Of a stretch of 64,000 nucleotides of DNA, positions 1 to 64,000 are shown piece after piece. Source of the DNA: Amycolatopsis tolypomycina (GTDB lineage: Bacteria; Actinomycetota; Actinomycetes; Mycobacteriales; Pseudonocardiaceae); NCBI RefSeq assembly GCF_900105945.1, contig NZ_FNSO01000004.1:930001-994000 (forward strand). Direction: 5' to 3'. The notes under the pieces were generated by a model. It had not been told where the DNA came from, searched no databases, and was given only the letters and a program-made list of their open reading frames with translations. The position numbers were made by a program, and so were the translations under genes. The first letter of the stretch is position 1. Each line of letters opens with the position of its first letter.

Positions 1-2
1 GC

Positions 3-581
3 ACCTGGCGCGAGACGAGCACGGTCTACCACGAGGGCGCACCGGGCCACCACCTCCAGATCGCGACGGCGGTGGACCAGTCGGTCGGGCTGAACAAGTA
101 CCAGCGGCTGCTGGCGTTCACCTCGGGCCACGCGGAGGGCTGGGCCCTGTACGCGGAGCGCCTGATGGAGGAACTGGGCTACCTGTCCGACGACGGCGAC
201 CTCCTGGGCATGCTGTCGGAGCAGCTGTTCCGCGCCGCCCGCGTGGTGGTGGACCTGGGCATGCACCTGGAACTGGAGATCCCGGCCGGAACGGGCTTCC
301 ACGAGGGCTCGCGCTGGACCCCGGAGCTCGGGCTGGAGTTCATGCTCACCCGCACGATCACCGACCAGGCCCACATCCGCGACGAGATCGACCGCTACCT
401 GGGCTGGCCGGGCCAGGCCCCGGCGTACAAGATCGGCGAGCGCCTCTGGCTGGCGGCCCGCGCGGAGGCCCGCACCCGCGCCGGCGCGTCGTGGGACATC
501 AAGAGGTTCCACACGGAGGCCCTGAAGATGGGCGGTATGGGACTGGACACGCTGCGGGAACAGCTGTCCCACCTGGACTGA
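3..581 (+). CDS. DUF885 family protein, C-terminal part (5' end outside window)
   Basis: Reading frame enters from the left edge, and 192 residues are visible. The first visible residues include YHEGAPGHHLQIA, the HEGxPGHH signature of the DUF885 family, a group of zinc-peptidase-like proteins often annotated as secreted or lipoprotein hydrolases. A second conserved patch, FTSGHAEGWALYAERLMEELG, follows about 20 residues later and probably supplies the third metal ligand. The fragment ends with the helical C-terminus normal for the family, so the 3' end is intact. The N-terminal half and any signal peptide lie outside the window. A perfect hairpin follows 14 nt after the stop. The substrate is unknown for this family member. 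Family assignment is firm, function is not. Confidence 0.88.
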   Translation, partial: TWRETSTVYHEGAPGHHLQIATAVDQSVGLNKYQRLLAFTSGHAEGWALYAERLMEELGYLSDDGDLLGMLSEQLFRAARVVVDLGMHLELEIPAGTGFHEGSRWTPELGLEFMLTRTITDQAHIRDEIDRYLGWPGQAPAYKIGERLWLAARAEARTRAGASWDIKRFHTEALKMGGMGLDTLREQLSHLD

Positions 582-595
582 GTACCTGAGTGATC

Positions 596-621
596 GGGCT
601 GGTCCATGTGCGGACCAGCCC
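596..621. terminator. bidirectional hairpin terminator between convergent genes
   Basis: A perfect 10-bp stem, GGGCTGGTCC and GGACCAGCCC, closes a 6-nt loop. It lies between the DUF885 stop (581) and the minus-strand stop at 624, so it can serve both genes. There is no T-tract, which is usual in high-GC actinobacteria. Confidence 0.75.
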
Positions 622-623
622 GG

Positions 624-899
624 TCAGGGCTCTCCTGGTGGCCTCTTGTTTTCAACACGGTCCTGGTCGTCCTTGTTCTCAAGCAGTGTGCGGAGCGCTT
701 CCAACTGTGCCGGGGTGAACTTGCTCCCTGCGGACTTCTGGATCTGCTTCACGACGCGTCGCCGGCTGAACTCCCGGATCACGGCAGGCTCCAGTGCCTG
801 CCGGACAACCCGGTAGAAGAAGGCGGCGACTGTCAGCCACACCGCGTGGCCGATGGCGCCGGATTCGAATGCTGCGACGGCGATCTTCGTGAAATCCAT
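624..899 (-). CDS. small hypothetical protein with one membrane segment
   Basis: A 91-residue protein beginning MDFTKIAVAAFESG. The ATG at 899 was chosen because GGGAG precedes it by a few bases; upstream in-frame starts lack one. Residues about 11-30 (ESGAIGHAVWLTVAAFFYRVV) can form a single membrane or amphipathic helix. The remainder is basic and then charged, with the pattern FTPAQLEALRTLLENKDDQ, which suggests a short helical cytoplasmic tail. I do not recognise a family. It shares strand with the hypothetical gene ending at 940 and may be co-transcribed with it. The shared hairpin at 596-621 would end the transcript. Codon use is typical of the genome, so it is probably a real gene. Confidence 0.55.
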   Translation of the reverse strand: MDFTKIAVAAFESGAIGHAVWLTVAAFFYRVVRQALEPAVIREFSRRRVVKQIQKSAGSKFTPAQLEALRTLLENKDDQDRVENKRPPGEP

Positions 900-939
900 G
901 GTCGGCTCCCTGCCGATTGGGCGGGGAGCCAAGGCCGTG

Positions 940-1683
940 TCAGGGCATTGCTCCGCCGCGGATGACCATCGAGGTGGACATCCGCGACGGACTGGGCCCC
1001 CGAGGTGCCCGGCCGGCGCAACGAGGGCGCTTTCGCACGTCACCCCTTCGGTGAAGTTCCTGCGAACGACGCTTTACCCGGGCCAGTCCGATTCGTGACG
1101 CGGGTCCCGCGCCCGCCCGCCACGCAAGGATGAGGACCCGCCGGAGCAGGAGGATCCAAGGAGAGACCAGGTGGAACGAAGATTCGTGTACGACGATGTC
1201 ACCACCGGACCGGTGACTCCGTTCGGAGACGTCGACGGTCCATTCGTCCAGGACCGCCGCGATTCCCAACGCCGCGAGATCCATCAGCGCTACGACGTGG
1301 GCTGCGGGCGAGGAGAGCGGGGCTGCCGACCAGTCCGCTACACTCAGGCGTTGACCGAAACGGTCCGGCGAATCCGCGCAATCGGTGCGCGGGGTGAACT
1401 CAGCGCACGCCGGACAGTCGCATGACCTTTCGTTACTGCCGATTGCATACTCGTGCAGAAACGCTGTGAGAGCGTCTTCGACCGGGGACCACCGGGAGAA
1501 ACCGTCCATGATCACCGCCATGGCGGCGACGCTTTTTCCCGCTCCCGTTGGGGAAGGTAGCGTCAGAAAAGAGGACGAAAAATCGAGTGCCAGCGGACGC
1601 TGTAAGCGACTGGTTCGGCCCAGACCGGTCATGCGGTACTCGCCGACCCTGAGTTCAAGGGAACCGACACCGGGCGCTGGCAT
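940..1683 (-). CDS. hypothetical protein of unknown family
   Basis: 247 residues, no family recognised. Two things support it. TAGGAT sits 6 nt before the ATG at 1683, the leaderless-promoter arrangement seen at several other genes here. The first 170 residues have balanced composition, with a hydrophobic core and a CDCPAC motif near residue 88. Residues about 43-55 read LPSPTGAGKSVAA, which superficially resembles helicase motif I, but no DExH, SAT or other helicase motifs follow, so I do not call an ATPase. The last 75 residues are Arg-rich and look like read-through of non-coding DNA, so the true 3' end may be degraded. A competing 84-residue frame on the plus strand (1171-1425) has a good AAGGAGA ribosome site, so the strand is not certain. 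Confidence 0.35.
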   Translation of the reverse strand: MPAPGVGSLELRVGEYRMTGLGRTSRLQRPLALDFSSSFLTLPSPTGAGKSVAAMAVIMDGFSRWSPVEDALTAFLHEYAIGSNERSCDCPACAEFTPRTDCADSPDRFGQRLSVADWSAAPLSSPAAHVVALMDLAALGIAAVLDEWTVDVSERSHRSGGDIVVHESSFHLVSPWILLLRRVLILAWRAGAGPASRIGLARVKRRSQELHRRGDVRKRPRCAGRAPRGPSPSRMSTSMVIRGGAMP

Positions 1684-1689
1684 AGTCGC

Positions 1690-1695
1690 ATCCTA
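1690..1695 (-). promoter_or_regulatory. leaderless -10 element for the hypothetical gene starting at 1683
   Basis: TAGGAT on the minus strand lies 6 nt before the ATG. The same TAnnnT-N6/7-start layout appears before the VOC gene, the hydrolase, the DUF3046 gene and the CGNR gene in this window, consistent with leaderless mRNAs in actinobacteria. Confidence 0.4.
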
Positions 1696-1908
1696 GCGTC
1701 GGGAGGTGTGGAAAACCGGTGGCCCCGCCGCGCGTCTCCCCGATAGGTTCCGTGCGTGCACCGGATCCTCTTCGTCACCCCGCCGCCCCGCGCCTGAGCG
1801 GGGTGGTCCGTCGCCGTGTGGCCTCGAAGGCCCGCGGCTGATTCGTGGTGCGCACTCACCCCGCGTCGTCGAACTCCCTTTTCCTTCGACGCAGGAGCGT
1901 TCCCTTTG

Positions 1909-2763
1909 GTGTCTCTGCCCACGCGCGCCCGTTCTTCGGCCGCGCTCGTCCTCGCCGGTGTCCTCTGGGGCACCGGTGGCCTCGCCGGCTCGCTGCTCGC
2001 CCGGCGAGCCGGCCTCCACCCGCTCGCCGTCGCCGACTACCGGCTGCTCGTCGGCGGTGCCGTCGCGATCGCCTTCCTGAAAGGCTTCCCGCGCACGGCC
2101 GAAGCGGCGAAGCGCATCCTCGCCGTCGGCGGCCTCTTCGCGATCTTCCAGGCGAGCTACTTCGCCGCCGTCGCGCTCAGCTCGGTCAGCGTCGCCACCA
2201 TGACCACGATCGGCGCCGCCCCCGTCATCGTCACCCTCGTGTCGGTGCGGAAAATCCGGCGCTGGACGCTGGTCTCGGTGACCGGCACCCTCGCCGGCCT
2301 GGTGCTGCTCCAGTGGTCACCGGGCGAAGCGTTCTCGTTCGGCGGCCTCGGCTTCGCGCTGCTCGCGGCGGCCGGCTTCGCGACCCTGACCCTGGTCACC
2401 GCGAAGCCCGTCGAGGGCCTGGAGCCGCTGTCGACGACGGCGTTCGGCTGCCTCACCGGCGGGCTGCTGCTGCTCCCGGTGGCGAGCTGGTCCGGCATGG
2501 CGATCCCGCTGCACACCGACGTCCTCGCGCTGGTCTGCTACCTCGGCGCCGTCCCGACGGCACTCGCGTACGCCGCGTACCTGCGCGGCCTGGCCGACGC
2601 GCACCCGGTGCTCGGCGCGCTGTCGGCGGTCCTGGAACCGCTGACGGCCGCGGTGCTCTCCGCCGCGCTGCTCGGCGAGCGGCTGGGCGCCGCGGCGTGG
2701 TGCGGCGCCGCCGTGCTGGTCGCGGCGCTGGCCGTCGGCTACTGGCGGCCGGAACCGCGGTGA
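1909..2763 (+). CDS. EamA/DMT-family transporter (drug/metabolite exporter)
   Basis: 284 residues with about ten hydrophobic segments arranged as two EamA repeats. Repeat 1 includes GVLWGTGGLAGSLLARRAG, followed by the ADYRLLVGG segment; repeat 2 ends with VLGALSAVLEPLTAAVLSAALLGERL, the typical end-of-repeat signature. Family members export amino acids, nucleosides or drugs across the cytoplasmic membrane, and the substrate cannot be read from sequence. I place the start at GTG 1909 (or TTG 1906) behind AGGAG at 1893-1897. The open frame upstream of that encodes Arg/Pro-rich residues unlike a membrane protein. The gene is monocistronic and faces the GNAT gene tail to tail across a strong hairpin. 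Confidence 0.88.
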   Translation: MSLPTRARSSAALVLAGVLWGTGGLAGSLLARRAGLHPLAVADYRLLVGGAVAIAFLKGFPRTAEAAKRILAVGGLFAIFQASYFAAVALSSVSVATMTTIGAAPVIVTLVSVRKIRRWTLVSVTGTLAGLVLLQWSPGEAFSFGGLGFALLAAAGFATLTLVTAKPVEGLEPLSTTAFGCLTGGLLLLPVASWSGMAIPLHTDVLALVCYLGAVPTALAYAAYLRGLADAHPVLGALSAVLEPLTAAVLSAALLGERLGAAAWCGAAVLVAALAVGYWRPEPR

Positions 2764-2768
2764 GGACC

Positions 2769-2803
2769 GCTGCCCCTCGGCTCAGCGCGGGTCGAGGGGC
2801 AGC
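2769..2803. terminator. hairpin terminator between convergent EamA and GNAT genes
   Basis: An 11-bp perfect stem, GCTGCCCCTCG and CGAGGGGCAGC, with a 13-nt loop starts 6 nt after the EamA stop and overlaps the last codons of the converging GNAT gene. It is placed to terminate both transcripts. Confidence 0.65.
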
Positions 2804-3354
2804 GCCCGCCCCAGGATCGCGAACGGCCGCGGGTCGCCGGCGAAGTGGTAGTCGCGCAGGACGTCGACGAAGCCGGTGCGGCGGTAGAGCTTCCACGCGC
2901 GGCTGGTGCCCTCGGGCGTCGACAGCAGCACGTTCGCGCTCGGGACGCCTTCGAGCAGGCTGCGCAGCAGGTCCTCGCCGATCTGGTGGCCCTGGTTCTC
3001 CGGCCGGACGTGGATCTCGGTCAGCTCGAAGTAGTCGGCCAGCCAGCGGTCGGCCTCGGCGGTCCCGGACCGGCGGCTCAGGCCGTGGCGCACCTGCTCG
3101 TGCCACCACTGCCCGGCCCGCCCGCGGTAGCCGTAGGCCACGCCGAGCAGGACGTCGTCGGCGTCGAGGGCGGCCATGCAGCGCCAGCCCTCGCGCAGCG
3201 CGTGGGTGAGCCACATCGGCGCGCGCTGCTCGGCGGTGCCCGCGGGGTAGCGCATCGCCCGGACGTAGATGTCGAGCGCTTCGGGCAGGCGGGCGCGGAA
3301 CTCGTCCGCGGAGAGCTGGACGTAGCGGGAGCAGCCGGCGGGCATCGCGGTCAC
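2782..3354 (-). CDS. GNAT-family N-acetyltransferase
   Basis: 190 residues with a GNAT fold. The central strand LTEIHVRPENQGHQIGEDLLRSLLEG carries the motif A acetyl-CoA pyrophosphate loop (Q-G-H-Q-I-G in place of the common Q-x-x-G-x-G/A). The C-terminal SRAWKLYRRTGFVDVLRDYHF is the usual motif B. GNAT enzymes transfer an acetyl group from acetyl-CoA to an amine. The acceptor is unknown, and the RAPMWLTHALREGWRCMAAL segment is not diagnostic. Its start overlaps the stop of the YbaK-like gene by 4 nt (ATGA), so the two are translationally coupled and form an operon. Confidence 0.85.
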   Translation of the reverse strand: MTAMPAGCSRYVQLSADEFRARLPEALDIYVRAMRYPAGTAEQRAPMWLTHALREGWRCMAALDADDVLLGVAYGYRGRAGQWWHEQVRHGLSRRSGTAEADRWLADYFELTEIHVRPENQGHQIGEDLLRSLLEGVPSANVLLSTPEGTSRAWKLYRRTGFVDVLRDYHFAGDPRPFAILGRALPLDPR

Positions 3355-3863
3355 GGCTGTCCATCTTCCTCCGGGCCGCCGAGGGCGCCCGGGGTGCCCC
3401 CGGTCAAGGCGACCAGCTCGGCGAAGGTGGTGGGGAAGACGGCCTTCGGGTGCCCGGCGGCGGCCCAGACGACGGTGTGTCCGCGCAGCGCGGTGTCGAC
3501 GAGGGTCGCCAGCGGTTCGGGGTGCCCGACCGGGGCGACGCCGCCGATCGGCTGCCCGGTGTGCGCCCGCACGAAGTCGGCGTCGGCCTTGTGGATGGTG
3601 TCCCCGGCCAGCCGCTCGAGGGTGCCCGGATCGGCGCGGTGGGCGCCCGAGGTGAGGGCGAGGAGCGCTTTTTTGTCGGACCCCAGGCGGAAGATGAGGC
3701 TGTTGGCGATGGCCCCGACGGGCACGCCGAGTGCCTCGGCCGCGGCGGCGGCGGTCCGGACCTCGGCGGGCAGGACACGGATGCCCTCGGCGGCGGCGTG
3801 CTGCCCGGCTTCGGCCAGCGCGGCCGCCACCTTGGCGACGGCGGGGTGCTCCAGCGAACTCAT
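3351..3863 (-). CDS. YbaK/EbsC-type aminoacyl-tRNA deacylase
   Basis: 170 residues covering the whole YbaK/ProX fold. Diagnostic segments are GVPVGAIANSLIFRL near residue 50, KKALLALTSGAHRAD near residue 65, the GQPIGGVAPVGH loop in the second half, and VVWAAAGHPKAVFPTTFAEL near the end. Family members hydrolyse mischarged aminoacyl-tRNAs (for example Cys- or Ala-tRNAPro) or act as free-standing editing domains. The conserved lysine (KKALLAL) matches the catalytic lysine region. It is the first gene of a two-gene unit with the GNAT gene. The exact tRNA substrate cannot be decided here. Confidence 0.87.
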   Translation of the reverse strand: MSSLEHPAVAKVAAALAEAGQHAAAEGIRVLPAEVRTAAAAAEALGVPVGAIANSLIFRLGSDKKALLALTSGAHRADPGTLERLAGDTIHKADADFVRAHTGQPIGGVAPVGHPEPLATLVDTALRGHTVVWAAAGHPKAVFPTTFAELVALTGGTPGALGGPEEDGQP

Positions 3864-3966
3864 GAACCTATGAGATCACGCCGCCGACCTGGTGTCCCGC
3901 ACCACGTCCGGGGATTGCCCCCTGGGGTTGAGCGCGTACCGGGTCGGGGGTTACTCTGGAAAACGT

Positions 3967-3982
3967 TCGAACAAGCGTTCGA
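3967..3982. promoter_or_regulatory. SOS box (LexA operator)
   Basis: TCGAAC-AAGC-GTTCGA is a perfect match to the actinobacterial LexA consensus TCGAAC-N4-GTTCGA. It lies 104 nt before the start of the HEPN/proline-rich gene at 4087 and is at least as good a match as the SOS box before recA in this window. The nearest divergent gene (YbaK, start 3863) is 103 nt away, so either side could respond. Confidence 0.85.
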
Positions 3983-4086
3983 CATCTGGTGAGCGCGCAC
4001 CGGTCGGGTGCCCGGTACCGGGACGGGGGAAGCGTCTCGGCACCGGGCCCTTGATCGGGCTCACCCCGCGCAGGAGGAGGGTCGCC

Positions 4087-5220
4087 ATGTCCGTCAAGGT
4101 CGTGTCCCCCACGGATCCCGGGCAGCCGGAGCTGCCCATGTCGTTGCGCCCGCAGCCGGCCCAGCCGCCCGCGGCACCCCGCGGACGCACCCGCCAGTGC
4201 CTCGCGGCCCCGGCACCGGACCCGCGGCAGCCACAGCTGCCGATCCCCCTGTGCCCCGCGGCGGCCACCCGCCCGTCTTCGGCCCCGGCGCAGCCGCTTT
4301 CGGTACCGGAGCAGCTCCGGCCGGCGAGTGCCGCCCTCCCGCTTCGTTCAGCCGCCTCCGGTGGGGAGCCGGGGCAGCTGGAGCTGCCGTCGCCGGGACA
4401 GCCGGGGACGCCTGCCGAGCCGTGGTCGACGGCGGCCGACGCCGGCCAGGCCGAGCTGCCGGTTCGGGAGGTTGCGGAACAGCCGCGGTCGGGGGCGGTT
4501 CCGGCTGCCGCTGATGCCGGTCGGCGCGAGCTGCCCGCTGTGGGGGGTGCGGTGCAAGCCGAGCCGGTTGCGGCAGAGGTGGGGTCCGGCGTGCCGGTGG
4601 CTTCGGCGGCGGCGTCTGCCCCACCTGCCGCCGACGCCGGTCGGTCCGAGCTGCCCGCTGTCGGGGATGCGGCGCAAGCCGAGCCGGTCGCTGCCGAGGT
4701 GGAGCCCCGCGTGCCGGTCGCCCCGGGTGCCGGCTCCGGATCGCCCGAGCTGCCCCTGTCCCTGCGGCCACCCACCGCCGCCGAGTCCGATCAGTCGGCG
4801 CTGCCCATGTCGCTGCGGCCGCCCGCGTCGCCCGCCGCTGCCGGGTTGCTTGCGCAGGCCCGGCGGGGGCTTGCCGAGGCCGTGCAGGAAAGCCGGCCCG
4901 CCGAACGCTTCATCGGGGCCTACCTCGCCGCCCTTCGGGGGGCCGCCGCCGTGCTGGCCGCGCGGGGGCGGCCGCACCGGGGGCGGGCGCGCCCGGCCAG
5001 CACCTGGGATCTGCTCGACTCCGTCGCCCCCGAGCTGCGCGAATGGTCCGCCTTCTTCGCCAGCAACTCGGCCACGCGCGCCGCCGCGCAGGCCGGGATC
5101 ACCGGGAAGGTCACCGCCGAGTCCGCGGCCGGGCTGGTCGGGGCCGCCACGCCGTTCCTGGAACTCGTCCGCCGTCTGGTGCACGGCCTGCCGATCACCG
5201 GGGAAGCCCATGTCGCGTGA
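4087..5220 (+). CDS. SAV_6107-type HEPN protein with repeated QxxLP-hydrophobic linker motifs
   Basis: 377 residues. ATG 4087 is chosen behind AGGAGGAGG; upstream in-frame sequence lies in the promoter. Residues 1-250 are Pro/Ala-rich and probably disordered, carrying recurring motifs: QPELPMSL (13-20), QPQLPIPL (48-55), AALPL (82-86), QLELPS (97-102), QAELPV (121-126), RRELPA (146-151), RSELPA (186-191), SPELPLSL (219-226) and QSALPMSL (236-243). Residues 141-180 and 181-216 are a 40-residue (120-bp) tandem duplication. Residues about 253-366 form an all-helical domain matching the actinobacterial HEPN SAV_6107 family. A perfect LexA box lies upstream, so DNA-damage induction is likely. The motifs resemble the sliding-clamp-binding hexapeptide (Q-x-x-L-P-L type); this is inference. 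The stop overlaps the start of the next gene by 11 nt. Confidence 0.8.
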   Translation: MSVKVVSPTDPGQPELPMSLRPQPAQPPAAPRGRTRQCLAAPAPDPRQPQLPIPLCPAAATRPSSAPAQPLSVPEQLRPASAALPLRSAASGGEPGQLELPSPGQPGTPAEPWSTAADAGQAELPVREVAEQPRSGAVPAAADAGRRELPAVGGAVQAEPVAAEVGSGVPVASAAASAPPAADAGRSELPAVGDAAQAEPVAAEVEPRVPVAPGAGSGSPELPLSLRPPTAAESDQSALPMSLRPPASPAAAGLLAQARRGLAEAVQESRPAERFIGAYLAALRGAAAVLAARGRPHRGRARPASTWDLLDSVAPELREWSAFFASNSATRAAAQAGITGKVTAESAAGLVGAATPFLELVRRLVHGLPITGEAHVA

Positions 5221-5977
5221 GCACGGCCCGGTCGACCAGGGGCGGCTGCTCACGGCGTTGGGAATCGAAGGCAGGCTGCTGGCCGAGGCGGTGCACGCCG
5301 CCCCGGCCGAAGCGCCGGTGCCCGCCTGCCCCGGCTGGACGATCGCCGAGGTCGCCCGGCACGTCGGCAGCCTCTACCGGATGGTCCGCCGCCGGCTGGC
5401 CGACGGCCGGAGCCCCGACGACTGGCCGCGCGACCCCGAACCCGGCCAGAGCCTGCAGGGCTTCCTGGTGGCGGGCCTGTCCGACCTGCTCGACGAGCTG
5501 GCCGCGCACGATCCGGAAGAACGCGCCGACACCTGGTGGCCCGCGGACCGGACGTACGGGTTCTGGCGGCGGCGGATGCTGCACGAAACCGTCGTCCACC
5601 GGGTGGACGTCGAGCAGGCGGCGGGCGCCGACCCGCGCGGCGTGCCCGACGACGTCGCCATCGACGGCATCGACGAGGTGCTCACCCTCTGGTTCGGGCA
5701 GAAGCTGCCGATGCTCGGCCTGACCGGCACGAAAGCGGGCTCGGTCGGCGTCCGGGCCGGCGCGCACAGCTGGATCGCGCGGGCCGGCCCCGACACCACG
5801 GAGGCCTGGCGCTGTTCGGCCGAGGAGGCCGAGGCCGCGGACGACGTCGTCACGGCCAAGCCCGCGCAGCTCTACCTGTGGCTCTGGGGCCGGGCGTCCC
5901 TGACCGCGGTGACCGTGCGCGGCGTGCACGACCAGGCGGCCCAGCTCTGGGCGCTGCTGCGGCTCGCGACCCGATGA
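5210..5977 (+). CDS. maleylpyruvate isomerase-family mycothiol-dependent enzyme
   Basis: 255 residues of the DinB-like four-helix fold used by mycothiol-dependent metalloenzymes. The N-terminal half has PACPGWTIAEVARHVGSLYRM, the first metal-histidine helix. The middle carries FWRRRMLHETVVHRVDVEQA, which supplies the remaining metal ligands. The C-terminal part (KPAQLYLWLWGRASL) is the usual small alpha/beta add-on domain. Family members use mycothiol, the actinobacterial thiol, to isomerise or detoxify small molecules. The substrate is unknown. ATG 5210 lies inside the end of the HEPN gene, so translation is coupled and the enzyme is probably part of the same SOS-controlled transcript, which is an unexpected partnership. 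Confidence 0.85.
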   Translation: MSREHGPVDQGRLLTALGIEGRLLAEAVHAAPAEAPVPACPGWTIAEVARHVGSLYRMVRRRLADGRSPDDWPRDPEPGQSLQGFLVAGLSDLLDELAAHDPEERADTWWPADRTYGFWRRRMLHETVVHRVDVEQAAGADPRGVPDDVAIDGIDEVLTLWFGQKLPMLGLTGTKAGSVGVRAGAHSWIARAGPDTTEAWRCSAEEAEAADDVVTAKPAQLYLWLWGRASLTAVTVRGVHDQAAQLWALLRLATR

Positions 5978-6022
5978 TCCGGCCGGTGGGGAAGCCGAAC
6001 CGGAACTGTCGGAGGTGGCGGT

Positions 6023-6028
6023 TAGCCT
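6023..6028 (+). promoter_or_regulatory. leaderless -10 element for the VOC gene
   Basis: TAGCCT lies 7 nt before ATG 6036. No Shine-Dalgarno sequence lies in front of that ATG, which supports a leaderless mRNA. A GTG at 6015 in the same frame is the alternative start. Confidence 0.45.
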
Positions 6029-6035
6029 GCGGCGC

Positions 6036-6767
6036 ATGACCACGCGCCTGGTGAACCTGGTGATCGACGCGGCGCGCCCGGAGGCCCTGGCGGGCTTCTG
6101 GGCCGCGCTGCTCGGCTGGCACGTCGCCGTCGAGGAGCCCGGCGAGGTCGACGTCCGGGCCCCGGAAGACGACGGCTGGGACCTCGACCTGGTCTTCGTG
6201 CCGGTCCCCGAACCCAAGGAGGTCAAGAACCGCATCCACCTGGACCTGGCGAGCACCACCCCCGCCCACCAGGCCGAGCTGGTGGCGCGCGCCCTGGAAC
6301 TGGGCGGCCGCCGGGTCGACGTCGGGCAGGGTGACGTGCCGTGGGTCGTGCTGGCCGATCCGGAGGGCAACGAGTTCTGTGTCCTCGAGCCCCGCGAGCG
6401 GTACGCGGACACCGGCGCGGTGGCGTCGATCCTGGTCGACGCGCACGACCCGGAGCTCCTGGCCGGCTTCTGGGCGCGGCTCACCGGCCGTCCGGTCCAG
6501 GCGCGCGAAGGCGACGTCCTGGTGGGCCTGCGCGCGCCGTCCGGCCGGGGGCCGTGGCTGGAGTTCCTGCGCAACGACGACGTCAAGCGGGTCAAGAACC
6601 GCGTGCACCTCGACGTCGCGCCCCCGGCGGGCGAAGACCTGGCTGCGGCGGTGAAGGAGGTCGTCGCGGCCGGTGCGGCGCCGGCCGACCCGGTCGGGCC
6701 CGCCCTGCCGTGGCGTGTGCTGACCGACCCGGAGGGCAACGAGTTCTGCGTGCTGACCCCACGCTGA
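6036..6767 (+). CDS. double-domain VOC (glyoxalase/bleomycin-resistance-like) protein
   Basis: 243 residues containing two similar VOC modules. Module 1 is about residues 1-120 and module 2 about 125-243. Each begins with a VID/VDAxxPExLAGFWA segment, has VKNRxHLDxA in the middle and ends DPEGNEFCVL. The tandem arrangement lets one chain make the complete paired beta-alpha-beta-beta-beta cup. This subfamily (glyoxalase-like domain, actinobacterial) is mostly uncharacterised. Some relatives bind or modify small molecules, but the metal-ligand pattern is not clear enough to assign a reaction. It begins a row of plus-strand single genes that each seem to have their own leaderless promoter. Confidence 0.85.
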   Translation: MTTRLVNLVIDAARPEALAGFWAALLGWHVAVEEPGEVDVRAPEDDGWDLDLVFVPVPEPKEVKNRIHLDLASTTPAHQAELVARALELGGRRVDVGQGDVPWVVLADPEGNEFCVLEPRERYADTGAVASILVDAHDPELLAGFWARLTGRPVQAREGDVLVGLRAPSGRGPWLEFLRNDDVKRVKNRVHLDVAPPAGEDLAAAVKEVVAAGAAPADPVGPALPWRVLTDPEGNEFCVLTPR

Positions 6768-6769
6768 CC

Positions 6770-6775
6770 TAGCGT
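6770..6775 (+). promoter_or_regulatory. leaderless -10 element for the alpha/beta hydrolase gene
   Basis: TAGCGT, 6 nt before ATG 6782, lies just after the stop of the VOC gene. No ribosome-binding site is present. The arrangement supports independent leaderless transcription. Confidence 0.45.
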
Positions 6776-6781
6776 GTGATC

Positions 6782-7615
6782 ATGGAGACCTTCGACTGGC
6801 AGGGGCGCCGGATCGCCTGGGAACGCGCCGGATCGGGCCCCGCGGTGGTGTTCTGCCACGGCACGCCGTGGTCGTCGTGGCTCTGGCGGCCCTTCGCCGA
6901 AGCGCTGAGCAGCGAATTCACCGTGTACCTCTGGGACATGCCCGGCTACGGCCGGTCGTCGAAGAACCCGGAGCACCCGGTCGATTTCGGCGTCCAGGCC
7001 GAGGCGTTCCGGGCACTGCTCGTGCACTGGGAGCTCGACCGGCCGCACGTCGTCGCCCACGACTACGGCGGCGCCGTCTCGCTGCGCGCCCACCTGGTCC
7101 ACGGCGTGCCGTACGCGTCGCTGCTGATGGCCGACGTCGTGGCCATCCCGCCGGCGGGCTCGCCGTTCTTCCGGCTGGTCAAGGAGCACCCCGACGTGCT
7201 CGCCGCGGTGCCGCCCTACATCCACGAGGCGCTGGTCCGCGCCTACATCGGCAACGCGAGCTTCCGGCAGCTGCGCGAAGCCGACCTGGCCGAGCTCGTG
7301 GCGCCGTGGCTCGGCCCGGAGGGGCAGCCGGCGTTCTACCGCCAGATCGCCGCCTACGACGAGCGGTACCTGGCCGAGAACGAAGCGCGGCTCGACCGGA
7401 TCGACCTGCCGGTGCGCGTCCTGTGGGGTGCCGAGGACACGTGGATCCCGCAGGCCACCGGCGAGCGGCTCGCGGCAGGCATCCGCGGCGCGACGTTCGC
7501 CCCGGTCGCCGGCGCGGGGCACCTCGTGCAGCTGGACGCCCCGGTCGCGCTGGCGACCGAGCTGCGGTCCTGGCTGAGTGTTTCGGCGGCGTTGCCGGGG
7601 CGCGACGAACGCTGA
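6782..7615 (+). CDS. alpha/beta hydrolase with Asp nucleophile (haloalkane dehalogenase / epoxide hydrolase type)
   Basis: 277 residues covering the full alpha/beta-hydrolase core with a cap domain. The oxyanion motif is HGTPWSSWLW near residue 27. The nucleophile elbow reads VVAHDYGGAVS near residue 85, so the nucleophile is aspartate rather than serine. The late strand has LWGAEDTWIP (acidic or structural residue) and the histidine lies in GAGHLVQLDAP near residue 245. An Asp nucleophile in this position defines haloalkane dehalogenases and epoxide hydrolases. The Tyr or Trp cap residues that separate the two classes cannot be assigned with confidence here. ATG 6782 is preferred to GTG 6776 because of the -10 spacing. 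No neighbouring catabolic genes reveal the substrate. Confidence 0.85.
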   Translation: METFDWQGRRIAWERAGSGPAVVFCHGTPWSSWLWRPFAEALSSEFTVYLWDMPGYGRSSKNPEHPVDFGVQAEAFRALLVHWELDRPHVVAHDYGGAVSLRAHLVHGVPYASLLMADVVAIPPAGSPFFRLVKEHPDVLAAVPPYIHEALVRAYIGNASFRQLREADLAELVAPWLGPEGQPAFYRQIAAYDERYLAENEARLDRIDLPVRVLWGAEDTWIPQATGERLAAGIRGATFAPVAGAGHLVQLDAPVALATELRSWLSVSAALPGRDER

Positions 7616-7671
7616 CCTGAGCGAAACACCGGCGTCCTGGAGCGGCAACAACCGCGGGGGACCGTGGGGGC

Positions 7672-8751
7672 ATGGAGACCTCCAGAGCGTTGCCCCAGAC
7701 GGGCCGGACGGCCACCGCCGACGAGCCGGTCGCGCCGTCGGCGTGGCGGGTGCGGATCCGGATGCACGACCACCCGGGCACCCTCGCCCGCATCGCCATC
7801 CGGCTCGCCGACCTCGAGTGCAACATCCTCGGCCTGTCCGTGCTGCCGGTGCCCGGCGGGGTGCTCGACGAGATCGTGCTGCGTCCCGCGACCGGCCTGC
7901 CCCGGCGCCACCTGATCGACGCCATCCGCGCCGAAGGCTGCGAATGCACCGCGATCATCGACGCCGACGTCCACGAGCTGGTCGACCCGTCGGCGGCGAC
8001 GCTGCTCGCGGCCCGCCGCGCGATCGACGACCCGAGCCGCCTCGCCGACGTGCTGAAGGACGTGCTGGCCGCGGACGTCGTCACGCTCGTCCCGGCGGCC
8101 GAGGCGAACCCGGCGCGTACGGAGAGCGGGCACCGGGCGGTGTTCGCGCTGGCCGGCGGCAGCGCGCTGGTGGCGCGCCGCCAGTGGGCGCCGTTCGTGC
8201 AGCTGGAACTGACCCGCGCGGAAGCCCTGGTGACGCTGCTCGCGGCGGCGGCCCGCAACGCGGCGGGCCCGGTGGTCCTCGACCGCCCGGACGGCGCGGC
8301 GATCGTCCTGCGCAAGGGTGTCCCCGGCGACGCCGACGCGGTGGCCGAGCTGCACCGCCGCTGTTCGATGGCGACGCTGTTCCGCCGCTACCACACGGGG
8401 GTGCGAACGGTGCCGCGCCGCCGCCTCCACCGGCTGCTGGTGCCCCCGCGCGGCACGAGCGTCCTCGCCGTCTTCGGCCGCGAGGTCATCGGCCTGGCCC
8501 AGCTCATCCCGATGATCACGGGCGGCGCCGAGATTTCCCTGCTGGTGGAGGACGACTGGCAGCGCCAGGGCATCGGCACGGCCCTGCTCGCGCGGCTCGC
8601 GGTGCTGGCGGAGGCCCAGGGCATCACGGAGCTGTCGGCGGACTGCCTGACGGGCGACGACATCCTGCCCCGCACGGCGGCCCGAGCCGGCCTCCGCACG
8701 GAACGCAGCATCGACGACGGCGCCCGGCTCCGGTTGTTCCTGCCGGCCTGA
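7672..8751 (+). CDS. ACT-GNAT fusion acetyltransferase (amino-acid-regulated type)
   Basis: 359 residues. Residues about 25-100 form an ACT domain (RIRMHDHPGTLARIAIRLADLECNI), a ligand-binding fold that usually senses amino acids. Residues about 205-350 form a GNAT domain with motif A WQRQGIGTALLARLAVLAE. Between them lies a linker with a second degenerate regulatory-like segment. Actinobacteria are known to contain GCN5-type protein lysine acetyltransferases fused to ACT domains whose activity responds to amino acids such as Asn or Cys; acyl-CoA synthetases are characterised targets. By architecture this protein belongs there, but which amino acid and which target are inference. It is a single gene converging on peptide deformylase, with 3 nt between stops. 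Confidence 0.85.
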   Translation: METSRALPQTGRTATADEPVAPSAWRVRIRMHDHPGTLARIAIRLADLECNILGLSVLPVPGGVLDEIVLRPATGLPRRHLIDAIRAEGCECTAIIDADVHELVDPSAATLLAARRAIDDPSRLADVLKDVLAADVVTLVPAAEANPARTESGHRAVFALAGGSALVARRQWAPFVQLELTRAEALVTLLAAAARNAAGPVVLDRPDGAAIVLRKGVPGDADAVAELHRRCSMATLFRRYHTGVRTVPRRRLHRLLVPPRGTSVLAVFGREVIGLAQLIPMITGGAEISLLVEDDWQRQGIGTALLARLAVLAEAQGITELSADCLTGDDILPRTAARAGLRTERSIDDGARLRLFLPA

Positions 8752-8754
8752 GTC

Positions 8755-9255
8755 TCAGCGCTTCCAGAACCAGTCTTTGCCGCGTGCTTCCCGCAGGGCG
8801 GACTTCTTGCGCTCGGCGGTGAGCCGGTCGAGGTAGAGAACGCCGTCGAGGTGGTCGGTTTCGTGCTGCAGGCACTGGGCCAGCACGTCTTCGCCTTCGA
8901 CCTCGATCGGCTCGTTGTGGACGTCGACGCCGCGGACCTTCGCGTGCTTGGCGCGCCGGGTGGGGAACCAGAGCTCCGGAACCGAGAGGCAGCCTTCGTT
9001 GATCTCGTGCGTTTCTTCGGACAGTTCGACGATTTCGGGGTTGATGACGTACCCGGTCAGCCCGGCGACGTCATAGCTGAAGACCCGAAGCCCGACACCG
9101 ATCTGCGGCGCGGCCAGCCCGGCCCGCCCGGCGGGCTTGACGGAGTCGAGCAGGTCCCGCACGAGCGCCTCGAGCTTCTCGTCGAACACGGTGACCGGAT
9201 CGCAGACGGACTTGAGGATCGGATCCCCGAAATAGCGCAGTTCGCGCATCGCCAT
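8755..9255 (-). CDS. def: peptide deformylase
   Basis: 166 residues with all three deformylase motifs: GLAAPQIG at 46-53, EGCLSVP at 87-93 (metal ligand Cys89) and HETDH at 131-135 (two metal histidines and catalytic Glu). The enzyme removes the formyl group from the N-terminal methionine of nascent proteins in the cytoplasm and uses Fe2+ or another divalent metal. Length is normal for an actinobacterial type I/III enzyme. The start may be ATG 9255 or ATG 9249. It is not next to fmt here. Its 5' side faces a 366-nt gene-free stretch after lhr. Confidence 0.95.
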   Translation of the reverse strand: MAMRELRYFGDPILKSVCDPVTVFDEKLEALVRDLLDSVKPAGRAGLAAPQIGVGLRVFSYDVAGLTGYVINPEIVELSEETHEINEGCLSVPELWFPTRRAKHAKVRGVDVHNEPIEVEGEDVLAQCLQHETDHLDGVLYLDRLTAERKKSALREARGKDWFWKR

Positions 9256-9621
9256 GAGCAGAACATCCTTCGTGCGTGTCGGACTGGCAGCTTAGGACAG
9301 CCCGGAAGACGATCGCGCGGCAATCGCCGAGCCGGCCGCGCGGGGGAGACGCCACCGTGGCCGGCTGACTGCGCCGGTGGGTGCTGCAGTGGGTGGCGGC
9401 GACTCGGGCCGCGAGCTGACCGGGTCGGGGGTGGGGCGCGCGGATTGCCCGGGCTGCGGGGTGGCGGGGCTCGCTGGGCTGGGGCGGGGCCGCGCGGATT
9501 GCCCGGGGGCATGCCGGGTTGGGGCAGGGCCCGCGAACTGTTGGCCGCGGCGTTCCCCGGCCGGCTTCCCGGAGGTCCGGCGACCCCGCGGGCCCGGCGG
9601 CGCCGGAGGTCCGGCGGCCTC
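9256..9621. other. gene-free GC-rich stretch between lhr and def, with short direct repeats
   Basis: No convincing gene is present. The sequence is extremely G-rich on the plus strand. It contains a 17-nt direct repeat, CGCGCGGATTGCCCGGG, at 9437-9453 and 9491-9507, plus looser relatives (GGTGGCGGGGCTCGCTGGGC and similar). The def promoter must lie at its left end. The right half is the 3' region of lhr. The degenerate reiteration looks like slippage-expanded DNA and not a functional gene. Confidence 0.5.
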
Positions 9622-12600
9622 TCAGGCCCGGAGGCGCAGACCGGATGGCGTGGCCCGGAAGCCTGCCTCCTGCAACACCTCCGCCAGCTCCGATGTCAGT
9701 GCCTGCTCGCCGTCTGCGCGTTGGACCGACAGTTGGCCCAGCCAGCCCTCGCGGACCGCTGATGACAGGGCCTGGGCCGCCTCCGACAATGCCTGGCGCT
9801 CCTCTGTGAAACTCAGCAGGGATCGGCCTCCTCGCTCCACGTACAGGGCCGGGACCCCGTCGACCAGGACCGCCAGTGCGCCCGCCTTGCGTGCCGGGCG
9901 GTGCTTTGTGTCGCCCGTGGCCGCCGGCCAGGGGAGGGCTGCTCCGTACGGTTGGGCCGGGTCCGCCGCGGCCAGGACCACCGGGCGGCCCGGTGCCGGG
10001 CGGCCCGGGCCCGACAGGGCGCGCAGGCGGTCCACCGCGCCCTTGGCCGCGAACTGGGCCGCGCCGAGGCCCTCCACCACGTAGCCGCGGATCACCTGGC
10101 CCGTGTCCTCCATGCCGCGGAGGACCTTGTAGATCCCGGAAAACCCGCCCGTGACGCGTTCGGTGTCGAGCGCGCCGCGGGTCAGGACGCCGTGGCGCTC
10201 CAGGAACGCCTCCGTCCGCGCGTGGGCGCGGCGGGTGGCGTCGGTTTCCCGTGGTGGGGTCAGTGCCCAGCGGCCCGCGACCGTCGGCGGCCCGGACCGT
10301 GACGGCATCGGGGGCCGCCCCGCCCGCAGCCGTGCGTAGCGGCCGCGCGGGGCCTGGCGTCGTGGCTTGTGGGCGCCGTGTCCGGCGACCTGGGCGCGCA
10401 GCGGGCCCAGGGTGTCGCCCGTGACCAGGCCCGCCCAGACCAGGTCCCACAGCGCCGCCACGACTTCGGCGTCGTTCGGGGCCTTGTCCACCAGTACCGT
10501 CGCGCGGTCCACCAGCTGGCGGAAGAACAGCGCGCCACCCTCCAAAGTGGACACGATGGCGTCGTGCAGTGGCCCGGTCGGGATGTCCTCGACGACTTCG
10601 GGCAGCAGGAGGTCGGCGACGTCGGTCGGGGCGAGGGCGATCCAGCCGTCGCCGCCGGACAGGGCGCCGCAGCCCGCCCACGTGACCTCGCCCGCCGTGG
10701 TCAGCTCGTCGAGCAACGCGGGGGTGTAGCCCGGCAGCCGGCCGGGCAGGATCAGCGACTCCACCGCGCTCGCCGGCAACGGTGCCCCGGCGAGCTGCTC
10801 GACCACCGACAGCACGTCGTCCGCCGTCGGGGCCGCCCGGACGCGGCCGCCGAACCCGTGCCACGCGGGCAGGAACCGGCCCAGCGCCGCCGGTTCGACC
10901 GGCTCGACTTCCGCCCGCAGCTTCGCCAGCGACGCCCGCCGCAGCCGGCGCAGCACCGCCGCGTCGCAGTATTCGACGCCGACGCCGTGGGTTTCCGGAT
11001 GGCCGACCGGGCTCAGCTCGCCGCGCACCAGGCGGCCTTCGCCGGTCATCCGGTCGAGGACGCCGGTGACGACCGCGGTGCCGAGCCCGAACCGCGCGGC
11101 CGCGTCCGCCGCCGCGAACGGGCCCCGGCCGCGGGCGTAGCGCGACAGCAGGTCGCCGAGCGGGTCCGCCACCGGCTCGGTGAACGCCTCGGGCACGCCC
11201 ACCGGCAACGCGGTGCCCAGCGCGTCGCGCACCCGGCCGGCGTCCTCGATGGCCAGGTACCGTTCCGCGCCACCGATCCGCACCCGGATCGCCCGCCGGG
11301 CCGCCTCCAGCTCGGCGAGCCACTCCGCCTGGATCCCGCGCTCCGCGGCCTCCTCGACCGTCAGGTCGCCGATGAACCGCAGCAGGTCCGCGGCGTCCTC
11401 GGCCGAGCGTGCGTGCCTGTCGGGATCGAGCCGCTGCAGCGACCGCTCCACTTCGGCGACGGCTTCGGGGTCCAGCAGCTCCCGGATCGCCTCGGTGCCC
11501 AGCAGCTCGGCCAGCAGCGCCGAGTCCAGCGACAGCGCCGCCGCCCGCCGCTCGGCCAGCGGTGCGTCGGTCTCGTACAGGAACATCCCGATGTAGCCGA
11601 AGAGCAGGCTGCGCGCGAACGGCGACGCGGCCGGCGTTTCGACCTCCACCAAGCGGACCTTCCGCGCCCGGACGTCCGCCATCAGCTCGCGCAGGCCGCT
11701 GACGTCGTAGACGTCCTGCAGCACCTCCCGCATCGCTTCGAGCACGACCGGGAACCGCTCGTACTTCGCCGCGACCGAGAGCAGTTGTGACGCGCGTTGC
11801 CGTTGCTGCCACAGCGGAGTCCGGCGCCGCGGGTCCCGGCGGGGCAGCAGCAGCGACCGCGCCGCGCACTCCCGGAACCGGGCCGCGAACACGGCCGAGC
11901 CACCGACCTCGGCGACGATCAGCTGCTCGACCTCCTCGGGGTCGAGCAGTACGTCGTCGGCGCCGATGGTGACCTCGCCGCCGTCGGCGTCCAGCGCGTC
12001 CGGCAGCCGCAGGACGATGCCGTCGTCGGAGTGCGCGACCTGGGCGTCGACCCCGCGGTTTTCCCGCAGCCGGGCGGCGATCGCGAGGGCCCACGGCGCG
12101 TTCACCTGCGCGCCGAACGGCGAGTGCACCACGATGCGCCAGTCGCCGAGCTCGTCGCGGTAGCGTTCCAGCAGGATCGTCCGGTCGTTCGGGACGTGCC
12201 GGGTGGCGGCCTTCTGCTCGGCCAGGTAGGCGAGCAGGTTGTCGCACGCCCGCTCGTCCAGGCCCGCCGCCTCGGCCCGCTCGCGCGCCTTCACCTCGTC
12301 CGAAGTGGACAGTTCGCGGACGAACTTCCCCAGCGCCCGGCCCAGTTCCAGCGGACGGCCCGGCGCGTCGCCCTTCCAGAACGGCATCCGCGCCGGTTCG
12401 CCCGGCGCGGGCACCACGATGACGCGGTCGTGCGTGATGTCGGTGATCCGCCACGACGACGTGCCGAGCAGGATGGTGTCGCCGACGCGCGACTCGTACA
12501 CCATCTCTTCGTCGAACTCGCCGACGCGCGAACCGGGCTTGTCGTCCGCGCCCGGGGTCATGACGGTGAACAGGCCGCGGTCCGGGATCGTGCCGCCCGA

Positions 12601-14292
12601 CGTGACGGCCAGCCGCTGCGCGCCGGGCCGGCCGCGCAGCTCGCCGCCGATGCGGTCCCAGGTGATCCGCGCCCGCAGCTCGCCGAACTCCTCGCTCGGG
12701 TAGCGGCCGGCGAGCATGTCGAGCACCGCGTGCAGGGCGTCGTCCGGCAGCGCGGCGAACGGCGCCGCCCGCCGGACCAGCGCCGCCAGGTCCGGCACCG
12801 TCCACGGTTCCAGTGCCACCATGGCGACGACGTGCTGCGCCAGGACGTCCAGGGGGTTGCGCGGGTAGCGGACCGCTTCGATCGCCCCGCTCGCCATCCG
12901 CTCCGCGACGACCGCGCAGGAGACGAGGTCACCGCGGAACTTGGGGAACATCACCCCGGACGACACCGCACCGACCTGGTGCCCGGCCCGGCCGACGCGC
13001 TGCAGGCCGGACGCCACCGTCGGCGGCGCCTCGATCTGCACCACCAGGTCGACCGCGCCCATGTCGATGCCGAGCTCCAGCGACGACGTCGCCACCACGC
13101 ACGGCAGCTGCCCGGACTTCAGCGACTCCTCGACGTGCGTGCGCTGCTCCCGCGACATCGACCCGTGGTGGGCCCGGGCGATCACCGGCGGCGCACCGGT
13201 GCTCACGCCGGACTGCGCGATGGCTTCGGCGGGGAACGTGTCGGCCGGGGTGAGCTCGGTCTGCTCGGCGGCGAGCTCGTTGAGCCGGGCGGTGAGCCGT
13301 TCGGTGAGCCGGCGCGAGTTGGCGAAGACGATGGTCGAGCGGTGCGCGCGGATCAGGCTCAGCACCCGCTCCTCGACCGCCGGCCAGATCGACGGCCGCT
13401 GGACGGGGTTGCCGGCCATCTCTTCGAGGGTGCCCAGCCCGCCCGGCGCGATGTCCCCGGGTGGGAACGCCTCGGTCAGCGACTCCAGTGATTCCAGCGC
13501 GTCGAGCGGGCTCGGCGCCGGGCCGCTGCGGGGCGCGTCGAGGTTGCTCATGTCCTCGACCGGGACCTCGACGCGGACCTCGATGGTCTTCGCCAGCTTC
13601 GGCTGGACCACGCGCACCGGGCGGCCGCCGGCCAGGAACGCGCTCACCTCGTCGATCGGGCGGACCGTCGCCGACAGGCCGATCCGCTGCGCCGGCTTCG
13701 GGAGCAGTGCGTCCAGCCGCTCCAGCGAGAGCGCGAGGTGCGCGCCACGCTTGCCGCCGGCGACCGCGTGCACCTCGTCGACGATCACGGTCTCGACACC
13801 GCGCAGCGACTCCCGCGCCGACGACGTGAGGATGAGGAACAGCGACTCCGGCGTGGTCACCAGCACGTCCGGCGGGGTCTTGGCGAACGTGCGGCGCTCG
13901 GCGGCGGTGGTGTCGCCGGTGCGCATGCCCACCTCGATCCCCGGCACCGGGAGCCCGAGCCTGCGGCTGGCCTGCGAGATGCCGGCGAGCGGGGCCCGCA
14001 GGTTCCGCTGGACGTCGACCGCCAGGGCCTTCAGCGGCGAGACGTAGAGGATCCGGCAGCGTTTCGTCGCCTCCGCCGGCGGTGGCTCCACGGAGAGCCT
14101 GTCCAGCGCCCAGAGGAACGCGGACAGCGTCTTGCCGGACCCGGTGGGGGCGACGACGAGGGCGTGCTCGCCCGCGTGCGCGGCCCGCCAGGCCCCTTCC
14201 TGCGCCGCGGTGGGCGCGGCGAAGGCTCCCGCGAACCAGTCGCGGGTCGCGGGGGAGAAGAGGTCGAGCACGTCGGTTGCCACGTCATTCAT
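9622..14292 (-). CDS. lhr: large helicase-related protein Lhr (superfamily 2 3'-5' helicase)
   Basis: 1556 residues, the length expected for a full actinobacterial Lhr. Motifs in order: Walker A APTGSGKT near residue 48, the DEVH box in VIVDEVHAVAGGKRG, LSATVRP, the second RecA domain with TIVFANSRRLTERL, HHGSMSREQR, and motif VI GLQRVGRAGHQVG. A winged-helix/beta-barrel Lhr core and a long C-terminal tail (about 850-1556) follow, as in mycobacterial Lhr. The enzyme is an ATP-dependent DNA/RNA translocase linked to DNA repair. ATG 14292 overlaps the DeoR stop by 8 nt (ATGAATGA), so it is translationally coupled to that regulator. In the same orientation it ends the pdxA-MFS-DeoR operon, an odd place for a repair helicase. 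Confidence 0.93.
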   Translation of the reverse strand: MNDVATDVLDLFSPATRDWFAGAFAAPTAAQEGAWRAAHAGEHALVVAPTGSGKTLSAFLWALDRLSVEPPPAEATKRCRILYVSPLKALAVDVQRNLRAPLAGISQASRRLGLPVPGIEVGMRTGDTTAAERRTFAKTPPDVLVTTPESLFLILTSSARESLRGVETVIVDEVHAVAGGKRGAHLALSLERLDALLPKPAQRIGLSATVRPIDEVSAFLAGGRPVRVVQPKLAKTIEVRVEVPVEDMSNLDAPRSGPAPSPLDALESLESLTEAFPPGDIAPGGLGTLEEMAGNPVQRPSIWPAVEERVLSLIRAHRSTIVFANSRRLTERLTARLNELAAEQTELTPADTFPAEAIAQSGVSTGAPPVIARAHHGSMSREQRTHVEESLKSGQLPCVVATSSLELGIDMGAVDLVVQIEAPPTVASGLQRVGRAGHQVGAVSSGVMFPKFRGDLVSCAVVAERMASGAIEAVRYPRNPLDVLAQHVVAMVALEPWTVPDLAALVRRAAPFAALPDDALHAVLDMLAGRYPSEEFGELRARITWDRIGGELRGRPGAQRLAVTSGGTIPDRGLFTVMTPGADDKPGSRVGEFDEEMVYESRVGDTILLGTSSWRITDITHDRVIVVPAPGEPARMPFWKGDAPGRPLELGRALGKFVRELSTSDEVKARERAEAAGLDERACDNLLAYLAEQKAATRHVPNDRTILLERYRDELGDWRIVVHSPFGAQVNAPWALAIAARLRENRGVDAQVAHSDDGIVLRLPDALDADGGEVTIGADDVLLDPEEVEQLIVAEVGGSAVFAARFRECAARSLLLPRRDPRRRTPLWQQRQRASQLLSVAAKYERFPVVLEAMREVLQDVYDVSGLRELMADVRARKVRLVEVETPAASPFARSLLFGYIGMFLYETDAPLAERRAAALSLDSALLAELLGTEAIRELLDPEAVAEVERSLQRLDPDRHARSAEDAADLLRFIGDLTVEEAAERGIQAEWLAELEAARRAIRVRIGGAERYLAIEDAGRVRDALGTALPVGVPEAFTEPVADPLGDLLSRYARGRGPFAAADAAARFGLGTAVVTGVLDRMTGEGRLVRGELSPVGHPETHGVGVEYCDAAVLRRLRRASLAKLRAEVEPVEPAALGRFLPAWHGFGGRVRAAPTADDVLSVVEQLAGAPLPASAVESLILPGRLPGYTPALLDELTTAGEVTWAGCGALSGGDGWIALAPTDVADLLLPEVVEDIPTGPLHDAIVSTLEGGALFFRQLVDRATVLVDKAPNDAEVVAALWDLVWAGLVTGDTLGPLRAQVAGHGAHKPRRQAPRGRYARLRAGRPPMPSRSGPPTVAGRWALTPPRETDATRRAHARTEAFLERHGVLTRGALDTERVTGGFSGIYKVLRGMEDTGQVIRGYVVEGLGAAQFAAKGAVDRLRALSGPGRPAPGRPVVLAAADPAQPYGAALPWPAATGDTKHRPARKAGALAVLVDGVPALYVERGGRSLLSFTEERQALSEAAQALSSAVREGWLGQLSVQRADGEQALTSELAEVLQEAGFRATPSGLRLRA

Positions 14293-15073
14293 GATGCGCG
14301 GCACCACCGACAATTTCGGAGCCGCCGGCCAGGATCACGCTCTGGGCGAACTGCGGGAACACGACGTCGACCCGGGGCTCGTCGGTGATCAGCCGGTAGT
14401 CGCGGTCGAGCGGTGTCCAGTACGAAAAAGGGGCCTGGTCCAGCTTGGAGTGGTCGGCCAGCACGTACGCCTCGCCGCCCGCGTGGAGCATCGCGTGCTT
14501 GACCACCGACTGCTCCAGTGACGGGCAGCACAGGCCGCGGTCCGCCACCAGGCCGTCCGCACCCAGGAACACCCGGTCGGGTGAAATGTGCCTCAGCTGG
14601 GCCAGCACGCTCTCGCCGAGAATCGCCTCGCCGGGGTGCCGCAGGCGGCCGCCGAGGACGACGAGGTCGATCCCGGCGAAGCCCGCGAGCTCGCGGATCG
14701 CGGTGACGCCGTTGGTCACCACGGTCAGCCCCTCGCGGTGGGCGAGGTGGCGGGCGAGCCTGCCCGTGGTCGTGCCGGCGTCGAGCAGCACCACTTCGCC
14801 GTCCTGGACGAGCGCGGCGGCCTCGCGGGCGATGACGTCCTTGGCCGCCGCGTGCTCCCGGTCCTTCTCGCGCGGACTGCGTTCGGTGTCGAGCGCGCCG
14901 CCGTAGGTGCGGACGACGTGCCCGGCATCGGCCAGCGACGCGAGGTCGCGGCGGATCGTCGACTCGGAGACGCCGAACTCTTCGGCCAGCTCCGCGATGC
15001 CGCCGGAGCCGTCGCGGACGGCTTCCAGGAGCATCGCGCGCCGGTCACGGGTGCCTGGTCGCGGCTGGGACAT
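14285..15073 (-). CDS. DeoR/GlpR-family transcriptional regulator
   Basis: 262 residues. The N-terminal winged helix-turn-helix (about 10-65) reads FGVSESTIRRDLASLADAGHVVRTYGGA, the DeoR signature. Residues 80-240 form the DeoR sensor domain (ISOCOT fold) with VLLDAGTTTGRLARHL, VVTNGVTAIREL and GADGL. The domain normally binds a phosphorylated sugar or sugar acid and releases DNA. Its gene overlaps the MFS gene by 29 nt and the lhr start by 8 nt, so it is probably the local regulator of the pdxA-MFS unit. A direct repeat in front of pdxA (17447-17478) is its likely operator. Confidence 0.9.
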   Translation of the reverse strand: MSQPRPGTRDRRAMLLEAVRDGSGGIAELAEEFGVSESTIRRDLASLADAGHVVRTYGGALDTERSPREKDREHAAAKDVIAREAAALVQDGEVVLLDAGTTTGRLARHLAHREGLTVVTNGVTAIRELAGFAGIDLVVLGGRLRHPGEAILGESVLAQLRHISPDRVFLGADGLVADRGLCCPSLEQSVVKHAMLHAGGEAYVLADHSKLDQAPFSYWTPLDRDYRLITDEPRVDVVFPQFAQSVILAGGSEIVGGAAHHE

Positions 15074-16322
15074 GCGCCGACCCTTCCACAGTCACGGGTT
15101 TCAGCCCGAAGAACGCCAGCCCGGCGGCCACGGCGAGGAACGCGGCCAGTACGACGAACCCGGTGGTCGCGGTGCCGGTGACGTCGGTGAGCCAGCCGAC
15201 CAGGTAGGGGCCGGCGAACCCGCCGAGGTTGCCGAGCGCGTTGATCAGGCCCATCGCCACGGCGACGACCTCGATGCCGAGGACCCGGCCGGGGATCGCC
15301 CAGAACGGCCCGTACGGCATGTACAGGCCGGTTGCCACCACGCAGAGCAGGAGCAGCTGCACGGCCGCCGGCCAGTGCACGAGGTTGCCCAGCAGCAGCC
15401 CGGCGATGGCGACCAGCAGCGGCGCCGTGACCGCGAGCCGCCGGTTGCCGGTGCGGTCGGACCACTGCGCGCACGCGACCATCCCGGCCAGCGCCAGCAC
15501 GTACGGCACGGCCGACAGGAAGCCGACGGCGGTGGCCGAGCCGCCGGTCATCGTCTTCACCACCGACGGCAGCCACAGGGAGAAGCCGTAGAAGCCGGTG
15601 ATCCAGAAGAAGTAGACGCCGACCAGCAGCAGCACCTGGCGGTTCGCGAGCGCCTGCCGGTACCCCTGCTTCGCGAACGCCGGCTTCGCGTCTTCTTCGG
15701 CTTGCAAGGTGGTTTCGAGGTACTCGCGTTCCGCCGGCGAGATCCACCTGGCCTGCGCCGGCCGGTCGGCCACCGCGAACCACCAGACGGCCGCCCACAC
15801 CAGCGGCGGCAGCCCTTGCAGGACGAACACCCAGCGCCAGGACATGTGGTCGAGCATGAACCCGGACAGCGGCGACATGAGGATCGCCGAGATCGGCAGG
15901 CACGTCATCCACAGCGCGTTGGCCCGTGCCCGTTCGGCCTGCGGGAACCAGGACGCCAGCAGGATCAGCACCGCCGGCCACACGCCGCCCTCGAACAGGC
16001 CGAGCAGCAGCCGGGCCAGGTACAGCTGGGTTTCGTTCCGCACCAGCCCGCACAGCACCGCCGCGACCGCCCACGCGATCATCAGGATCAGCACGGTCCT
16101 GCGGGCGCTCCACTTCGCCGCCAGGACCGCCGCCGGGATCTGCAGCACGAGGTAGCCGACGAAGAAGATGCCGCTCGCCAGGCCCTTCGCGCCGGCGGAC
16201 AGCGGGAAGTCGGCGCCGATGTAGGGCAGGATCACCGCGACGTTCGTGCGGTCGAGGTAGGCCAGCATGTACATGACCACCGCGACCGGGATGACGTACG
16301 CCCAGCGCTTGCCGGGGATCAT
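15045..16322 (-). CDS. MFS transporter, anion:cation symporter type (sugar acid / aromatic acid uptake)
   Basis: 425 residues with twelve predicted membrane helices. The N-terminal region RWAYVIPVAVVMYMLAYLDRTNVAVILPYI matches the ACS family (D-galactonate, tartrate and phthalate-type porters), including the YLDRTNV motif at the end of helix 1. A cytoplasmic loop lies between helices 6 and 7 (PAEREYLETTLQAEEDAKP), another ACS trait. It overlaps pdxA by 4 nt (ATGA) and the DeoR gene by 29 nt. The context with a PdxA-type dehydrogenase and a DeoR sensor suggests import of a sugar acid. The substrate itself is not readable. Confidence 0.88.
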   Translation of the reverse strand: MIPGKRWAYVIPVAVVMYMLAYLDRTNVAVILPYIGADFPLSAGAKGLASGIFFVGYLVLQIPAAVLAAKWSARRTVLILMIAWAVAAVLCGLVRNETQLYLARLLLGLFEGGVWPAVLILLASWFPQAERARANALWMTCLPISAILMSPLSGFMLDHMSWRWVFVLQGLPPLVWAAVWWFAVADRPAQARWISPAEREYLETTLQAEEDAKPAFAKQGYRQALANRQVLLLVGVYFFWITGFYGFSLWLPSVVKTMTGGSATAVGFLSAVPYVLALAGMVACAQWSDRTGNRRLAVTAPLLVAIAGLLLGNLVHWPAAVQLLLLCVVATGLYMPYGPFWAIPGRVLGIEVVAVAMGLINALGNLGGFAGPYLVGWLTDVTGTATTGFVVLAAFLAVAAGLAFFGLKPVTVEGSAHVPAATRHP

Positions 16323-17347
16323 CGGACCCCCGGCGGGTAGATGACGGGCAGTTTCCGCGCGTACGGCGCCAGGGTGGCCGCGGCCTTGAACGCCGCCCGC
16401 ATGGTGCCGTGCGACGCCCGGCCGGTGCCGGCGATGTCGAACGCCGTGCCGTGGTCGACCGACGTGCGCAGGATGGGCAGGCCGACCGTCACCGACACCG
16501 TGCCGTCGAAGTCGTACGTCTTCGCGGCGATGTGGCCCTGGTCGTGGTAGAGCGAGAGCACCCCGTCGAACCGGCCTTGAATCCCTTGGTGGAACACGGA
16601 ATCCGCGGGGATCGGGCCGACCACGTCGAGCCCGGCCACCCGCGCGGCGGCCACGGCCGGGGCGATCGCGATGATCTCCTCGTCGCCGAACTTGCCGTTT
16701 TCCCCGCCGTGCGGGTTGAGCGCCGCCACGGCCAGTCTCGGTTTCTCGGTGCCGAACACCTCCAGCGCGGTGTACGCCTCCCGGATCGCGTGCTCGATGT
16801 TCTCCCGCGTGATCTGGTTGATCGCTTCGCGCAGCGAGAGGTGCCGGGTGGCGAAGAAGATCTTCAGCCCGGAGACCCAGAACATCGTGTTGAACCGGGT
16901 CGACCCGGTCAGCTCGCCGAGCATTTCGGTGTGCCCGAGGTGCTGCGAGCCTGCCGCCCAGATGGCCTCCTTGTTGATCGGCGCGGTCACCACCGCGTCG
17001 ACCTCACCGGCCAGCGCGAGCCGGGTGGCGACCTCGATCGCGCCGACGGCGGCGGCGCCCGCCGTCGCGTTGACCTCGCCCCACGGCAGGTCTTCGGTGA
17101 CCACGCCGAGGTTGAGCACGTCGATCACACCGGTGGTGAAGCGCGCGTCGGCGACCGTGGCGATCGGGTTGATCTCCAGGTGCAGGCCCAGGTGCCGGAC
17201 CAGGCGCTCCAGGACGATCGCGTCGCCCACCGCCACCCCGCGCGCCAGCTGGAGAGCTTCCGGCTCGGCGAGGGTCTTGAGGGTGATCTCCGGGCCGATG
17301 CCGACGGGGTCGCCGAGGGTGACGGCGAGGACGGGGAGGTCGCTCAC
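16319..17347 (-). CDS. PdxA-family 4-phospho-hydroxyacid dehydrogenase, probably catabolic (PdxA2 type)
   Basis: 342 residues from GTG 17347, which has AGGAAG upstream; the frame continues further upstream without a better start. Key segments are VTLGDPVGIGPEITLKTL at the N-terminus, the metal/substrate region GHTEMLGELTGSTRFNTMFWVSGL, LNPHGGENGKFGDEE, DGVLSLYHDQGHIAAKTYDFDGTVSVTVGLP, and DHGTAFDIAGTGRA at the end. PdxA oxidises 4-phospho-hydroxythreonine with NAD. Actinobacteria normally make pyridoxal phosphate through PdxS/PdxT, so a stand-alone PdxA with an MFS porter and DeoR regulator more likely belongs to PdxA2 (4-phospho-D-threonate or erythronate catabolism). The expected DUF1537 kinase is not in the window. 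Confidence 0.88.
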   Translation of the reverse strand: MSDLPVLAVTLGDPVGIGPEITLKTLAEPEALQLARGVAVGDAIVLERLVRHLGLHLEINPIATVADARFTTGVIDVLNLGVVTEDLPWGEVNATAGAAAVGAIEVATRLALAGEVDAVVTAPINKEAIWAAGSQHLGHTEMLGELTGSTRFNTMFWVSGLKIFFATRHLSLREAINQITRENIEHAIREAYTALEVFGTEKPRLAVAALNPHGGENGKFGDEEIIAIAPAVAAARVAGLDVVGPIPADSVFHQGIQGRFDGVLSLYHDQGHIAAKTYDFDGTVSVTVGLPILRTSVDHGTAFDIAGTGRASHGTMRAAFKAAATLAPYARKLPVIYPPGVR

Positions 17348-17446
17348 GGGGTTCTTCCTTCCGGTGGCCGGGACGTGGTTCAGGTGTGTGGTGGCGAGGC
17401 GTGCCGGGTGCCTGAGTTCTTCACCGGAACCTCTCGATTGCGCGAT

Positions 17447-17478
17447 CTGTGCAACTCTTATGACCGAACTGTGCAACT
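17447..17478. promoter_or_regulatory. direct repeat, candidate DeoR operator before pdxA-type gene
   Basis: CTGTGCAACT occurs at 17447-17456 and again at 17469-17478, exactly 22 bp apart (two helical turns). It lies 100-131 nt upstream of the pdxA-like start, in the region divergent from the Hsp70-like gene. DeoR-family proteins commonly bind direct repeats at such spacing. Confidence 0.5.
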
Positions 17479-17606
17479 AGGATGCACCTTGATCACCATC
17501 CGCGTCAAGGAGCAGTGACTTTCCCGGGTCCGCACGCACGGTGACCGCGCGCATGGCAGCATCACCGCGGGCGCCGTTGGGGCGTGTTTTCGCGAAGGGG
17601 AGTGCT

Positions 17607-19454
17607 GTGCGGATCCTGTCGGTGGACCTCGGGACGTCGAACACCGTCGCCGTGCTTTCGGCGCACGGGATGCCGCCCCGGGTCGTCGAGGTGGACGGCT
17701 CGGCCAACATGCCGTCGGCGGTGTTCGCCACCGAAGAGGGCACGATCATGGTCGGCCGCGACGCCGAGCGCCGCGCCCGGCTCGACCCGACGCGCTTCGA
17801 GCCGAACCCCAAGCGCCGCATCGACGAGCAGACCCTGCTGCTCGGCACCGACGTCGTCCCGGTGACCGACGCGCTGGCCGCCATCCTGCGCCGCGTGCTC
17901 GAAGAGACCTCCCGCCAGCTCGGCGGCGAGCAGCCCGACGAGGTCCGGCTGACCCATCCCGCGCAGTGGGGCCAGACCCGCCGCAACGTGCTGCTGTCCG
18001 CCGCCCGGCTCGCCGGGATGGGCCCGAACATCCTGCTGGTCCCCGAGCCGGTGGCCGCCGCGGCGCACTTCGCGTCGTTCCCCGGCAAGTCGCTCGCGCC
18101 CGGGCAGGCGCTCGCCGTCTACGACCTGGGCGCGGGCACCTTCGACGTCGCGGTCGTCGGCGCCACGCAGAACGGGTTCACCGTCCTCGCCGAGGACGGC
18201 CTGCCCGATCTCGGCGGCCTCGACGTCGACCAGGCGCTGATGGTGCACGTCGGGCGCGAGGTCTCGCACTCGGACCCGCAGCGCTGGCAGCGGCTGCTGC
18301 GCCCGGAGTCCACCGGCGACCGGCGCACCCGGCGCGCGCTGCAGGAGGACGTCAAGGCGGCCAAGGAGGCCTTGTCGCGGCACCCGCAGACCGAGGTGCC
18401 GATGCCCGAGCCGTTCAAGGACGTCCTGGTCACCCGCGGCGAGCTGGAAGGCCTGGTCCGCCCGGCGATGCTGCGCAGTGTCGAGCTGCTGTCGCGGACG
18501 CTGCGGTCGTCCGGGCTGACCCCGGACCGGCTGGCCGGCATCTACCTCGTCGGCGGGTCGAGCAGGCTGCCACTGGTCGGCACCATGATCGCGGAGAAGC
18601 TCGGCGTCGTGCCGGGCAGCCTCGACCAGCCGGAGACGGCCGTCGCGCTCGGCGCGCAGCACGTGGCCCGCGACGGGCTGTCCGTGCGCACCCAGAACGT
18701 CGAAGGCGCGGTGGCCGCGGGGGCGCCGCCGCACCGCCCGCAGTACGCGCCGCAGCCGCCTCCGCCGCAGTACCCGGGGTACGCGCCGGCGAACTTCCCG
18801 CCGAGCGGCCCGCAGCCGGTGCCGTCGAACTTCCCGGCGTATTCGCCGGCACCGGAGAAGGCCGAGCCGAAGGCGGGCGGGAAGAAGAAGCTGCTGATCG
18901 GGATCGCGGCCGCGGTCGTCGTCGCGCTCGCGGCGGGCCTCACGATCTTCCTCACGTCGTCGTCCTCGGTGCCGACCTACACCGCGGACCAGTGCAAGAC
19001 GCCGGGCCAGGCGGACGACAAGGGCTTCACCGGCTGCCTGCGCCAGCTCGCCGGGAAGATCGCCGACACCGGCGACTGCAAGCGGGGCATGGGCAACGGG
19101 CCGGCGGCGCCGGCGCAGAGCCTGGGGGCCGCCTCGACGTGCTCGGCACCGGGCCGCGCGGGCACCCAGGTGACCTACGTCCACGGCGACAGCGCCGCGG
19201 CGCTCAAGCAGTACACCGACGGCCTGCTCGCCTCGGCGGGCGGCGACCGCACCGAGGCCGACTGGGGCGGCAACGGGCTGAAGGGGCACTACTCGTCGGC
19301 CGCGGGGAAGACGTCGGCGGTGCTCGTGTTCACGGTGGCGGACCGGCCCCTGGCCGGGTTCATCTACCAGCTGAACACGAGTGAGCAGGCGGCGGCGACC
19401 ACGCCCGGCACGCTGGCCGACTACTTCGAGGCGAGCGTCCAGCCGGGTCAGTAG
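17607..19454 (+). CDS. membrane-anchored Hsp70-family protein with extracytoplasmic Cys-containing domain
   Basis: 615 residues from GTG 17607 behind AAGGGGAG. Residues 1-357 are an Hsp70/actin-like ATPase: phosphate 1 VDLGTSNTVAV, phosphate 2 VYDLGAGTFDVAVV, and adenosine motif IYLVGGSSRLPLVG. The DnaK peptide-binding domain is absent. Instead a Pro-rich linker (about 375-420) and a single membrane helix (about 428-449) follow, and then a 165-residue presumed external domain with four cysteines (QCKTPG, GCLRQL, DCKRG, TCSAPG). The architecture matches actinobacterial Hsp70 family proteins of unknown role, possibly cell-envelope stress sensing. Confident on domains, not on function. Single gene, divergent from pdxA. 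Confidence 0.85.
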   Translation: MRILSVDLGTSNTVAVLSAHGMPPRVVEVDGSANMPSAVFATEEGTIMVGRDAERRARLDPTRFEPNPKRRIDEQTLLLGTDVVPVTDALAAILRRVLEETSRQLGGEQPDEVRLTHPAQWGQTRRNVLLSAARLAGMGPNILLVPEPVAAAAHFASFPGKSLAPGQALAVYDLGAGTFDVAVVGATQNGFTVLAEDGLPDLGGLDVDQALMVHVGREVSHSDPQRWQRLLRPESTGDRRTRRALQEDVKAAKEALSRHPQTEVPMPEPFKDVLVTRGELEGLVRPAMLRSVELLSRTLRSSGLTPDRLAGIYLVGGSSRLPLVGTMIAEKLGVVPGSLDQPETAVALGAQHVARDGLSVRTQNVEGAVAAGAPPHRPQYAPQPPPPQYPGYAPANFPPSGPQPVPSNFPAYSPAPEKAEPKAGGKKKLLIGIAAAVVVALAAGLTIFLTSSSSVPTYTADQCKTPGQADDKGFTGCLRQLAGKIADTGDCKRGMGNGPAAPAQSLGAASTCSAPGRAGTQVTYVHGDSAAALKQYTDGLLASAGGDRTEADWGGNGLKGHYSSAAGKTSAVLVFTVADRPLAGFIYQLNTSEQAAATTPGTLADYFEASVQPGQ

Positions 19455-19470
19455 CCGTCGCGCCCGCTGG

Positions 19471-19476
19471 TTAGAG
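19471..19476 (+). promoter_or_regulatory. leaderless -10 element for the DUF3046 gene
   Basis: TTAGAGT-type hexamer (TAGAGT) sits about 8 nt before ATG 19485, with no ribosome-binding site between. This matches the leaderless layout seen repeatedly in this window. Confidence 0.4.
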
Positions 19477-19484
19477 TGGGCTCG

Positions 19485-19679
19485 ATGCGAATCACGGTTT
19501 TCCGGCGGCTGATGGCCGAGGAGTTCGGCTCCGGCCGAGCTCAGGTGCTGGCCAGGGACCACGTCCTGAGCGGGCTCGGCGGCCGCACCGTCGACCAGGC
19601 GCTGACCGCAGGAATCCCGGCGAAGGAGATCTGGCGCGAGGTCTGCGACGCCTTCGACGTGCCGGCCGAACGACGCTGA
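19485..19679 (+). CDS. DUF3046 family protein
   Basis: 64 residues, MRITVFRRLMAEEFG at the start and IPAKEIWREVCDAFDVP near the end, the whole length of the DUF3046 family. It is a small soluble helical protein conserved just upstream of recA in many actinobacteria, which agrees with its place here 238 nt before recA. Its molecular role is unknown. The ATG at 19485 is preferred over an in-frame start 9 nt upstream because of the TAGAGT element. Confidence 0.9.
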   Translation: MRITVFRRLMAEEFGSGRAQVLARDHVLSGLGGRTVDQALTAGIPAKEIWREVCDAFDVPAERR

Positions 19680-19751
19680 CCTGCGGTTGTGGGAGTGCGC
19701 ACCGACCCGGGCGGGCGAAAATCCTACCGCAAGGGTGTGTCGCTGCCGACC

Positions 19752-19767
19752 TCGAACAGGTGTTCGT
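19752..19767. promoter_or_regulatory. SOS box upstream of recA
   Basis: TCGAAC-AGGT-GTTCGT matches the actinobacterial LexA box TCGAAC-N4-GTTCGA with one mismatch. It lies 150 nt before the recA start and fits LexA-controlled transcription of recA. Confidence 0.85.
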
Positions 19768-19824
19768 CTAAGGTGTTGTCCACATCGGGTCCAGCGATCC
19801 ACAGATTGGGCGCCGCGCCTGGAA

Positions 19825-19847
19825 TTGTCGGTCCCCGCCGCTAGCGT
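19825..19847 (+). promoter_or_regulatory. DNA-damage promoter of the RecA-NDp (ClpR/PafBC-dependent) type
   Basis: TTGTCGGT, then a 10-nt gap, then GCTAGCGT reproduces the mycobacterial LexA-independent damage promoter pattern (TTGTCRGTG-N8-TAnnnT). With the SOS box 60 nt upstream, recA has both damage-response inputs, as in mycobacteria. Confidence 0.7.
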
Positions 19848-19917
19848 CGGACCGGACAGCTGAAGAACCGACACAGAGAGCCCCTGACAGGGCTCCGACC
19901 AGCGAGGTGGACTTTCC

Positions 19918-20964
19918 ATGCCTGCAGCACCCGACAAGGACAAGGCGCTCGAGCTCGCGCTCGCACAGATCGACAAGCAGTACGGCAAGGGCTCGGTGAT
20001 GCGCCTCGGCGAGGACACCCGGCCGCCCATCGCCGTGATCCCCACCGGCTCGATCGCCCTCGACGTCGCGCTCGGCATCGGGGGGCTGCCCCGCGGCCGG
20101 GTCGTCGAGATCTACGGCCCGGAATCCTCCGGTAAGACCACGGTCGCGCTGCACGCGGTCGCGAACGCGCAGCGCGCCGGCGGCATCGCGGCGTTCATCG
20201 ACGCGGAGCACGCGCTCGACCCGGAGTACGCGAAGAACCTCGGCGTCGACACCGACGCGCTGCTCGTGTCGCAGCCGGACACGGGTGAGCAGGCCCTCGA
20301 GATCGCGGACATGCTGATCCGCTCCGGCGCCCTCGACATCCTGGTCATCGACTCCGTGGCCGCGCTCGTGCCGCGCGCGGAAATCGAAGGCGAGATGGGT
20401 GACTCGCACGTCGGCCTCCAGGCCCGCCTGATGAGCCAGGCGCTGCGGAAGATCACCGGTGCGCTGTCCAACTCCGGCACCACCGCGATCTTCATCAACC
20501 AGCTCCGCGAGAAGGTCGGCGTCATGTTCGGCTCCCCGGAGACCACCACCGGTGGTAAGGCGCTGAAGTTCTACGCGTCGGTCCGCCTGGACGTCCGCCG
20601 CATCGAGACCATGAAGGACGCCGGCGAGGCGGTCGGCAACCGGACCCGCGTCAAGATCGTCAAGAACAAGGTGGCCCCGCCCTTCAAGCAGGCCGAGTTC
20701 GACATCCTGTACGGCCAGGGCATCTCCCGCGAGGGCTCGCTCATCGACATGGGTGTCGATCAGGCCATCGTGCGCAAGTCGGGCGCCTGGTACACCTACG
20801 AGGGCGACCAGCTCGGCCAGGGCAAGGAGAACGCGCGCCGGTTCCTGCGCGACAACCCGGACATCGCCAACGAGATCGAGAAGCGCATCAAGGAGAAGCT
20901 CGGCATCGGGCCGCAGCTCGACGCGGACGCCGTCGAGGCGGTTCCGGCGCCGGTCGACTTCTGA
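19918..20964 (+). CDS. recA: recombinase RecA
   Basis: 348 residues. Walker A GPESSGKT is at 67-74, Walker B is [21 protein letters not shown], the L2 region is [36 protein letters not shown], and the usual C-terminal domain follows ([22 protein letters not shown]). No intein interrupts it, unlike some mycobacterial recA genes. RecA forms ATP-dependent filaments on single-stranded DNA, drives strand exchange and triggers LexA self-cleavage. Two damage-responsive elements lie upstream and a hairpin separates it from recX downstream. Length and sequence are fully typical. Confidence 0.98.
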
Positions 20965-20981
20965 TCGTCCGGCGTGGGTGA

Positions 20982-21010
20982 GCCCACCGTGGTCCAGGTC
21001 CACGGTGGGC
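20982..21010 (+). terminator. recA-recX intergenic hairpin
   Basis: An 11-bp perfect stem, GCCCACCGTGG and CCACGGTGGGC, with a 7-nt loop sits 18 nt after the recA stop and 22 nt before the recX start. As in other bacteria, it probably attenuates read-through so RecX is made at a much lower level than RecA. Confidence 0.7.
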
Positions 21011-21032
21011 GTGAAGATGAGGAGTGACTCAG

Positions 21033-21578
21033 GTGGCCAGGGCGCCCAAGGTGCTGCCGGCCGAGCTTCCTCCTGAGGAGCGGTACAAGAAGGCCAAGGA
21101 GATCTGCTTCGATCTCCTGGCTGCTCGTCCGCGCACCCAGGAGGAGCTGCGGCAGGCGTTGCACCGCAAGGGGTTCGACGAGGAGACCTGCGAGACCCTG
21201 CTCGGCAAGCTCGACCGGGCCGGGCTGGTCAACGACGCCGAGTTCGCGGAACTGTGGGTGAAGTCCCGGCACGCGAACCAGGGCCTGTCCCGCACGGCGC
21301 TGGTGGCCGAACTGCGGCGCAAGGGCGTCGACGGCGAGGTCGCCGCGCAGGCGGCCGGCGAGGTCGACCGCGAGTCCGAGGAGCAGATGGCCAGGGAACT
21401 GGTCCGCAAGCGCCTCGGGTCGCTCGGCAACGTCGACGAACAGACCGCCCTGCGGCGGCTGCTCGGCTTCCTCGCGCGCAAGGGCTACCCACAAGGACTC
21501 GCCTACACCGTGATCAGGGAAGAACTCCGCGCGTACGGCGCGGAGTCCACCCTGCTCGACGACGCCGTCATCGACTGA
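21033..21578 (+). CDS. recX: RecA modulator RecX
   Basis: 181 residues from GTG 21033, chosen because AGGAG lies 8 nt upstream; GTG 21024 in the same frame has no such site. It contains the three-helix RecX repeats: AKEICFDLLAARPRTQEELRQALHRKGFDEETCETLLGKLDRAGLVNDAEFAELWV, then a second repeat LSRTALVAELRRKGVDGE and a third ending LLGFLARKGYPQGLAYTVIREEL. RecX caps and regulates RecA filaments. It follows recA after a hairpin and must be partly co-transcribed with it. Confidence 0.95.
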   Translation: MARAPKVLPAELPPEERYKKAKEICFDLLAARPRTQEELRQALHRKGFDEETCETLLGKLDRAGLVNDAEFAELWVKSRHANQGLSRTALVAELRRKGVDGEVAAQAAGEVDRESEEQMARELVRKRLGSLGNVDEQTALRRLLGFLARKGYPQGLAYTVIREELRAYGAESTLLDDAVID

Positions 21579-21682
21579 CGGTCGCCAGCCACAGGACCGT
21601 CGAGCAGCCCGGCGGGTCCGGGGCAGAGCGAAGTCAGCGTAGGAGATGATGACCCGGCTGCTCACGGACCGAGATGCCGAGC

Positions 21683-23383
21683 CTAAGGGATCACGCTGAT
21701 CTGCAGCGGTATGTTCGCGGACGTCAGTGAGATCGCAGCGGACACCAGGGCTGATCGTGCGAAGGTGAAGAGGGTGCTCGGCAGAAGCGGCTTGTCGGAT
21801 CGATGAATCGCGTATACCAACCCCTCAGGCCTGGAGCCGAGCGTATCGGCTCTGGCGGGGTCCTGCTCTCGGACCAGTTCGACGAACTCGGTCCACGTGG
21901 CCGGATCGTTGAGGCTCTCAACGGCCACCAGGCCTTGGGCGAAAAGGTGACTGAGGACAGAGGAGCCAGTCCCGCTACTGACCTTCTTCACGTGGACGAG
22001 AAAGTTGTCGGGACCCAGCAGATCGCAGGTTTCGAACCCTTGTGGATGAACCCTCGTTCTGAGCAACTTGCGATCGAGACACAGGAAACGGTCGTCCACC
22101 GCAGGGACGTATCCGTTGTAGTCGCGTTCGTGCACTGAGTTGGTCGTGGAGCTGAGCGGGGCCATGTTCCAAGCTGGAAGTGTCCATGTCGGAGTGTTCG
22201 CGAACGCCTCGGTGACGATCCGGTCCACGTGCCGGAGGTACTTGTCGCCGAGTCGGTACCAATCGCCGTCGAGAAGGATGTAGCGACACGTGGGATCGAT
22301 GATCTCGGCAGCCATCCAATGGAGCGCACTGACATTTCCGCCGAGAGATTTGCCGGTTTCGTCAAGGCCTTCGATTGTGCTGGTGCGTAGTGTCCGGAGC
22401 TGGTCCCCGGTGGGCTGGCTCACGACCCCCGAGCGGAGGTCATCGATGCCGAGGTCATCAGTGTCGATCCGAACGCTTCCGACGTGGCCTCGGTAGATGC
22501 GAACATCCGGACCGTCGTAGTACCTCGCAGGATAGGCGATGCCTACTTCGCCGCGATCCGGATCTGGATGCGCAAGCAGGTCGACCACGGTCGAATCGAG
22601 TAGATCCCGCAGATCGTGTCCGGGTGCAAGACGGCGTACCCATTGCAGCGGCTCCAGCCGATCGCGAACCTTCAACTGGGCGACGACCTGAGTCAACTCG
22701 CGCAAGTCCGACGTCAGAGATTCCCCTTGGATGCCCAGGGGAAGCTGGACCCCGTCGCCGCACTCCAAGTTGAGTCGGAAGTTCCGGTAGTTGCCGCGTT
22801 GTCGGACGTAGGCAAGGTCGACCGTGATGTCGCCGTGCACCTTGCCGCTGAGCTTACGCACCAGTTCGGCGTGTTCTCTCAGGCCGAATGCCCAGAGACC
22901 TTGGCCGCCAGGGACCATGTTCTGGTCGACTCTTGCCTTGGCGCTGAGCGCCCACCGTGTAATGCGACGGATCTCGTCGGGATCAAGCAGCCGGACTGCT
23001 ACGTCGAGGCCGAACTCGCGGTCGAGCTTGCTGTCTCGCAGGTATCGCCACCCGTGCCCGAAGGTCAGTGCGTAGTTGATGTCGTCAATCCGAAGGAACA
23101 GGGCGGCGGAGGCGGTAGCGCTGGTGAAGCCGAGGTCAATCCCGGTCAACGAAGTGATCGCCGGAACCCACTCCACCACGTCCGCCGGTGACTCACCTGA
23201 AATCAACAGGCCCGGTATCGAACCGACTCGAACTTCGTGGTGGGTGAACCTCTCCGCCGTGTCCTCGAGAATCTTCAGCGCGGCGAGTTCCTGCAGGGAG
23301 TCGGCCGGATACATCCGGTACAGGCTCATCTTGCGTGTCGGGAATGAGTTCGGCTCGTCTGCTCCGATCGGGTGCTCGGTCAT
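21683..23383 (-). CDS. TIGR04141 / DUF6119 family protein (sporadically distributed)
   Basis: 566 residues spanning the whole family. Recognisable blocks are the N-terminal MSLYRMYPADSLQELAAL, the family hallmark LTFGHGWRYLRDSKLDREFGLDVAVRLLDPDEIRRI near residue 130, the central YYDGPDVRIYRGH, the LLDGDWYRLGDKYLRHVDRIV strand-helix near residue 385, and the terminal FTFARSALVSAAISLTSANIPLQISVI. The family is patchily distributed and often found in variable loci next to restriction or defence genes; its biochemical role is not established to my knowledge. Its GC content and codon choice (many AT-ending codons) differ sharply from recX and the MFS gene, indicating horizontal transfer. No partner gene or ribosome-binding site is evident, so it acts alone or its partner was lost. 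Confidence 0.8.
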   Translation of the reverse strand: MTEHPIGADEPNSFPTRKMSLYRMYPADSLQELAALKILEDTAERFTHHEVRVGSIPGLLISGESPADVVEWVPAITSLTGIDLGFTSATASAALFLRIDDINYALTFGHGWRYLRDSKLDREFGLDVAVRLLDPDEIRRITRWALSAKARVDQNMVPGGQGLWAFGLREHAELVRKLSGKVHGDITVDLAYVRQRGNYRNFRLNLECGDGVQLPLGIQGESLTSDLRELTQVVAQLKVRDRLEPLQWVRRLAPGHDLRDLLDSTVVDLLAHPDPDRGEVGIAYPARYYDGPDVRIYRGHVGSVRIDTDDLGIDDLRSGVVSQPTGDQLRTLRTSTIEGLDETGKSLGGNVSALHWMAAEIIDPTCRYILLDGDWYRLGDKYLRHVDRIVTEAFANTPTWTLPAWNMAPLSSTTNSVHERDYNGYVPAVDDRFLCLDRKLLRTRVHPQGFETCDLLGPDNFLVHVKKVSSGTGSSVLSHLFAQGLVAVESLNDPATWTEFVELVREQDPARADTLGSRPEGLVYAIHRSDKPLLPSTLFTFARSALVSAAISLTSANIPLQISVIP

Positions 23384-23615
23384 CCAGGGATCGATAGCAA
23401 CGTCGGCTGTTCAAGTCCATGGTTTCCGAGAGGTGTTCACCCGGTCGGCTCACGGGTGAGACTCCGCAGTTATCCAAAGTGGACATATAGGGGTCATTTT
23501 CTGGAAAATCCGAGGACTCGGCTCTAGGTTTCGGAGTCTGATTCCGCGCCGAAGTTCCGATCCGTGGCAACGACACTCCATTCAGGCGGTATGAAGTGCA
23601 GTCACGGTGGCGGTG
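23384..23615. promoter_or_regulatory. AT-richer upstream region of the TIGR04141 gene
   Basis: This 232-nt stretch is clearly lower in GC than its surroundings. It holds a 6-bp inverted repeat (ATTTTC-TG-GAAAAT, 23496-23509) and TATATG/GGATAAC hexamers on the minus strand that could act as a -10 element. No gene was seen. It looks imported together with the 21683-23383 gene. Confidence 0.4.
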
Positions 23616-24878
23616 TCAAAGGGAAGTAGCGGACACCTTCTCCCGCCGCGCGGCGGGACGGCGGTCCGAGCGGTGCTTGCGGACAGCCAGCAGCAGCACC
23701 GCGAGCAACCCCATCGCCACGCACGTCACCACGGTCGTCAGTACCAGGAACTCGGCCAGCTGCCCGGCCGCCAGGGACGCGCCCAGTGCCACCGCCACCA
23801 GCGCGCACACCGCCCTGTCCACAATGGACTCCATGGACAGCAGGGTCGCGCGGTAACGGGAGTCCGGGATGGAGTCGTTCAGCAGCTGCTTCTGGACCGG
23901 GAACGCGATCCCCGTCGCCACCGCGAACACGCACAACAGCACCACCGCCGGGAGGGCGCCCACGAACACGATCACGCCGAGGCACAGGGCCATCACGATC
24001 GTCAGCGTGAACACCGATCCCACCGGGCCGATCGCGCGGCGGAGGCGGTGGGGGCGGGCCGCGCCCAGTGCCTCGAACACCGTCATCGCGGCCAGGACCG
24101 CGCCGAACCAGTTCACCGAGAGCGCCTTCGACTCCAGGATCGGCTGGAACAGGTTCACCTGGCAGATCCGGACCAGCGTGAACATCGCGACGCCCTGCAC
24201 CATCAGCAGCACCAGCCACCGGGACGTGCGCAGCGTCCACAGCGCGCCGCCGACTCCGGCCAGCAGGGACGCCGTCTTGTCGGTCACCCGGCGGCCGCCG
24301 GGGATCGGGGGGAGCTTGCCCGCGAACGCGAGCGCGATGGCCGCGTTGATCGCCGTCAGCCAGTACGGGGAGGGGAGGCTCCACGTCATCAGCAGGCCGA
24401 TCACCGGCCAGAACACGATCTTGCCGACCAGGCTGTACGCGCGGCCGACGCCTTCCACGCGCAGGTAGTGTTCGCCCGCGCCGGAGGCGTTCAGGTACTC
24501 GTACAGGTACGCGCTCTGCGCGCCGGACACCAGCGAGCGTGCCAGGGCAATCAGGATGAAGTGTGTCAGGAATCCCGCGTACGAAGCCAGGAACACCGGC
24601 ACCAGGTTGGCCGCCACCAGCACTCCGGCGCCCGCGGCCAGCGAGGTGCGGTAGTCGAAGCGGTCGGCGATCATCCCGGTCGGGATCTCCAGCAGGCAGA
24701 ACACGATGTAGTAGATGCTCTGGATGCCGAAGATCTCGCCGTCGGACAGCCCGGCCAGCTTCTGGTACGCGTAGAAGATCGGCACCCACAGCAGCAGGCC
24801 GAAGAAGAACTGGAACCCGTAGGTCAGCCGGACAGCGCGCTGAACGGCGGGTTCCGCGGGCAGGCGAAGGCCCAGCAT
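23616..24878 (-). CDS. MFS transporter, efflux-like
   Basis: 420 residues with about twelve membrane segments. The N-terminal half has FQFFFGLLLWVPIFYAYQKLAGLSDGEIFGIQSIYYIVFCLLEIPTGMIADRFDYRTSL, where ADRFDYR is the motif A loop between helices 2 and 3. The C-terminal half repeats the pattern. The C-terminus is basic (RKHRSDRRPAARREK). Closest resemblance is to uncharacterised actinobacterial MFS proteins, and direction and cargo are unknown. It begins 21 nt after the stop of the PEP-dikinase-like gene on the same strand, so the two form an operon. A joint role in modifying and exporting one compound is an inference. Confidence 0.87.
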   Translation of the reverse strand: MLGLRLPAEPAVQRAVRLTYGFQFFFGLLLWVPIFYAYQKLAGLSDGEIFGIQSIYYIVFCLLEIPTGMIADRFDYRTSLAAGAGVLVAANLVPVFLASYAGFLTHFILIALARSLVSGAQSAYLYEYLNASGAGEHYLRVEGVGRAYSLVGKIVFWPVIGLLMTWSLPSPYWLTAINAAIALAFAGKLPPIPGGRRVTDKTASLLAGVGGALWTLRTSRWLVLLMVQGVAMFTLVRICQVNLFQPILESKALSVNWFGAVLAAMTVFEALGAARPHRLRRAIGPVGSVFTLTIVMALCLGVIVFVGALPAVVLLCVFAVATGIAFPVQKQLLNDSIPDSRYRATLLSMESIVDRAVCALVAVALGASLAAGQLAEFLVLTTVVTCVAMGLLAVLLLAVRKHRSDRRPAARREKVSATSL

Positions 24879-24899
24879 GGTCGTTTTCTCCCGGAAAGG

Positions 24900-26867
24900 T
24901 CAGGCCGAATAGGGGCGCAGCTGCACGAGGTGGAGGTGCTCGCCGTCGGCGAGCCACTCGATGTCCACCGGCGAGTCGAACGTGTAGTCGGGCGAGAAGT
25001 GGCCCTGCAGCAGGCGGCCGGCGATCGCCAGCCGCTGCAGCCGGCCGTGCGCGGCTGCGTCGAGGTCCGCGGGCGCGTCGCCCAGCGACACCGTGCGGCC
25101 GCCGCCCTCGACCGTCGAATACAGGTACTGCATCGGCAGGGCCGAGCCGTCGACGACGTCCGTCACGCGCGGGGACACGTTGACGTACACCGTGCGGAAG
25201 TCGGCGCGGTTCATCGGGTTCGTCGTCACCAGCACTCCGCCGAAGTCCGCGGCGACCTGCTCCTGGATCACCACGCCCATGTAGCACTCGTCGAGGGAGA
25301 TTCCGGCCTGCTGCCGCAGCCGGACGCTGCGCACCGACACCAGCGACGCCCAGACCTCCTTCACGCTGGCGAAGATCCGCTCGGCCGTGGTGACGTGGTT
25401 GTGCGACTCGTAGATCCCGGCGGCCGAAAACCCGGCGAGGTCTTCGGCGTTCGACGAACTGCGCACGACGAACGCCCGCACGCCGGCCAGCTGCGACACC
25501 AGCGCCGAGTCGATCTCACCGGCCAGCGCGCCCGGCAGGCGCGCCGAGCGGATCAGGCCCTGCAGCTCGACGCACAGCGGCTCGATCTCGCGCGCGTCCA
25601 GCTCGCACGCCATCTTCAGCTTCCCGATGGCCTGCTGGATCCGCGGTGACGACTCCAGGAACCGCCGTTGCAGCGAGAACGGCAGCGCGATGCCGCGCGG
25701 GACGCGGACGTGCTCGTCGAGCAGCCGGCGGGCCGCGGCGCCCAGATCCGCGTCGAGAGGGACGTCCAGCAGGCGGGCCAGGTACGGCAGCAGGTTGTCC
25801 CGCGGCGGCCGCGGCACCTGGTAGAAGCCGAGCAGCCGCTGCGACCCGTGCGCCAGCACGTGGTGCAGCTCGCCGAGGTTGGCCGCCTTGGTGCCGTAGC
25901 GGTGGCGGTCGGCCGCGCGCAGCCGCGCGAGGTTGACGATCGGGCTGTGGTCGGCCTCCGGCTGCTCCAGGGTGACGCGCTGGGCGTACCAGGACGGCGG
26001 CGCCGCGTCGGCCGGCTCCTCGACCTCCCGCAGCGTCAATGCCTGGGCGTCGACCGTGTACTCGACCCACTTGCCGTCGAGCCCGCGGCGCTCGACCTCG
26101 GCCAGCGCGCCGAGCTGGACGGCGTTCGGGATCTGCCAGCCGGTGGCGAGGACGTTGGTGTGGGACAACGGCGTCGTGTGCCGGGCGTTGACGATCCCCG
26201 CCAGCCGGGGGATGTCGTCGGGTACGCGGTCCATCACGATGATGTCGGTCCAGTCCAGCGTCGCGGCCCGGTACTCGGCCTCGGTGTGGAACGCCCGCAC
26301 TCGCCCGGTGGCCGTGCCCGGGTTCAGCGGCACGAACGGCGCCGTGGAGAACAGCTCGTGCGCGAACACCCGCGGCAGCTCGCCCGCCGGGATCTCCCGG
26401 ACGATCCGCTCCTGCAGCTGGTTGGCCGGCTTGAACAGCAGCGGCAGCGCCGGGTCGACGTACCGCGCGACGAAGGCGTGGAACTCCCGGATCAGCTCGG
26501 CCGGCATCGTGTCGACCTCGACCGTTTCCAGCGAAAACATCTGCGGGTGCAGCGCGAGAATGCCGAGCAGGAACCGGCGGTCCGGCGCGTGGTAGAAGGC
26601 CTCGTTGTAGGAGTCGATCTCGGCGCGCACGCGTTCTTCGCCGATCCCGAGGATCTCTTCGCCGATATAGATCGCGTGAAAGGAATGTCGCGCGTTGTTC
26701 AGGAAGTGGATCTTCGCCTGTTCGCGGTCGACCACGACCTTGACGAACGAATAGCCGCCGAGGGTGCCGCCGAGCTGGTGAAGTGCGGACACCGAAAGGC
26801 GTTCGCCGACGAGTGCGGCAACGGTCTCGGGGGCAGGACTGGGCGCGACCACGCTGGTCAGGGACAC
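24900..26867 (-). CDS. PEP/pyruvate-dikinase-like phosphotransferase with permuted domain order
   Basis: 655 residues. Residues 1-180 are unassigned. Residues about 205-250 form a swivelling phosphohistidine domain (ARHTTPLSHTNVLATGW, candidate phospho-His236). Residues about 320-655 are a PPDK-type ATP-grasp domain: YGTKAANLGEL at 325, AFVVRSSSNAEDLAGFSAAG at 465-484, and the ending DIEWLADGEHLHLVQLRP. The His domain precedes the ATP-grasp domain, the order of glucan water dikinases and the reverse of PEP synthase and rifampin phosphotransferase. No PEP/pyruvate barrel is present. The product is probably a dikinase that transfers a phosphate from ATP to an unknown acceptor. Upstream, a 34-bp perfect palindrome separates it from eda. 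Confidence 0.75.
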   Translation of the reverse strand: MSLTSVVAPSPAPETVAALVGERLSVSALHQLGGTLGGYSFVKVVVDREQAKIHFLNNARHSFHAIYIGEEILGIGEERVRAEIDSYNEAFYHAPDRRFLLGILALHPQMFSLETVEVDTMPAELIREFHAFVARYVDPALPLLFKPANQLQERIVREIPAGELPRVFAHELFSTAPFVPLNPGTATGRVRAFHTEAEYRAATLDWTDIIVMDRVPDDIPRLAGIVNARHTTPLSHTNVLATGWQIPNAVQLGALAEVERRGLDGKWVEYTVDAQALTLREVEEPADAAPPSWYAQRVTLEQPEADHSPIVNLARLRAADRHRYGTKAANLGELHHVLAHGSQRLLGFYQVPRPPRDNLLPYLARLLDVPLDADLGAAARRLLDEHVRVPRGIALPFSLQRRFLESSPRIQQAIGKLKMACELDAREIEPLCVELQGLIRSARLPGALAGEIDSALVSQLAGVRAFVVRSSSNAEDLAGFSAAGIYESHNHVTTAERIFASVKEVWASLVSVRSVRLRQQAGISLDECYMGVVIQEQVAADFGGVLVTTNPMNRADFRTVYVNVSPRVTDVVDGSALPMQYLYSTVEGGGRTVSLGDAPADLDAAAHGRLQRLAIAGRLLQGHFSPDYTFDSPVDIEWLADGEHLHLVQLRPYSA

Positions 26868-26979
26868 GTATTCTCCTCGCTGGAAACAGCGAAGAGAAAC
26901 GATAACAGGCAGGTAAATAACCCACCAGGGCGGTGAATGCGCCGTTCAGTGGAACGCATGACCGGCGCCACACCCGCTC

Positions 26980-27013
26980 GGAGCACCGTTCCAGCGCGCT
27001 GGAACGGTGCTCC
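26980..27013. repeat. 34-bp perfect palindrome between eda and the dikinase-like gene
   Basis: Arms GGAGCACCGTTCCA and TGGAACGGTGCTCC flank the self-complementary centre GCGCGC, giving a perfect 34-bp palindrome. It lies 73 nt after the eda stop and 113 nt before the start of the next minus-strand gene. It could act as the eda terminator or as an operator for the dikinase-MFS pair. Confidence 0.8.
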
Positions 27014-27085
27014 CGCAATGCGGACGCGCATTCCGCCGTTCGAGTACGGAAATGACGCGGAGTGATCTCGGCTACAGGGCCGCGA

Positions 27086-27691
27086 CTACAGAGCCGCGGC
27101 CTCCGCGGCCAGCTTCTCGATCGTGGCGGGGTCGAGCGAGGCCGTCAGCCACGAGCCGCCGATGCAGCCGACGTTCGGCAGCGCCAGGTACGACGGCGCG
27201 GACGCCACCGTGATCCCGCCGGTGGGGCAGAAGCGCAGGGACGGCAACGGCCCCGCGATCGACTTCAGGTACGCGACGCCGCCGGACGCCTCCGCCGGGA
27301 AGAACTTCAGCGCCGACAGCCCGCGCTCGGCCAGCCGCATCGCCTCCGACACCGTGCTCGCGCCGGGCAGGAACGGCAGCCCGGTCTCGAAGCACGCGTC
27401 GACGACCGCGTCCGTGCAGCCCGGTGTCACGAGGAACTTCGCGCCCGCGTCGGCCGCCTGCTTCGCCTGGTCCGGCGAGACGACCGTGCCGGCGCCGATG
27501 ACGATGTCCGGCACCTCCGCGGCGACGCGCTCGATCGCCGACAGCGCCGCCGGCGTGCGCAGGGTCAGCTCGATGACCCCGATCCCGCCGGCGAGCAGGG
27601 CCCGGGCCGTGGGCACCGCGTCGTCGGCGTCGTCGATCACCACGACGGGCATCACGGGGGACAGCTCGAGCAGGTCCTGACCGGTGGTCAC
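27086..27691 (-). CDS. eda: 2-dehydro-3-deoxy-phosphogluconate (KDPG) aldolase
   Basis: 201 residues of the KDPG/KHG aldolase family. Catalytic residues are Glu41 in VIELTLRTP, the phosphate-handling GAGTV and TPG segments, and Schiff-base Lys129 in LKFFPAE. The enzyme splits KDPG into pyruvate and glyceraldehyde 3-phosphate, the last step of the Entner-Doudoroff pathway. Its start overlaps the edd stop by 4 nt (ATGA), so the two enzymes are translationally coupled. Together they show that this organism has a functional Entner-Doudoroff branch. Confidence 0.95.
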
Positions 27692-29571
27692 TGACCGACC
27701 TCCTGTGTTGTGAAAGCGGGTGTTCCGAAGTGCTCCGGAGTCAAGCCGCCGAACACCGAAGCGCCCTGGTCGGCGGGGCCGACCGCGCGGCGCAACGCGG
27801 CGAACAGCTCTCGGCCGGTGCCGGTCCAGGATGCTTCGGACGGCGGCGCGTCCACAAGCGCACGCCGGGCGAGTTCTTCGTCACCGACGAGCACGTCGAG
27901 GGAGCCCGAAGTCGCGTCCAGCCGGATGACGTCGCCGTCCGCGATACGCGCGATCGGGCCGCCCGCCGCGGCTTCCGGCGTCACCTGGATGGCGGCCGGG
28001 ATCTTGCCCGACGCGCCCGACATGCGACCGTCGGTGAGCAGCGCCACGGCGTACCCGCGGTCCATCAGCACACCAAGAGCCGGCGTCAGGCCGTGCAGCT
28101 CCGGCATGCCGTTGGCCTGCGGGCCCTGCTGCCGGATCACCACGACGACGTCGCGGTCCAGCTCGCCGGCGTCGAAGGCGACCTTGAAGTCCTCCTGCGT
28201 GGTGAACACCCGGGCCGGCGCCTGGACGACGCGGTGCTCCGGCGCCACCGCGGACACCTTGACCACCCCGCGGCCGAGGTTGCCCTCGACCATCCGCAGC
28301 CCGCCGTCCGCGGCGAACGGCCGCCACGCCGGGCGCAGGACCTCCTCGTCGAGGCTGCGGGTGGGGACGTCGCGCCAGACGAGCTCGCCGTCGGACAGGA
28401 TCGGCTCGGCGCGGTAGCGGTGCAGCCCGAACCCGGCCACCGTGTGGACGTCTTCGTGCAGCAGCCCGGCGTCGAGCAGCGTGCCGACCAGGAACTGGAT
28501 GCCGCCGGCGGCGTGGAAGTGGTTGATGTCGGCGCTGCCGTTCGGGTAGACCCGCGCCAGCAGCGGCACGACGGCCGAGAGGTCGGAGAAGTCGTCCCAG
28601 GTCAGCTGGATGCCGGCGGCCGCGGCGATGGCGACCAGGTGCATCGTGTGGTTGGTCGACCCGCCGGTGGCGAGCAGCGCGATGACGCCGTTGACGAACG
28701 CCTTCTCGTCGAGGATCCGCGAGACCGGCGTGTACTCCTCGCCGCGGGACAGCGCGACGATGCGCCGCCCGGCTTCCTCGGTGAGCGCCCGGCGCAACGC
28801 CGAACCGGGCTGGACGAAGCTGGCGCCCGGCAGGTGCAGGCCCATCACCTCGACGACCATCTGGTTGGAGTTGGCCGTGCCGTAGAAGGTGCAGGTGCCG
28901 GCCGAGTGGTAGGACGCCGCTTCGGCGTCGAGGAGGTCTTCGCGGGTCGCCAGGCCCTCGGCGTAGAGCTGCCGGACGCGCGCCTTCTCCTTGTTCGGCA
29001 GGCCCGAGTTCATCGGTCCCGCGGGCACCAGCACGGCCGGGAGGTGGCCGAACGACAGCGCGCCGATCAGCAGGCCGGGCACGATCTTGTCGCACACGCC
29101 GAGCAGCAGCGCGGCGTCGAACATGTCGTGCGAGAGCGCGATCGCCGTCGACATCGCGATGACCTCGCGGCTGAACAGCGACAGCTCCATGCCCGCGCGG
29201 CCCTGCGTGATCCCGTCGCACATCGCGGGCACCCCGCCGGCGAACTGGGCGACCCCGCCGGCCGAGCGCACGGACTTCTTCAGCCATGCCGGGTATTCCT
29301 GCATCGGCTGGTGCGCCGAAAGCATGTCGTTGTAGGAGGACACGATCGCGACGCCGGGGGCTCGGGCAGCCCGCAGTGCCTCCTTGTCGACGCCGTCCAT
29401 CGCGGCGAAACCGTGCGCGAGGTTGCTGCAGGCCAGGCCGCGGCGCACCGGGCCTTCGGCGTACGCGGCGGCCGTGCGGTCGAGGTAGGCCGTGCGGGTC
29501 GCGGCACTGCGCGCGGCGATGCGGGCGGTGACTTCGGCGATGACGGGGTGCAACGATGGGGTCGGGCTCAT
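27688..29571 (-). CDS. edd: 6-phosphogluconate dehydratase
   Basis: 627 residues from ATG 29571 with GGAG upstream; the frame continues upstream but into the promoter region. It is an IlvD/Edd-family dehydratase with iron-sulfur motifs [54 protein letters not shown] and the [16 protein letters not shown] loop. The C-terminal swivel has [39 protein letters not shown] and FAAMDG at the N-terminus are typical of Edd rather than IlvD. It converts 6-phosphogluconate to KDPG. It leads the edd-eda operon, divergent from the succinate dehydrogenase operon. Confidence 0.95.
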
Positions 29572-29647
29572 GTCCGGCTCCGGATCACTGGGGGTGTGGT
29601 GGTCCGCGGGACGGCAGCGCTGACGCCTCAGGGTCGTGACACTGGCC

Positions 29648-29684
29648 ACACTACCTCGGGAAAACGCCGAATCAAAATCGATTC
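29648..29684 (-). promoter_or_regulatory. edd-eda promoter with overlapping inverted-repeat operator
   Basis: On the minus strand TTGATT (29670-29675) and TAGTGT (29648-29653) are spaced 16 nt apart, a reasonable sigma-A promoter 77 nt before edd. The inverted repeat GAATC-N6-GATTC (29669-29684) covers the -35 element, so a repressor bound there could block transcription. The regulator is unknown. Confidence 0.5.
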
Positions 29685-29728
29685 AGAAGATCGACCCGCG
29701 TGACCCCGATCACCCTCGGAACCGTTAG

Positions 29729-29744
29729 TGTGCTAGTTGTCACA
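29729..29744. promoter_or_regulatory. CRP/FNR-like site upstream of the sdh operon
   Basis: TGTGC-TAGTTG-TCACA differs from the CRP consensus TGTGA-N6-TCACA at one base. The surrounding AGTGTG-N8-CACACT is a perfect inverted repeat. It lies about 76 nt before the first gene of the sdh operon. Which CRP-like protein binds is not known. Confidence 0.6.
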
Positions 29745-29819
29745 CTGCACGACGCGTGGCACAGCCTTCGAAGGTTGCCTTCGCCGGTTCCCTGCCAGCC
29801 CCACCACACGGGAGGCATG

Positions 29820-30107
29820 ATGTCCACCTCCGAGATCGCCGAGCTGCGGCGAACCATCGGCCAGCTCCGGCAGTGCGTCGGCGCACTGCGCTCGCGCTAC
29901 GGCGACGCGTCGGCGGTGCGCCGGCTCGCCAACGACGTCGAGCGCCTCGACATCGACACCGCGGACCTCGACGGCGTGCCCCTCGCGGTGCCCGCGCAGG
30001 CGAAGGCCGCGGAGCGCGTCCCCGTCCCCGACACCCCCTACGACCCGGCGCTGTGGCACGGCGCCGACGACGAAGGCGTCGGCGGCTACAAGCGCGACCA
30101 GCGGTGA
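29820..30107 (+). CDS. small hypothetical protein heading the succinate dehydrogenase operon
   Basis: 95 residues. ATG 29820 (or 29817) sits directly behind GGGAGG. The first half is a predicted coiled-coil-like helix (IAELRRTIGQLRQCVGALRSRYGDASAVRRLANDVERLDID) and the C-terminal half is Pro/Asp-rich and likely flexible, with PDTPYDPALWHG. No known domain was recognised. Its stop overlaps the membrane-anchor start by 3 nt, so it is co-translated with the dehydrogenase. It may be an assembly or regulatory partner of the complex; this is inference from position only. Confidence 0.75.
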   Translation: MSTSEIAELRRTIGQLRQCVGALRSRYGDASAVRRLANDVERLDIDTADLDGVPLAVPAQAKAAERVPVPDTPYDPALWHGADDEGVGGYKRDQR

Positions 30108-30928
30108 GCGCACCCGCTGACAACGGCGTCGGCACCGGCGTCCGGGCCCCCAAGCGGGCCCGGATCGCCGAGCGCACCCTCCGCACGGACCGGTGGTGGC
30201 TCCAGCCACTGCTGACCGTGCTCGGACTGTCGGCGTTCATCATCTACGCGACGGTCCGGTCGTTCGTGCGCACCGCCTACTGGGTGCCCGACTACCACTA
30301 CCTGACGCCGTTCTACTCGCCGTGCCTGTCCACCTCCTGCGTCGAGGGCTCGAGCCACTTCGGCCACTGGTTCGGCGACCTGCCCGGGTTCATCCCGCTC
30401 GGCTTCGTGGTGCTGCCGTTCCTGCTCGGGTTCCGGCTGACCTGCTACTACTACCGCAAGGCCTACTACCGGTCGGTGTGGTTCTCCCCGCCCGCCTGCG
30501 CCGTCGCGGAACCGCACGCCAAGTACACCGGCGAGACGCGGCTGCCGCTGATCATCCAGAACGTCCACCGCTACTTCTTCTACGTCGCGCTGATCGTCTC
30601 GCTCGTCAACACCTACGACGCGATCACGGCGTTCCACGGGAAGACCGGCGGCTTCGGGTTCGGGCTGGGCAACATCATCCTGCTCGGCAACGTGATCCTG
30701 CTCTGGGCCTACACGCTGTCCTGCCACTCCTGCCGGCACGTGACCGGCGGCCGGCTGAAGCACTTCTCCCAGCACCCGGTGCGCTACTGGATCTGGACGA
30801 AGGTCTCGAAGCTCAACACCCGCCACATGACGCTGGCCTGGACGACGCTCGGCACGCTGGTGCTGACCGACTTCTACGTCATGCTCGTCGCCAGCGGCGC
30901 GATCTCGGACCTGAGATTCGTCAACTAG
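30104..30928 (+). CDS. sdhC: succinate dehydrogenase membrane anchor subunit (mycobacterial Sdh1 type)
   Basis: 274 residues from GTG 30104. About five membrane segments are visible, starting with WWLQPLLTVLGLSAFIIYATVRSF, then IPLGFVVLPFLLGF, the region around NVHRYFFYVALIVSLVNTYDAI, FGLGNIILLGNVILLWAYTLSCHSC, and the last helix MTLAWTTLGTLVLTDFYVMLVASGAI. A single large anchor protein instead of SdhC+SdhD matches the Sdh1-type enzyme of mycobacteria (anchor-flavoprotein-iron-sulfur order). Several histidines in the helices could bind haem. It anchors SdhA/SdhB and passes electrons to menaquinone. Confidence 0.85.
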   Translation: MSAPADNGVGTGVRAPKRARIAERTLRTDRWWLQPLLTVLGLSAFIIYATVRSFVRTAYWVPDYHYLTPFYSPCLSTSCVEGSSHFGHWFGDLPGFIPLGFVVLPFLLGFRLTCYYYRKAYYRSVWFSPPACAVAEPHAKYTGETRLPLIIQNVHRYFFYVALIVSLVNTYDAITAFHGKTGGFGFGLGNIILLGNVILLWAYTLSCHSCRHVTGGRLKHFSQHPVRYWIWTKVSKLNTRHMTLAWTTLGTLVLTDFYVMLVASGAISDLRFVN

Positions 30929-30980
30929 CGCCGCATCTTCCCAACCACAGACGTCCCCAGTTCCGAGGTGGAATCTCTTC

Positions 30981-32897
30981 ATGACCGAGGTCGAACGGCA
31001 CACCTACGACGTGGTGGTGATCGGTGCCGGTGGCGCCGGTCTGCGCGCCGTGATCGAAGCCCGCGAACGCGGCTTCCGCGTCGCGGTCGTGTGCAAGTCC
31101 CTGTTCGGCAAGGCGCACACGGTGATGGCCGAGGGCGGGTGCGCCGCCTCGATGGGCAACGCGAACTCGAACGACAACTGGCAGGTCCACTTCCGCGACA
31201 CCATGCGCGGCGGGAAGTTCCTCAACAACTGGCGGATGGCCGAGCTGCACGCCAAGGAGGCGCCGGACCGCGTCTGGGAGCTCGAGACCTACGGCGCGCT
31301 GTTCGACCGCACCGCCGACGGCCGGATCAGCCAGCGCAACTTCGGCGGGCACACCTACCCGCGGCTGGCGCACGTCGGTGACCGCACCGGGCTCGAGCTC
31401 ATCCGCACGATGCAGCAGAAGATCGTCTCGCTGCAGCAGGAGGACTTCGCCGAGACCGGGGACTACGAGGCGAAGATCAAGGTCTTCGCCGAGTGCACGG
31501 TCACCGAGCTGCTCACCACCGAAGGCCGCATCGCCGGCGCGTTCGGCTACTGGCGCGAGAGCGGGCGGTTCGTCCTCTTCGAGGCGCCCGCGGTCGTGCT
31601 CGCCACCGGCGGCATCGGCAAGTCGTTCAAGGTGACGTCGAACTCGTGGGAGTACACCGGCGACGGCCACGCGCTGGCCTTGCGGGCGGGCGCGAAGCTG
31701 ATCAACATGGAGTTCGTCCAGTTCCACCCGACCGGGATGGTCTGGCCGCCGAGCGTCAAGGGCATCCTCGTCACCGAGGGCGTGCGCGGTGACGGCGGCG
31801 TGCTGAAGAACTCCGACGGCAAGCGGTTCATGTTCGAGTACGTGCCGGACGTCTTCAAGGGCCAGTACGCGGAAAGCGAAGAAGAAGCCGACCGCTGGTA
31901 CACCGACCAGGAGAAGAACCGGCGCACGCCGGACCTGCTGCCCCGCGACGAAGTGGCCCGCGCGATCAACTCCGAGGTCAAGGAGGGCCGCGGCTCCCCG
32001 CACGGCGGCGTCTTCCTCGACATCGCCAGCCGGCTGCCGGCCGAGGAGATCCGCAAGCGGCTGCCGTCGATGTACCACCAGTTCAAGGAGCTGGCCGACG
32101 TCGACATCACCGCGGAGCCGATGGAGGTCGGCCCGACCTGCCACTACGTCATGGGCGGCATCGAGGTCGACCCCGACACGGCGGCGGCGAGCGTGCCCGG
32201 CCTGTTCGCGGCCGGCGAGTGCTCGGGCGGCATGCACGGCTCCAACCGGCTCGGCGGCAACTCGCTGTCCGACCTGCTGGTGTTCGGCCGGCGCGCGGGC
32301 CTCGGCGCGGCCGAGTACGTGTCCGGTCTCGACGGCAGGCCGGCCGTGCAGGAGTCCGATGTGGACGCGGCGGCGAAGATGGCGCTCGCGCCGTTCGACC
32401 CGCCTGCCGGCGCCTCGGCCGAGAACCCGTACACCCTGCACACCGAGCTGCAGCAGTCGATGAACGACCTGGTCGGCATCATCCGCAAGGCGGAAGAGAT
32501 GGCGCAGGCGCTGGCGAAGCTCGACGAGCTGCGGGAGCGGATCCTGCGGGTCACGGTCGAAGGGCACCGGCAGTTCAACCCGGGCTGGCACCTCGCGATC
32601 GACCTGCGCAACATGCTGATGGTCAGCGAGTGCGTCGCGAAGGCGGCGCTGACGCGCACCGAAAGCCGCGGCGGGCACACGCGTGACGACTACCCGGGCA
32701 TGGAAGCCGACTGGCGCAACAAGCTCCTCGTGTGCTCGGCGACGGCGGGCGACAACCCGGTGGTGCCGGACATCGACGTCGAGGTGAAGGAGCAGGTGCC
32801 GCTGCGGCAGGACCTGCTGGAGCTGTTCGAGTTCGGCGAACTCGGGAAGTACTACACCGACTCGGAGCTGGAGACGCACCCGGGGAGCAAGGCATGA
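30981..32897 (+). CDS. sdhA: succinate dehydrogenase / fumarate reductase flavoprotein subunit
   Basis: 638 residues. The FAD-binding fold starts YDVVVIGAGGAGLRAVIEA. The segment KAHTVMAEGGCAASMGN contains the histidine expected for covalent FAD attachment. The active-site region includes QFHPTGMVWPPSVKGILVTEGVRGDGG and later TCHYVMGGIEVDPDTAA, and the glycine-rich LFAAGECSGGMHGSNRLGGNSLSDLLVFGRRAG is diagnostic. It oxidises succinate to fumarate on the cytoplasmic face. RBS GAGGTGG lies before ATG 30981. Its stop overlaps the sdhB start by 4 nt. Confidence 0.96.
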   Translation: MTEVERHTYDVVVIGAGGAGLRAVIEARERGFRVAVVCKSLFGKAHTVMAEGGCAASMGNANSNDNWQVHFRDTMRGGKFLNNWRMAELHAKEAPDRVWELETYGALFDRTADGRISQRNFGGHTYPRLAHVGDRTGLELIRTMQQKIVSLQQEDFAETGDYEAKIKVFAECTVTELLTTEGRIAGAFGYWRESGRFVLFEAPAVVLATGGIGKSFKVTSNSWEYTGDGHALALRAGAKLINMEFVQFHPTGMVWPPSVKGILVTEGVRGDGGVLKNSDGKRFMFEYVPDVFKGQYAESEEEADRWYTDQEKNRRTPDLLPRDEVARAINSEVKEGRGSPHGGVFLDIASRLPAEEIRKRLPSMYHQFKELADVDITAEPMEVGPTCHYVMGGIEVDPDTAAASVPGLFAAGECSGGMHGSNRLGGNSLSDLLVFGRRAGLGAAEYVSGLDGRPAVQESDVDAAAKMALAPFDPPAGASAENPYTLHTELQQSMNDLVGIIRKAEEMAQALAKLDELRERILRVTVEGHRQFNPGWHLAIDLRNMLMVSECVAKAALTRTESRGGHTRDDYPGMEADWRNKLLVCSATAGDNPVVPDIDVEVKEQVPLRQDLLELFEFGELGKYYTDSELETHPGSKA

Positions 32898-33646
32898 GTT
32901 ACAAAGCGAGTTTCCGGGTCTGGCGCGGCGACGCCGCCGGCGGCGGGCTGCAGGACTTCACGGTGGAGGTCAACGAGGGCGAGGTCGTCCTCGACATCAT
33001 CCACCGCCTGCAGGCGACCCAGGCCGCGGACCTCGCCGTGCGCTGGAACTGCAAGGCGGGCAAGTGCGGCTCGTGCTCGGCGGAGATCAACGGCCGCCCG
33101 CGCCTGCTGTGCATGACGCGGATGTCGACGTTCACCGAGGACGAGGTGATCACGGTGACGCCGATGCGGACGTTCCCGGTGATCCGCGACCTCGTCACCG
33201 ACGTGTCGTTCAACTACACGAAGGCGCGCGAGATCCCGTCGTTCACGCCGCCGGCGGACCTGAAGCCGGGCGAGTACCGGATGCAGCAGGTCGACGTCGA
33301 GCGGTCGCAGGAGTTCCGCAAGTGCATCGAGTGCTTCCTGTGCCAGAACACCTGCCACGTGGTGCGCGACCACGAGGAGAACAAGGAAGCCTTCGCCGGG
33401 CCGCGGTACCTGATGCGCATCGCCGAGCTGGAGATGCACCCGCTGGACGTCGCCGACCGCCGGGACGCGGCCCAGGACGAGCACGGACTCGGGTACTGCA
33501 ACATCACGAAGTGCTGTTCGGAGGTGTGCCCGGAGGGGATCCACATCACCGACAACGCGCTCATCCCGATGAAGGAGCGCGTCGCGGACCGCAAGTACGA
33601 CCCGATCGTGTGGCTGGGCAACAAGCTGTTCCGCCGGGACAAGTAG
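32894..33646 (+). CDS. sdhB: succinate dehydrogenase iron-sulfur subunit
   Basis: 250 residues. The N-terminal ferredoxin domain has Cys53, Cys58, Cys61 and Cys73 for the [2Fe-2S] cluster (CKAGKCGSC). The C-terminal domain has CIECFLCQNTC (144-154) and YCNITKCCSEVCPEGI (201-215) for the [4Fe-4S] and [3Fe-4S] clusters. It carries electrons from the flavin to the membrane anchor. Translationally coupled to sdhA (ATGA) and, unusually, followed immediately by a TTG-started amidohydrolase. Confidence 0.95.
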   Translation: MSYKASFRVWRGDAAGGGLQDFTVEVNEGEVVLDIIHRLQATQAADLAVRWNCKAGKCGSCSAEINGRPRLLCMTRMSTFTEDEVITVTPMRTFPVIRDLVTDVSFNYTKAREIPSFTPPADLKPGEYRMQQVDVERSQEFRKCIECFLCQNTCHVVRDHEENKEAFAGPRYLMRIAELEMHPLDVADRRDAAQDEHGLGYCNITKCCSEVCPEGIHITDNALIPMKERVADRKYDPIVWLGNKLFRRDK

Positions 33647-34774
33647 TTGCCGCGGCCGGCCGCCGGCTGCGTGGTGCTCGCCGGGGCGCGGGTGTTCGAT
33701 CCCGAAACCGGCGAGACCACGCGCGCGGACGTGCGGCTGGACGGCTCGCGCATCGCCGAGGTCGGCCGGGGGCTGGACGGCCCGCGCGTCGACTGCTCGG
33801 GCGGGTTGCTGATCCCCGGGCTCATCGACTGCCACGTGCACGTGGCCTTCCCGCGGCCCGAGCCGCTGCCGCGCAGTGCTCGGGTGCTCGAAGCCGTGCC
33901 GGTGCTGCGGGGGCTGCTGGTGCGCGGGATCACCACCGTCCGGGACGCGTGGGGCGCCGACGCCGGGCACAAGCACGCACTGCGCGCAGGGTGGATCGCC
34001 GGGCCCGACCTGCTGATCAGCCTGCGCCAGCTGAGCCCGACCGGCGGGCTCGGCGACGGCTGGGAGCCGCCCGCGGGCGCCGTCGACCACTTCGGTGACC
34101 CGTCGCTGCCGGACCCGCTGTTCGACGGGCCGGACGCGGCGCGCGCGGCTGTCCGCCGGATGGTGCGCGCGGGCGCCGACTGGATCAAGGTCGGCGCGAG
34201 CGGGGCGATGCGGGCCGTGCGCGAGGGAACGGACGTCCGGCCGACCGACGACGAGCTCGTCGCGCTGGTCGACGAAGCCCGCCGCTGCGGCCGGGACGTC
34301 CTGGCCCACGCACACACCTCCGCCGCGGTCGTCTCGGCCGTCCGCGCCGGGGCGCGCAGCGTCGAGCACGGCACCTTCCTCGACGACGACGCCGTGGCCG
34401 CGCTCGAGCACGCCTGGTACGTGCCGACGCTCGCGCCGATCAGCGCGGGCGAGTTCGCCGAGACGCACCGGCGTTCGCTTCGCCTCGCGGGGGAAGCGGG
34501 TGTCCGCATCGCCGCCGGCTCCGACCTCGCCCCGCGTCCTCATGTCGACTTGACGACCGAGCTGCGGCTGCTGGCCGCGGTGCTCGGCGAGGCGGCCGCC
34601 CTGAAGGCGGCCACCACCGAGGCCGCGCGGCTGCTCCGCCTCGACGACGACCGCGGCCGCATCGAGCCGGGGTTGCGTGCCGACCTGGTGCTGCTGGACG
34701 GCACGGACCTCGACCTGACGGACCTGCCCGGCCGGACCCGCGCGGTCTGGCACGACGGGAGGCGTGTCAGCTGA
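33647..34774 (+). CDS. metal-dependent amidohydrolase (imidazolonepropionase/prolidase-like)
   Basis: 375 residues. The metal motif LIPGLIDCHVHVAF lies near residue 58, the probable carboxylated lysine region is GADWIKVGASGAM, then VLAHAHTSAAVVSAVRAGARSVEHGTFL (two histidines) and AAGSDLAPRP (final aspartate). The fold is a TIM barrel with an N-terminal beta-sandwich (AGARVFDPETGETTRADVRLDG) and closes at GLRADLVLLDGTDLDL. It hydrolyses an amide bond in an unknown small molecule or dipeptide. TTG 33647 touches the sdhB stop; GTG 33671 is an alternative. The contact means read-through from the sdh operon. Confidence 0.88.
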   Translation: MPRPAAGCVVLAGARVFDPETGETTRADVRLDGSRIAEVGRGLDGPRVDCSGGLLIPGLIDCHVHVAFPRPEPLPRSARVLEAVPVLRGLLVRGITTVRDAWGADAGHKHALRAGWIAGPDLLISLRQLSPTGGLGDGWEPPAGAVDHFGDPSLPDPLFDGPDAARAAVRRMVRAGADWIKVGASGAMRAVREGTDVRPTDDELVALVDEARRCGRDVLAHAHTSAAVVSAVRAGARSVEHGTFLDDDAVAALEHAWYVPTLAPISAGEFAETHRRSLRLAGEAGVRIAAGSDLAPRPHVDLTTELRLLAAVLGEAAALKAATTEAARLLRLDDDRGRIEPGLRADLVLLDGTDLDLTDLPGRTRAVWHDGRRVS

Positions 34775-34799
34775 CCGCGGCGGCTCCGGCACGGGCCTG

Positions 34800-34835
34800 G
34801 CTGCCCGGCATGACGGGTCAGCACGTCCGGGCAGC
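34800..34835. terminator. hairpin between amidohydrolase and DUF5753 regulator genes
   Basis: GCTGCCCGG (34800-34808) pairs with CCGGGCAGC (34827-34835), 9 bp with an 18-nt loop. It lies between the two convergent stops and can end the sdh-amidohydrolase transcript. Confidence 0.55.
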
Positions 34836-34871
34836 TCCCTTCCGGGTGGGGAGGCCTGGCCGGCCGCGACC

Positions 34872-35732
34872 TCAGCGGTCGAGGCCGGCCAGGCGTTCGT
34901 ACTCGTCGGCGAACCGGACGAGCCATTCCCGCGAGCGCCCCTCGGACAGGGCCACCTGTTCCAGGCGGGTGACGAGGAGGTAGAAGGCCTCCACCGCGAT
35001 GCGGTCGTCCACGAACAACCCCGCGGTGTAGGTCTCCTCGTAGACCACGGGTGGGTGCTCGAGGAACTCCATGACCGTGAACGTCGTGCTCAGCATGCGG
35101 AACGTGGGATCCGCCTCCGGCACCACGCGGATGACGCAGTGCGGGAGGTTCGTGGCCAGCACGAGGTTCTGCAGCTGTTCGTGCATGAGGGCCGGACCGC
35201 CCACCACCGAACGCAGGGCGCGCTCGTGCACGAAGAAGGTGCAGTGCGGCGGGGCGTGGCGCTGCAGCAGCTGCTGCCGGTCGACCCGGGCCCGGGTCAG
35301 CACGTCCAGCCTGTCGGTGGTGTAGCGCCCGGTGAGTTCGAAACAGGTGTGGACGTAGTCCTCCGTCTGCAGCATGCCGGGGACGGCGGCCGGGCTGTAG
35401 TACACCAGCGAGCTCGCCAGGCTTTCCTGGACGACGAGCGACTTCATCGGGTCGGCGAGCCTGTCGAAGTGGGGCCGCACCCAGTACAGGTCGCCAGGCG
35501 GGGCGGCGAGCTCGAGCAGCCGCGCGCGTTCGGCCGCGCCTGTCCCGCAGTGGGCGAGGTAGATCGCGGCGTCGACCGGCGAGATCCGACGCCCGTTCTC
35601 CCAGGCCGACACCTTCGACGGCGACCAGTCCGCGCGACGGGCCAGCTCGCGCAGGGTCATCCGTTTCCGCTCGCGCTGGCCCCTGAGCTCGAAGGCCATT
35701 TCGCGCGTGCGCACCGTGCTCTTTTCGGTCAT
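34872..35732 (-). CDS. XRE-family regulator with DUF5753 domain
   Basis: 286 residues. Residues about 12-75 form a helix-turn-helix (MTLRELARRADWSPSKVSAWENGRRISPVDAAIYL). Residues about 95-280 are the DUF5753 domain, recognisable by VYYSPAAVPGMLQTEDYVHTCFE and YEETYTAGLFVDDRIAVEAFYLL. This class is very abundant in Streptomyces and Amycolatopsis and is often paired with a small DUF397 gene. No DUF397 partner is visible here in the adjacent sequence. The regulator probably controls development or secondary metabolism, as relatives do, but the targets are unknown. The gene converges on the sdh operon and its 5' side faces the repeat-bearing gap. Confidence 0.9.
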   Translation of the reverse strand: MTEKSTVRTREMAFELRGQRERKRMTLRELARRADWSPSKVSAWENGRRISPVDAAIYLAHCGTGAAERARLLELAAPPGDLYWVRPHFDRLADPMKSLVVQESLASSLVYYSPAAVPGMLQTEDYVHTCFELTGRYTTDRLDVLTRARVDRQQLLQRHAPPHCTFFVHERALRSVVGGPALMHEQLQNLVLATNLPHCVIRVVPEADPTFRMLSTTFTVMEFLEHPPVVYEETYTAGLFVDDRIAVEAFYLLVTRLEQVALSEGRSREWLVRFADEYERLAGLDR

Positions 35733-36424
35733 GCCCGCACGCTAGAGGGAGGCTCTGACAAAACGGCGTACGCCGCGCGCGGATTCACCGCAAGGAGGTC
35801 GGTGTTTCGCCTGTGTGACAACGAAACCGGGCGCGACGCGGTGCGAAGCGGCTTCGCTTGATGAAGCGTGCTTCGCGCCTTCGCGCGGCTTCGTGCGCGT
35901 TTGTTTTTGAAAGCTGCGAGGCTCGGGGTGTCGAATTCTGTATAAGCGGTTTTTGGTCTGCGGGGCTTTCGTGGCGCGGGGTTGATGGAGATGTTCGGGT
36001 ATCGTTCCGGGGCACGGCGTTGGCTCCCGCGACCGGTGTTGCTGCGCGGGCGGGGCGCAAGCAGGTCGCTGCGCTCGGTGCCCGCATTCTCGCCCACTTG
36101 GTCCCGGAGGGTTCCGCGCGCTGAACGCACCGAACGCCACATTGGGTGCGTCCAACGCACCGAACGCCACATTGGGGCGCTTCCGGCCCCGCGACCGGCC
36201 GACCGGTGACACTGAGCCGGTGGCTCCGACGCGGGAGTTGTTCCTGCGGCGGAAAAGAACCGGGATGCGGGAGTCGAGTGGCCGGTTCGACGACGAGACC
36301 GGTACCCGGGCCGGTGCGTTGCTCGATGCCTTGGCTGAGCGTCGTACCGGGGATCTCAACTCTCCGGATCTGCCGATGCAGGCGGGGGAACGAGCCGACC
36401 GGCGCAGCCTGACCTCCCCGGACA
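35733..36424. other. 692-nt gene-poor stretch with a dispersed repeat
   Basis: No convincing gene was found. About 35850-36000 is locally AT-rich (GTTTGTTTTTGAAAGC and GTATAAGCGG are visible), unlike the rest of the window. The right part contains the repeat listed at 36124-36182. From about 36220 to 36424 a plus-strand frame encodes a plausible hydrophilic sequence (RELFLRRKRTGMRESSG and onwards) that I cannot assign. It may be a decayed gene. Confidence 0.5.
36124..36182 (+). repeat. dispersed intergenic repeat, locus A
   Basis: Two 23-nt copies of a unit ending CCACATTGGG (36124-36146 and 36154-36176; unit starts AACGCACCGAACG) recur with a 30-nt period and are followed by GCGCTT. The same unit, in three copies including an inverted one, lies at 61988-62070 some 26 kb away. 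No coding sequence is involved. Confidence 0.85.
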
Positions 36425-37354
36425 TCACCGCCCGGACAGGCCCGTGGCGTCGAGCCGTCTCAAGGCGTTGCCGAGGAATGCGTCCCGGCGCTGTCCCAGA
36501 ATGCCCGCGTCGAGATCCGTTCTGCCCTGGTCGTGCAGGGCCGGCACGCAGAATGCCATGTCGGCCAAAGTTCCCAACGCTGCCACGACGTCCCAGTAGG
36601 CGACCTGGTCCGCGCGGCGGTTTGCCGCTCGCTGCCAACCTTCCAGCACTTGCTCGGCTGCCGGGAGGCCGAACATCAACGCTGCGTCGAACCGGGCGCT
36701 GCCGAGGTCTATTCCCGGTGGGCCCGCTCCGGCGCAGTCCCAATCCACGAGGCCGGTGCAGCGGTCGCCCGACCACAGGGTGTTGCCGAACCACAAATCA
36801 CCGTGGACGAAGACCGTTGGGCCCTCCGGCACCGGGAGGCGGGACAGGCGATCCTCCGCCTCCGCCAACAATGCCGTGGTGCCCTTCTCGCGGCGTTGGG
36901 CCGCGAAGTCCACGTCCGCGATCGAACGGGTGCGCCGCGGCAGCGCGGTCCGAGGCGTCAGCGGGACCGACTGCAGCGCGGCCGCCGTGGCTCCCAGGCC
37001 GCGCAGCCGCTCGGGGGACGCGACCGGCGGGATCCGGCTGTGCCCGGGCAGGACCGTGGTCAGCACCGCCGGCACACCCGCCGCTGCGCCGTCCAGGTCG
37101 GTGGCGATCAGCCTGGCCGCGGGCAGGCCGTGGTCGCCGGCGAGTCGGAGGGCCGCGACCTCCGTGGCGAACCGCTGTCGGTGCTCGGGGTCGGTGGGGT
37201 CGCCGAGCCGGAGCACGGCCGCCTCGACTCGGGCGGCCGGGGCGAAGCGCACCAGCCACGGGTTGGCCTGCTCCCGCAGGCCGGTGACCGTGGCCACCCG
37301 GGCGTCGCCGCCGATTGCGGCTGTTACCCAGCTCAGTATCTCTTCGGACAGCAT
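36425..37354 (-). CDS. aminoglycoside phosphotransferase (APH)-family kinase
   Basis: 309 residues with the small-molecule kinase fold. The Brenner motif VFVHGDLWFGNTLW lies near residue 182 (catalytic Asp in HGDLWFGN) and the metal motif GLVDWDCAGAGPPGIDLG lies about 20 residues later. These match aminoglycoside/macrolide/choline-type kinases. The substrate is unknown, and a resistance role is possible but not shown. The ATG at 37354 follows the SDR stop directly (TAG-ATG), so it is co-translated with the SDR gene. Confidence 0.88.
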   Translation of the reverse strand: MLSEEILSWVTAAIGGDARVATVTGLREQANPWLVRFAPAARVEAAVLRLGDPTDPEHRQRFATEVAALRLAGDHGLPAARLIATDLDGAAAGVPAVLTTVLPGHSRIPPVASPERLRGLGATAAALQSVPLTPRTALPRRTRSIADVDFAAQRREKGTTALLAEAEDRLSRLPVPEGPTVFVHGDLWFGNTLWSGDRCTGLVDWDCAGAGPPGIDLGSARFDAALMFGLPAAEQVLEGWQRAANRRADQVAYWDVVAALGTLADMAFCVPALHDQGRTDLDAGILGQRRDAFLGNALRRLDATGLSGR

Positions 37355-38092
37355 CTAGCCGAGTGCGCGGCCGCCGTCGACGAGCAGGCGCTGGCCCGTG
37401 ATGAAGCCCGACTCCTCCGAGGCGAAGAAGCTCACCGCCGCCGCCACGTCTTCCGGGGTGCCCAGGCGGCCTGCCGGTACCCCGGCCAGGTAGGCCTCCC
37501 GCACGGCCTGGGGGACCTCCGCGTGCCGCTCCACCGGGACGAACCCGGGCGCCACCGTGTTGACCGTGATGCCGTCCGGGGCCAGCTCGCGGGCCCACGC
37601 CCGGACCAGCCCGACCTGGGCGCTCTTGGCCGTCGCGTACGCCGACCGGCCGGGGGGCGGGCGGTCCGCCACCTCCGAGTCGATGTGCACGATGCGGCCG
37701 TGGCCGCGGGCGCGCATCCCCGGCAGCACCGCGTGGCCCAGGAGCACCGGTGACCGCACGAAGAAGTCCAGCTGCGCCACATGCTCCGGCCAGCCGGTCG
37801 ACGACAGCGGTGCCTCCGGCTGCGGGCCGGTCGCGTTGACCACCAGCACGCCGATCGGGCCCAGCACCGCCGTCACCGCGTCGACGAGCTCGCCGACCTG
37901 GCGGCGGTCGGTCACGTCCGCCGCGAACGCCGCCGCGCGGCCGCCCTCGGCGAGGATGCTCTCCGCGGCCGTCTTCAGGTCCGCGTCGTCGTCGCGGCCG
38001 TTGACCGCGACGGCGAACCCGTCGCGGGCCAGCCGGCGGGCGATCACCCGGCCGAGACCCCGTGAACTGCCCGTCACCAGTGCGACACCCAT
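37355..38092 (-). CDS. SDR-family oxidoreductase (3-oxoacyl-ACP reductase-like)
   Basis: 245 residues. The NAD(P)-binding motif TGSSRGLGRVIA is at residues 8-19. The catalytic triad is Ser in HIDSEVADRP, Tyr and Lys in SAYATAKS, and the C-terminal cap reads GFITGQRLLVDGGRALG. The sequence is closest to FabG-like reductases of unknown substrate. NADP preference is suggested by the basic RDDD-preceding region (NGRDD), not proved. The AGGAG before its start lies within 15 nt of the IS110 transposase stop, so its ribosome site and expression may come from the inserted element. Confidence 0.9.
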   Translation of the reverse strand: MGVALVTGSSRGLGRVIARRLARDGFAVAVNGRDDDADLKTAAESILAEGGRAAAFAADVTDRRQVGELVDAVTAVLGPIGVLVVNATGPQPEAPLSSTGWPEHVAQLDFFVRSPVLLGHAVLPGMRARGHGRIVHIDSEVADRPPPGRSAYATAKSAQVGLVRAWARELAPDGITVNTVAPGFVPVERHAEVPQAVREAYLAGVPAGRLGTPEDVAAAVSFFASEESGFITGQRLLVDGGRALG

Positions 38093-38097
38093 GCGTT

Positions 38098-39250
38098 GCT
38101 CCTATGTCAAGCCGCTGCGGGGAGCGTGGTTGGTTGTTGGGTCGTGTCGTGGTGGAGGGTGTTGTAGACGACGCGGGCGAGGCGTCGTTTGAGGGCGCGG
38201 AGTGCTTCCATGGTGGTGTCTCCGGTGGTTCGGCGTCGGTGGATGTAGTCGCGGCCGGGGCCGGCCAGGCGGGTTTGGGTGACGGCGATGCGGTGCAGCG
38301 CGGCGTTGAGTTGTCGGTTGCCGCCGCGGGCGAGGCGGTGTCGGTTTGTCTTGCCGGAGGAGGCGGGGATGGGGGCGACGCCGGCGTGCATGGCGAAGCA
38401 GGCTTCGGAGCGGAACCGGGTCACGTTGGCGGTTTCGCCGACGATTTTCGCTGCGGTCAGGGCACCGCAGCCGGGTATGGCGAGCAGGCGGGGTGCGAGG
38501 TGAGCCATCCGCTGGGCGAGTTCCCGCTCCAGTGCGTTGGCGCGGACGGTGAGTGCCCGGATGTCGGTGACCAGCTCGGTGGCGATGCGCACCACCATCG
38601 ATGCCGGCTGCTGGGCCAGCCAGGCGGTGAGCCGGTCGAGTTCGCAGAGCCGGTCCAGGCTGCGGGCGGTGGGGTCGAGTTCGGGGTCGAGTTCGTGTAG
38701 GTGCCAGCGCAGCCGGTTCTGCATCTGGGTGCGGGTGTTGACCAGGTCTTCGCGGTGGTCGACGAGCAGTTTGACCTCGCGGGAGACGCTGTCGTGTGTG
38801 GCGGCCGGCAGGTTCGGTTCGCGCAGCGCGGCCCGGGCGATGGCCAGTGCGTCGATCGGGTCTGACTTGCCGCGCGTGCGCGCCGAGGAGCGAGCTCCGG
38901 CCATCAGCTTCGGCGGGACCCGGACCACGGTCTGGCCTGCGGCGAGCAGCGCTCGTTCCAGCCGGGTCGACACGTGCCGGCAGTCCTCCACCGCGAACGT
39001 CAGCTCGGTGTCTGGCCAGTTGCGCAGTGCCCAGCGCAGCAGCTGCCGGTGACCGGCATCGGTCGCGCGCACCGTCTTCTGGTCGAGTTTGCGCCCTACC
39101 TGCTCGACCGCGACCGCGGTGTGGGTGTTCTTGTGGACATCGATACCCAGCATCACCACCATGGGGATGGTCTCCTTCCAGCTCGAAGGGACGGCTGGGC
39201 CGGCCGGCGGACACACCTCAGTGGGGGCGCTGCCACGCTCCTATCAAGTC
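38098..39250 (-). mobile_element. IS110-family insertion sequence (boundaries approximate)
   Basis: Contains an intact IS110-type transposase. Outside the gene, related sequences stand on both sides: CTTGACATAGGAGC at 38098-38111 and CTTGATAGGAGC at 39238-39249 (minus-strand reading). They may mark the element's ends. IS110 elements have no standard inverted repeats or target duplication, so these limits are approximate. The left non-coding end could extend to about 39426, where the glu operon terminator begins. Confidence 0.55.
38107..39162 (-). CDS. IS110-family transposase
   Basis: 351 residues from ATG 39162 with GGAAGGAG 9 nt upstream. The N-terminal RuvC-like DEDD domain starts MLGIDVHKNTHTAVAV (first Asp at residue 8), continues with DTELTFAVEDCRHVSTRL and has KSDPIDALAIARAAL. 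The C-terminal Tnp_20 domain has LLAIPGCGALTAAKIVGE and FAMHAGVAPIPASSGK, carrying the serine nucleophile region, and ends in LKRRLARVVYNTLHH. IS110 transposases are guided by a bridge RNA made from the element's non-coding end. The gene is full-length without frameshift, so it may be active. It sits between the SDR gene and the gluABCD terminator. Confidence 0.92.
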   Translation of the reverse strand: MVVMLGIDVHKNTHTAVAVEQVGRKLDQKTVRATDAGHRQLLRWALRNWPDTELTFAVEDCRHVSTRLERALLAAGQTVVRVPPKLMAGARSSARTRGKSDPIDALAIARAALREPNLPAATHDSVSREVKLLVDHREDLVNTRTQMQNRLRWHLHELDPELDPTARSLDRLCELDRLTAWLAQQPASMVVRIATELVTDIRALTVRANALERELAQRMAHLAPRLLAIPGCGALTAAKIVGETANVTRFRSEACFAMHAGVAPIPASSGKTNRHRLARGGNRQLNAALHRIAVTQTRLAGPGRDYIHRRRTTGDTTMEALRALKRRLARVVYNTLHHDTTQQPTTLPAAA

Positions 39251-39468
39251 ACGCCGGTCGGCCCTGGCTCACCGGTGACCGGCACAACGCATGATCGCCA
39301 ACCCGCAAGCAGGTGGCAGCGACGCTACGAGCCAGGTCACCAGCGGCCAGGATCCCAACCACCGCAACAGCGGCAACACCACCCTGACACTGACGCCGAC
39401 GCTAGGCGACACCCCGGGACACGACAAGGCCCCCGGGACGGATCCCGGGGGCCTCGAACGGGTGAGAC
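39163..39468. other. gene-free stretch upstream of the IS110 transposase
   Basis: 306 nt with no gene. It contains the presumed non-coding left end of the IS110 element, GC-rich self-complementary runs (GCCGGCCGGC near 39195-39215 and CACCGGTG near 39271), and at its right edge the gluABCD terminator. A bridge RNA, if present, would be expected here. Confidence 0.45.
39427..39454 (-). terminator. terminator of the gluABCD operon
   Basis: A perfect 12-bp stem, AGGCCCCCGGGA and TCCCGGGGGCCT, with a 4-nt loop lies 15 nt after the gluD stop on the minus strand. It is the strongest hairpin in this part of the window. Confidence 0.85.
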
Positions 39469-40329
39469 TCAGGCCGAAGCGGCCGCGAGGTTCTCGGTCG
39501 CGGCCGGCGGGGCCGCCACGACCTTCTTGTTGCGGCGGTTGCGCCGTTCCAGGTACGTCGCCAGCGCCGTCAGCAGCAGGCACATCACGACGTAGATGGC
39601 CGTCGCCACGATCGTCGACGGCACGATCGGCCGCCCGAACGTGCCCTGCGAACCGATGTAACGCGCGTAGTACAGCAGCTCCTGGAACGTGATGATGAAG
39701 CCGAGCGCGGTGTCCTTGAGCAGCACGACCAGCTGGCTGATGATCGTCGGCAGCATCGCGCGGATCGCCTGCGGCAGCAGGACCAGGAACATCACCTGCG
39801 TCTTGCGCATGCCCAGCGCGTACGCGGCTTCGCTCTGGCCCTTCGGCAGCGACTGGATACCGGCGCGGAAGACCTCCGCGAGCACGGAGCCGTTGTACAG
39901 CGTCAGGCCGAACACCACGCCGAGGAACGGCGTCATCGGCACGCCGACCGTCGGCAGGCCGAAGTAGAACAGGAACATCAGGATCAGCGCCGGGATGGCC
40001 CGGAAGAACTCGACGACGAACCCGGCGATCCGGCGGATCCAGGCGTGGTCGGACAGCCGGCCGGCCGCGAAGATCGCGCCGAAGATCAGCGCGAGCACCG
40101 CGGCGGCGGCGAACGCCGCGACGGTCTGGAGCACCGCGTTGCCCAGGTCGCGCTGCACCTGCGCGTACTGCAGCCACTCCCACTTGCGGGCGGTGAACTG
40201 GCCGCTGTCGTAGAACCGCCACCCGATGTAGCCGATGAACGCGAGCACCACGAGCGTGCCGACCACCGCGTACGTGCGGTAGCGCAGCCGGGCCTTGGGA
40301 CCCGGGACGTCGAACAGGACGTTGCTCAT
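39469..40329 (-). CDS. gluD: glutamate-type amino acid ABC transporter permease
   Basis: 286 residues from ATG 40329, which overlaps the gluC stop by 4 nt (ATGA). Five or so membrane helices are visible. The EAA loop is SLPKGQSEAAYALGMRKTQVMFLVLLPQAIRAMLP, the cytoplasmic contact to the ATPase. The N-terminus is longer than in GluC, as in actinobacterial GluD. With GluC it forms the membrane channel of a polar amino-acid importer. Gene order ATPase, binding protein, permease, permease equals corynebacterial gluABCD. Confidence 0.9.
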   Translation of the reverse strand: MSNVLFDVPGPKARLRYRTYAVVGTLVVLAFIGYIGWRFYDSGQFTARKWEWLQYAQVQRDLGNAVLQTVAAFAAAAVLALIFGAIFAAGRLSDHAWIRRIAGFVVEFFRAIPALILMFLFYFGLPTVGVPMTPFLGVVFGLTLYNGSVLAEVFRAGIQSLPKGQSEAAYALGMRKTQVMFLVLLPQAIRAMLPTIISQLVVLLKDTALGFIITFQELLYYARYIGSQGTFGRPIVPSTIVATAIYVVMCLLLTALATYLERRNRRNKKVVAAPPAATENLAAASA

Positions 40330-40973
40330 CGGGCCACGCTCCAGCGCTTCTCCAGGCTGCGTTGGACGAACGACAGCACGGCGACCAGGATGATGAAGCC
40401 GAGGGCGACCCACAGCAGGCCGATCAGCTGGTTCTCACCGCGTTCGGACAGGTACGAGCGGATCGCGCCGGCCTCCGCGACGGAGAAACCGGCGGCGATG
40501 GTGGTGTTCTTCAGCAGCGCGATCAGGGTGCTGATCAGCGGCGGCACGACCGATCGCAGCGCCTGCGGCAGCACGATCTGGCCGAGGATCTGGCCGAAGG
40601 TCAGCCCCAGCGCCCGGCCCGCCTCGGCCTGGCCGACCGGCACCGTGTTGATGCCCGAGCGCACGACCTCGCAGATGAACGCCGAGGTGTACACGGTCAG
40701 CGCCGTCACCGCGGCCGGGAAGTAGTCGAGCTTCACGATGTCGAGCAGCGGGTACGCGAAGACGAAGAACGCGAACACCAGCGTGAGCGGGGTGTTCCGG
40801 GCGATCGTCACGTACACCGTGCCGACGGCGCGGAAGACGGGGACCGGGCTCACCCGCAGCATGGCCAGGATCGTGCCCCACACCAGGCTGCCGACGGCCG
40901 AGAGCAGGAACAGCTCGATCGTGGTGAGGAAGAACGGACCGAACAGGTCCAGGTTGTTGAGCAGGACGTCCAT
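40326..40973 (-). CDS. gluC: glutamate-type amino acid ABC transporter permease
   Basis: 215 residues, a short polar amino-acid permease with the HisMQ fold. The EAA motif is GQAEAGRALGLTFGQILGQIVLPQALRSVVPPL. The first segment (FFLTTIELFLLSAVGSLVWGTILAMLRVS) is the expected coupling-domain helix pair. Pairs with GluD. An inverted-repeat hairpin separates it from gluB, which may reduce its expression relative to the binding protein. Confidence 0.9.
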   Translation of the reverse strand: MDVLLNNLDLFGPFFLTTIELFLLSAVGSLVWGTILAMLRVSPVPVFRAVGTVYVTIARNTPLTLVFAFFVFAYPLLDIVKLDYFPAAVTALTVYTSAFICEVVRSGINTVPVGQAEAGRALGLTFGQILGQIVLPQALRSVVPPLISTLIALLKNTTIAAGFSVAEAGAIRSYLSERGENQLIGLLWVALGFIILVAVLSFVQRSLEKRWSVAR

Positions 40974-41026
40974 GGAGCCTTCCCCGCGTCCGTTTCGTTC
41001 AAGCGGTGGTCAAGGGGTGGATGTAC

Positions 41027-41066
41027 CGAGGCCGGTGGACCGGGCGCACCCGATCCACCGGCCTCG
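41027..41066 (-). terminator. gluB-gluC intergenic hairpin
   Basis: CGAGGCCGGTGGA (41027-41039) pairs with TCCACCGGCCTCG (41054-41066), a 13-bp perfect stem with a 14-nt loop just downstream of gluB. Partial termination or mRNA protection here would give excess binding protein over permease, as is common in ABC operons. Confidence 0.7.
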
Positions 41067-41073
41067 TGTCACG

Positions 41074-42000
41074 TCAGTACTTCTCGAGGGTCGGCTTGGT
41101 CGCGGTCGAGCCGGACTTGCCGAGGGTGGCGTCGTAGATCTTCTGCCAGGTGCCGTCGTCCAGCGCCTTCTGCAGGATCTCGTTGACCTTGTCGCGCAGC
41201 ACCTTGTCGTCCTTGTTCAGGCCGATGCCGTACTTCTCGGTCGAGAACGTCTTGCCGACGACCTTCAGGGTGTCCGGCTCCTGGGCGGCGTAGCCCTTCA
41301 GGATCGCGTCGTCGGTCGTGACCGCGTCGACGTCCTTCGACTGCAGCTTCTCGACGCACTGCGAGTACTTCTGGAACTCGACGATGTTGGCCGGTTCGGT
41401 CAGGTTCTGCTGCCGGACCTTCTGGATCGGGGTCGACCCGGTCACCGAGCAGACCTTCTTGCCCTTGAGGGTGTCCGGGCCGGTGATCGAGGTGTCGTCC
41501 TTGCGGACGAGCAGGTCCTGGCCGGCGACGAAGTACGGGCCGGCGAAGGAGACCAGCGCCTTGCGCTTGTCGGTGATCGAGTAGGTGCCGACGTAGTAGT
41601 TCACGTCGCCGTTCGCGATCGTCTGCTCACGCGCACCCGAGTCGACCGTGCGGAAGGTGATCTTCTCCGGGTCGAAGCCGAGGCCGGCCGACACGAGCTT
41701 GGCGATCTCGACGTCGAAGCCGCCGAACTTGCCGGTGGTCGGGTCCTTGAAGCCGAGGCCCGGCTGGTCGTCCTTGGCGCCGACGGTCAGCGTGCCCGCC
41801 GTCTTCATCTTGGCGAACACCGGCGACCCCTGCAGGTCCACGCCGGTCGCCACCGGGTACGTCGGCAGCGCCGCGGCGTTCGTGCCGCTCTGCTCGCCCG
41901 AGCCCGGCGTGGCCGGCGTGCCTTCCTTGCCGCAGGCGGTCAGCGTGGTCAGCGCCAGGCCACCGGCGAGCAGTCCCACCGCGAGGGTGCGGATCCTCAT
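41074..42000 (-). CDS. gluB: glutamate-type amino acid ABC transporter substrate-binding lipoprotein
   Basis: 308 residues. Lipoprotein signal MRIRTLAVGLLAGGLALTTLTACG, with the lipobox Cys at 23 (LTAC). The mature part is a class 3 periplasmic-binding fold: SPVFAKMKTAGTLTVGAKDDQPGLGFKDPTTGKFGGFDVEIAKLVSAGLG, followed by the amino-acid-binding arginine and aspartate region IANGDVNYYVGTYSITDKRK and VTTDDAILKGYAAQEP. Tethered outside the membrane, it delivers glutamate or a related acidic/amide amino acid to GluCD. Ligand specificity is from operon similarity. Confidence 0.9.
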   Translation of the reverse strand: MRIRTLAVGLLAGGLALTTLTACGKEGTPATPGSGEQSGTNAAALPTYPVATGVDLQGSPVFAKMKTAGTLTVGAKDDQPGLGFKDPTTGKFGGFDVEIAKLVSAGLGFDPEKITFRTVDSGAREQTIANGDVNYYVGTYSITDKRKALVSFAGPYFVAGQDLLVRKDDTSITGPDTLKGKKVCSVTGSTPIQKVRQQNLTEPANIVEFQKYSQCVEKLQSKDVDAVTTDDAILKGYAAQEPDTLKVVGKTFSTEKYGIGLNKDDKVLRDKVNEILQKALDDGTWQKIYDATLGKSGSTATKPTLEKY

Positions 42001-42068
42001 GTGAATCTCTCCTGTGTGTCGTCACCCGGACGCCGACGGCGCCACGGAACGTTTCTCAGTGTGCGATC

Positions 42069-42821
42069 TCAGTGGGTCAGGATCTTGCCGAGGAAGTCCT
42101 TCGCGCGCTCGCTCTTCGGCGCGGTGAAGAACTCTTCCGGCGTCGTGTCCTCGACGATCTCCCCGTCGGCCATGAAGATCACCCGATCGGCTGCCCGCCG
42201 GGCGAACCCCATCTCGTGGGTGACGACGAGCATCGTCATGCCGTCCTTGGCCAGGCCCGTCATCACGTCGAGGACCTCCTGGACCATCTCCGGGTCCAGC
42301 GCCGAGGTCGGCTCGTCGAACAGCATGACCTTGGGCCGCATCGCCAGCGCCCGCGCGATGGCGACGCGCTGCTGCTGCCCGCCGGACAGCTGCGCCGGGT
42401 ACTTGTCGGCCTGGTTGGCGATGCCGACGCGCTCCAGCAGCTCCATCGCCGTCTTGCGCGCTTCGGCCTGCGAGGTCTTGCGGACCTTCACCGGCGCGAG
42501 CATGACGTTCTCGACGATCGTCTTGTGCGCGAACAGGTTGAACGACTGGAACACCATGCCGACGTCGGCCCGCAGCGCGGCCAGCGCCTTGCCCTCGGCG
42601 GGCAGCGGGACGCCGTCGACGGCGATCTCGCCCGAGTTGATCGGCTCGAGCCGGTTGATCGCCCGGCACAGGGTCGACTTGCCCGAGCCCGAGGGGCCGA
42701 GCACCACGACGACCTGGCCGCGAGGCACCTCGAGCGTGATCTCCCTGAGCACGTGCAGGTCGCCGAAGTACTTGTTCACGGCGGACGCCTTGATCATCGG
42801 CGCCGCCACCTCCGCGGTCAT
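42069..42821 (-). CDS. gluA: glutamate-type amino acid ABC transporter ATP-binding protein
   Basis: 250 residues from ATG 42821 with GGGAGG upstream. Walker A is [12 protein letters not shown], the Q-loop is [17 protein letters not shown], the signature is [17 protein letters not shown], Walker B is [14 protein letters not shown] and the switch histidine is in VVTHEMGFA. All residues needed for hydrolysis are present. It powers the GluBCD importer from the cytoplasmic side. First gene of the operon, divergent from a response-regulator gene. Confidence 0.93.
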
Positions 42822-43077
42822 CTGGCCTCCCGGGTCGTTCGTGCAGATCGGGCATGGGTCACCACGCGATGGGCGAGAACCTACCGTTGTCGTACCGGCT
42901 GGCAAGGCCGCTTGAGCAATACTTAGGGTTTCAACTGAGTATCGATGTCCATTTTGGGGGGTGTCCACCCGAGGTCACCGGGAGTGACCGTCCGGGTGGC
43001 CGGTGCGCGTCCCGCCCGGACCTCCTAGAGTTCGTCGCTACCGGCCGGTGAAGCAGGTCACCATGGGAGGCGGACGG

Positions 43078-43752
43078 GTGCGGGTGCTGCTGGTGGAGGA
43101 CGACGACCGGGTCGCGGGTGCGCTCATCCCGGCGCTGACCCGCCGTGGCCTGGCGATCGCCCGGCTGGCCACCGGTGCCGGCGTGCTCGATCGGGTGCAC
43201 GAGGTCGACGTCGTCCTGCTCGACCTCGGCCTGCCGGACATCGACGGCGTGACGCTGTGCCGCCAGATCCGCGCGGTGAGCGACGTCGCGATCATCGTCG
43301 TCTCGGCCCGCGCCGAGGTCGACGACCGGATCCAGGGGCTGCGCGCGGGCGCCGACGACTACCTGGTCAAGCCCTACGACGTCGAGGAGCTGCTCGCCCG
43401 GGTCGAGGCCGTGCGCCGACGGCGCGGGGAGCACCCCGCCGCCGAGCCCGTGGTCATCCGGGTCGGGGACGTCACCGTCGACGTCTCGCGGCACGAGGTG
43501 CTGGTCGACGGCAAGGCGGTCGCGCTGTCCCGCAAGGAGTTCCAGGTGCTGGCGCTGGTGGCGGGCGCGCGCGGCGCGGTCTGCTCGCGCGAGCAGGTGC
43601 TCACCGAGGTGTGGGGGCACCGCGGCGCGGCGGAGAGCCGGTCGCTCGACGTCCACGTCGCGACGCTGCGGACGAAACTGGGCCGCCCGGCGCTGATCGA
43701 AACCGTCCGCGGGGTCGGCTACCGGCTCGGCGGCCAGGTCGCCCGGAGCTGA
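43078..43752 (+). CDS. OmpR/PhoB-type response regulator
   Basis: 224 residues from GTG 43078 behind GGGAGG. Receiver domain with acidic pocket VEDDD, phospho-acceptor Asp49 (VVLLDLGLPD), Thr/Ser switch (VVSARAEVDDR) and Lys in YLVKPYDVEEL. The C-terminal winged helix (LSRKEFQVLALVAGARGAVCSREQVLTEVWG, ending TVRGVGYRLGG) binds DNA. Cognate kinase follows after 3 nt. The adjacent TAXI lipoprotein gene suggests the pair may sense a small carboxylate; compare TctDE-type systems. This last point is inference. Confidence 0.93.
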   Translation: MRVLLVEDDDRVAGALIPALTRRGLAIARLATGAGVLDRVHEVDVVLLDLGLPDIDGVTLCRQIRAVSDVAIIVVSARAEVDDRIQGLRAGADDYLVKPYDVEELLARVEAVRRRRGEHPAAEPVVIRVGDVTVDVSRHEVLVDGKAVALSRKEFQVLALVAGARGAVCSREQVLTEVWGHRGAAESRSLDVHVATLRTKLGRPALIETVRGVGYRLGGQVARS

Positions 43753-43755
43753 GGG

Positions 43756-45153
43756 GTGCGCGTCCGGCTGCAGGGCATCGTGCTGACGCTGGTCGCGTTG
43801 CTGGTGTTCGGCCTGGGCATCCCGCTGGCCCGGAGCATCGCCGCCGGCGCGCAGCAGGACCTGTTCCTCGACCGGCTGACCGACACCGCGCGGTTCGCGT
43901 CGCTGGCCGAGCGGCCGCTGCTGGACAACAAGCCGTCGCTGATCGACCCCGACCTGATGCGCTACTACGAGGTGTACGGCGTCCAGGTGGCGGTCGTCGA
44001 CCAGGACGGCAAGCTGTTCGCCTCCGCGCTCGGCGGGGGCGCCGCGCGGATCGACCTCAAGGACGAGCGGATCAGCGGCCCGGTCCACGAGGCGCTGGCC
44101 GGCCGCCGGTCCCAGCCGGCAGGCGTGCTGATGCCGTGGGATTCGACGCCGCTGGTGCTCGCCGAGCCGGTGCTCGCCGACGGCGAGGTGCACGGCGCGG
44201 TGCTCACCGTGTCCGAAACCGGCGCCGAGCGCGCCGACGTGCTGTGGTGGTGGCTGCTGCTCGCCGCGGGCGGGATCCTCGCCTTCACCCTCGCGCTGGC
44301 CGTGGCGATCCCGGTGGTCCGCTGGATCCTGCGGCCGGTGCACCGGCTCGACGACGCGACCGGCGCGCTGGTGGCGTCGGTGGTCAGCGGGCGGGAGGCC
44401 GAGCCGGTGGGCGAGAGCGGCGGGCCGCCGGAGCTGCGGCAGCTCGGCCGGTCGTTCGACCGGATGGCGTCGAGCGTGTCGGGCGCGCTGGCGGCGCAGC
44501 GCGCGTTCGTCGCCGACGCGTCGCACCAGCTGCGCAACCCGCTGACGGCGTTGAAGATCCGGCTCGGCAACCTCGAAGGCCACGTCGACGACGAGCCGGC
44601 GGCCGCCGACCTGGAGGCGGCGCGGGTCGACGCGGGCCGGCTGCACCAGATCCTCGACGGGCTGCTGTCGCTGGCCCGCGCCGAGGCCTCCGGCGGCGAG
44701 CTGGACCCGGTGGTGCTGGACGAGGTGGTGGCCGAGCGCGTCGCGGACTGGTCGGTGGTCGGCGAGGCCCGCGACGTCCGGCTGGTGGTGGCGGCGGACG
44801 GCGACGGCGCGCGCGTGTGCATGCCCCCGCGCGGCGCGGAGACGATCCTGGACGCGCTGCTGGACAACGCGCTGAAGTTCACCGCGTCGGGGACGGAGAT
44901 CCTGGTCGCGGTGACCCGGGAGGGTGATCGGGTGCGGTTGTCGGTGCGGGACCACGGGCCGGGACTGCCGCCGGACGAGCTGGACCGGGCGCTGGACCGG
45001 TTCTGGCGCAGCCCGGCGCACCAGAACGTGCCGGGTTCGGGGCTGGGGCTGGCGATCGTGAGCGAGCTCGTGGCGCATTCGGCCGGACAGCTGGAGCTGG
45101 ACCTGCCCGAGGGCGGCGGGCTGCGTATCTCGATGGTGTTCCCGGTCGCTTAG
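43756..45153 (+). CDS. sensor histidine kinase
   Basis: 465 residues. One membrane helix near residues 8-27 and a second near 160-185 flank an external sensor domain of about 130 residues. A HAMP-like linker follows, then the dimerisation/phosphoacceptor segment FVADASHQLRNPLTALKIRL (phospho-His in SHQLRNP). The ATPase lobe has LDALLDNALKFT, DHGPGLP and VPGSGLGLAIVSELV. GTG 43756 starts 3 nt after the regulator stop. Its stop overlaps the converging TAXI gene by 4 nt. The receptor ligand is not identified. Confidence 0.92.
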   Translation: MRVRLQGIVLTLVALLVFGLGIPLARSIAAGAQQDLFLDRLTDTARFASLAERPLLDNKPSLIDPDLMRYYEVYGVQVAVVDQDGKLFASALGGGAARIDLKDERISGPVHEALAGRRSQPAGVLMPWDSTPLVLAEPVLADGEVHGAVLTVSETGAERADVLWWWLLLAAGGILAFTLALAVAIPVVRWILRPVHRLDDATGALVASVVSGREAEPVGESGGPPELRQLGRSFDRMASSVSGALAAQRAFVADASHQLRNPLTALKIRLGNLEGHVDDEPAAADLEAARVDAGRLHQILDGLLSLARAEASGGELDPVVLDEVVAERVADWSVVGEARDVRLVVAADGDGARVCMPPRGAETILDALLDNALKFTASGTEILVAVTREGDRVRLSVRDHGPGLPPDELDRALDRFWRSPAHQNVPGSGLGLAIVSELVAHSAGQLELDLPEGGGLRISMVFPVA

Positions 45154-46076
45154 GTCTTCTGCGACCGGTAGTACCGCAGCGCGCCGGGGTGCAGCGGGAT
45201 CGGCTGGGTCTCGATGCCCGGGTGGACGTCGATCGACAGGGCCGCCGGATTGGCGGACGCGAGGGCGCCGCGGGCGTCGAACAGCTCGCGGACCAGTGCC
45301 TCCGCCACGTCGTCGGGCATCGACTGGGGGACCACCAGGAAGTTCGGGACCACCAGCGTCGTCACCGGGGCGGGCTGGTTGTACATGCTCGCCGGGATCG
45401 TCGACGTGCTGTAGACCGGGCTGAGGGCCTGCATCTTCGGCATCAGGTCGGCGATGTCGAGCAGCCGCAGCGAGCCCTGGGTGTTGTAGCCCGCCAGCGT
45501 CGGCGTCGGCAGGCCGCCGGACCAGAAGAACGCGTCGACCTCGCCGCTCAGCAGGGCCTGCACCGAGGCCACGAGGCCGCGGAGGGTCGTGGTGACCGAG
45601 CCGGTCAGGCCGGCCACCTTCAGCAGCTTGTTGGCGATGTACTCGACCCCCGACGCCGGTGAGCCGATCGCGATCCGGTGGCCGCTCAGCTGGGACATCG
45701 ACCGGATGCTGGAGTCGGCGCGGACCACCACGTGCAGGTAGTCGTCGTGGATCCGGGCGAGCGCCCGCAGGTCGGGGCGGCTCTCGTACTGGTCCGCGGC
45801 GACGTCGGCCGCGACGAAGGCGACGTCGGCCTGGCCGGCGAGCACCTTGGTGACGTTGTCGGGCGAGCCCTGGGTCTGCAGCACCTGCGGCCGCTCGATG
45901 TCCAGGCCGGTCTGCCAGGCGGTGGCGAGGGTCTGGGCGAGGTTGTAGTAGACGCCACCGGAGTTGCCGGCGGCGATCCGCAGCCTGAGGTCGCCGAAAT
46001 CAACCGTGCAGGCGGTGAGCGCCAGCAGCAGGGCGGCCGCCGCCGCGAGTCCGCGCGTCCACCGCCTGCTGGTCAC
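45150..46076 (-). CDS. TAXI-family TRAP-type solute-binding lipoprotein (orphan)
   Basis: 308 residues. Lipoprotein signal with lipobox LLALTAC. Mature sequence has the TAXI fold: LRIAAGNSGGVYYNLAQTLATAWQTGL at the start, VLQTQGSPDNVTKVLAGQADVAFVAADVAADQY, and GHRIAIGSPASGVEYIANKLLKVAGL in the middle. In complete systems such proteins feed a fused TRAP permease, often for glutamate or 2-oxoglutarate. No TRAP permease is visible within 15 kb, and its gene ends 4 nt inside the histidine kinase gene, so it may act as a sensor partner for the two-component system. Function is inferred. Confidence 0.85.
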   Translation of the reverse strand: MTSRRWTRGLAAAAALLLALTACTVDFGDLRLRIAAGNSGGVYYNLAQTLATAWQTGLDIERPQVLQTQGSPDNVTKVLAGQADVAFVAADVAADQYESRPDLRALARIHDDYLHVVVRADSSIRSMSQLSGHRIAIGSPASGVEYIANKLLKVAGLTGSVTTTLRGLVASVQALLSGEVDAFFWSGGLPTPTLAGYNTQGSLRLLDIADLMPKMQALSPVYSTSTIPASMYNQPAPVTTLVVPNFLVVPQSMPDDVAEALVRELFDARGALASANPAALSIDVHPGIETQPIPLHPGALRYYRSQKT

Positions 46077-46134
46077 GGCCTGATCGTGCCAGACTCCGCG
46101 GTCGCGCGCGTTACCGCTTCAGCGGGTAACCCGG

Positions 46135-46140
46135 TAGCCT
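46135..46140 (+). promoter_or_regulatory. leaderless -10 element for the CGNR-type gene
   Basis: TAGCCT lies 7 nt before GTG 46148, with no ribosome-binding site, repeating the leaderless pattern of this window. Confidence 0.4.
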
Positions 46141-46147
46141 TCCCGGG

Positions 46148-46696
46148 GTGGGCGACAAGCAGGGCTTCCGCTTCCACGGCGGCCGTCCGTCGGTGAACTT
46201 CACGGCCACCGTCGGCGAGCGGTGGCGCGACGGCGGCTTCGAACGCGTGCCCGACCCCGCGGCGCTGGGCCGCTGGTTCACCGCGGCGGGCCTGACCCCG
46301 GAGGACCCGCCCTGCACCGCGGCCGACCTGACGGCGGCCCGCGAACTCCGGGAAGCCGTCTACCGGCTGCTGCGCGGGGGCACCGCGGGGGAGGACGTCG
46401 CCACGGTGAACCGGTGGGCGGCGCACCCGCCGCCGGTCACGACCCTGGCCGTCACCCCGGCGGGACTGCGGGCCCGGCCGGTCCCGGCGAGCGTGCCGTC
46501 GCTGCTCGGCCTGGTCGCCGCGGACGCCGTCGCGGTCCTCGGCGGTCCCGACGCCGCCCGCGTGCGCGAGTGCGCCAACCCCGAGTGCTCGCTGCTGTTC
46601 CTCGACACGTCACGGGCGGGCGCGCGCCGCTGGTGCTCGATGGGTTCGTGCGGCAGCCGGGAGAAGATGCAGCGCTACCGGTCCGGCGACCGGTAG
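46148..46696 (+). CDS. CGNR zinc-finger / ABATE-domain protein
   Basis: 182 residues. The N-terminal ABATE-type domain (about 7-130; FRFHGGRPSVNFTATVGER) is thought to bind ligand. The C-terminal zinc finger has Cys142, Cys147, Cys163 and Cys168 in CANPECSLLFLDTS and WCSMGSCGSREKMQRYR. The canonical CGNR quartet reads CGSR here. Such proteins are putative stress-responsive transcription regulators in actinobacteria. GTG 46148 follows a leaderless -10. The last 22 nt overlap the end of the converging toroid gene. Confidence 0.87.
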   Translation: MGDKQGFRFHGGRPSVNFTATVGERWRDGGFERVPDPAALGRWFTAAGLTPEDPPCTAADLTAARELREAVYRLLRGGTAGEDVATVNRWAAHPPPVTTLAVTPAGLRARPVPASVPSLLGLVAADAVAVLGGPDAARVRECANPECSLLFLDTSRAGARRWCSMGSCGSREKMQRYRSGDR

Positions 46697-48636
46697 CTCA
46701 GCCGGAGGACCGGTTCCCCGGCCGCGTCGCCCGCGGGGTCGCCGATGACGACCGAGAACCCCGGCGTCGTGACCGCCACCCCGTCCGCCGTCGCCCGCAC
46801 TTCGGCCGCGAAGGGGACGTCGTCGTGCGGGCCGTACCGCACCGCGAAGACCGACGTGCCCGCCGGGGAGTCCGGCAGCGGGCCCGCCAGGACGTGGTTC
46901 GTGTCCGTCACCCGGTGCCAGCCCGCGTCCGGGTTCCCGTAGCCGCGGGGGTCGTCGGCCAGTGCGAACGCCAGCTGCTCCTGTGTCAGCCCGATCGTTT
47001 CCGCGCTGTTGAAGCTCGTCCGGCCCGCCGGCGGGTTGACCACCCGCAGCGCCGCCCCCGACGTGATGGCCATGCTGCCCGCGAGGAGCGTGCCGGCCGT
47101 GTCCAGGACCGCGCCGGGCGTGCTCAGGTCGAACAGCGTTCCGCCCGGCTCGGCCACCGTGACGATCTTGCGCTGGCCCGCTGCCGTTGCCTCGATGTAC
47201 GGCAGCCCCGCGAGGAAGTCGCACCCCTCGGCCGGAACCACCGCGACCAGCGTCGTCCGCCGCGGCTCGACCACCCACAGCTGCTGCACGCTCAGCATCA
47301 CCTGCGCGCGGGTGACCACCGCCTTGGTCACCAGCCGGGCGACGGCGTCGCCGTCGGAGGCGTCGGCCACGCGCAGCGGGCCCAGCGCGCGGGTGAGCAG
47401 CGTGCGGCCCAGGACCGGGCCGATGCCGTGCTGGCCCGCCACGACCGATTCGATCACCGCGGCGCCTCCCGCGTCGATCAGGTACGGCGTGTGGCTGCCG
47501 GTCCAGGACACGGACGCGTCGCGGTGGCGCAGCGAATACGGCGTCGTGACCGGAAAGGACGGTGTCCGGTGCCAGGCGCTGTCGTCCTGGCACAGCCACA
47601 CCGTGGTGAACGCGAAGTGCCCGCTCGGCGCGCCGGTGCGGGCCAGGGGGTAGTAGGCGACGCGGCGGTCGGCCAGGTAGCGGCCGAGGTCGGTCGCCAG
47701 GTGCGCGCTGAAGTAGCGGAGGCCGAGCAGGCCTTCGGCGCCGCAGTGCTGCTCGCTGTAGCGGGGGCCGCCGTAGTCGAAGCCGCGGGCCGACAGCCGG
47801 CAGTCGAGGTGGCGGGCGAGCTCCGCGCCGTCGTCGAGGAACAGCCGGTCGGCCGTGACGCGGTGGGCCTGGGCGAGGAAGGACAGCGAGATCGGCAGGT
47901 AGTTCTGGTCGTGGCCGGCGCCGTGCTCGGCCGGCAGCGCGAAGCCGCGGTCGGTCACCCGCGACGGGCGGATCACGTCGGTGTAGAGCCGCATGGCCGC
48001 CGTGGTGACGCGTTTGCCTTCGCGCTCGCGGGAAACCCCGTCGAGGTGGCGGCCGAGCATCAGGCCCGCGACGACCGCGCCGAGGGCCTGGTTGCCCGTC
48101 TGCTGGGGGTTGAACATGCTCGCTTCGGTCAGCCACCGCCAGTACCCGAGCGCCAGTTCGGTCACCTCGGCGTACTGGCCGTCGGTGAGCAGGCCCGCGC
48201 CGAGCTCCAGGACGTTGACCGCGTGCAGCATCGCCCACACCGTGCTCGGCCAGTCGCCGAAGGGGTGTTCGCCGTCTCCGGGCATGTACCGCGCGTACGG
48301 CAGCCCGCTGTCGCGGACGCGCAGGAACGGCTCGCCGGGGTTGTCGCGCCGGAACACCCGGTGGGTCAGGAAGAAGTCCACACCGCGGCGGAGCGCGTCG
48401 GTGAACGCCGGATCGTCGGACGGCTTGCGCTGCCACGCCAGGCAGAGCAGGGAGATCACGCCGAGGCCCATGTCGCCGATGTCGTCGTCGGCCGCGGGGT
48501 CCTCGAAGTTGCCGTCCGGCTGCTGCGCGGCGAGCGCGTCGGCGGCCGCGGTGGCCAGGACGGCGTCCAGGCTTGCGGGGTCGTCGGGCAGGTCGTGCGA
48601 GCTCGCGTGCTGGCTCGGCAGCAGGATCGGATCCAT
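46675..48636 (-). CDS. alpha/alpha-toroid protein of unknown function, polysaccharide lyase-like
   Basis: 653 residues from ATG 48636, with GGGAGG 9 nt upstream. The first 370 residues have helical repeat segments with WPSTVWAMLHAVNVLELGAGLLT, SMFNPQQTGNQALGAVVAGLMLGRHL and GAGHDQNYLPISLSFLAQAHR, consistent with an alpha/alpha toroid. The rest is beta-rich, such as VWLCQDDSAWHRTPSFPVTTPYSLRHRDASVSWTGSHTPYLIDAG, like a super-beta-sandwich. This pairing resembles heparinase/alginate/chondroitin lyase families, but I cannot place catalytic residues with certainty. It has no signal peptide, so it is probably cytosolic. A palindromic operator lies in front (48690-48702). The neighbouring ROK gene is divergent. 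Confidence 0.6.
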   Translation of the reverse strand: MDPILLPSQHASSHDLPDDPASLDAVLATAAADALAAQQPDGNFEDPAADDDIGDMGLGVISLLCLAWQRKPSDDPAFTDALRRGVDFFLTHRVFRRDNPGEPFLRVRDSGLPYARYMPGDGEHPFGDWPSTVWAMLHAVNVLELGAGLLTDGQYAEVTELALGYWRWLTEASMFNPQQTGNQALGAVVAGLMLGRHLDGVSREREGKRVTTAAMRLYTDVIRPSRVTDRGFALPAEHGAGHDQNYLPISLSFLAQAHRVTADRLFLDDGAELARHLDCRLSARGFDYGGPRYSEQHCGAEGLLGLRYFSAHLATDLGRYLADRRVAYYPLARTGAPSGHFAFTTVWLCQDDSAWHRTPSFPVTTPYSLRHRDASVSWTGSHTPYLIDAGGAAVIESVVAGQHGIGPVLGRTLLTRALGPLRVADASDGDAVARLVTKAVVTRAQVMLSVQQLWVVEPRRTTLVAVVPAEGCDFLAGLPYIEATAAGQRKIVTVAEPGGTLFDLSTPGAVLDTAGTLLAGSMAITSGAALRVVNPPAGRTSFNSAETIGLTQEQLAFALADDPRGYGNPDAGWHRVTDTNHVLAGPLPDSPAGTSVFAVRYGPHDDVPFAAEVRATADGVAVTTPGFSVVIGDPAGDAAGEPVLRLSYRSPDR

Positions 48637-48689
48637 CCGCTTCGCAGCCTCCCTGCCGTCCGCGGACACCCGGACCGGTCGACGTGTCG

Positions 48690-48702
48690 AGAAACGCTTT
48701 CT
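48690..48702. promoter_or_regulatory. palindromic operator between toroid gene and ROK gene
   Basis: AGAAA-CGC-TTTCT is a perfect inverted repeat 54 nt before the toroid gene start and 125 nt before the ROK gene. It resembles the element in front of the ABC permease operon (49971-49985), suggesting one repressor for both units. Confidence 0.55.
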
Positions 48703-48826
48703 GAAAATTGATGCGGCTGGGACCCGCACTTGGTTAAGTAGTAAACAAACGAACTCCGGCGTTGTCAACGGGCGCGGGAGCCAGGCGGCTCATTCGACGG
48801 TTTCACCAAGGCGAAAGCAGGTGCAG

Positions 48827-49927
48827 ATGGCGAAATCGGGCATCGGTGACCGGGCCGGCGAGGTCTTCGCCGCGCTGGCCGCCGCCGGTCAGGCCACCCG
48901 GCCGCAGCTCGCGGTGGCCTGCGGGCTGTCGAAGCCGACGGTCTCCCTGGTGATGGCGGAACTGGAGGCCGCGGGCCTCGCCGAACGCAGCGGCAGCTCC
49001 TCGGGCGCCACCGGGCGGACCGCGGCGGTCTACCGGCTGGGGCCCCGCGCCGGGTACGTGCTGGCGGTGGACCGCGGCTCGACGCAGGTGGCCCTGCGGG
49101 CGACCACGCTCGGCGGCGACCTGCTCGACGAGGACCAGACGTCGCGGCCGGCGTCCGCGGAAACCATGGTGAAGGCCGTGCTGCGCCGCGGAAGCAACCG
49201 GGGTCCGCTTCGGGCCGTCGTGGTCGCGGTGTCCGATGTGGTCTCCCCGCCCGGCCGCGGCGAGCCGGCGACCATGGCGCGGATCGCCGCCGCCGTGGCC
49301 GCGCTCGGGCTGCCCGACGGCGCGCCCGTGCACACCGAGAACAACGTCAACTGCGCGGCCATCGCCGAACTCGCCGAGGGCGCGGGCCGCGACCACGACA
49401 GCTTCGTGTTCCTGCAGGTCGGCGTGGCGATCGGGGCGGGTGTCGTGCTCGGCCGCCGGCTCGTGCGCGGGGCCAGCGGCGCGGCAGGGGAGGTGGCCCG
49501 CCTGGCCTACCCGTGGGCGGACGACCGGCCGCCGGTCCGCGACGCCCTGGAAGCCCGGCTCGGTTCCCGGGAGCTGTTGCGCCGGGCTCGCGGCCGCCGC
49601 CCGGACCCGGCACCGAAGACGGCCGCCGCCCTGTTCGCGCTGGCGGAGAAGGGTGACCCCGTCGCGCTGGACATCGTGGCGGAACACGCCGAAGCCGTCG
49701 GCAACCTGGCCGCGTCGATCTGCGCGGTCGTCGACCCCGGCCTGATCGTGCTCGGCGGCGGGGTCGGGCGGAACAAGCTGCTCCGGCCCGGTGTCGTCGC
49801 CACGGTCGGGCGGCTGAGCTGGCCGACCGACGTCGTGGTCAGCGAGCTGGGGGCGCGCGCCACCGTGCTCGGCGCGGCGCACCTGGCCAGGGAGAGAGGG
49901 ATCCAGGCGGTACTGGCGGAAGGGTGA
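48827..49927 (+). CDS. ROK-family transcriptional regulator
   Basis: 366 residues from ATG 48827. Helix-turn-helix at about 12-60 (AAAGQATRPQLAVACGLSKPTVSLVMAELEAAGLAERSG), then a ROK sugar-kinase-like fold: VLAVDRGSTQVALRATTLGG, HTENNVNCAAIAELAEGA, VFLQVGVAIGAGVVLGRRLVRGASGAAGEVARL, and LIVLGGGVGRN. The zinc-finger cysteines of many ROK proteins are absent. It is typical of sugar-responsive repressors and lies directly before the sugar ABC operon, so it is likely its regulator and that of the divergent toroid gene. Which sugar binds is unknown. Confidence 0.88.
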   Translation: MAKSGIGDRAGEVFAALAAAGQATRPQLAVACGLSKPTVSLVMAELEAAGLAERSGSSSGATGRTAAVYRLGPRAGYVLAVDRGSTQVALRATTLGGDLLDEDQTSRPASAETMVKAVLRRGSNRGPLRAVVVAVSDVVSPPGRGEPATMARIAAAVAALGLPDGAPVHTENNVNCAAIAELAEGAGRDHDSFVFLQVGVAIGAGVVLGRRLVRGASGAAGEVARLAYPWADDRPPVRDALEARLGSRELLRRARGRRPDPAPKTAAALFALAEKGDPVALDIVAEHAEAVGNLAASICAVVDPGLIVLGGGVGRNKLLRPGVVATVGRLSWPTDVVVSELGARATVLGAAHLARERGIQAVLAEG

Positions 49928-49938
49928 ACGACCGGCCG

Positions 49939-49985
49939 TTGACAGCGGCCGAGCGTGCTGCCTAGAGTGCCGAGAAAGCGCTTCC
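49939..49985 (+). promoter_or_regulatory. promoter with palindromic operator for the sugar ABC/GH38 operon
   Basis: TTGACA (49939-49944) and TAGAGT (49963-49968) are spaced 18 nt, a good sigma-A promoter. GAGAAAGCGCTTCC follows at 49972-49985, a near-palindrome (GAAAGCGCTTC core) that would overlap the transcription start, as expected for a repressor site of the LacI/ROK class. Confidence 0.65.
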
Positions 49986-50094
49986 AGCTCCCTGGGACGG
50001 AACCACTGGAACCGCGTGCGTCGGAAGAAGTGCCACGGCAGCCGCACCGTTTCGGGAGCGCTGCCGGTCCACGCTGGAGTCCCGGGAGCAGCCG

Positions 50095-51051
50095 ATGTCA
50101 GCCGAAGCAGCCACGCACCCCGTCGAGGCCGGGAGTGCGCCGACGGCGGAACCCGCGCCCGTCCGGCGCCGCCGGAAGCGGCACAAGGACAACGGCGCGG
50201 CCTACGCCTTCCTGACGCCGTGGTTCCTCGGCGTCTTCGGCTTCGTGCTGATCCCGATGGGGTACTCGCTGTACCTGTCGCTGACGAAGTTCGACCTGCT
50301 GAGCTCGCCGCAGTGGGTCGGCTTCGACAACTACCTGGCGATGTGGCAGGACGAGAAGTTCCTGCACTCGGTCAAGGTCACGCTCACCTACGTCGTCACG
50401 TCGGTGCCGCTCAAGCTCGCGGCCGCGCTCCTCGTCGCCGCGGCGCTGAACCGGGGCCTGCGCGCGCTGGGGTTCTACCGTTCGGTCTTCTACCTGCCGT
50501 CGCTGCTCGGCGCGAGCGTCGCCGTGTCGGTGATGTGGCGGCAGATCTTCTCCGGGCAGGGCCTGCTCAACCAGGTGCTCGGGATCTTCGGCATCCGCGG
50601 CGCGGACTGGATCGGCGACCCGCGGTTCGCGCTGTGGACGCTGGTCCTGCTGTCGGGCTGGCAGTTCGGCACCCCGATGCTGATCTTCCTCGCCGGGCTC
50701 AAGCAGATCCCGCGGGAGCTGTACGAGGCCGCGGAGCTCGACGGCGCCGGCCGGATCCGGATGTTCTTCCGGATCACCGTGCCGATGCTGTCGCCGGTGA
50801 TCTTCTTCAACCTGGTGCTGGAGACGATCAACGCGTTCCAGACGTTCACCCCGGCCTACGTCGTCAGCGGCGGGCTGGGCGGCCCGATCGACTCGACCAT
50901 GCTGTACACGCTTTACCTCTACCGCAAGGGCTTCTCGAGCCTGCAGATGGGCTACGCCTCGGCGATGGCGTGGGTCCTGTTCGTGGTGATCGGTCTCTTC
51001 ACCGCGCTCTACTTCGCGTCTTCGCGGCGCTGGGTCACCTACGCGGACTGA
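50095..51051 (+). CDS. sugar ABC transporter permease (MalF/UgpA type)
   Basis: 318 residues with about six membrane helices. A basic N-terminus (RRRRKRHKDN) is followed by AYAFLTPWFLGVFGFVLIPMGYSLYLSLTKFDLL, the typical start of CUT1 sugar permeases. The EAA loop is GLKQIPRELYEAAELDGAGRIRMFFRITVPMLSPVIFF. It pairs with the next gene to form the membrane channel. GGAGCAG precedes the ATG. The ATPase is missing from the operon, so a shared MsiK-like ATPase elsewhere must drive it, as is normal in actinobacteria. Confidence 0.93.
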   Translation: MSAEAATHPVEAGSAPTAEPAPVRRRRKRHKDNGAAYAFLTPWFLGVFGFVLIPMGYSLYLSLTKFDLLSSPQWVGFDNYLAMWQDEKFLHSVKVTLTYVVTSVPLKLAAALLVAAALNRGLRALGFYRSVFYLPSLLGASVAVSVMWRQIFSGQGLLNQVLGIFGIRGADWIGDPRFALWTLVLLSGWQFGTPMLIFLAGLKQIPRELYEAAELDGAGRIRMFFRITVPMLSPVIFFNLVLETINAFQTFTPAYVVSGGLGGPIDSTMLYTLYLYRKGFSSLQMGYASAMAWVLFVVIGLFTALYFASSRRWVTYAD

Positions 51052-51061
51052 AAGGACCGGA

Positions 51062-51910
51062 ATGACCGTCAACGTCAAGGCACCGGCGAAGACCCACTGG
51101 CGCGCGCACGTCGTGCTGCTCGTCGCGGTCGTCGTGATGATCTACCCGCTGGTGTGGCTGGTCGGGGCTTCGTTCAAGCCGGAGAACCAGATCTTCAGCA
51201 CGCTCGACCCGATCCCGTGGCACTTCACCATCGAGAACTACCTGAGCGGCTGGACGGCGACCGGGACGTCGTTCACCGTCTACCTCGCGAACTCGGCGAC
51301 CATCGCGGCGTGCGTGGTGATCGGCAACATCGCGTCCTGCTCCCTGACCGCCTACGCGTTCGCGCGGCTCGACTTCGCGTTCCGCAAGATCTGGTTCGGC
51401 CTGATGCTGGGCACGCTGATGCTGCCGTTCCAGGCGACGATGATCCCGCAGTACACGATCTTCTACAAACTGAACTGGATCAACACGTTCCTGCCGCTGG
51501 TGGTCCCGCAGCTGCTGGCCTGCGACGCGTTCTTCATCTTCCTCATGGTCCAGTTCATCCGGGGCATTCCCCGCGAACTGGACGAAGCGGCGGCCATCGA
51601 CGGCGCCGGGCACGTCCGCATCTTCTTCTCGCTGATCCTGCCGCTGCTGCGCCCGGCCCTGCTGACCACCGGCGTCCTGACGTTCATCTGGACGTTCAAC
51701 GACTTCCTCCGCCAGCTGGTCTACCTGTCCGACAAATCCCGGTACACGGTCCCGCTGGGCCTCAACTCCTTCATCGACCGGGCGAGCGGCTCCAGCTACG
51801 GCGGGATGCTCGCGATGTCGGTCGTCACCCTCGTGCCGACGGTCGCGGTGTTCCTGATCTGCCAGAAGCGCCTGGTGGACGGCGTGGCCAACACCGGCAT
51901 CAAAGGCTGA
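51062..51910 (+). CDS. sugar ABC transporter permease (MalG/UgpE type)
   Basis: 282 residues. Six membrane helices; first VVLLVAVVVMIYPLVWLVGASFKP. EAA loop FIRGIPRELDEAAAIDGAGHVRIFFSLILPLLRPALL. It forms the second half of the CUT1 channel with the preceding gene. It starts 10 nt after that stop with AAAGGA upstream. The operon continues with the binding protein, so importer genes are in the order permease, permease, binding protein. Confidence 0.93.
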   Translation: MTVNVKAPAKTHWRAHVVLLVAVVVMIYPLVWLVGASFKPENQIFSTLDPIPWHFTIENYLSGWTATGTSFTVYLANSATIAACVVIGNIASCSLTAYAFARLDFAFRKIWFGLMLGTLMLPFQATMIPQYTIFYKLNWINTFLPLVVPQLLACDAFFIFLMVQFIRGIPRELDEAAAIDGAGHVRIFFSLILPLLRPALLTTGVLTFIWTFNDFLRQLVYLSDKSRYTVPLGLNSFIDRASGSSYGGMLAMSVVTLVPTVAVFLICQKRLVDGVANTGIKG

Positions 51911-51945
51911 ACCCCGAATTCCGGCACAACGAAAGTGAGACCGCC

Positions 51946-53259
51946 ATGGCACAGCACCTGTCCAGGAGGGGGTTCCTCGGGATCGCCGGGGCGGGGGTGG
52001 CTTCGGCCGCGCTCGCCGGCTGCGGTTTCGCGCCACCCAGCAACAGCGGGGGCGGCGGCGGGACCAACGCCCTGACCTTCCGCTGGTGGGGCGGCAACGC
52101 CCGCAACGACGCCTACCAGAAGGCGGTGAAGATCTTCACCGAGAAGACCGGGATCGCCGTCACCACCCAGTACTCCGGCTACGACGGGTACTTCGACAAG
52201 CTGAACACCGAGTTCGCCGGCGGCAACCCGCCCGACATCTTCCAGATGGACACCGCCTACGTCAGCACCTACGCGAACCGGAGCACGCTCGTCGACCTGG
52301 GTACCTACATCCCGGGCACGATCGGGCTGGACACCCTCTACGCGCCGGTGCGCGGGGCGGGCGCGGTCAAGGGCAAGACCTACGGCGTCCCCTCCGGCTC
52401 CGGCAACGCCCCGGTCCTCTACGACAAGTCCGTCTTCGACCAGCTCAAGATCACCCCGCCGACCAACGACTGGACGTGGCAGGACTTCGGCACCCTCGCC
52501 GGCGAGATCTCCAAGGCCTGGGGCCCGAACAAGTACGGCGCGCTGGACGCGTCGAAGGACGACTCGGGCGCGCTGCAGCCGTGGCTGCGCCAGCGCGGCA
52601 AGGACCTCTACACGCCCGACCAGACCCTCGGCTTCGGGCCGGAGGACCTGACCGAGTGGTTCACCTTCTGGGACGGCCTGCGCAAGTCCGGCGCGATCTG
52701 CCCGCCGACGCTGCTGAGCAACACCGACGCGGCGACCGGCAACCACCCGCTGATCACCGGCCAGATCGCGATGACCACCGGCTGGGGCCTCGCCCAGATG
52801 CAGCCGCTGACCCAGCACGAGCTCAAGCTCGTCGTCGTGCCGCGCGCCAACGGCAAGACGGGCCAGGCGCTCTCCGGTGGCGTCCTGCTGTGCATCCCGG
52901 TGAAGAGCAAGAACCCCGAGGGCGCGGCGAAGCTGATCAACTTCTTCCTCAACGACGACGACGCCATCAAGACGATGAAGCTGCAGCGCGGGCTGCCGCC
53001 GTCGGACAAGGCGAAGAACCTCCTCGCCCCGACCGCCACCGCGCCCGAAAAAGCGGACATGGAGTTCGGCGAGTACGTGGCCGCGGAGGTCGCCAAGGAC
53101 GGCCTGCCCACCGCGCCGACCGCGCCGCCGGGCTACGGCGACGTCAAGACCGCGCTCGACTCGGCGGCCAAGCAGATCGCGTTCGGCAAGCTGTCGATCG
53201 CGGCCGGCGTGACGCAGTTCTTCAGCGACGCCAAGAACGCCCTCGCCAACGCCAAGTAG
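51946..53259 (+). CDS. extracellular sugar-binding lipoprotein of the ABC importer
   Basis: 437 residues from ATG 51946. The signal has a twin-arginine-type start (SRRGFLGIAGAG) and a lipobox ALAGCGF, so it is a Tat-exported lipoprotein. The mature protein is a CUT1-type substrate-binding fold: ALTFRWWGGNARNDAYQKAVKIFTEKTGIAVTTQYSGYDGYFDKLNTEFAGGNPPDIFQM, then the hinge region YGVPSGSGNAPVLYDKSVFDQLKI. It should bind a sugar, and the GH38 gene just downstream suggests a mannose-containing oligosaccharide. GH38 begins 7 nt after its stop. Confidence 0.92.
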   Translation: MAQHLSRRGFLGIAGAGVASAALAGCGFAPPSNSGGGGGTNALTFRWWGGNARNDAYQKAVKIFTEKTGIAVTTQYSGYDGYFDKLNTEFAGGNPPDIFQMDTAYVSTYANRSTLVDLGTYIPGTIGLDTLYAPVRGAGAVKGKTYGVPSGSGNAPVLYDKSVFDQLKITPPTNDWTWQDFGTLAGEISKAWGPNKYGALDASKDDSGALQPWLRQRGKDLYTPDQTLGFGPEDLTEWFTFWDGLRKSGAICPPTLLSNTDAATGNHPLITGQIAMTTGWGLAQMQPLTQHELKLVVVPRANGKTGQALSGGVLLCIPVKSKNPEGAAKLINFFLNDDDAIKTMKLQRGLPPSDKAKNLLAPTATAPEKADMEFGEYVAAEVAKDGLPTAPTAPPGYGDVKTALDSAAKQIAFGKLSIAAGVTQFFSDAKNALANAK

Positions 53260-53266
53260 GAGAACT

Positions 53267-56200
53267 GTGCGCATCACGGCCGTACGGGGCACCGATCTGT
53301 TCGTCGGCTCGGCCGCCGCGGCCCGCCAAGTGGTCAGAGTGACCTTGAGCGGGCCGCGGGCCCCGGTGCGAATCCGCGTCGAGGGCAAGCGGGTCTTCAC
53401 ACCCGAGCCGGTTCTCGTCGACGTCGTTCCGGACGGCGTGACCGTCGAGGTCGGCGTGGTCTTCCAGGCGCCCGAAGGCTCCGAGCACCGGGTCACCGTG
53501 GTCGCGGAGTCGGCCGGGGAGCGCGTCACCGCCGAAGCCGACCTCGTCGTCGCGGAGACCGGCTGGACGATGTGGATGGTCTCGCACTTCCACTACGACC
53601 CGGTGTGGTGGAACACCCAGGCCGGCTTCACCGACACCTGGCTCGACCTGCCGCTCGCGCAGGAAAAGCGGATGAACTTCCAGCGGTCGGCGTTCGACCT
53701 CGTCCGCGCGCACCTGGAAGCCGCCCGCGACGACGAGGACTACCGGTTCGTGCTGGCCGAGGTCGACTACCTCAAACCGCACTGGGACGCCTTCCCCGGC
53801 GACCGCCAGGACCTGGGCCGGTTCCTCCGCGACGGCCGGATCGAGCTGGTCGGCGGCAACTACAACGAGGCCAACACGAACCTGACCCACCCGGAGTCGA
53901 CCATCCGCAACGCCGTCTACGGCGTCGGCTACCAGCGGGACGTCCTCGGCGGCGACCCGCGTTCGGCGTGGATGCTCGACGTGTTCGGCCACGACCCGGC
54001 CTACCCCGGGCTGATGGCCGACGCCGGCCTGGAGTCCAGCGCCTGGGCGCGCGGGCCGTGGCACCACGTCGGGGCGAAGCGGCACACCGGCGACATCGGC
54101 CGGATGCAGTTCCCGTCGGAGTTCGAGTGGATCTCGCCGAGCGGGCGGGGCCTGCTGACCGCCTACATGGCCGACCACTACGTCGCCGGCTGGGGCATCG
54201 AACGCCAGGACACCCTCGAAGAGGCGATGGCAGAGGCCTACCGGCAGTTCAGCACGCTGCGGCAGGTCGCCGCCACGCGCAACGTGCTGCTGCCGGTCGG
54301 GCACGACCACAACATCCCGTCGCGGTTCTGCACCGAGATCCACCGCACCTGGAACGCCCGGTACGTCTGGCCGCGGTTCGTCGTCGGCCTGCCGCGGGAC
54401 TTCTTCGCCGCGGTCCGCGCGGACGCGGCGGCGCGCGGCACGGCGATCAGCGTGCAGACCCGGGACATGAACCCGGTCTACACCGGCAAGGACGTCTCCT
54501 ACATCGACACCAAGCAGGCCCAGCGCGCGGCCGAGGTGGCCGTGCTCGACGGCGAGCGGGCGGCCACCCTCGCCGCCCTGCTCGGGGCGAAGTACCCGCA
54601 CGAGGCGCTCGACAAGGCGTGGCGGCAGCTGGTCTACGGCGCCCACCACGACGCCATCACCGGCACCGAATCCGACCAGGTCTACCTCGACCTCCTCACC
54701 GGCTGGCGGGAAGCCGCCGACCGCGGCCGCGAGGTCCTCGACGGCGCCATCACCGAGCTCGCCCACCACGCCGACACGACCGGCGACGGCGAAGCCGTCT
54801 TCGTGCTCAACACGCTGTCCTGGACCCGGGACGCGATCACGACGGTGACCGTGCGCCCGGGAACCGCGGGCGCACGGGTCGTCGATCCGGACGGCCGTGA
54901 AGTTCCCGCCGTCACCGACGCGGTCGTGCGCCGCGCCGACGGCTCCCTGGAAGAGATCACGCTGACCTTCCTCGCGTCCGCGGTGCCCGCGCTGGGCTAC
55001 CGGGTCTACCGGGTCGTCGACGCTGCCGACGTCCCACCCGGGTGGACGGTCCGGCCGGGGCCGCCGTCGATCGAGAACGCCGTCTTCGCCGTCGAAGCCG
55101 ACCCGGCGCGCGGCGGAGCGCTCAAGCGCGTCCACGACCGTCGCAGCGGCCGCGAACTGCTGCGCGACGGCGGGCTCGCCGCCGGGCTGGTCGTCCAGGA
55201 CGAGCACGCCGAGCACCCGGTGTGGGGCGAAGGCCCGTGGCACCTGCTGCCGAAGGGACCCGGCCACGGCCCGGGCGCGGCGGACGTCGTCGTCGAGACC
55301 AGCCCGGTGGGGGAGCGGCTCGTCGCGACCACGGCTTTGGACGACTTGCGGATCACCCAGCGCACGACGCTGTGGCACGGAGTGTCCCGAGTGGACGTCC
55401 GCACCGACGTCGACGGGTCGCTCGGCCAGGACCGGCTCCTGCGCGCCTGCTTCGACTTCGCCGTCCCGGGTGCCCTGCCGGTGGCGGAGGTCGGGTTCGG
55501 CGCCATCGGCCGGTCGTTCGGCTTCCCCGACGTCGACGCGGCCGAGCACCTCTGGACGCTCGACACGCCGGCCCACACCTGGGCCGGGCTGTCGGCGACC
55601 GCCCGCATCGCGCTCAGCCACGACGACGGCAGCCGCGCCATGCACGCCATCGGCGTCGCCGAAGTGGTCGAGCCGCTCGCGCCCGGGCCCGAGGTCCGGG
55701 AGCTGGTGGCGGTGCTGGCCGCGAAGGGCGTCACGGCCACCTGCACCCGGCCCGGCGGGCCGCGCTACGGCGCCCTCGACGTCGACTCGAACCTGCCCGA
55801 CGTCCGGATCGTCGTCGGCGCGGACAACCCGTACGCCGCCGAGGTCCTCACCGAGCCCGGCTACCGGGACGCGCTCGAACGCCACGGCCGGGTGTTCGTC
55901 CCGGCCGCCCGGACCCGGCGCGAAGCCTGGGTACCCGACGCCGACCTCCGCGGCCCGCGTGACCTGCCAGTGGTGATCATCGACGACGTCAAGGCGGCCG
56001 TCGCCGAGCTGCGGGCGGCGGCCACCCTCGACATCCGGGTCCCCGGCGGGCTGGACGGCACCGCCGAGCCCGCCGACAGCTACTCGGTCGCGGTCGTCAA
56101 CCACGGCACGCCCGGGTTCGTCGTCGACCCGGACGGCACGCTGCACCTGTCGCTGATGCGCGCGTGCAGCGGCTGGCCCAGCGGCGTGTGGATCGACGGC

Positions 56201-57421
56201 GAGCGCCGGACCGCGCCCGACGGCTCCAGTTTCGCCTGGCAGCACTGGACGCACACGTTCGGCTTCGCGATCGTCGCCGGGGAGGGCGACTGGCGGGAGG
56301 CCGGATTCCCGCGTGGCGCGCAGGAAGCCGCGCACCCGCTGCGAGCCCGTCCGGTGCCGGCCACCCCGGGCCCGCTGCCACCCACGCTGAGCCTGATCGC
56401 GGTCGAGCCGGCCGAAGTCGTGCTCACGGCGGCGAAACCCGCGGGCAACCCCCTGGCTTCGGGTGCGGTGATCCCGCCGGCGGACGCGATCACCCTGCGG
56501 CTGTACGAATCGACCGGGTCACCGGTCACGGCGTCCGTGGCGCTGCACGGCGGGATCCGGTCGGCCTGGCGCACCGATCTGCTCGAAGAGCGCGGCGAGC
56601 CGGTGAAGGTCGACGACGGCCGCGCGCACGTCGAGCTGGGCGCCGCCGACGTGGCCACCCTGCGGCTGGAACCCGTCGTCCGGTGGGGACCCGGCCGGGA
56701 CATCGCCACCGAACCGGTGCAGCCGGTCCCCACCCGGTACTGGCTGCACAACGAAGGCCCGGCGCCGGTCGGCAACCTGCCGGTGAGCGTGCACGTGACG
56801 CCGACCCGGGCGAGGCTCGAGGACGGGCGGGCCCGGTTCGACGTCACGGTGAGCTGCAGCGGCCGCCCGGCTCGCGGGCGGGTCGACCTGGAGCTGCCAC
56901 CGGGATGGGAGGTCGTGGACGTTCCGGACCTCGACTACGACCTGGCACCGGGGGAGCACGCGAAAACGGCGGTCGAAGTGCGGGGGCCGGAAACACCCGG
57001 CCGGTACCTGCTCGCCGCCCGGATCACCGACGACCACGGGCAGCTCCTCGAAGACACGGCCGAAGTCCTCGTCGGCACACCCCCACCCCGCGACGACCTC
57101 GTCGAGGTCGGTCTCGCGGAGGCGGTCGTCGTGAAACCGGGCGGGTGTGCCGAACTGCCGGTGTCGGTGGAAAACCTGGCCCAGAGCGAGATCCGGGGCG
57201 CGATCGCGGCGATCAGCCCGTTCGGCACCTGGGGCACCGAGTTGGCGATCGGCCCGCGCCTCCAGCCGTTCCGGCTCGCCGCCGGCGGGAAGGCGACGGT
57301 GCCGATCACCGTCCGGGCGGGACACACCGCCCGGCCGGGCGCGCACTGGTGGGTGCTGGTCCGCGTGGCCGCCCACGGACGGCTCGTCTACAGCCCCGCC
57401 GTCGAAGTCCGGATCGAGTGA
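53267..57421 (+). CDS. GH38-family alpha-mannosidase-like glycosidase
   Basis: 1384 residues from GTG 53267 behind AGGAG. Metal and substrate motif HFHYDPVWW at 107-115. Nucleophile Asp238 lies in WMLDVFGHDPAYPG. Further conserved segments are LLPVGHDHNIPSRF and YGAHHDAITGTESDQVYLD near residues 345 and 465. The GH38 catalytic and beta-sandwich domains fill about 1-1000. The C-terminal 200 residues hold an NEW3-like sandwich (PGEHAKTAVEVRGPETPGRYLLAARITDDHGQ) and a second similar segment. No signal peptide is present. It should release mannose from imported mannosides in the cytoplasm. It is unusually long for bacterial GH38, owing to the two terminal sandwiches. Confidence 0.87.
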   Translation: MRITAVRGTDLFVGSAAAARQVVRVTLSGPRAPVRIRVEGKRVFTPEPVLVDVVPDGVTVEVGVVFQAPEGSEHRVTVVAESAGERVTAEADLVVAETGWTMWMVSHFHYDPVWWNTQAGFTDTWLDLPLAQEKRMNFQRSAFDLVRAHLEAARDDEDYRFVLAEVDYLKPHWDAFPGDRQDLGRFLRDGRIELVGGNYNEANTNLTHPESTIRNAVYGVGYQRDVLGGDPRSAWMLDVFGHDPAYPGLMADAGLESSAWARGPWHHVGAKRHTGDIGRMQFPSEFEWISPSGRGLLTAYMADHYVAGWGIERQDTLEEAMAEAYRQFSTLRQVAATRNVLLPVGHDHNIPSRFCTEIHRTWNARYVWPRFVVGLPRDFFAAVRADAAARGTAISVQTRDMNPVYTGKDVSYIDTKQAQRAAEVAVLDGERAATLAALLGAKYPHEALDKAWRQLVYGAHHDAITGTESDQVYLDLLTGWREAADRGREVLDGAITELAHHADTTGDGEAVFVLNTLSWTRDAITTVTVRPGTAGARVVDPDGREVPAVTDAVVRRADGSLEEITLTFLASAVPALGYRVYRVVDAADVPPGWTVRPGPPSIENAVFAVEADPARGGALKRVHDRRSGRELLRDGGLAAGLVVQDEHAEHPVWGEGPWHLLPKGPGHGPGAADVVVETSPVGERLVATTALDDLRITQRTTLWHGVSRVDVRTDVDGSLGQDRLLRACFDFAVPGALPVAEVGFGAIGRSFGFPDVDAAEHLWTLDTPAHTWAGLSATARIALSHDDGSRAMHAIGVAEVVEPLAPGPEVRELVAVLAAKGVTATCTRPGGPRYGALDVDSNLPDVRIVVGADNPYAAEVLTEPGYRDALERHGRVFVPAARTRREAWVPDADLRGPRDLPVVIIDDVKAAVAELRAAATLDIRVPGGLDGTAEPADSYSVAVVNHGTPGFVVDPDGTLHLSLMRACSGWPSGVWIDGERRTAPDGSSFAWQHWTHTFGFAIVAGEGDWREAGFPRGAQEAAHPLRARPVPATPGPLPPTLSLIAVEPAEVVLTAAKPAGNPLASGAVIPPADAITLRLYESTGSPVTASVALHGGIRSAWRTDLLEERGEPVKVDDGRAHVELGAADVATLRLEPVVRWGPGRDIATEPVQPVPTRYWLHNEGPAPVGNLPVSVHVTPTRARLEDGRARFDVTVSCSGRPARGRVDLELPPGWEVVDVPDLDYDLAPGEHAKTAVEVRGPETPGRYLLAARITDDHGQLLEDTAEVLVGTPPPRDDLVEVGLAEAVVVKPGGCAELPVSVENLAQSEIRGAIAAISPFGTWGTELAIGPRLQPFRLAAGGKATVPITVRAGHTARPGAHWWVLVRVAAHGRLVYSPAVEVRIE

Positions 57422-57565
57422 ATTCGTCGAATTCGCGATATATCCGCAAAAGAACAGGTTACTGCTCGGCGAATTACTCCGGACGCTCCTTGACCGGGGG
57501 TCCGCCGGGCGCTGATCATTCCAGCGATTCCCGTGCGCTTTCCGGCGCCTTCTCAGGAGAACCAG

Positions 57566-59416
57566 TTGAGCATCGCTCCCTTGGACCGGCGGACTTTCCT
57601 GCGCTGGTCCGCGCTCGTCCCCGCCGTCGCCGCCGTGCCCACCGTGCTGGGCGTGCCCGCCTGGGCGGAGGCGACGACGGCCTTCGTCGACAGCTACCGC
57701 ACGAACGTCCCGGCCAACAAGACGCCGGAGACCAACGCGGCGGTGCGGATCCTGAGCGGGATGCAGCGCGTGTGGCGCACCGGGTCCACTTGGGACAGTG
57801 GCGTCGTGCTCGACGCGGCGGTGCTGCGCGCGAACGTCCGGCACTGCGTCGCCGTCACCCGCGCCCGGACCGACGCCGAAGCCAAGCGCTCCTTCGTCTA
57901 CGACCGCCAGCACCAGTCCTACGCCGCCATCGGCGGCCTCGGCCCGCTGGCGGACCTCTACCGCGGCGGCGCCAAGGCCGTCACGAGCATCACCAGTGCC
58001 CCCGACGGCACCCCGCCGGCCAAGATCGACGACGCCGTCCCGGCCGACGCGCCGGCGGGCTCGGCGCTCGGCGCCGGCTCCCACGACTCGGAGCTCGGCC
58101 TGGTGGCCACGCTCGTCGACACCGTCCGCGGGAACTTCGCCTCCGGCAACCCGAGCAAGGCCGCCTACCAGTACCCGCGGCCGTGGCGGCTGACCGCCGA
58201 CAGCACGGTCGTGCCCACCGGCGCGACCGACGCCCTCGGCTACCCGGTCTACGACTCCGACGTGGTCGTCGCACCGCAGCTGCTGCGTCAGCGCAGCACG
58301 ACCCCGGCCGAAGACGGCGGCTACCCCAGCGGTCACACCAACGCCTTCCACCTGGCCTGCCTCGCGCTCGCCTACGCGGTCCCGGAGCGGTTCCAGGAGC
58401 TGGTGGCGCGGGCCTACGACCTGTCCGACACGCGGATCGTCGCCGGGATGCACTCGCCGGTGGACGTGATCAGCGGCCGGACCCTGGCCACCGCGCTCAC
58501 CGCGGCCACCCTCGCCGACCCGGAGAACGCCACGCTCAAGGCGGCGGCGCGCGAGCAGGCGCTGAAGTACTTCACCGCCAAGACCGGCACGACCCCCGAC
58601 ACGCTCTTCGCCCGCGCGCACACCGGCGCCGACGAGTACCGCGACCGCCGCGCGAACGCCGCGATGGTCGCGCGCCGGGCGACCTACGGGCTCCCGAGCC
58701 ACGGCGCGCGGACGCCGATGCAGGTCCCGAAGGGCGCCGAAGTGCTCCTCGAAACCCGCCTGCCGTACCTCGGCGCGGCCCAGCGGCGGGAAGTCCTGCG
58801 CACGACGGCGTTCCCGGGCGGGAACCCGCTGCTCGACGGCCCGGAGCTGTGGGGACGGCTGAACCTCTTCGCCGCGGCCGACGGCTACGGCGCGTTCGAC
58901 ACCGGCGTCCGCGTCACGATGGACGCCACCCGTGGCGGGTTCAGCGCGAACGACAGCTGGCGCAACGACATCGGCGGCGACGGCGGGCTCGTCAAGGCCG
59001 GCACCGGGACGCTGACGCTCGCCGGGGCCAACAGCTACCGGGGCGGCACCCGCGTCGAGGCGGGCACGCTGGCCGCGACGGGGCCGGGTGCGCTGGGCAC
59101 CGGAAACGTCGAACTCGCCGGCGGCACGCTGCGCGTGTCCGGCCTGCGCGCGGGCGGCTACCACCAGACCGGCGGCACGCTGTCCGCCGCCGCCGGGCCG
59201 GCGGTGGTCGTGCGCGGCGACGCGACGCTGGAGCGCGGCAGCGTCCTGGAGCTGCGGATCGACGGCTCGTGCCCGTGGCACGAGGTCGACGTGCTGTGCG
59301 CGCGGCGGCTGCGCGGCCGGTTCGCCGCCATCCGAGTCGACCGCCCGGGCCACCGGGTGGTTCCCCGTTACACCCCCACCGGTTTGTCCGTCCGAATCCT
59401 GCGGGAGTTCTCGTGA
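57566..59416 (+). CDS. Tat-exported PAP2-family phosphatase/vanadium haloperoxidase-like with PATR beta-strand repeats
   Basis: 616 residues from TTG 57566, 6 nt after AGGAG. A Tat signal lies at residues 8-36 (RRTFLRW, then VPAVAAVPTVLGVPAWAEA). The PAP2 core has PSGHTNAFHLACLALAYAVPERF near 253-275 and the histidine motif DTRIVAGMHSPVDVISGR near 288-305, the three-motif acid phosphatase pattern. Residues about 474-522 read LVKAGTGTLTLAGANSYRGG and TRVEAGTLAATGPGALGTGN, which are autotransporter-associated repeat (PATR) strands normally found in Gram-negative passenger domains. It would be a secreted phosphatase. Its stop overlaps the next secreted phosphodiesterase (GTG 59413), so the two are co-translated. 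Confidence 0.82.
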   Translation: MSIAPLDRRTFLRWSALVPAVAAVPTVLGVPAWAEATTAFVDSYRTNVPANKTPETNAAVRILSGMQRVWRTGSTWDSGVVLDAAVLRANVRHCVAVTRARTDAEAKRSFVYDRQHQSYAAIGGLGPLADLYRGGAKAVTSITSAPDGTPPAKIDDAVPADAPAGSALGAGSHDSELGLVATLVDTVRGNFASGNPSKAAYQYPRPWRLTADSTVVPTGATDALGYPVYDSDVVVAPQLLRQRSTTPAEDGGYPSGHTNAFHLACLALAYAVPERFQELVARAYDLSDTRIVAGMHSPVDVISGRTLATALTAATLADPENATLKAAAREQALKYFTAKTGTTPDTLFARAHTGADEYRDRRANAAMVARRATYGLPSHGARTPMQVPKGAEVLLETRLPYLGAAQRREVLRTTAFPGGNPLLDGPELWGRLNLFAAADGYGAFDTGVRVTMDATRGGFSANDSWRNDIGGDGGLVKAGTGTLTLAGANSYRGGTRVEAGTLAATGPGALGTGNVELAGGTLRVSGLRAGGYHQTGGTLSAAAGPAVVVRGDATLERGSVLELRIDGSCPWHEVDVLCARRLRGRFAAIRVDRPGHRVVPRYTPTGLSVRILREFS

Positions 59417-60741
59417 GAAAACGCATCGCCGCGTTGGCACTCGCCGTCACTGCGTCCACAGTGATCAGTCCGGCGGCCGCGCACGCGGCCGACGGCGGCA
59501 GCTTCTCGGTGCTGGCCTACAACGTCGCCGGCCTGCCGGAAAGCATCTCCAGCGCGCCGACCCCGCGTGACCCCGCGACGACGGCGATCGGGCAGCGGCT
59601 CGGCCCGTACGACGTCGTGCACGTCCAGGAGGACTTCAACTACCACGCCAAGCTCTACGCGGCCGACCAGCACCCGTACCGCACGCCCACCAGCGGCGGC
59701 GCGGGCATCGGCAGCGGGCTGAACACGCTCTCCTCGCTGCCGTACGACGCCGACGACTTCGAGCGCGTCCGCTGGAACTCCTGCCAGTTCGACTCCGGCG
59801 ACTGCCTGACCCCGAAGGGCTTCACCTTCATGCGGGTGCGGCTGGCCGAAGGCGTGTACGTCGACTTCTACAACGCGCACACCAACGCCGGCACGAACGA
59901 CGGCGACCAGGCGTCGCGCGCGTCGAACCTGGCGCAGCTGACCGCGTTCATCAGGTCGCACTCGGCGGGCAACGCGGTGGTCGTCATGGGCGACACCAAC
60001 ACGCGCTACACCCGCGCGGCCGACACGATCGCCCAGTTCGGGGCGGACAACGGCCTCACCGACGCGTGGGTCAAGCTCGTGCGCGGCGGCGTCGCGCCGG
60101 CCCCGGGCAGCCCGGCGCTGGTGTGCGACCCGGCCGCGGTCACCAACGACTGCGAGGTCGTCGACAAGGTCCTCTACCGCGGCAGCAAGCTGGTGAACCT
60201 CGACGCGACCTTCTACAACAACGAGCACGCGAAGTTCCTCGACGACGCTTCGGGCAAGATGCTGTCCGACCACGACCCGATCACCGTGCGGTTCAGCTGG
60301 ACGCGCAACCCGGCGCTGCAGCTGTCGGACCAGTACGGCGGCCCGCACGGCGACTACTTCACCGACGTCCCCGCGGTGCCGGCGGCCGCCCGGGTGCGGA
60401 CGTGGTCGCTGCGCAGCGGCAACCGCGTCGACCAGGTCGGGGTGACGCTGGAGAACGGCACCACGCTCACCCACGGCGGCTCGGGCGGCACGGCGCAGTC
60501 GCTGACGCTCGGCACCGGCGAGTACGTCACGACGGCCACCCTGTGCCAGGGCAAGTACAACAACACGACCCGGATCTTCTCGGCCCGGTTCACCACCAAC
60601 CTCGGCCGCGTCCTGGCCGGCGGTGCGACGACCGGTGACTGCGTCACCCGCACGGCCCCGGCCGGCTGGCAGCTCGCCGGCTTCCACGGCCGCACGGGCA
60701 GCGAGGTCGACAAGATCGGGTTCGTCTACACGCAGCGGTAG
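59413..60741 (+). CDS. secreted sphingomyelinase/endonuclease-exonuclease-phosphatase-like enzyme with jacalin-like lectin domain
   Basis: 442 residues from GTG 59413 (inside the upstream stop). Sec signal RKRIAALALAVTASTVISPAAAHA, cleavage likely after AHA-A. The metal-dependent phosphodiesterase fold spans about 28-300: FSVLAYNVAGLPE, VVHVQEDFN, FYNAHTNAGTND, VVVMGDTNTRYTR, and SDHDPITVRF at the end supplies the catalytic Asp-His. The C-terminal 130 residues (DQYGGPHGDYFTD, VDQVGVTLENGTTLTHGGSGGTAQSL, GRTGSEVDKIGF) resemble a jacalin lectin fold. The enzyme probably hydrolyses a phosphodiester in lipid or nucleic acid outside the cell. Couples with the PAP2 gene. Confidence 0.83.
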   Translation: MRKRIAALALAVTASTVISPAAAHAADGGSFSVLAYNVAGLPESISSAPTPRDPATTAIGQRLGPYDVVHVQEDFNYHAKLYAADQHPYRTPTSGGAGIGSGLNTLSSLPYDADDFERVRWNSCQFDSGDCLTPKGFTFMRVRLAEGVYVDFYNAHTNAGTNDGDQASRASNLAQLTAFIRSHSAGNAVVVMGDTNTRYTRAADTIAQFGADNGLTDAWVKLVRGGVAPAPGSPALVCDPAAVTNDCEVVDKVLYRGSKLVNLDATFYNNEHAKFLDDASGKMLSDHDPITVRFSWTRNPALQLSDQYGGPHGDYFTDVPAVPAAARVRTWSLRSGNRVDQVGVTLENGTTLTHGGSGGTAQSLTLGTGEYVTTATLCQGKYNNTTRIFSARFTTNLGRVLAGGATTGDCVTRTAPAGWQLAGFHGRTGSEVDKIGFVYTQR

Positions 60742-61436
60742 TCGCCCGCGACGCCCCTCGGCGCCCCGCGGTCCGGAGCAGCTTCCGGACGGCGGGGCGT
60801 CACGCTGTTCAGCAGCTCTTCGGCGACGGCCATGGTGGGCCGCGCGGTGGGATCGGGGTGCAGCAGGTGCAGCACGGCCTCGGTGAGCGGGTGACGCTGC
60901 TCGCTGCCCGTCTCACTGCCCAGGGCGGCGTACAGCGTCGCGCCGAGGGAGTACACCTCGGCCGGGAAGTCCGGGAAGCCGCCGTCGAGCACCTCGGGGG
61001 CGAGGAAGGCGCGCAGGGCCCGCCCGCCGCCGACGATCCCGGCGTGCCCCGCGGCGGAGATGACGACGTGGTCCGGGTCGACGGCGGCGTGCAGCACACC
61101 GTCGTCGTGCGCGGCAGCCAGCGCGGCGGCCAGCTGCGCCCCGAACCGGGCGACGAGCCCGGGCGCGAGCGCACCCTGCTCGCCGAGCAGTTCGGTCAGC
61201 GTCCGCGCCCCGGGGTATTCGAGCACCAGGTAGGTGGTGCTGTCCTGGTCGACGACATCACAGATGGCCGCCCGCGGCGCGGGGATGGCGGGCACCGCGG
61301 GCGGCTCGTCGAACAGCGGCTTGACGGCGACGATCCGGTCGAGCCGTTCGTCCTGGGCGTGCCAGACCACGGCGCCCTGCCCCGCGGGGCCGAGCAGCCG
61401 GTACCGGTCGCCGATCAGGGTCCCTTCACGCGCCAC
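60726..61436 (-). CDS. serine/threonine-kinase-like pseudokinase
   Basis: 236 residues from GTG 61436 behind GGAGGG. The N-lobe has RYRLLGPAGQGAVVWHAQDERLDRIVAVKPL, with glycine loop and the VAVK lysine. The C-lobe shows a catalytic loop HAAVDPDHVVIS in place of HRDLKPxNxLL, so the catalytic Arg and Asp are lost, and no DFG triad is present (GIVGGG stands there). It retains FLAPEVLDGG and EVYSLGATLYAALGSETG. It is cytosolic, with no membrane helix or PASTA domain. It may bind nucleotide and act as a scaffold or regulator; no function is shown. Its 3' end overlaps the preceding converging gene by 16 nt. Confidence 0.8.
   Translation of the reverse strand: MAREGTLIGDRYRLLGPAGQGAVVWHAQDERLDRIVAVKPLFDEPPAVPAIPAPRAAICDVVDQDSTTYLVLEYPGARTLTELLGEQGALAPGLVARFGAQLAAALAAAHDDGVLHAAVDPDHVVISAAGHAGIVGGGRALRAFLAPEVLDGGFPDFPAEVYSLGATLYAALGSETGSEQRHPLTEAVLHLLHPDPTARPTMAVAEELLNSVTPRRPEAAPDRGAPRGVAGDYRCV
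60762..60799. terminator. hairpin terminator between phosphodiesterase and pseudokinase genes
   Basis: CGCCCCGCGGTCCGGA (60762-60777) pairs with TCCGGACGGCGGGGCG (60784-60799), 15 of 16 positions, around a 6-nt loop. It starts 20 nt after the phosphodiesterase stop and lies inside the pseudokinase gene's last codons. Confidence 0.75.
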
Positions 61437-61649
61437 GTCGTCGTCCCTCCGCGTCGTCCACCGTCCTGAAGGGAGATACGGCCGGAAAGCGGATCCGGTT
61501 CGCTTGATCGGCACGTTTTCCCCCGGCCGGGTGGGCCGGCCCCGAGCGCCCCAATGAGGTTTTCTCGGTGGGGTTTGGTCCGCTGGTAGGGCGCGCGAGC
61601 TGGCGTGGTTCCTCGCCCGTGTCCTGCGGGCCGAACGCCGGGCCGCGGC

Positions 61650-61985
61650 ATCCGGCGCGGCCGGCGGGTGCTGACGCCGTATCGGCAGGCGGTGCTGGTG
61701 CTGTGGTGGTTCCGCGAGGCCACCCCGGTCCACCGGCCACCGCATCAGCGTCGCCACCGCCTACCGCCACCTGCACGAAGCCATCACCGCCCTAGCACCG
61801 CGGCTTCGGCGGCAACGTGCAGTTCCTGGCCGGCCCGGACGGGTTCCCGCTGTGGGTCTCGGCGGTGCTGCCCGGCTCCCGTAATGAGCCCGCGCACTGG
61901 GTGAACGTGCCATGGCCCTGCTCAAAACCCGCTGGCGAGCTCTCCGCCGCATCAGCACCACGAACACCACGGACGCTACTGAGAA
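61650..61985 (+). pseudogene. decayed IS5-family transposase remnant
   Basis: Pieces in three frames match a known actinobacterial transposase layout: LTPYRQAVLVLWWFREATPVH (about 61665-61730), then after a frameshift RISVATAYRHLHEAITALAP (61741-61800), then GGNVQFLAGPDGFPLWVSAVLPGS (61808-61880), and then ALLKTRWRALRRIS (61912-61960). In intact copies these read HTH, then DDE domain, with HGGNVQFLxAPDGxPLWVS and LLKTRWRAL. Most of the catalytic domain has been lost by deletion. No start, intact catalytic triad or single open frame remains. Confidence 0.7.
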
Positions 61986-61987
61986 AA

Positions 61988-62070
61988 CCCCAATGTGGCG
62001 TTCGGTGCGTCCAACGCACCGAACGCCACATTGGGTGCGTTGGACGCAACCAACGCCACATTGGGGCGCT
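61988..62070. repeat. dispersed intergenic repeat, locus B, with inverted copy
   Basis: Three copies of the unit seen at locus A. One inverted copy (61989-62010; reads CCCAATGTGG at its start) and one direct copy (62014-62035; ends CCACATTGGG) form a 22-bp perfect inverted repeat with a 3-nt spacer, and a third variant copy (62044-62070) has CGCAACCAACG. It ends 5 nt before the stop of the GH43 gene. Confidence 0.85.
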
Positions 62071-62075
62071 TGCCG

Positions 62076-64000
62076 CTACCGCGGCGGCCGGACGCTCCCG
62101 AGCGTCGGCACGACCTTCGTGATCAGCCCGTCGGCGCCGAAGCGCAGCCGGTCGATCGTCACCTCGCGGTGCGTCCCATCCCCGCCCGGGATGGCGAAGC
62201 GGTGGTAGGCGATGTACCACTCGTCCTTGCCCGGCACCTGCACGATGCTGTGGTGGCCCGGCCCGAGGATGCCCAGCGACGGGTCCTTCTCCAGGATCAC
62301 GCCCCGGTTCACCAGCCCCGCGCCCAGCGGGCTCGTCGCCGTCGCGTAGCCGACGCGGTAGTTCTCGCTGCCCGTGTCGTCGATCGACCACGTCAGGTGG
62401 TACGTCCCCGCGCGCTTGGTCATGAACAGCCCCTCGCGGAAGCCGTCGAGGCCGGTCAGGCGGGTGATCTTCGCCGGGTCGTACGACGTCAGGTCGGCGT
62501 TCAGGGGCACCACGTAGGCGTTGCCGTTGCCCCAGTACAGGTACGTCTGGCCGTCGTCGTCGGTGAACACCGCCGGGTCGATCGCCTGGCCGCCGCTCGG
62601 GTTGGCCGCGATCAGCGGCTTGCCCAGCACGTCGGTGAACGGACCGGTCGGGGATGAGGACACCGCGACGCCGATCTTGGCGTCCGCGCAGAAGTAGAAG
62701 TAGTACTTCCCGTTCTTCTCGGTGATCGTCGGTGCCCACGCCCGGCTGTCCGCCCAGGACACGTCCGGGCCGAGGTCGAGGATCTTCGGGTGCCGCGTCC
62801 AGGTGACGAGGTCCTTGCTCGACCACGCGTCGAACGTCGTGCCCGACCAGCCGGGGTAGCCGTCCGTCGTCGCGTAGATGTAGTACGTGTCGCCGAAGCG
62901 GACGATGTTCGGGTCCGCGGTGAAGCCGGGCAGGACCGGGCTGTTCATCACCACCGCGGTGACCGTCCACGTCCGCCGCTGCCAGCCGGCGCCGACGACC
63001 GAGTAGCCCACCGGGCCGGTGAAGTCCTGCCGCGACCCGTTGTGCGGGAACACCTGCGTGCCGTCGGCGACCTGCAGCACCGGCGCGAGCCGCCGCACGT
63101 CCGTGCCCGGCTTCACCGGCAGGACGATCGTGCCCTTCGCGCTGTCGATGATCGCCGGCACCTTGAGGGAGTCCAGGGTCACCGACCCGACGGCCGTCTC
63201 GTTGCCCGGCGCGCCGAGCACCTCCTTGGCGGTCAGGCCGCGGTTCCACACGGTGAACCGCCGCATCTTGCCCTGGAAGTACTTGTCGGCGCCGTAGGCC
63301 GAGCGCCCGAGGTAGTTCGACGTCGTGATGCCCGCGCCGAGGTCGCCGGGTTTCGCCGTGACACCGTCCACACGGGACACTTCGACGCCGTTGTCGTACA
63401 ACCGCGCCGTCCCGTTCGCCAGGGTGTACGTCAGGGTGTGCCAGGCGCCGCGGGTCAGCGCCCGCTTGCTGTCGGCGTTCTGCTCGGTCGACCAGTTGCC
63501 GGCGGCGATCGCGGCCCGGTAGGTGTCCCCGGTCGCGAACAGGTAGCCGTCACCGGCGTTGTCGGTGCTGTTGCCGAGGTTCCACAGGAAGTACGGCGTC
63601 TGCTGGCCCGGGTCGACCCACACCTGCGCCGACACCGTGATCCCGGAAAGACCGCTCATCAGGTTGTTCGGCAGGGCGACGTAGCCGTCCTTGCCGCCGA
63701 AGGCGAGTCCGTCCGCCGAGCGCGTGACGCCGCCGTGCACCGTGGCGTCCCGCCCGTTCCCGGAGACGTCGGTGACGGTGTCGCCGCGGCCCGCCGCCGT
63801 GAGGTCGTAGTCGGCGACGACACCCTTCTTGTCGGCGGTGACCGGCGGCGGTCCCTGGCGCAGCCGGGCCAGCTCGGCCTTCGTCACCGGCAGCACCGTG
63901 CCGTGGCGCGGGCTCTTCGGGAGCTGGTACTCCGCCGGGATCGTCCAGTTCGGCTTCGCCAGCGAATCCGTGACGAACGGGACGTACCCGCGTCGCGGCG
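62076..64000 (-). CDS. LamG-GH43 secreted-type glycosidase, 5' part beyond window
   Basis: About 640 residues are visible and the gene continues past 64000. A LamG/concanavalin-A-like domain spans roughly residues 55-250 (DYDLTAAGRGDTVTDVSGNGRDATVHGG, later YDNGVEVSRVDGVTAKPGD). The GH43 domain follows: FTADPNIVRFGDTYYIYATTDG near 350 (catalytic base Asp in ADPN), IDPAVFTDDDGQTYLYWGNGNAY, and FREGLFMTKRAGTYHLTWS (general acid Glu). The five-bladed propeller is typical of arabinofuranosidases and beta-xylosidases. With LamG it probably binds and trims arabinose- or xylose-rich polysaccharide outside the cell. The N-terminus and signal peptide are not visible. Confidence 0.88.
   Translation of the reverse strand, partial: PRRGYVPFVTDSLAKPNWTIPAEYQLPKSPRHGTVLPVTKAELARLRQGPPPVTADKKGVVADYDLTAAGRGDTVTDVSGNGRDATVHGGVTRSADGLAFGGKDGYVALPNNLMSGLSGITVSAQVWVDPGQQTPYFLWNLGNSTDNAGDGYLFATGDTYRAAIAAGNWSTEQNADSKRALTRGAWHTLTYTLANGTARLYDNGVEVSRVDGVTAKPGDLGAGITTSNYLGRSAYGADKYFQGKMRRFTVWNRGLTAKEVLGAPGNETAVGSVTLDSLKVPAIIDSAKGTIVLPVKPGTDVRRLAPVLQVADGTQVFPHNGSRQDFTGPVGYSVVGAGWQRRTWTVTAVVMNSPVLPGFTADPNIVRFGDTYYIYATTDGYPGWSGTTFDAWSSKDLVTWTRHPKILDLGPDVSWADSRAWAPTITEKNGKYYFYFCADAKIGVAVSSSPTGPFTDVLGKPLIAANPSGGQAIDPAVFTDDDGQTYLYWGNGNAYVVPLNADLTSYDPAKITRLTGLDGFREGLFMTKRAGTYHLTWSIDDTGSENYRVGYATATSPLGAGLVNRGVILEKDPSLGILGPGHHSIVQVPGKDEWYIAYHRFAIPGGDGTHREVTIDRLRFGADGLITKVVPTLGSVRPPR

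Follow-up and report, generated by a model that had tools for sequence, protein, structure and literature searches.

An exact LexA box stands before a gene for a HEPN-domain protein in Amycolatopsis tolypomycina, which raises the question of what a HEPN protein made during the SOS response would do. The gene lies in the window, by which we mean the whole stretch of 64,000 nucleotides analysed here (contig NZ_FNSO01000004.1, positions 930,001 to 994,000). A first-pass annotation of this DNA proposed a damage-induced, multivalent tether to the beta clamp whose HEPN domain acts on RNA or DNA at replication sites. From comparisons of sequences across the class, we favour with moderate confidence a non-catalytic, SOS-controlled HEPN adaptor of DnaE2-type translesion synthesis that would carry a Q-P-x-L-P docking peptide. 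The window gene would be the Amycolatopsis version of a conserved Actinomycetes SOS gene.

The window gene and LexA boxes across the class

The gene, its parts and the gene that overlaps its end are as follows.

3967..3982, no strand: LexA (SOS) box TCGAACAAGCGTTCGA, an exact palindrome 104 bp 5' of the HEPN start codon
4087..5220, + strand: open reading frame of a SAV_6107-family HEPN protein, 377 aa, with a PF18726 match
4087..4830, + strand: proline/alanine-rich N-terminal linker, about aa 1-248, predicted to be disordered (AlphaFold2: low pLDDT, without secondary structure)
4123..4140, + strand: QPELPM motif in the translation, aa 13-18
4228..4245, + strand: QPQLPI motif in the translation, aa 48-53
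4375..4392, + strand: QLELPS motif in the translation, aa 97-102, with a non-hydrophobic position 6
4447..4464, + strand: QAELPV motif in the translation, aa 121-126
4792..4809, + strand: QSALPM motif in the translation, aa 236-241, directly N-terminal of the HEPN domain; the genus-wide copy (Q-x-x-L-P here in 59/59 other genus loci)
4879..5172, + strand: HEPN domain, aa 265-362 (PF18726)
5210..5977, + strand: MDMPI_N / DinB-superfamily gene (PF11716, E 3.8e-20), which overlaps the 3' end of the HEPN gene

Both the perfect LexA box (3967-3982) and the 377-residue protein behind it (4087-5220) were recognised in the first-pass annotation and are confirmed here. Exact TCGAACN4GTTCGA palindromes number six in the 10.36-Mb genome, the window box among them, and a reversed control pattern was found nowhere in the same 10.36 Mb. 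Two other perfect boxes of this genome lie in L053 (at 5647) and L052 (at 7286); the former adjoins what we take to be a replicative-helicase-dnaB-like gene, and the latter a long open reading frame near genes that are presumably chorismate-mutase-like and sucCD-like.

A profile search placed PF18726 (HEPN_SAV_6107) on residues 265-362 with 112.4 bits (E 1.6e-32) against a gathering score of 27.2, which assigns the protein to the HEPN fold, and AlphaFold2 gave most of the HEPN helices a pLDDT above 90. In a search of PDB sequences the one HEPN match was weak (2hsb, E 0.3). The linker was modelled with secondary structure absent, and up to residue 240 its ten-residue blocks have a pLDDT of about 41-63, in agreement with the disordered part described in the first-pass annotation.

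The HEPN gene is present in 174 of the 256 genomes sampled from the class. We compared the window with 70 loci drawn from these HEPN-positive genomes, and within 1150 bp upstream of the HEPN gene 52 of the 71 loci have a perfect LexA box and 16 a box with one mismatch; the remaining 1.05 Mb of the same loci contains four perfect boxes. The three loci with no box within 1150 bp are L041 (genus g8), L043 and L093; in L093 a perfect box lies farther off, 1.67 kb upstream. The box is perfect in 135 of 140 Pseudonocardiaceae loci and has one mismatch in four; the remaining locus, cut by a contig end, has none. The proposed SOS control is supported by this conservation of the box in orthologues (68/71 class loci and 139/140 Pseudonocardiaceae loci), and LexA repression of the HEPN gene can be strongly inferred from it.

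Conservation differs among lineages. Perfect boxes precede 25 of 80 named loci, and none of the 19 Streptomycetaceae among the named loci has a box with one mismatch or fewer. In Streptomyces the HEPN gene lies near a DUF3040 gene and the good LexA box is lost (L147, L172-L174, L176, L178 and others), and some Streptomyces loci have CCGAACN4GATCGA-like sites. Many Streptosporangiaceae loci (L143, L149, L154, L171 and others) have two boxes about 40 bp apart, each with one or two mismatches, in place of the single perfect box.

A likely orthologue has already been placed in the LexA regulon of Corynebacterium glutamicum. According to the available text of PMC5055667, cg2381 is a LexA-regulon gene of unassigned function that is induced by ciprofloxacin to the same degree as recA (M 3.86). 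This gene lies near mraZ (cg2378), as HEPN genes do in L040 and other loci, and PF18726 is also matched in C. glutamicum; by this synteny and match, cg2381 is probably the C. glutamicum orthologue.

Polymerase genes beside the HEPN gene in relatives

In 36 of the 70 relatives, a gene for a DnaE-type polymerase lies downstream of the HEPN gene on the same strand. Five loci (L042, L059, L077, L091 and L114) have the order HEPN-ImuA'-ImuB-DnaE2 with the HEPN gene first, and the DnaE2 proteins of L042 and L077 match the NCBIfam DnaE2 model with 1520 and 1552 bits. In 31 loci a DnaE2B-like DnaE follows the HEPN gene directly on the same strand, with a DUF6504 match upstream of the HEPN gene in 27. 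At 17 of these 31 loci a candidate DnaE start codon falls between -4 and +15 bases of the end of the HEPN stop codon; the frame of L107 was not recovered and is uncertain, and the DnaE of L084 is a 432-aa piece. A Y-family polymerase, but no DnaE, is directly downstream in 11 of the 70 loci. The other 23 have no polymerase match directly downstream, in 16-kb stretches that can miss distant partners; one of them is cut by a contig end (L087) and another (L071) has a DnaE gene about 8 kb away. In L071 the HEPN and DnaE genes stand apart and a second perfect LexA box precedes the DnaE gene. A link of the HEPN gene to translesion synthesis is supported by these operons of relatives with DnaE2-type polymerases and ImuA'/ImuB.

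We use the label DnaE2B-like, by analogy with PMC12926913, because the three representatives scanned from the 31 loci diverge from both the DnaE1 and the DnaE2 models. These three scored 619-637 bits with the DnaE2 model and 629-655 bits with the DnaE1 model, below both cut-offs, and were slightly nearer DnaE2A by blastp. An assignment to plain DnaE2 was rejected, since the scores with the two models are about equal and below the cut-offs. Another DnaE is encoded elsewhere in 18 of the 19 HEPN-DnaE genomes searched, and so the operonic protein is a second DnaE. The HEPN-DnaE arrangement is also found, together with a perfect LexA box, in metagenome-assembled genomes of Kineosporiaceae (L191) and Mycobacteriales (L189), and in Kineosporia rhizophila (L167), where the stretch searched contains no LexA box.

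Two further assignments were considered and set aside. One was that the HEPN protein stands in for ImuA', an idea prompted by its absence from genus g2; the window genome has ImuA'-like genes as well, and the five loci with HEPN and ImuA' in one gene row also rule this out. The other was that DUF6504 is a standalone ImuB C-terminus. The two look similar by eye, and an hhalign comparison of 26 DUF6504 sequences with seven ImuB C-termini did not confirm this (probability 0.2 over 11 columns). Among HEPN-negative genomes, DnaE2 scored above the NF004225 cut-off in 11 of the 16 searched, including all five of genus g2, indicating that DnaE2 does not depend on the HEPN protein in these lineages.

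In the window genome no polymerase gene adjoins the HEPN gene; the MDMPI-family gene lies there instead. A divergent GNAT acetyltransferase gene (2785-3354, - strand) is a recurrent HEPN neighbour in this gene order. DnaE2 matches are absent from all of the stretches, 3-5 kb each, that surround the HEPN gene in the 140 Pseudonocardiaceae loci. The window genome has three DnaE2 genes, all away from the HEPN gene (L051, L054 and L055): two are accompanied by ImuA'-like and ImuB genes and have LexA boxes of their own, and the third has a one-mismatch box near its start. The ImuA'-like proteins gave no Pfam match, and we take them to be such from gene position and known features.

The Q-x-x-L-P motif

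The linker of the window protein contains five Q-x-x-L-P motifs (QPELPM, QPQLPI, QLELPS, QAELPV and QSALPM), four with a hydrophobic next residue. Composition-shuffled linkers averaged 0.089 copies of Q-x-x-L-P-hydrophobic and none of 2000 reached four. The pattern described in the first-pass annotation stands for four copies. Its count of at least seven ELP-type motifs stands only if QLP and ALP are included, which gives nine xLP; strict ELP tripeptides number six. Among 121 open reading frames called in about 168 kb of the genome, the HEPN protein alone has more than one Q-x-x-L-P-hydrophobic motif, and four have a single one.

The linker rule could be applied to 71 of the 76 proteins returned by the first search for homologues, while the other five could not be split. 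Of the 71, 69 have between one and eight copies in which P is followed by A or a hydrophobic residue, and two have none. The copy next to the HEPN domain is present in all 60 genus genomes (59/59 other loci and the window), with a hydrophobic residue after P in every genus locus listed. Of the 59 other genus loci, 40 have one copy only and 19 have two or more, so that several copies occur in 20 of the 60 genus genomes, the window genome included. The 81 loci from other Pseudonocardiaceae genera, which with the 59 make up the set of 140 (22 of the 108 HEPN-positive family genomes were left out), comprise 16 with a single N-terminal copy, 65 with none and none with more; the forms QPALPF and QPALPL occur in sister genera. 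Linker repeats among homologues were thus found in part of the genus and in none of the 81 loci from outside it, and multivalency is not a family trait. Because most genus loci have a single copy and some have repeats, the repeats are, as judged from these sequences, a late elaboration of a single motif directly before helix 1.

A related motif occurs at the other end of the protein in other families. A tail of the form LG(L/V)xxQPxLP is frequent after the last HEPN helix in the 70 class-wide loci (10 plus 60 stretches spread over the class, with some genera represented more than once). In an alignment that was not chosen by motif, the tail columns have Q in 42/65, L in 45/64 and P in 34/63 of the proteins with a residue there; the near-invariant Q and the figure of 118/120 from alignment A1 are biased, as A1 was chosen partly for the C-terminal motif. 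Q-x-x-L-P falls within the last 40 residues of 18 of the 70 proteins, compared with a mean of 0.8 and a maximum of 7 in shuffles. The tail motif is missing from all 59 genus loci, which have the N-terminal one instead, and from many other family members. Many homologues lack Q-x-x-L, which counts against the annotation as first framed, yet Q-P-x-L-P recurs C-terminally in other families. We infer that the N-terminal peptide of the genus and the C-terminal peptide of other families may be the same kind of docking peptide, relocated.

Whether the partner would be the sliding clamp is the closest alternative to weigh. That the Q-x-x-L-P repeats bind DnaN, making the protein a damage-induced clamp tether that is multivalent in the window genome, is possible, though we put it at somewhat less than an even chance. 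Positions Q1 and L4 agree with the clamp motif and, in most Amycolatopsis copies, P5 and the hydrophobic residue 6 agree with the Hda-type hexamer QLSLPL, for which the available text of PMC12309361 gives a KD of about 280 nM on E. coli DnaN. A hydrophobic residue follows P in all of the listed HEPN-adjacent genus copies and in the QPALPF and QPALPL forms, the gene is SOS-controlled and polymerase-linked, and the likely motif of one ImuB, QPGLWG, also has P at position 2. However, the likely clamp motifs of the window genome itself are different (QFDLFG in DnaE1, and QLDLW and QLQLG in ImuB; ImuB motifs were read by eye). Unlike QxxLF, the HEPN motif lacks F5 and usually has P, S or A at position 2. 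While Q1, L4 and P5 are present in the four window copies, their position 6 is M, I, V and M rather than the L or F of QxxLx(L/F), and in the C-terminal form of other families it is often H, G, S or T, a poor fit to the clamp hexamer. The scarcity of multiple copies, in only 19/59 other genus loci and 0/81 elsewhere in the family, also argues against a multivalent tether. The fit to known clamp motifs is partial.

It may also be that the linker is drifting low-complexity sequence in which extra Q-x-x-L-P motifs arose by local duplication and bind nothing, so that the HEPN domain alone matters. Linker length and copy number vary widely, from 1 to 8 copies in motif-bearing homologues, the copies share duplicate-like LPMSLRPP flanks, and the N-terminal motif is missing from 65 of the 81 family loci outside the genus. 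We consider this unlikely, since the conservation of the HEPN-adjacent copy in 59/59 other genus loci and the similar C-terminal motif far above shuffles in other families make at least one copy look selected.

Role of the protein and comparison with known systems

An adaptor role best suits a non-catalytic bundle with a putative docking peptide whose gene, in relatives, adjoins those of DnaE2-type polymerases and ImuA'/ImuB. Two readings that depart further from it remain to be considered. The MDMPI gene (5210-5977) overlaps the HEPN stop codon and an MDMPI match lies beside the HEPN gene in 134 of the 140 Pseudonocardiaceae stretches, and it is therefore probably co-transcribed and SOS-induced too. 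This companionship might suggest that the HEPN gene serves mycothiol or thiol chemistry with its overlapping partner, not DNA synthesis, but just one of the 150 loci from elsewhere (L095; 70 plus 80 loci) has an MDMPI match whereas polymerase neighbours recur, which makes a thiol role improbable.

A damage-induced HEPN ribonuclease that slows growth is very improbable: HEPN proteins are often toxins, some of them even without RX4-6H, and helix 2 carries the sole R-x4-H of the family (R in 69/70 and H in 64/70 class-wide loci), but the SAV_6107 subfamily is listed with 'No' for a conserved RX4-6H (available text of PMC3710099), 72 of the 73 readable first-search homologues, the window protein among them, have R-x4-Y at helix 2, and the recurrent operon partners are polymerases. 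The window protein does not have the RX4-6H active site of catalytic HEPN endoribonucleases. The claim that its HEPN domain acts on RNA or DNA is not upheld, and nuclease activity, or the cutting of nucleic acid in general, is unlikely because the usual HEPN active site is absent.

Under the preferred reading of the protein as an adaptor of translesion synthesis, DNA damage would activate RecA, LexA would leave the observed box and the HEPN protein would be made. Its non-catalytic helical bundle, judging from the operons of relatives, would then assist the error-prone DnaE2-type machinery as an accessory factor or adaptor, and the Q-P-x-L-P peptide would dock it to a partner in the replisome or mutasome. 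Candidate partners are the sliding clamp, DnaE2, ImuB and RecA/ImuA'. In many families the peptide follows the last helix, whereas in Amycolatopsis and some sister genera it directly precedes helix 1; some members of the genus, among them the window genome, have several copies of it along an extended disordered linker. The separation of the HEPN gene from the DnaE2 genes in the window genome would suit an adaptor that serves several mutasomes in trans.

In this small helical HEPN protein, soil-living relatives of Streptomyces probably have a damage-tolerance component that has been overlooked. Tentatively, and with more speculation, SAV_6107 HEPN could be an unrecognised mutasome subunit that uses a Q-P-x-L-P peptide, bound to the clamp or another part of the replisome, to recruit DnaE2-type polymerases to stalled forks. 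It would provide ImuB-like docking in DnaE2B systems, where ImuB is lacking, and would serve as a multivalent recruiter for several DnaE2 copies in part of Amycolatopsis. DnaE2 mutasomes drive damage-induced mutation in actinobacteria. The HEPN protein, common in the class, with a LexA box in nearly all lineages examined and often encoded beside polymerases, is a concrete candidate for a missing mutasome part.

Among open-licence PMC papers to August 2026, none contains both 'HEPN' and 'DnaE2', and 'SAV_6107' occurs in PMC3710099 alone. The main texts of PMC12926913, PMC6511836, PMC10421592 and PMC9380542 do not contain 'HEPN', and supplements or subscription papers could list the LexA link by locus tag. 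The system described here shares LexA control with the ImuA'-ImuB-DnaE2 mutasome (DnaE2A) and its DnaE2B variants (PMC12926913, PMC6511836, PMC10421592), and the HEPN gene heads ImuA'-ImuB-DnaE2 in five loci and precedes a DnaE2B-like DnaE in 31; the window copy, in contrast, lies outside any such operon. The HEPN-DnaE arrangement resembles the DnaE2B groups in the available text of PMC12926913, where the link reported for the DnaE2B group of Arthrobacter alpinus is to ImuB-C only.

The window protein belongs to the same domain family as HEPN_SAV_6107 (PF18726; HEPN-M, Anantharaman et al. 2013, PMC3710099), which is likewise actinobacterial and without RX4-6H. The sole mention of SAV_6107 in the main text of that work, a table row, gives no operon or architecture, and our analysis adds to it LexA control, operons with DnaE2-type polymerases, a Q-P-x-L-P tail and the motif-bearing linker of Amycolatopsis.
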